A DNA stretch of 14,377 nt from positions 1 through 14,377 of the forward strand of contig JALUYN010000265.1 in assembly GCA_027012915.1 (NCBI GenBank), in the 5' to 3' direction. The notes below the pieces were generated by a model. That model was not told where the DNA came from. It worked only from the letters and a program-made list of their open reading frames with translations, and searched no databases. Source of the stretch: Cellvibrionaceae bacterium. Its GTDB lineage: Bacteria > Pseudomonadota > Gammaproteobacteria > Pseudomonadales > Cellvibrionaceae. Made by a program: the position numbers and the translations under genes. The number at the start of each line of letters is the position of its first letter. Position 1 is the stretch's first letter. Of this stretch, positions 1-14,377 are shown piece by piece.

Positions 1-195
1 GGGGTGGGTGAGCTGACCAACGATGGTAGCTTCGCGCTGAAATCGTTCGCTGAATACCGGATCGGCGTTTAGAGCAGGTGACATGACTTTTAGAGCCACC
101 TCGCGTCCAACGCTCAATTGCACGGCAAGATACACGGTGGACATACCACCCTGATTGATTTTGCGAATAATCTGGTAGCCGGGAATCTTTTGCAT
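1..195 (-). CDS. Hanks-type serine/threonine protein kinase, N-terminal 65 residues (partial)
   Basis: Reading the minus strand from the ATG at 195 gives the N-lobe of a eukaryotic-like Ser/Thr kinase, cut by the left window edge. The glycine-rich loop is INQGGMSTVYLA (residues 13-24); the first canonical Gly is Asn here, while the GGM core is intact. The ATP-anchoring lysine lies in VALKVM (K36), and a helix-C glutamate candidate is E55 in RFQRE. Such kinases autophosphorylate and phosphorylate Thr/Ser of partner proteins, often FHA-domain proteins. The gene starts 6 bp after the stop codon of the PP2C phosphatase gene, so the two are very likely co-transcribed and translationally coupled; I see no good ribosome-binding site of its own. 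The catalytic loop, activation loop and any C-terminal sensor or membrane segment are outside the window, so activity and topology cannot be judged. Kinase assignment is firm; the substrate is inferred only from the neighbours. Confidence 0.93.
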   Translation of the reverse strand, partial: MQKIPGYQIIRKINQGGMSTVYLAVQLSVGREVALKVMSPALNADPVFSERFQREATIVGQLTHP

Positions 196-201
196 AGTTT
201 G

Positions 202-1029
202 TTACAGACACCAATACGCGAAAGCGACGCAGGCAAATACAAGCACCGCTGCAACGACCAGGTCAGTAGCTCGGTTACCTGTGATTCCCGTTCTGGTTGA
301 GCCGGCGGGAACCGGTGACTCTATAATCTGCACCGATACGTTGTCGCTACCGCCTTGATCCAGGGCTGCGGCGATGAGTTGCTCCGTTGCGGAACTGAGC
401 GACTCTGAATCGCATAGAATTTCGGCGATCTGTTGGTTGCTGACCTCGTCGGTGAGGCCGTCGCTGCAGAGAATAATCCACTGGCCTGCGCCCCATTTGC
501 CCTCGTAACAGTCTACATGAATGTCTGGGTTATCAAATGAGCCTATGCACTGGGTGATGATGTTCTTGTCCGGGTGTTGCTCCATTTCTTCAGCATCGAT
601 AGAGCCGGAATCCAGCAACATTTGTACATAGGAGTGATCGGTGGTGAGCTGTTCCAGCTGTCCGCCTTCGCTGGTTGTGCTCCAGAGATACGCGCGGCTG
701 TCACCCACCCAGGCAATGGTGTAGTTGCGCTCCTGGCATTGTAACGCTACTACCGTAGACCCCATGCCTTGTGCGCCCTGGCCACTTTCTATGGCCTTTA
801 TCACGGCTTGGTGAGAAGCTAGTATGGCGCGGTCCAGTGGGAGGTTGTCTTTGCGATGTTGTTCAATAGTGTTACAGGTGATAGCGCTTGCGACTTCCCC
901 TGCCTCGTGACCGCCCATGCCGTCCGCCACAGCCCAAAGCCCCAGATCTGGGCGATGCAGAATGCAGTCCTCGTTATTGTCCCGCTGTAACCCTTTGTCG
1001 GTTATTGAGTGTGATAACAGGGGCGGCAT
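202..1029 (-). CDS. PP2C-family (PPM) protein phosphatase with C-terminal membrane anchor
   Basis: A 275-residue metal-dependent Ser/Thr phosphatase of the bacterial Stp1/PppA type. PPM motifs appear in order: RDNNED (16-21), ADGMGGHEAGEVAS (35-48, metal-binding D36), GDSRAYL (109-115), TTDHSYVQ (129-136), CSDGLTDEV (188-196, D190) and GGSDNVSV (226-233, D229). All expected metal-ligand aspartates are present, so it should be active. Residues about 255-274 form one hydrophobic segment right at the C-terminus, making it a tail-anchored protein with the catalytic domain in the cytoplasm; the usual family member is soluble and about 240-250 residues. It is followed after 6 bp by the kinase gene it presumably opposes and faces a divergent FHA-protein gene. 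The ATG at 1029 is the first good start but has no strong Shine-Dalgarno, and it lies in one arm of a 10-bp inverted repeat that may mask it in the mRNA. Confidence 0.95.
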   Translation of the reverse strand: MPPLLSHSITDKGLQRDNNEDCILHRPDLGLWAVADGMGGHEAGEVASAITCNTIEQHRKDNLPLDRAILASHQAVIKAIESGQGAQGMGSTVVALQCQERNYTIAWVGDSRAYLWSTTSEGGQLEQLTTDHSYVQMLLDSGSIDAEEMEQHPDKNIITQCIGSFDNPDIHVDCYEGKWGAGQWIILCSDGLTDEVSNQQIAEILCDSESLSSATEQLIAAALDQGGSDNVSVQIIESPVPAGSTRTGITGNRATDLVVAAVLVFACVAFAYWCL

Positions 1030-1102
1030 CGTTTTGATCCGTATCTTGAAAAACGTTGTAGTGTAGCGACAGCCGAGACTTAAAACTGTGACACGATGCC
1101 GC
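1023..1102 (-). promoter_or_regulatory. Inverted repeat enclosing the phosphatase start codon
   Basis: GCGGCATCGT at 1023-1032 and ACGATGCCGC at 1093-1102 are perfect 10-bp inverted arms separated by 60 bp. On the minus-strand transcript the upstream arm could pair with the arm containing the phosphatase ATG (1029-1027). If transcription starts upstream of 1102, this long-range stem would cover the start codon. The structure is seen directly; its function is inference, and an inverted repeat of this length is expected about once by chance in a window this large. Confidence 0.3.
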
Positions 1103-1156
1103 TTTTTTTATTGTGAATAATCTTATGAAACAATCGCAAAAAAATCATCTAAGCTA

Positions 1157-1186
1157 TTGATAAAATAAGTATATTCATTGCATTAT
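1157..1186 (+). promoter_or_regulatory. Candidate sigma-70 promoter for the FHA-protein gene
   Basis: TTGATA (1157-1162) and CATTAT (1181-1186) are separated by 18 bp in the AT-rich centre of the 227-bp region between the divergent phosphatase and FHA genes. The predicted 5' UTR would be about 65 nt. The -35 matches 5 of 6 and the -10 only 4 of 6. The rest of 1030-1256 holds A/T runs and probably the opposite-facing phosphatase promoter, for which I could not pick convincing boxes. Confidence 0.35.
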
Positions 1187-1256
1187 CGACGCAAATCTTA
1201 TCGCCTTTTTAGGTGGTGGCACCAGCCTTTTCTGCACTCTGGAAAGAGAGACGTGA

Positions 1257-2165
1257 ATGCTAAAACTCCGGTTTAAAGACAATCCCAATCAATCTGTGTG
1301 GCTGGTAGAGCCTAAAGTCACTTTGGGTGGGAGCCCTGAGAATGACTTGGTACTCAGTGGTATGAACACACAAATGCATCACGCCGAGATTTTGGTGCAG
1401 CATGAGCAGGTTCAGATGCAGCTGGTTCAGGGTGCTGGCGATACCTTTATCAATGAGCGTCGAATTAACGCTGACCGCGCCTATCCGTTGGCTATCAACG
1501 ATGTAATTCGGATCTGTGGTCAGGAATTGCAACTGATTGATCCCAAGCGGGAACCTCGCCCAAAATCGAAGAAGCGTGCCACAGAAGAAAATACCGGTTG
1601 GGCGCTCAAAGCCAATAGTGCCGCACTATCCAATAGAGTTTACTCTTTGGCTGAAACCACGGTCATTGGGCGTTCTAACGATTGCGATATCAGTTTGGGA
1701 GCTGCACATCTTTCGCGCAGGCATGCGAGTTTGCATGTAAAAAATGGGTTGCTGTATGTGAAGGATCTCGGTTCGTCAAACGGCACCTATCTCAACGGCG
1801 AGCGCATTGCAGAGACTCGGGTAAAACGGGGTGACGAGTTGTGCTTTGATACGCTCAGTTTTGGCGTTATCGGGCCGTCGGATGAGCTGGATAAAACCAC
1901 TGTGCGCAGTGTTGCCAAGCCAGTCTCAGGAAAACCAGCCGCCAGTGTTTCTAAGCCGACCGGTGAAAACAAGGCCGCTCAACAGCGCCCCCCGCAGGGA
2001 ACTGCCAGTAATCGCGCCAAGCCGAAAGTCAGTGTTACGAAACCAACTCCAGAGCAAGTCCAGTCAGTTGAGCCTGCTACGAAATCATCCGGTGGTGGTC
2101 TGATCATTGGTGCTGTCGTGCTGCTAGCTGTGGCAGTTGGCGTTTGGTGGATGTCCCAGTCCTAG
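1257..2165 (+). CDS. Two-FHA-domain protein with C-terminal membrane anchor
   Basis: A 302-residue protein with two forkhead-associated domains, which bind phosphothreonine peptides. The first (about 20-96) is degenerate: it has GGSPENDLVL and HHAEI, but lacks the usual GRS and SRxH residues and NGT loop. The second (about 118-206) is canonical, with GRSNDCDI (138-145), SRRHA (153-157) and SSNGTYLNG (173-181), so it should bind phosphothreonine. A Pro/Lys/Ser/Thr-rich linker (about 212-278) leads to one hydrophobic segment (281-300) at the extreme C-terminus. The start is well supported by GAGAG six bases before the ATG. The gene is divergent from the phosphatase/kinase pair and is the obvious reader of kinase output; the Thr-rich linker (for example DKTTVRS) could itself be a kinase target. 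T6SS Fha1 proteins are built differently and no T6SS genes are nearby, so I do not call it Fha1. The partner is unknown. Confidence 0.92.
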   Translation: MLKLRFKDNPNQSVWLVEPKVTLGGSPENDLVLSGMNTQMHHAEILVQHEQVQMQLVQGAGDTFINERRINADRAYPLAINDVIRICGQELQLIDPKREPRPKSKKRATEENTGWALKANSAALSNRVYSLAETTVIGRSNDCDISLGAAHLSRRHASLHVKNGLLYVKDLGSSNGTYLNGERIAETRVKRGDELCFDTLSFGVIGPSDELDKTTVRSVAKPVSGKPAASVSKPTGENKAAQQRPPQGTASNRAKPKVSVTKPTPEQVQSVEPATKSSGGGLIIGAVVLLAVAVGVWWMSQS

Positions 2166-2254
2166 AGCCGCTGCGTTTTCCGAAAGACAGCGAGTACCAG
2201 AGTGGTCGCGCAGGCGGTAATTTACCTCACTAGGAGACCTTGTGTTAATACGAG

Positions 2255-2280
2255 TCTATCAACAGACATTGATTGATAGA
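2255..2280. repeat. Perfect 8-bp inverted repeat overlapping the promoter upstream of 2357
   Basis: TCTATCAA (2255-2262) and TTGATAGA (2273-2280) flank a 10-bp spacer, and the next 12 bases, AATAATATTATT (2280-2291), are themselves a perfect palindrome. The right arm overlaps the candidate -35 box at 2269-2274 and the AT palindrome abuts the -10. The layout is that of a repressor or activator operator; no regulator is identified. Confidence 0.35.
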
Positions 2281-2296
2281 ATAATATTATTATAGT
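2269..2296 (+). promoter_or_regulatory. Candidate sigma-70 promoter for the DUF5610-like gene
   Basis: TTGATT (2269-2274) and TATAGT (2291-2296) with a 16-bp spacer, in an AT-rich stretch between the FHA gene and the unknown gene at 2357. The -10 matches 5 of 6 and the -35 matches 4 of 6. The 5' UTR would be about 55 nt. Confidence 0.42.
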
Positions 2297-2356
2297 TTTC
2301 GTAGTTTTGGACGATATCTCTGTATGGCCCTAATGGGACCTTCCGGGAGAGGTATC

Positions 2357-3586
2357 ATGCATTCATCTGGCGTTTCAGCACCAAATTCTCACCACGAATC
2401 CCCACAGTACGCTCAAGAGCGGCTGCGTGATTCGTCCTCAAATAATCGCGCTGTCGACACCTTATCCGATAAGGCCTTGCGACAGACTGAAGAGGTGGAC
2501 CGATCGCAGCGTTATCCGGAAAAGAATCCTTCCGCTGTCTACATTCGTTCGGAATCCCGTTATGAATCTTCTTATTCTGCTTCTATAAGATCGTCAAAAG
2601 CTGGCCCGGTTGATGAGCGCATCAGTTCTGAAGCGGCCGCAGGAAGCATTCTATCCTTCATAGAAAATCAGTTGTTGCGAGACATTGAAGATGGCGCTTC
2701 TGAGGAGGAGCTGAGCAGTCGAATCGAAGCCGGGCTATCTGGATTCTTGCAGGGTTTTGAGTCCGCTCGGGAAGACCTTGAGGCGCTGGGCGCATTGACG
2801 CCGGGTGTGGAGTCCGAGATAGGAAAGACCTATGACTCGGTGCTAGCAGGCATAGAAGACCTGAGACAACAGTTTCTAGGAGGGGCTGAGGCTTCGAAGG
2901 GCGGTGAGGTAGCAGCTGAGCCGATTAGCTCTTCAGTTGAGGAACCAGCTCCAGCGCTGCGAGCTCAGAGCCAGTACTTCAGCTACGAGGCGGCGCAGAG
3001 AAACAGTTTCAGTTTCTCGGTTACTACCCAAGATGGTGATACCGTGACTATTCAGAGCTCGGCGCTGCGCTCTATGTTTCAAGAAAGCCTGACTCAGACG
3101 AATTCGAGTAGAGGGAGCCTTGAATACTCGCAGTATGGTTATGGCGAGGAATATCAGTTTGAGCTGCAAGTAGACGGCGAGCTGGATTCCGACGAGATGA
3201 AAGCGCTGACCGAGCTGCTGTCTCAGGTGAACGATCTGGCTGAAGATTTCTTCGCTGGAGATGTTACTGCGGCTTTCGATGCCGCCTTGTCGCTAGGTTA
3301 CGACGATTCGGAGATCAGCAGTTTTGCACTGAATCTGTCGCAGACATCGGTGCAACGCGTGACCTCTGCCTATAGTGAAGCACGCTCAGAGCCGGCCTCT
3401 GTAGCTGAGAGTTTGAGGCCAGTAGGGAGCTTCTCTCGTGCACTTATTGAGGCAACGCAAACAGCGCAAACTTTCCAAAATCCAAGAGAATTGATCGAGT
3501 CTATTGCTGAGGCGATTGACGTTGCCCGCCCCGAAGGCGGATTCAAATCGTTTCTTGAGAGGTTGATGGAAAGCCTCGAGCTATAA
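2357..3586 (+). CDS. Ser/Glu-rich protein of unknown function, resembles DUF5610
   Basis: I do not know a function for this protein. The ATG at 2357 is chosen (409 residues) because GGGAGAGG lies just before it; the in-frame ATGs at 2324 and 2333 have no Shine-Dalgarno. Residues 1-85 are hydrophilic and Ser/Arg/Glu-rich, probably disordered. Residues about 90-176 form a helical domain with the pattern GSILSFIE...GFLQGF-ESAREDLEALGALT...IGKTYDSVLAGIEDL, which I recall from the gammaproteobacterial DUF5610 family. Residues about 214-330 alternate beta-like (FSFSVTTQDGDTVTI, YQFELQVDGELD) and helical segments with LAEDFFAGDVTAAFDAA. It has no signal peptide, membrane segment or cysteine and is strongly acidic, so it is probably cytoplasmic. 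It is a single-gene unit with its own promoter and a terminator 26 bp after the stop. Flagellar or surface-related roles are possible given cheV nearby, but nothing in the sequence proves this. Confidence 0.85.
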   Translation: MHSSGVSAPNSHHESPQYAQERLRDSSSNNRAVDTLSDKALRQTEEVDRSQRYPEKNPSAVYIRSESRYESSYSASIRSSKAGPVDERISSEAAAGSILSFIENQLLRDIEDGASEEELSSRIEAGLSGFLQGFESAREDLEALGALTPGVESEIGKTYDSVLAGIEDLRQQFLGGAEASKGGEVAAEPISSSVEEPAPALRAQSQYFSYEAAQRNSFSFSVTTQDGDTVTIQSSALRSMFQESLTQTNSSRGSLEYSQYGYGEEYQFELQVDGELDSDEMKALTELLSQVNDLAEDFFAGDVTAAFDAALSLGYDDSEISSFALNLSQTSVQRVTSAYSEARSEPASVAESLRPVGSFSRALIEATQTAQTFQNPRELIESIAEAIDVARPEGGFKSFLERLMESLEL

Positions 3587-3611
3587 CCTTATCAGACTTG
3601 GGAGCGTTCAG

Positions 3612-3643
3612 AAGGGCATTCTTTGATAGAATGCCCTTTTTGT
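3612..3643 (+). terminator. Strong rho-independent terminator
   Basis: AAGGGCATTCT (3612-3622), loop TTGAT, AGAATGCCCTT (3628-3638): a perfect 11-bp stem with a 5-nt loop running into TTTTTGTTT. It ends the transcript of the DUF5610-like gene and insulates the glutaredoxin-like gene that begins 17 bp later. Confidence 0.92.
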
Positions 3644-3659
3644 TTGGGTGCTTATAACT

Positions 3660-3905
3660 ATGCGGGACCTCGTTCTATACACGACTCTGGGATGTCATCT
3701 GTGTGATCAGGCAAAAGATGTAATCTGGCCTTGTTTGGAGGTTTTCAGCTATCGCTTGGTGGAAGTCGATATAGCGGAAGATGCAACCTTGGTGGAGCGC
3801 TATGGCGTGAGAATCCCGGTGGTGTATCGTTCGGATTTGGACGAAGAGTTGGGATGGCCCTTTGACGCACAGTCGCTGTCAGAGTTTCTGCAGAGACCCG
3901 TATAA
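3660..3905 (+). CDS. Glutaredoxin-like (thioredoxin-fold) small protein
   Basis: An 81-residue single-domain thioredoxin-fold protein of the glutaredoxin-like/DUF836 type. The redox motif is C12-H-L-C15 in LYTTLGCHLCDQAK after strand one, and the cis-proline is P53 in RIPVVY. These small proteins are thought to act in thiol-disulfide exchange in the cytoplasm; substrates are not established for this group. The ATG at 3660 is chosen, with GGGTG nine bases upstream; an in-frame GTG at 3648 would add four residues but falls immediately after the terminator T-run and lacks a ribosome-binding site. The gene sits between a strong terminator and the cheV promoter. No clear promoter of its own is visible in the 17 bp after the terminator, so expression may depend on read-through or a promoter overlapping that hairpin. 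There is no link to chemotaxis beyond position. Confidence 0.88.
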   Translation: MRDLVLYTTLGCHLCDQAKDVIWPCLEVFSYRLVEVDIAEDATLVERYGVRIPVVYRSDLDEELGWPFDAQSLSEFLQRPV

Positions 3906-3925
3906 TAGGCTGGATTAAATGAAGC

Positions 3926-3952
3926 TAAAAAAACTCGGTTTGCCGCCGATGA
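3926..3952 (+). promoter_or_regulatory. Sigma-28 (FliA) flagellar-class promoter of cheV
   Basis: TAAAAAAA (3926-3933), an 11-bp spacer, then GCCGATGA (3945-3952). The FliA consensus is TAAAGTTT-N11-GCCGATAA: the TAAA core, the exact spacing and 7 of 8 positions of the -10 match. Transcription would begin near 3959, about 70 nt before the cheV ATG. The match to a chemotaxis gene makes this one of the best-supported regulatory sites in the window. Confidence 0.78.
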
Positions 3953-3964
3953 TTTCTGTAGGAT

Positions 3965-4000
3965 TGTAGGCGTAGGTACCCTGTGAAGGGCTACACTACA
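3965..4000 (+). other. Imperfect hairpin in the cheV leader
   Basis: In the predicted cheV 5' UTR, TGTA (3965-3968) pairs with TACA (3997-4000), GTAG with CTAC, and CCCT with AGGG around a GTGA tetraloop, with an internal loop and a GTA bulge between stem blocks. There is no T-run after it, so it is not an intrinsic terminator. It might stabilise the transcript or modulate translation; the role is unknown. Confidence 0.4.
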
Positions 4001-4029
4001 GAGTGAGTATTGAAACCCCAGAGGATGCT

Positions 4030-4977
4030 ATGTCCAAACTTCTTGAGTCCGTCGATCAGCGTACCCAGCTTGTAGGTGAAAACCGCCTTGAGCTATTGAT
4101 GTTTAAGCTGGCCGGCCGGCAGATGTTTGCCCTGAACGTATTTAAGATTCAGGAAGTGGTGCAAGTGCCGAATTTGACCGCATTACCCCACAGTCATCCG
4201 GTAATTTGTGGTGTTACCCATTTGCGCGATCAAACCATATCGGTCATCGATCTCAGTGCGGCCATAGGTGGTCCCCCGTTGCGTGACCGAGAAGACTGCA
4301 ATCTGATTGTCACTGAGTACAATCGTAGTGTGCAGGCCTTTCTCGTGGGGCCTGTGGATCGTATCGTTAACTTGAACTGGGATTTGATTTTACCTCCTCC
4401 AAAAGGCACGGGACGTAGTCACTTCCTCACGGCTATTACACGTCTCGAGGATGACATCGTTGAAATTCTCGATGTGGAGCGGGTATTGGCCGACATCATT
4501 CCCTATGAAACGTCAGTTTCTGAAGAAGTTTTGGATCATGAGTTGGTCGATATTGCACAGCAGCGCAACCTTAAGGTGTTGTTGGTTGACGATTCGGCCA
4601 CTGCAATGGCGCAAGTTAAGTCTACCTTGGCAAATATTGGGGTGGAAATTGTCTATCGGCAAGATGGATTGAAAGCTCTGAGCTACCTGAAACAGCTGGC
4701 TGCCGATGGTGTGGATGTCTGTGAAGAGCTGTTTATGGTGATTACCGACGCTGAAATGCCAGAGATGGATGGCTATCGCCTTACTCACGAAATCAGGCAA
4801 GATCCGGCACTCAGTGATCTGTTTGTGTTGCTGCACACATCCCTCTCCGGGAATTTTAACGAGGCCATGGTTAAAAAAGTAGGTTGTAACGGCTTTTTAT
4901 CCAAGTTTCAGCCCGATGAGCTGGCCGAGCGCGTACAAGAACGTTTGCGTGACGTTTTGGGTACTGAGAAGGGGTAG
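4030..4977 (+). CDS. cheV: CheV chemotaxis coupling protein (CheW domain plus receiver)
   Basis: A CheW-like coupling domain (about residues 20-150) is followed by a response-regulator receiver domain (about 182-310), the hallmark of CheV. CheV links chemoreceptors to the CheA kinase, and phosphorylation of its receiver by CheA tunes adaptation. The receiver is complete: acidic pair in VLLVDDS (D187, D188), phospho-acceptor D240 in ITDAEMPEMDG, Thr/Ser switch in LHTS, and conserved Lys in LSKF (K292). The ATG at 4030 (315 residues) is chosen because the family normally begins M-x-x-(I/L)-L-(D/E)-SVDQRTQL, which matches MSKLLESVDQRTQL, and AGAGGA lies four bases upstream; a GTG at 4003 would add nine atypical residues. 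A FliA-type promoter and a hairpin precede it. It converges with a CheZ-like candidate 70 bp downstream. No other che or fli genes are in the window, so this is an orphan chemotaxis locus. Confidence 0.95.
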   Translation: MSKLLESVDQRTQLVGENRLELLMFKLAGRQMFALNVFKIQEVVQVPNLTALPHSHPVICGVTHLRDQTISVIDLSAAIGGPPLRDREDCNLIVTEYNRSVQAFLVGPVDRIVNLNWDLILPPPKGTGRSHFLTAITRLEDDIVEILDVERVLADIIPYETSVSEEVLDHELVDIAQQRNLKVLLVDDSATAMAQVKSTLANIGVEIVYRQDGLKALSYLKQLAADGVDVCEELFMVITDAEMPEMDGYRLTHEIRQDPALSDLFVLLHTSLSGNFNEAMVKKVGCNGFLSKFQPDELAERVQERLRDVLGTEKG

Positions 4978-5047
4978 GGAAGGTGGTCAGATAACCACTG
5001 TGTTCTTGAGTTTATTATCCGAATAACCGTCTGCTCTGGAAGCCGCT

Positions 5048-5632
5048 CTAGAACAGTTCAATTTCATCGTCGGTGTCGTCTGTTACCAGTGTGTCTTGGC
5101 TGTCAAAGTGGTGTTTGTAGATCTCAAGTGCTTCCTTGACGGTGGCGCCGCGCATAATGTGTTCAAACATGATGCGTTCGGCCTCCATGGAATAGCTACT
5201 TTTTACGTTGTTCTGAACATCCTGCCATGCATTGGGGCTATTTAGATTGTCGGGGTTTTGCATCAGCTCGCTGGTTTGTTCCAGGCTGCTGGCCACGTGG
5301 TCCAAGCGCTGACTAATGCGGTCGTAAAACTGAAACGCGGTAATGGCCTGGTTGACTTTCTGCTGAATTTCCAACGTAGTTTGTGAGATCTTTTGCTTAA
5401 ATTCTTGAAGTTGATCGGCACTATCCAGTTCTAACACCAGGTTATCCACTTCCCTGGAATGTTCAGCCAGTTCGGTAAATGAGCTGGTCAATTTGTCGAC
5501 GGAATGATTGCTTTCGGAAATCGAGTTCTCAATCTGGCAAACCGCCAGATACAGCATAGTGATGGTTTCCTGGACATGGCTCCAGTCGTCGTATGAATCC
5601 TTGATATCTAAAGGCATGTCGGAAGTGGACAC
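5048..5632 (-). CDS. Unknown helical protein; candidate CheZ-like response-regulator phosphatase
   Basis: A hydrophilic, almost wholly alpha-helical protein of about 194 residues; I do not know it by name. Three starts are possible on the minus strand: TTG 5638, GTG 5632 and ATG 5617. GTG 5632 is preferred because AGGA lies six bases before it; the others lack a spaced ribosome-binding site. A long heptad-rich helix is followed by AFQFYDRISQRLDHV, which aligns without gaps with the CheZ catalytic helix as I remember it (A-x-x-F-x-D-x-x-x-Q-x-x-x-x-V); the equivalents of the CheZ catalytic pair are D104 and Q108. The C-terminus is a flexible acidic tail ending TDDTDDEIELF, like the acidic, Phe-ending CheY-binding peptide of CheZ. 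The gene faces cheV, whose receiver is a plausible substrate. It lies 55 bp downstream of slt, with a TATAAT at the slt stop codon. The phosphatase function is inference; a simple scaffold is the alternative. Confidence 0.8.
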   Translation of the reverse strand: MSTSDMPLDIKDSYDDWSHVQETITMLYLAVCQIENSISESNHSVDKLTSSFTELAEHSREVDNLVLELDSADQLQEFKQKISQTTLEIQQKVNQAITAFQFYDRISQRLDHVASSLEQTSELMQNPDNLNSPNAWQDVQNNVKSSYSMEAERIMFEHIMRGATVKEALEIYKHHFDSQDTLVTDDTDDEIELF

Positions 5633-5686
5633 AAGCAATCCTGCGGTTAGTGGTCGTTTAAGTTCGGGTCACGGTTTCTGCCACAC

Positions 5687-5692
5687 ATTATA
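5687..5692 (-). promoter_or_regulatory. Perfect -10 box (TATAAT) overlapping the slt stop codon
   Basis: The minus strand reads TATAAT from 5692 to 5687, sharing the TAA stop of slt. It lies about 55 nt before the preferred GTG of the CheZ-like candidate, a normal distance. No good -35 is found 16-18 bp upstream, so it would need an activator or be weak. It could let this gene be expressed apart from slt. Confidence 0.3.
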
Positions 5693-7706
5693 GTGGCTGA
5701 TTTGTCTCATGGACACTCAGCAAGCTGGGCACGGTCCCCATGCGGTACCCGTATATGACGGAATAGGCCAGCACATTTTGCACGTATTTGCGGGTTTCCT
5801 GGAAGGGGATTGTCTCGATCCATACGTCATAGGGAAGTTGCTCGGCAGTTTCTTTAAGCCATCCTTTCACCCGCCGTGGTCCGGCGTTATAAGCCGCAGT
5901 TGCCAGAATACGGTTTCCGTTAAACTGTTTCAGCAGTGTCGTAATATACCGGCTTCCCAGTTCAATGTTCTTTTCCGGGGTCAGCAGATCGCGCTTTTTG
6001 TAGCGCAGTCCTGCTTTTCGAGCAGTCATTTTGGCGGTACTTGGCAATAACTGCATGAGACCCATGGCGCCAGCAGGTGAGCGGGCATCGACAGCAAATG
6101 CGCTCTCTTGTCGAGCAATGGCAAAAACCAGTAAGGGGGAAACCTGGAGTTTTTGCGCGGTGTTCAGAACCTGTTTGTTATAGGCCAGAGGGAAACGTAA
6201 CTGCAAATCATCCCAGTGTTTGGCACTGGCAAGAGAAATAATTGTATTGTGGTGCCAGCCCCATTGGCTCGCGAGTTTGGCGGCCGTGATATGCTCCTGT
6301 GGGGTCAATGTTTGGGTAAGGTGGAACCACTCACGGCGAGCATTCAGCGGGTCGTTGACCATAAGCAATTCCCTGGCGCGCATCGCTCCAGGTCTATTGG
6401 CCAATTCACTCAAGCGATCGGGAGCGATATTACTTGGGGAATCTCCGAGATTGTACTGGTGACCGAGCCTGTCGGCGGCGAGAAAGCCGTAATAACCTCG
6501 CTGCATAGCCAGTTCGGTGTAGAGTGCCTTGGCTTCGCTGGCTCCTTCGTTCTCTTGCTGTTCCAGCGCTCGAGCGCGCCAGTAGCGCCAGCGTTCGGAT
6601 TGTTGCAATGACTGAGGCAGTTTTGCGATATAGCTAAGCGCCTTATCCCAATCCATCTCCTTGAGGAATTCTCGTATCAGGCCTTCGCTGAGCTTTTCTG
6701 AGGTGAGCTGTGGGATCTGCTCAATCAGGGCCTCTGCATCTTGTTGGTGTCCTTGTTTTACCAAACGCGAGGCAATGAACTGTTGGGTGTTGAAGCGACG
6801 CTCGTCGTCAAACAATTGTTGCGCGTCGTAGCGTTGCCATTGCTGGTAGGCGTGCTGTGCGTCTCGACGTGCGTAGCGTTTGATTCCGTGCAGAATAATT
6901 GCCCGCATCCTTGGGGATTGTTCCTGAAAACGGCTGTTTTTTTCCAGTAGAGCGGGTGTGCGGTGCACGTTTATATACAGATCAGAATAGGTTTTGTATT
7001 CATCGTTGAATTGCTTTGCAATATAACGAGCCAGTCTTGTTTTGCTCTTATCCATGGCTTTCACGAAGCGCTGCCAAGCCATTTCCTGCGTGAAATACTC
7101 GGTGTTGCTCCATAGCTTGAACAGTGGATCGCATTCATCCGGTTGAGAGTGCCCCACGTTCCAGAGGGTTTCTACTTCTTCCAATGCCGTGCGATCTCCG
7201 GTGCGGATACGGGCTTCCAACGCGTAACACTGAAGTACTGTATTTTCTGAGGAGTGGTAGTAGGTCCGGAAATCGTGCCAACGTTTCTTTTGCGCCAGGG
7301 TGTTTAACCATTGTTTGGTCAGGCGTGCCTTTAATAGCGGGTGAGAAGTCTCTGCCAAGTATTGATCTACGTCATTGTAGGGTAGGCGAGCAAGTCGCCG
7401 TCGTAGCTCGAAGTAATCCAGATAGGGGGTGAGGGGGTAGTTGAGCAGCTGCTCACGGTGTTGGCGATAACTCTTGATTTGTCCCTTATGCAGCGCGTCG
7501 CGCGCAGACAGATAGCTTTGGCGCTGCTGTTGCAGTGGGTCGAGTCTGTGGCTTGTGGAGCTGATATTCAGTGCGGTGGCATTTGCACAAATGCAAACAA
7601 ACGCCAGTAGTCCATAAAGGCGCTGCCAACCAGTACGGCATGGTGTTATCTGGCTTTCGTTGCCTTTGTCTGTATAACCTATTCTCTTCAACTTCCTGTA
7701 CCCCAA
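5688..7706 (-). CDS. slt: Soluble lytic murein transglycosylase (Slt70 type)
   Basis: A periplasmic lytic transglycosylase that cleaves the MurNAc-GlcNAc bond of peptidoglycan to form 1,6-anhydro ends. Length (672) is close to the Slt70 precursor of E. coli (about 645). After a hydrophobic signal segment (about 30-45, YGLLAFVCICANATA) comes a long helical superhelix (about 50-490) and a C-terminal lysozyme-like domain. That domain has the catalytic glutamate E534 in ARQESAFAVDARS, followed by GAMGLMQLLPSTA, AYNAGPRRVKGW and the IPFQETRKYVQNVLAY region. The start is a problem: the frame has no ATG between its upstream TAG and residue ~218. Only TTG at 7706 or 7691 is available, neither with a well-spaced Shine-Dalgarno, so the true N-terminus is uncertain. 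The gene is divergent from uup and upstream of, and co-directional with, the CheZ-like candidate. Confidence 0.95.
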   Translation of the reverse strand: MGYRKLKRIGYTDKGNESQITPCRTGWQRLYGLLAFVCICANATALNISSTSHRLDPLQQQRQSYLSARDALHKGQIKSYRQHREQLLNYPLTPYLDYFELRRRLARLPYNDVDQYLAETSHPLLKARLTKQWLNTLAQKKRWHDFRTYYHSSENTVLQCYALEARIRTGDRTALEEVETLWNVGHSQPDECDPLFKLWSNTEYFTQEMAWQRFVKAMDKSKTRLARYIAKQFNDEYKTYSDLYINVHRTPALLEKNSRFQEQSPRMRAIILHGIKRYARRDAQHAYQQWQRYDAQQLFDDERRFNTQQFIASRLVKQGHQQDAEALIEQIPQLTSEKLSEGLIREFLKEMDWDKALSYIAKLPQSLQQSERWRYWRARALEQQENEGASEAKALYTELAMQRGYYGFLAADRLGHQYNLGDSPSNIAPDRLSELANRPGAMRARELLMVNDPLNARREWFHLTQTLTPQEHITAAKLASQWGWHHNTIISLASAKHWDDLQLRFPLAYNKQVLNTAQKLQVSPLLVFAIARQESAFAVDARSPAGAMGLMQLLPSTAKMTARKAGLRYKKRDLLTPEKNIELGSRYITTLLKQFNGNRILATAAYNAGPRRVKGWLKETAEQLPYDVWIETIPFQETRKYVQNVLAYSVIYGYRMGTVPSLLSVHETNQPL

Positions 7707-7841
7707 ACAGCTTGCGGCCGTTGTGATTATTGTATCGTCCGTAGCAGTCTTTTTTATACCCTAAATTGTAGTTCAATTCCTATAGAGATTCTGTTGTTTG
7801 GCGTAGAATAGCCGGCAATTTTTACAGGAATTGGATAGATC

Positions 7842-9755
7842 ATGGCACTACTGGAGCTGAAGCAGGCCTCTTTGCACTACGGTACACAGGTTTTGTTGGA
7901 TGGTGTAGACCTCGCAGTTGAGAAGGGGCAGAGACTGTGTCTTATTGGTCGCAACGGTGCAGGCAAGTCCACCCTGTTGAAAGTTATTGCCGGGCAGGTG
8001 GCGCTTGATGATGGCTCACTGTGGGTTCAGCCCACCGCCAAAGTTGCGCGTTTGGAGCAAGATCTGCCGGACCCTGAAAATGTAACTGTATTCGATGCGG
8101 TCGCTGCGGGCCTGGAAGACGTGGGCCAGTTGCTAATGGAATACCATGCGTTAATCCACGCCGAACCTCAGGATATGAATCGCATGGCCAAAGTCCAGCA
8201 GGCCATTGAGGCAAAGGATGGCTGGAGCCTGCAGCAACGGGTCGAAGCGGTTATTTCGCGTCTGCAGCTGCCCTCTGAGAAGACTCTGGCACAATTGTCC
8301 GGCGGGTGGCGTCGCCGAGTAGCGTTAGCGAGAGCTTTGGTGTCTGAGCCCGATGTTCTTTTGCTGGATGAGCCTACCAACCATCTCGATATTCAGGCCA
8401 TTGAATGGCTCGAGGAACAGGTCAAGAGTTTCAATGGAGCTGTTGTGTTTATTACCCACGATAGGCAGTTACTGCAGAACCTGGCCACAGATATCGTAGA
8501 GCTGGATAGAGGGCATACTCGCAGCTGGCATGGTGACTACAAGAGCTTTCTGGAATTTCGTGAACAGCAGCTGGCTGAAGAAGAGCGTCACAACGCGCTG
8601 TTCGACAAGCGATTGGCAGAAGAGGAAAAGTGGATCCGTCAGGGAATCAAGGCGCGACGTACCCGCAACGAGGGACGTGTTCGAGCTCTGAAAGCGATGC
8701 GTGTCGAGCGCGGTGAACGTAGAGAACGAACTGGTACAGCAAGGATTGATGTGGGGGCCTCCGGCCTGTCGGGTAAGTTGGTTGCAGAGCTGTCTCATGT
8801 GTCCCATGCCTGGGAGGGCAAACCTGTCATTCGAGATTTTACTACCACGATTCTACGTGGTGACCGTATTGGTTTGATTGGCCCTAACGGGGCAGGGAAA
8901 AGTACGCTACTAAAAATTATTCTGGGACAATTGCAACCTGAAGAGGGGCAGGTTCGAACCGGTACCAACCTTAACGTCGCTTACTTTGATCAGCTGAGAG
9001 AGCAGTTAGATCTCGAAAAAACAGCTGTCGACAATGTATCTCAGGGACGTGAAAGCATCGAGATCAACGGCAAGAGTCGGCATATCATCAGTTACCTCAG
9101 CGATTTCCTGTTTACCGGTGCGCGCGCCAGAACGCCACTCAGAGCACTGTCGGGTGGAGAGCGAAATCGTGTTCTACTGGCAAAACTGTTCAGTAAAGAC
9201 AGCAATCTCCTGGTGCTCGACGAACCGACCAACGATTTGGATGTTGAGACTCTGGAGTTGCTTGAGGATGTATTAACCAACTACTCGGGCACCATCTTGT
9301 TGGTGAGTCACGACCGTTCATTTCTCGATAATGTGGTCACCAGTACGCTGGCCTTCGAAGGTGGTGGCTGTGTGCGCGAATATGTGGGCGGGTATGACGA
9401 CTGGCTGCGTCAGGGTGGCCACTGGCAGGAGTCGATTGAGAGTGTCTCCGCTAAAGATGCTTCTTTGACGCTTGAAACTCAGCCGAGGCCTGAAAATGCA
9501 GAAAACACTGTTCTCGAGTCCAAAGATAAACCTAAGAAGAAATTGAGTTACAAGCTGCAGCGCGAGTTGGACGCTCTGCCGGGCGAAATTGAGCAGCTGG
9601 AAACCGATATTGAAGCCCTTCAGGAGGTCGTTGCGTCGCCGAATTTTTACAGTGGAGATCACGAAGAGGTGGCTAAAACGCTGTCTGAGCTCGGGGAAAT
9701 GCAGCAAGCTTTGGAGCAAAAATATAGCCGCTGGGAAGAACTCGACGAGTCCTGA
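7842..9755 (+). CDS. uup: ABC-F ATPase Uup
   Basis: A 637-residue soluble ABC-F protein with two ATP-binding cassettes and no membrane domain. Cassette 1: Walker A GRNGAGKST (36-44), signature LSGGW near 152, Walker B VLLLDEPTNHLD near 171. Cassette 2: Walker A GPNGAGKST near 347, signature LSGGE near 436, Walker B LVLDEPTNDLD near 457. The charged linker between cassettes is RRTRNEGRVRAL-like, and a C-terminal Lys-rich coiled coil (about 563-637, beginning KKKLSYKLQRELDAL) matches the Uup C-terminal domain, which in E. coli binds DNA. The length equals E. coli Uup (about 635). ABC-F proteins act on the ribosome; Uup is additionally linked to precise excision of transposons and branched DNA intermediates. 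It starts at ATG 7842 with GGA nine bases upstream, divergent from slt across a 135-bp region containing a TAGAAT -10-like box (7804-7809). It ends convergent with the uspA-like gene. Confidence 0.95.
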   Translation: MALLELKQASLHYGTQVLLDGVDLAVEKGQRLCLIGRNGAGKSTLLKVIAGQVALDDGSLWVQPTAKVARLEQDLPDPENVTVFDAVAAGLEDVGQLLMEYHALIHAEPQDMNRMAKVQQAIEAKDGWSLQQRVEAVISRLQLPSEKTLAQLSGGWRRRVALARALVSEPDVLLLDEPTNHLDIQAIEWLEEQVKSFNGAVVFITHDRQLLQNLATDIVELDRGHTRSWHGDYKSFLEFREQQLAEEERHNALFDKRLAEEEKWIRQGIKARRTRNEGRVRALKAMRVERGERRERTGTARIDVGASGLSGKLVAELSHVSHAWEGKPVIRDFTTTILRGDRIGLIGPNGAGKSTLLKIILGQLQPEEGQVRTGTNLNVAYFDQLREQLDLEKTAVDNVSQGRESIEINGKSRHIISYLSDFLFTGARARTPLRALSGGERNRVLLAKLFSKDSNLLVLDEPTNDLDVETLELLEDVLTNYSGTILLVSHDRSFLDNVVTSTLAFEGGGCVREYVGGYDDWLRQGGHWQESIESVSAKDASLTLETQPRPENAENTVLESKDKPKKKLSYKLQRELDALPGEIEQLETDIEALQEVVASPNFYSGDHEEVAKTLSELGEMQQALEQKYSRWEELDES

Positions 9756-9766
9756 TAGCGGCTATA
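9718..9766 (-). terminator. Intrinsic terminator of the universal stress gene, inside the uup 3' end
   Basis: Read on the minus strand, TATAGCCGCT (9766-9757) and AGCGGCTATA (9732-9723) form a perfect 10-bp stem. It encloses a smaller perfect palindrome, ACTCG-N-CGAGT (9740-9750), and is followed directly by TTTTT. The stem spans the last codons and stop of uup and lies 38 nt after the stop codon of the stress-protein gene. On the plus strand no T-run follows, so it should act mainly for the minus-strand gene. Confidence 0.6.
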
Positions 9767-9803
9767 AATGAGACCTGCTGGTTCTATCAGATGCGGCTGG
9801 TAT

Positions 9804-10244
9804 TTAACTGGACTTGGCTACTCGAACCGCGAGGACATCGGTCTTAGCGCCGTGAATAACACCATTGGCAGTAGATCCCAGTAGCAGGGCCAGCCCCTTG
9901 CGCCCGTGGCTGCCTACAATGATTAGGTCGGCACCAATGGACTCGGCCAGCGAGTGGATCTCATCGACCGGTTGGCCCACTATCACATGCTGATCTTCAT
10001 CGCTTACCTGAATGCTTGTTCCAAGAGAAGACAGCTTCTGTTTTGCCTGGCTTTCCAGCTGTGTCTGAATTTCGGTCAGGTCTACTGGAATGTCGCCACC
10101 GTACGCAAAAGTCAGGGGTTCGATTACATGTGCCAGTGATAATTTGGCGCCTGCGGCAGCAGCCAGGGCTGTTGCTCTGGCGATTACTTCTTCAGATTCT
10201 TCGCTAAGGTCCAGACCTACCAAAATGTGTTTATAATTGCTCAT
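9804..10244 (-). CDS. Universal stress protein, UspA family
   Basis: A 146-residue single-domain universal stress protein of the HUP/Rossmann-like fold. It begins YKHILVGLDLSEES (first strand with the conserved Asp after the beta-1 turn) and ends with ADLIIVGSHGRKGLALLLGSTANGVIHGA and strand VLAVRV. The GSHG...GS pattern near 111-124 is the phosphate-binding loop, suggesting ATP binding. Members are cytoplasmic, dimeric and induced in stationary phase or stress; the exact activity is usually unknown. The ATG at 10244 is well supported by AAGGGGA about eight bases upstream. The gene is divergent from the gene at 10364 across a 119-bp spacer and convergent with uup, with a terminator overlapping the uup end. 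Nothing is odd about the protein itself. Confidence 0.95.
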   Translation of the reverse strand: MSNYKHILVGLDLSEESEEVIARATALAAAAGAKLSLAHVIEPLTFAYGGDIPVDLTEIQTQLESQAKQKLSSLGTSIQVSDEDQHVIVGQPVDEIHSLAESIGADLIIVGSHGRKGLALLLGSTANGVIHGAKTDVLAVRVAKSS

Positions 10245-10363
10245 CTATCTATCCCCTTGATCATTATCCCGATTATTGTTTGCATCGTTTTACCATAACT
10301 GTATCAGTCATGGGTAGTGCTGGATCGATATCAAAAATTTGTTGAGTATTTTCTGAGGTTTAT

Positions 10364-10867
10364 GTGAGTTGGTTACCAATTATTATTTGTCTTGCGGCAT
10401 TGGCCCTAATTTTGGGGCCAGTTATGTTGATGCAACCTACACCCGCTCAGCGACGCGAGGCGGAGCTGAGAAAGGAAGCAGCGAGCCAAGGGCTGCGAGT
10501 TCATTTCCAGCCCATACCTGAAGGTAGTGATTTTAAGTCGAGAACCAACCATGCGGTGACCTATTGCTTGCCGTGGCAACACCAGGCGGACATCAAAAAT
10601 CAGTGGCTGTTGGTGCGCAAGCGTTTTGCACACGATTTGCACTTTTCTGGAAAGTGGGATTGGGTGCAGAAGCCCAAAGTGTCTATGGAGCCAGACGTAG
10701 AAGAAGCCCTGCGTGGAATGTTGCAGGAGATACCGGACTTTGTATTTGCCATCAGCTCAGGGCCACAAGGCTTGTGCGGGTTTTGGAATGAGCTGGGGAA
10801 AGTGGAGCATGTGCAAGCGATGGGACAGTGGTTGAAAGCTTCCGCTCCACAGTTATCGGTGCAGTAA
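10364..10867 (+). CDS. Unknown protein with N-terminal membrane segment
   Basis: A 167-residue protein I cannot name. It starts at GTG 10364, supported by GAGG five bases upstream. Residues about 3-24 are a single membrane helix (LPIIICLAALALILGPVMLM) followed by a positive stretch (QRREAELRKEA), which suggests the C-terminal part is cytoplasmic. The rest is a soluble alpha/beta domain of about 130 residues with several conserved-looking aromatics (VTYCLPWQHQ, WLLVRKRFAHDL, FSGKWDWVQ, CGFWNELG). The overall layout, GPVMLMQPTPAQRR after the helix, resembles small conserved hypothetical proteins I recall from Pseudomonas. No catalytic motif was recognised. The gene ends only 9 bp from the stop of the convergent gene below, with no terminator between them. 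Confidence 0.82.
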   Translation: MSWLPIIICLAALALILGPVMLMQPTPAQRREAELRKEAASQGLRVHFQPIPEGSDFKSRTNHAVTYCLPWQHQADIKNQWLLVRKRFAHDLHFSGKWDWVQKPKVSMEPDVEEALRGMLQEIPDFVFAISSGPQGLCGFWNELGKVEHVQAMGQWLKASAPQLSVQ

Positions 10868-10876
10868 TTTCAATTC

Positions 10877-11716
10877 TCAGCTGGCCGAATTTTCATTGTC
10901 CAATGCAGCTTCCTCTGCAGATGACTCAGTAGAACTTTCTGCTTCTTCGGCCGCCTCGGTTTCCTGCAACTGCTCGTCGATCGAGAATGATGTGGTGCCA
11001 TCGTCGCCCGGGTTGTATTGCTTTTCAGGCATTAATTCTGAGCTCAGTGCTTTGCGTTTTCCTGCCATCATATCCGATAGCTCTTTGATCATTCGATGTC
11101 GCTGGGGATTGGTGTGGGCCGAATTGGCGAGAAGCTGTTGTGCCTTGCGATAGAACGCGTGGGCACTGAGTACGTCATTGCGGTTCATGGCCTTGTGGCC
11201 CTGGCCAATAAAGGTGATGACTTCCGTGGTCAGATGAGCCCACGCAAGCTCACCGATAAACGCATTCATCTCTTCAAGTGAGATTTTTCCGCTGCCTTGT
11301 TGTTTGCGGATAATGCGTCCAGCTTCTTTGAGGTAGCCTTGAGCTTGGGCAATTTGTTTATCGCTTTCTTTCAGGCGGTCGTAGACCTTATCCCGGTTTT
11401 CATCAGATAGCACATCATGACGGCCAATGGCTGCTTGGTAGCTGGCCTGCAGAAATGTGGCATCCTCGCCACTTTCTTTGGCGGCGGCCAACATTTCAAT
11501 AATATCTTCGTTGATAATGCGTGGAATAGCCCGGGACTCTACCAGTTGGTCCAGTTCTACCACCAATTCTTCCAGTTCGCTGCTTTTACGCTTAACCTGA
11601 TTGAGTTTTTTCCTCAGCAGTTTCTGGCGTTTTTCCCGCTCGTTGATAAAGCTCACCACCGCCAGAGAAAAAATAGCGATGGCGATGAGGAGAATAAGAA
11701 TGGACAGGGCGGACAT
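10877..11716 (-). CDS. Unknown membrane-anchored coiled-coil protein with acidic tail
   Basis: The ATG at 11716 is chosen (279 residues) because it places a transmembrane helix right at the N-terminus (about 4-24, LSILILLIAIAIFSLAVVSF); a GTG at 11827 would add 37 hydrophilic residues before it. Neither start has a clear Shine-Dalgarno. After the helix comes a very basic coiled coil (about 27-62, EREKRQKLLRKKLNQVKRK), then a helical domain (about 65-215) with PRIINEDIIEMLAAA, and AHAFYRKAQQLLANS like a short TPR-type helix pair. An acidic, Ser/Glu-rich tail (last ~55 residues) follows. It is probably an inner-membrane protein with a cytoplasmic body. It resembles conserved hypotheticals near topA or usp in pseudomonads as I recall them; no function is known to me. 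It is divergent from topA across a 363-bp regulatory region. Confidence 0.85.
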   Translation of the reverse strand: MSALSILILLIAIAIFSLAVVSFINEREKRQKLLRKKLNQVKRKSSELEELVVELDQLVESRAIPRIINEDIIEMLAAAKESGEDATFLQASYQAAIGRHDVLSDENRDKVYDRLKESDKQIAQAQGYLKEAGRIIRKQQGSGKISLEEMNAFIGELAWAHLTTEVITFIGQGHKAMNRNDVLSAHAFYRKAQQLLANSAHTNPQRHRMIKELSDMMAGKRKALSSELMPEKQYNPGDDGTTSFSIDEQLQETEAAEEAESSTESSAEEAALDNENSAS

Positions 11717-11819
11717 ATTGGATACGGTGTCTTTGGGGTATGGCTTTGGTGTAAGCCTAGCATAGGAGTCGGTTGTTTCAGTAGTCGGCCGGCTGCTGCC
11801 ATTCTTGATGATTTGGCGG

Positions 11820-11844
11820 GATATCACTACCGTCGGTGGATATC
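11820..11844. repeat. Nested palindrome (operator-like)
   Basis: GATATC (11820-11825) and GATATC (11839-11844) flank a perfect inner palindrome, ACCG-T-CGGT (11829-11837). The 25-bp element has near-dyad symmetry around 11833. Position between divergent genes fits an operator or a DNA-bending site; no binding protein is identified. Confidence 0.35.
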
Positions 11845-11861
11845 AGCACATTGCAACTTAC

Positions 11862-11874
11862 TATTAGGCTAATA
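11862..11874. repeat. 13-bp perfect palindrome TATTAG-G-CTAATA
   Basis: Six-base arms around a single G, about 70 bp upstream of the topA promoter and about 150 bp upstream of the minus-strand gene. It is AT-rich and operator-like. It may also contribute to supercoiling-sensitive melting, which would suit topA control, but that is inference. Confidence 0.3.
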
Positions 11875-11941
11875 ATATTCGCCGCATGCATGACGAATGT
11901 TGGACTTTTCTCAAAAATACACTTAAATCGGAAAACATGGC

Positions 11942-11970
11942 TTGACCGAAATGGGGGCAAGACTTATATA
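11942..11970 (+). promoter_or_regulatory. Sigma-70 promoter for topA
   Basis: TTGACC (11942-11947), a 17-bp spacer and TATATA (11965-11970). The -35 matches 5 of 6, the -10 matches 4 of 6, and the spacing is ideal. Transcription would start near 11977, giving a 5' UTR of about 100 nt. topA promoters in other bacteria respond to supercoiling; that cannot be read from the boxes alone. Confidence 0.58.
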
Positions 11971-12079
11971 TGACGCCCTTTAGCCACTGACTGCGACTGT
12001 TGTGGTCACGCTTGTGCAGACTTTGTCCTTTATGGTTAATTTTGCATCAAAAGTTATCAATACAGAGATTAAACTGATT

Positions 12080-14377
12080 ATGGGTAAATCCTTGGTGATC
12101 GTGGAGTCGCCGGCAAAGGCGAAGACCATCAATAAATACCTCGGCAACGATTTTATTGTGAAATCGAGCATCGGCCATATTAGGGATCTGCCCACCAGTG
12201 GTGGTGCGAAAAAGCCCGTGGATGCAAAAGAACGGGCGAGGCAAGCAGCGATTACCCGCAAACTGTCCCCAGAGCAAAAGGTTGAGCACAAGCGCAAGAA
12301 AGCCAAAGAGCAGTTGATCAATCGTATGGGTATCAATCCTGAGAATAATTGGGAAGCTCACTACGAAGTACTGCCTGGCAAAGAGAAGGTGGTTGAGGAA
12401 CTCAAGTCTCTCGCGGAAAAAGCCGACGTCGTTTATCTCGCAACGGATTTGGATCGCGAGGGAGAAGCGATTGCCTGGCACCTGCAACAGGCGATTGGCG
12501 GCGACGAGAGCCGCTATCGCCGGGTAGTGTTTAATGAGATCACTAAGAGTGCGATTCAAGACGCCTTTAAACAACCCGGTCCCGTTGACTTAAATCGTGT
12601 TAATGCACAGCAAGCACGACGCTTTCTGGATCGTGTCGTGGGCTATATGGTGTCACCGCTGTTGTGGGAGAAGGTAGCCCGTGGATTGTCAGCCGGTCGC
12701 GTGCAATCGGTGGCAGTGCGTTTGGTTGTGGAGCGTGAGCGCGAAATTCGCGCGTTTATTCCCGAAGAATACTGGGATGTGTTTGCGGACCTGACCACAG
12801 CCGACAAGGATCAAATCCGTTTTGAGGTCAAAAAACACGGCGGCAGTGCCTTTAAGCCTCTCAACGAGGCTCAGGCTATGGCGGCAGTTGAGCTGCTCAG
12901 CTCTAGTACTTACAAGGTTGCCAGTCGCGAGGACAAACCGACTCAGTCAAAACCAGGCGCTCCATATATCACCTCGACCTTGCAACAGGCGGCCAGTACG
13001 CGACTTGGTTTCAGTGTCAAGAAAACCATGATGATGGCGCAGCGTCTGTATGAGGCAGGCTACATTACCTACATGCGTACGGATTCAACTAATCTCAGCA
13101 AAGAAGCGGTAGAAAATTGCAGAGATTATATTCTGGAAAACTACGGCAAAAAGTACTTGCCCAAAGCCGCGGTGTCCTATTCCAGTAAAGAGGGGGCTCA
13201 GGAAGCTCACGAAGCTATTCGTCCCTCTGCAGTTACCATTAAACCCACTCAGCTTACGGGTATGGAACGCGACGCCGAGCGTTTATACAGTTTGATATGG
13301 CAGCAGTTTGTTGCCTGCCAGATGACTCCGGCAGAATTCACCAGTACCTCATTGGTGGTTGCAGCAGGAGATTTCGAACTCAGAACTCGTGGTCGGGTAA
13401 TTCGCTTTGACGGTTTTATGAAAGTACAGCCGCCTCAGTCCAAGAAAGACGATGACGTTGTCTTGCCGGAAGTGGCTGTAGGTGACGTACTGGATCTCAA
13501 GAAACTTGAGCCTAACCAGCACTTCACCAAACCACCTGCGCGTTACACCGAAGCAAGTTTGGTAAAAGAGTTGGAAAAGCGTGGCATTGGTCGTCCCTCA
13601 ACATACGCTTCGATCATTTCGACGATTCAGGATCGCGGTTATGCACATGTCGACAAGCGACGTTTTTACGCCGACAAAATGGGCGATATCGTTACCGAGC
13701 GGCTCACGGAAAACTTTTCTGATTTAATGGACTACAGTTTTACCGCCAATATGGAAGAGTCCCTGGATAAGGTAGCTGATGGTGATATTGAGTGGCACGA
13801 TCTGCTGAATGATTTCTATCGCGACTTTTCTATCACGCTTTTGAATGCGCAGAACGACGATGGCGGAATGCGTCCAAATGCGCCCACCGAGACAGATATT
13901 CCGTGTCCCACTTGCGGTCGGAATATGCAGATTCGTACCGGTACTACCGGGGTTTTCCTGGGCTGTTCCGGATATGCATTGCCTCCCAAGGAACGCTGCA
14001 AAACCACCTTAAATCTTGTCTCTGGTGACGAGGCTGTAAACGTCGATGATGACGATGAGGCGGAATCCAAACAATTGCGCCAGAAGCATCGCTGTAGCAT
14101 CTGTAATACCGCTATGGACAGCTACCTGCTAGACGAAACCCGTAAGCTGCATATCTGCGGTAATAATCCGGATTGCTCCGGATTCGAAGTAGAGCAGGGC
14201 AGCTTCAAGCTGAAAGGCTATGAAGGTCCGGTCATCGAATGTGACAAATGTGGCAGCGAAATGCAGTTGAAGACCGGTCGCTTTGGCAAGTACTTCGGAT
14301 GTACTTCGGAGACCTGCAAAAACACCCGCAAGCTGCTGAAAAATGGTGAGGCTGCTCCGCCGAAAATGGACCCAGTG
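12080..14377 (+). CDS. topA: DNA topoisomerase I (3'-truncated by window edge)
   Basis: Type IA topoisomerase that relaxes negative supercoils by transient single-strand cleavage. The ATG at 12080 opens [16 protein letters not shown], the TOPRIM start with its catalytic Glu. The TOPRIM acidic motif DLDREGEA follows, then [16 protein letters not shown] and [14 protein letters not shown]. The active-site tyrosine is Y331 in YITYMRTDS, and EAHEAIRPS and [12 protein letters not shown] complete the core. After it come three zinc-ribbon (C4) motifs: from C609 (CPTCG...GVFLGC), CSICN...LHICG, and from C721 (CDKCG...GKYFGC). The frame is open for 766 codons to the end of the window; E. coli TopA has about 865, so roughly the last 100 residues are missing here. 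It includes the basic insertion ([18 protein letters not shown]) seen in many gammaproteobacterial TopA. The ribosome-binding site is weak (AGAGAT ten bases upstream). It is essential or near-essential in most bacteria. Confidence 0.97.

Follow-up and report, generated by a model that had tools for sequence, protein, structure and literature searches.

The 14,377-nucleotide window analysed here carries, on its minus strand, a gene for a 194-residue helical protein, called CZL below, which represents a real and conserved family that is undescribed in the sources we searched. With moderate confidence, we favour a reading in which CZL acts as a soluble phosphatase on a CheY-type receiver, much as CheZ does, and usually works beside classical CheZ. 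Profile comparisons indicate that CZL is homologous to the C-terminal module of a set of MCP-like membrane proteins, and its relation to CheZ appears better seen through this intermediate family. More surprising than CZL itself are its receptor-borne relatives.

A conserved family with a D...Q helix and an acidic tail

The CZL gene occupies positions 5048..5632 of the minus strand, with a GTG start at 5632 and its stop codon at 5048–5050. In our reading of the open reading frame, AGGA lies six bases upstream of this GTG, and an alternative in-frame TTG at 5638 would make the protein 196 residues long. The first-pass annotation of this DNA had placed a CheZ-like protein here and pointed to D104, Q108 and a DDEIELF end, and both the position of the frame and these features had been read correctly. 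Judged from the named relatives of its proteins, the organism would be a bacterium near Cellvibrionaceae.

No Pfam or NCBIfam family covers CZL, as the earlier annotation had anticipated in having no family name for it; the matches found are below cut-off (best E 2.1e-4) and look like coiled-coil noise. The open-licence literature searched likewise gave no description of the family, nor of chemoreceptors with a CheZ-type module. A protein search from the window protein returned 436 relatives and a second one, from a Colwellia member, returned 891, and the best 120 of each were examined. The species-genome collection contains at least 541 stretches with CZL, and the 80 loci listed from these carry gammaproteobacterial or unplaced names.

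Residue conservation was scored on 118 of the best 120 of the 436 homologues (160–215 residues; two fragments were dropped). A99, Q101, F102, Y103, D104, R105, Q108, R109, H112, D189 and F194 are kept in 118/118 of these sequences, and F100 and L193 in 117/118 each. The catalytic-type motif, A99-F-Q-F-Y-D104-R-I-S-Q108-R-L-D-H112 (5297..5338, minus strand), falls in the second long helix of the predicted structure, and a second conserved patch, M26-L-Y-L-A-V-C-Q-I-E35 (5528..5557, minus strand), falls in the first helix, where C32 and Q33 are invariant in the same 118 homologues. Conservation exceeds the D and Q and takes in A99–H112, C32–Q33, W136 and a YxME element. The acidic, Phe-ending C-terminal tail DDEIELF (5051..5071, minus strand), presumed to be a docking peptide, closes as D189-E-[IV]-E-L-F194 across the 118 homologues; among the best 120 of the 436 relatives, 83 end in EIELF and 32 in EVELF, with four rarer endings.

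The pattern xxxF[QYHF]DxxxQ combined with an F-ending tail is found in 120/120 relatives of the window protein (best 120 of 436), in 120/120 relatives of the Colwellia member (best 120 of 891) and in 80/80 of the genome loci listed. D-x-x-x-Q by itself is common, with a mean of 1.84 occurrences per protein in 156 sequences, and so is nothing special alone; on these alignments it is its conservation in CZL that is special. The genome contigs were scanned with the patterns [SA][IV]xAFQFYD and [TS]ME[AS]ER[IL]M, and because the motif is part of the scan, the 80 loci were to some extent bound to keep A, F and D. A profile-based, pattern-free survey that covered 274 genomes from a single class is therefore the fairer sample. 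Its 30 loci, which are the best profile matches, have the D...Q motif in 30/30 cases; 29/30 end in [IVF][ED][LF]F (the exception is L110), and 20/30 pass a stricter tail pattern, [DEN][IVL]x[LFMV]F. The D104/Q108 pair and the C-terminal LF singled out in the first-pass annotation are thus conserved across homologues.

An AlphaFold2 model built from 76 sequences (mean pLDDT 76.7, pTM 0.60) predicts an all-helical protein, in which a long helical hairpin of residues 18–125 (5258..5581, minus strand; helices 18–68 and 73–125 joined by a turn) is followed by short helices up to residue 182 and by a disordered, low-confidence tail without regular structure. The D/Q pair is predicted in the second long helix, as in CheZ, in agreement with the fold that had been foreseen. 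D104 sits 21 residues ahead of the end of this helix; the corresponding distance from D to the hairpin end is 25 residues in E. coli CheZ, whose aspartate is D143. The E. coli CheZ hairpin spans residues 35–168 and is followed by a linker and a C-terminal helix at 199–214 (PMC7750401). From their mirror position in the modeled hairpin, we infer that C32–Q33 sit at roughly the same height as Q108, suggesting that these residues share a functional surface. Comparisons of CZL with the PDB were generic, the fold searches returning no more than a helical hairpin.

Relation to CheZ and to MCP-like membrane proteins

CheZ (PF04344; PDB 1kmi), the CheY-P phosphatase of Proteobacteria, and the modeled CZL each show a long hairpin whose second helix carries DxxxQ. 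Both also have A and F preceding this motif, and in each the acidic, Phe-ending peptide lies almost equally far from D, with 83–91 residues between D and the C-terminus in CZL versus 76–87 in 24 CheZ proteins of carrier genomes. The published CheZ signature, AXXF(Y)Q directly preceding DXXXQ (PMC7750401), has its counterpart in A99-x-x-F102-Y103-D104-x-x-x-Q108. The A is present in 120/120 of the best 120 of 436 relatives, in 118/120 of the best 120 of 891 and in 76/80 loci, and the F is kept by the family, whereas the Q that precedes D in CheZ is replaced by Y, rarely by F or H. The two proteins further differ between D and Q, where CZL mostly reads [RK]-x-[STC] and CheZ L-T-G, and in the tail, DDEIELF in CZL versus ...DDLLSSLGF in CheZ, with SSLGF ending 24/24 CheZ proteins of the carrier genomes. 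Unlike CheZ, CZL has no identified cheY neighbour.

The Pfam scan of the window CZL gave no PF04344 match at E ≤ 1, and CheZ is not among the 25 listed of the 265 families matched by 76 CZL relatives. An HMM built from 24 CheZ proteins, scored on 156 CZL sequences and on controls, places the D and Q of CZL exactly on those of CheZ in 112/156 sequences, which are related to one another so that the counts are not independent. The median CZL score is 3.8 (maximum 14.0), compared with 0.8 (6.5) for reversed, −1.8 (5.6) for shuffled and −0.1 (5.0) for motif-masked sequences. Since the signal is gone once the motif is masked, the direct link between CZL and CheZ is the motif alone. The profile–profile alignment of the two is in the right register and weak (P 0.2), and its whole-profile score is not above the null, being reached by 23/100 heptad-preserving column permutations.

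Having no whole-profile match to CheZ, CZL is therefore not filed as CheZ; membership of that family is unsupported by the Pfam scan and by the whole-profile score, which lies within the null. Of the remote CheZ-like character proposed at first, conservation of the motif and of the C-terminal LF and a predicted hairpin are supported, whereas Pfam and the whole profile give no match to CheZ. Common descent of CZL and CheZ lacks direct support on present evidence; judged from the sequences, CZL is probably CheZ-like in action and is not a demonstrated CheZ member. The Helicobacter CheZ (HP0170), a remote CheZ of another bacterial group, offers a precedent for CZL, CheZ function there reportedly surviving with little sequence identity, as attributed to Lertsethtakarn and Ottemann in 2010.

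CheC, CheX and FliY, which have another fold and an ExxN-type motif, share with CZL its presumed job, the removal of CheY-P; CZL is predicted to be all-helical, unlike these proteins, and at E ≤ 1 the window CZL has no Pfam match to a CheC, CheX or FliY family. Kinases of the HisKA_3 type carry a DxxxQ phosphatase motif in a helix, with the D following the phospho-accepting His. They resemble CZL in their helical D...Q pair, whereas in CZL D104 follows Y103 and there is no kinase domain.

The class survey also caught MCP-like membrane proteins of about 400 residues. Twenty survey regions were fetched, 18 of which encode MCP-like proteins (three of them read as 291, 354 and 449 residues) and two short CZL-like frames. 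QF[QE]D...Q and an [IVL]x[LF]F end are present in 18/18 MCP-like proteins; four of them (L149, L150, L151 and L153) read D-L-T-x-Q, near the invariant D-L-T-G-Q of CheZ, and on this reading may be the closest link to it. With the C-terminal part of one MCP-like protein as query, 48 relatives were retrieved, the named ones being chemotaxis or methyl-accepting chemotaxis proteins (PF00015). F-Q-D-R-x-x-Q and a [DE][IV]TFF end are common to all 48, which keep the FQ of the CheZ signature, but its A in 5/48. The MCP signalling domain is matched by 28/28 of those scanned, and the window CZL reaches E 0.15 against PF00015, below the cut-off. A TM-like segment is found in 42/48 of the MCP-like relatives and in 0/120 CZL proteins (best 120 of 436). 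The MCP-like proteins and CZL have in common the D...Q helix, a SYTM/TYTT element and the Phe-ending tail, and differ in the TM-like segment and the MCP signalling hairpin, neither of which is present in CZL. The predicted model of one MCP-like protein places D328/Q332 in a long helix (148–354), after which come short helices and a low-confidence tail. The MCP-like set (L139–L156; P0121–P0168), in which a CheZ-like D...Q helix is joined to a DITFF- or ELF-type tail, includes members from Gammaproteobacteria, Azospira, Roseateles, Geothrix and Holophaga. These proteins are possibly receptor–phosphatase chimeras.

The C-terminal part of the MCP-like proteins aligns with CZL at an hhalign Prob of 97.6 (E 4.6e-12), and the alignment extends beyond the motif into SYTMEAER/TYTTEEQ. 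Its score is 77.8, where the highest of 60 nulls is 19.95. With the motif masked the match still reaches Prob 83 (E 8.9e-6); the stretch preceding the motif gives no match on its own. Toward CheZ, the MCP-like module scores 30.1, above all 100 nulls (maximum 24.4), and the CheZ HMM puts D and Q on those of CheZ in 47/48 MCP-like relatives, with medians for CZL and MCP-like relatives that exceed the reversed and shuffled controls. CheZ is also the second most frequent Pfam family of the 28 scanned MCP-like relatives, matched by 7/28 at E ≤ 0.1 (best 5.8e-4, 20.2 bits versus a cut-off of 30.7), other coiled-coil families reaching at most five. Both the CZL profile and, below cut-off, the CheZ model caught three frames of about 400 residues, of which G067 has two and G246 has one. 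Because the MCP-like module matches both CZL and CheZ above the nulls, the chain from CZL through this module to CheZ is stronger than the direct CZL–CheZ comparison; when CZL and the MCP-like module are taken together against CheZ, 3/100 nulls reach the score.

The same homology would fit a CZL that serves as an adaptor or localisation factor without catalytic activity, coming from an MCP-like C-terminal part, in which the D...Q pair is structural and the tail docks a chemotaxis protein. The persistence of the match under motif masking, the weak similarity of CZL to the MCP signalling domain and the breadth of its conserved stretch are all in keeping with such a role. A scaffold would however have no need of D and Q at the exact spacing of CheZ, with A and F ahead of D, nor of their combination with an acidic Phe-ending tail at a CheZ-like distance, and we regard an adaptor as unlikely. 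Sequence work in itself cannot separate the two functions.

Flagellar genomes and gene neighbourhood

Among the 274 survey genomes, 31 have a clear CZL. They were hand-picked from 47 profile matches (E ≤ 2.4e-13), the 16 dropped being mostly MCP-like frames of about 400 residues; two of the dropped genomes, G197 and G201, also have short CZL-like frames. FliM is present in 28/31 CZL genomes and the other three have CheZ. FliM or CheZ is thus found in 31/31 CZL genomes versus 152/274 overall (Fisher p 2.5e-9, ignoring kinship), in a sample that is phylogenetically dependent, consists in good part of MAGs of unstated completeness, and counts as CheZ two matches below the Pfam cut-off and an 18-residue end fragment in G253. 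A second carrier set comprises 34 genomes, 31 of which have CheZ, and CheA (PF02895) and FliM each occur in 19/19 of these carriers tested. The association with chemotaxis genes expected by the first-pass annotation is borne out by these counts, all 31 CZL genomes of the survey looking flagellated or chemotactic.

Among FliM-positive genomes, the presence of CZL is independent of that of CheZ (odds ratio 0.98), so CZL is usually an addition to CheZ and not a substitute; no pattern of CZL replacing CheZ was found among these genomes. CheX and CheC were not found in seven of the nine FliM-positive carriers of the two sets that have no CheZ match, and CZL is a candidate phosphatase for these seven flagellated genomes.

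The neighbours of CZL vary. In the window, it is preceded on the same strand, across a gap of 55 bp, by slt, a soluble lytic transglycosylase gene (5688..7706, minus strand; PF01464, PF14718), and a Slt match precedes CZL in 23/80 of the genome loci listed. In loci without cheV, the scanned neighbours are mutually unrelated (RecJ, release factor, glutamine synthetase, EAL-HDOD, sigma-54-type regulator). CZL abuts EAL-HDOD genes in L034 and L075, and in a Methylophaga MAG (L080:4993-8495) it lies directly after a 532-residue gene and the gene of a sigma-54-type response regulator, on the same strand. Arrangements of this kind would suit a CZL whose substrate is a receiver unconnected with flagellar chemotaxis, for instance an adjacent response regulator or one of a pilus-type system. 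The contexts change from lineage to lineage, yet the tie to FliM or CheZ holds in 31/31 genomes, and we find such a target improbable.

The convergent neighbour of CZL in the window is cheV (4003..4977, plus strand), which encodes a CheW domain (PF01584, 6.9e-33) and a receiver domain (PF00072, 6.5e-14); the two genes lie tail to tail with 70 bp between them. Upstream of cheV, a promoter match of the sigma-28 (FliA) type, TAAA-N15-GCCGATGA (3926..3952, plus strand), agrees at 11/12 positions with the sigma-28 consensus, and the FliA control of cheV asserted earlier is credible. The window CZL gene is without a site of this type, and the regions upstream of CZL show no enrichment of such sites, which occur in 19/80 loci versus 24 percent of random stretches.

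The first-pass annotation had suggested that CZL might act on the CheV receiver or on a CheY. Specificity for the CheV receiver would agree with the proximity of the two genes, with the receiver domain of the window CheV and with the proposal that CheV is a phosphate sink (PMC4742279). In 30/80 loci a convergent cheV match is found no more than about 1.1 kb from CZL, whereas the other 50 have no cheV match at E < 1e-20 (some loci end early, and cheV may be elsewhere in the genome). Where cheV is near, the arrangement looks, as far as seen, like one inherited gene block, with a MOSC-domain gene between them in L030. CheV is matched in 18/21 carriers at E ≤ 1e-15, with two matches weak or partial (G027 and G102); G028, G029 and G165 give no match at this threshold and keep the CZL motif and tail. 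Being near in 30/80 loci and unmatched in 3/21 carriers at E ≤ 1e-15, CheV is unlikely as a family-wide target, and its role as a general partner is not supported; a CZL acting specifically on the CheV receiver is very improbable.

Elsewhere in the window, positions 202-3905 group a PP2C-like protein (recognised by eye) with FHA-domain, DUF5610 and glutaredoxin-like proteins; near CZL, PP2C-like and DUF5610 matches occur in 9/80 loci each and FHA matches in 8/80. The frame at 10877-11827 encodes a protein that by eye has one TM segment, a helical look and an acidic tail; it has no Pfam or NCBIfam family above cut-off and is matched near CZL in 11/80 loci. An open frame leaving the window (12002-14377) resembles DNA topoisomerase I by eye.

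Proposed action of CZL

In CheZ, a D/Q mechanism operates in which Q147 reaches the phospho-aspartate of the receiver, and the CheZ C-terminus and the FliM N-terminus both dock CheY. For CZL as a phosphatase, we infer the identity of the receiver, its binding, catalysis and a dimer from this analogy. Two CZL hairpins would pair to form a dimeric four-helix bundle. The flexible DDEIELF tail would provide the docking contact with the receiver, in the manner of the C-terminus of CheZ and the N-terminus of FliM. D104 would then contact the conserved lysine of the receiver, and Q108 would enter its active site and position the attacking water, giving faster hydrolysis of the phospho-aspartate. CZL would work alongside classical CheZ in most carriers seen, and in some genomes of Competibacter type it could be the principal phosphatase for CheY-P.

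The CZL tail, D-E-I-E-L-F, resembles the CheY-binding peptide of FliM, D-E-I-D-A-L-L, and LLSQ[DA]EIDALL is found in 5/8 FliM N-termini from carrier genomes. That this tail is instead a CheR- or CheB-docking pentapeptide, like the Phe-terminated ones of some chemoreceptors and as the [DE][IV]TFF ends of 48/48 MCP-like relatives might suggest, can hardly be right, as the pentapeptide consensus requires an aromatic residue at the second position, where CZL has I or V in 120/120 sequences (best 120 of 436), and as CZL itself is no receptor.

Termination of the chemotaxis signal is generally attributed to CheZ, CheC, CheX and FliY; of these, CheZ, CheC and CheX are named in one source (PMC9321776). 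A further phosphatase family, for the most part accompanying a normal CheZ, would alter the models for how the CheY-P level is set, and carriers may have a second way of turning off the swim signal. More tentatively, and with rather less confidence than we place in a phosphatase role for CZL, the CZL and MCP-like proteins could together make up a so far undescribed superfamily whose members act as CheZ-type phosphatases on receivers, with a soluble branch parallel to CheZ and a membrane branch built into receptors, CheZ itself being perhaps a branch from a chemoreceptor-type helical hairpin. If so, a receptor could itself dephosphorylate the CheY that it helps to generate, and kinase control and phosphatase would be united in one protein.

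The FliM N-terminus is divergent, reading LTQDERDAL or TPDERAAL, in the Competibacter-type genomes G028, G029 and G102 (L161, L162 and L166), which are among the seven carriers without CheZ, CheX and CheC or are their kin; in five other carriers it reads SQ[DA]EIDALL.
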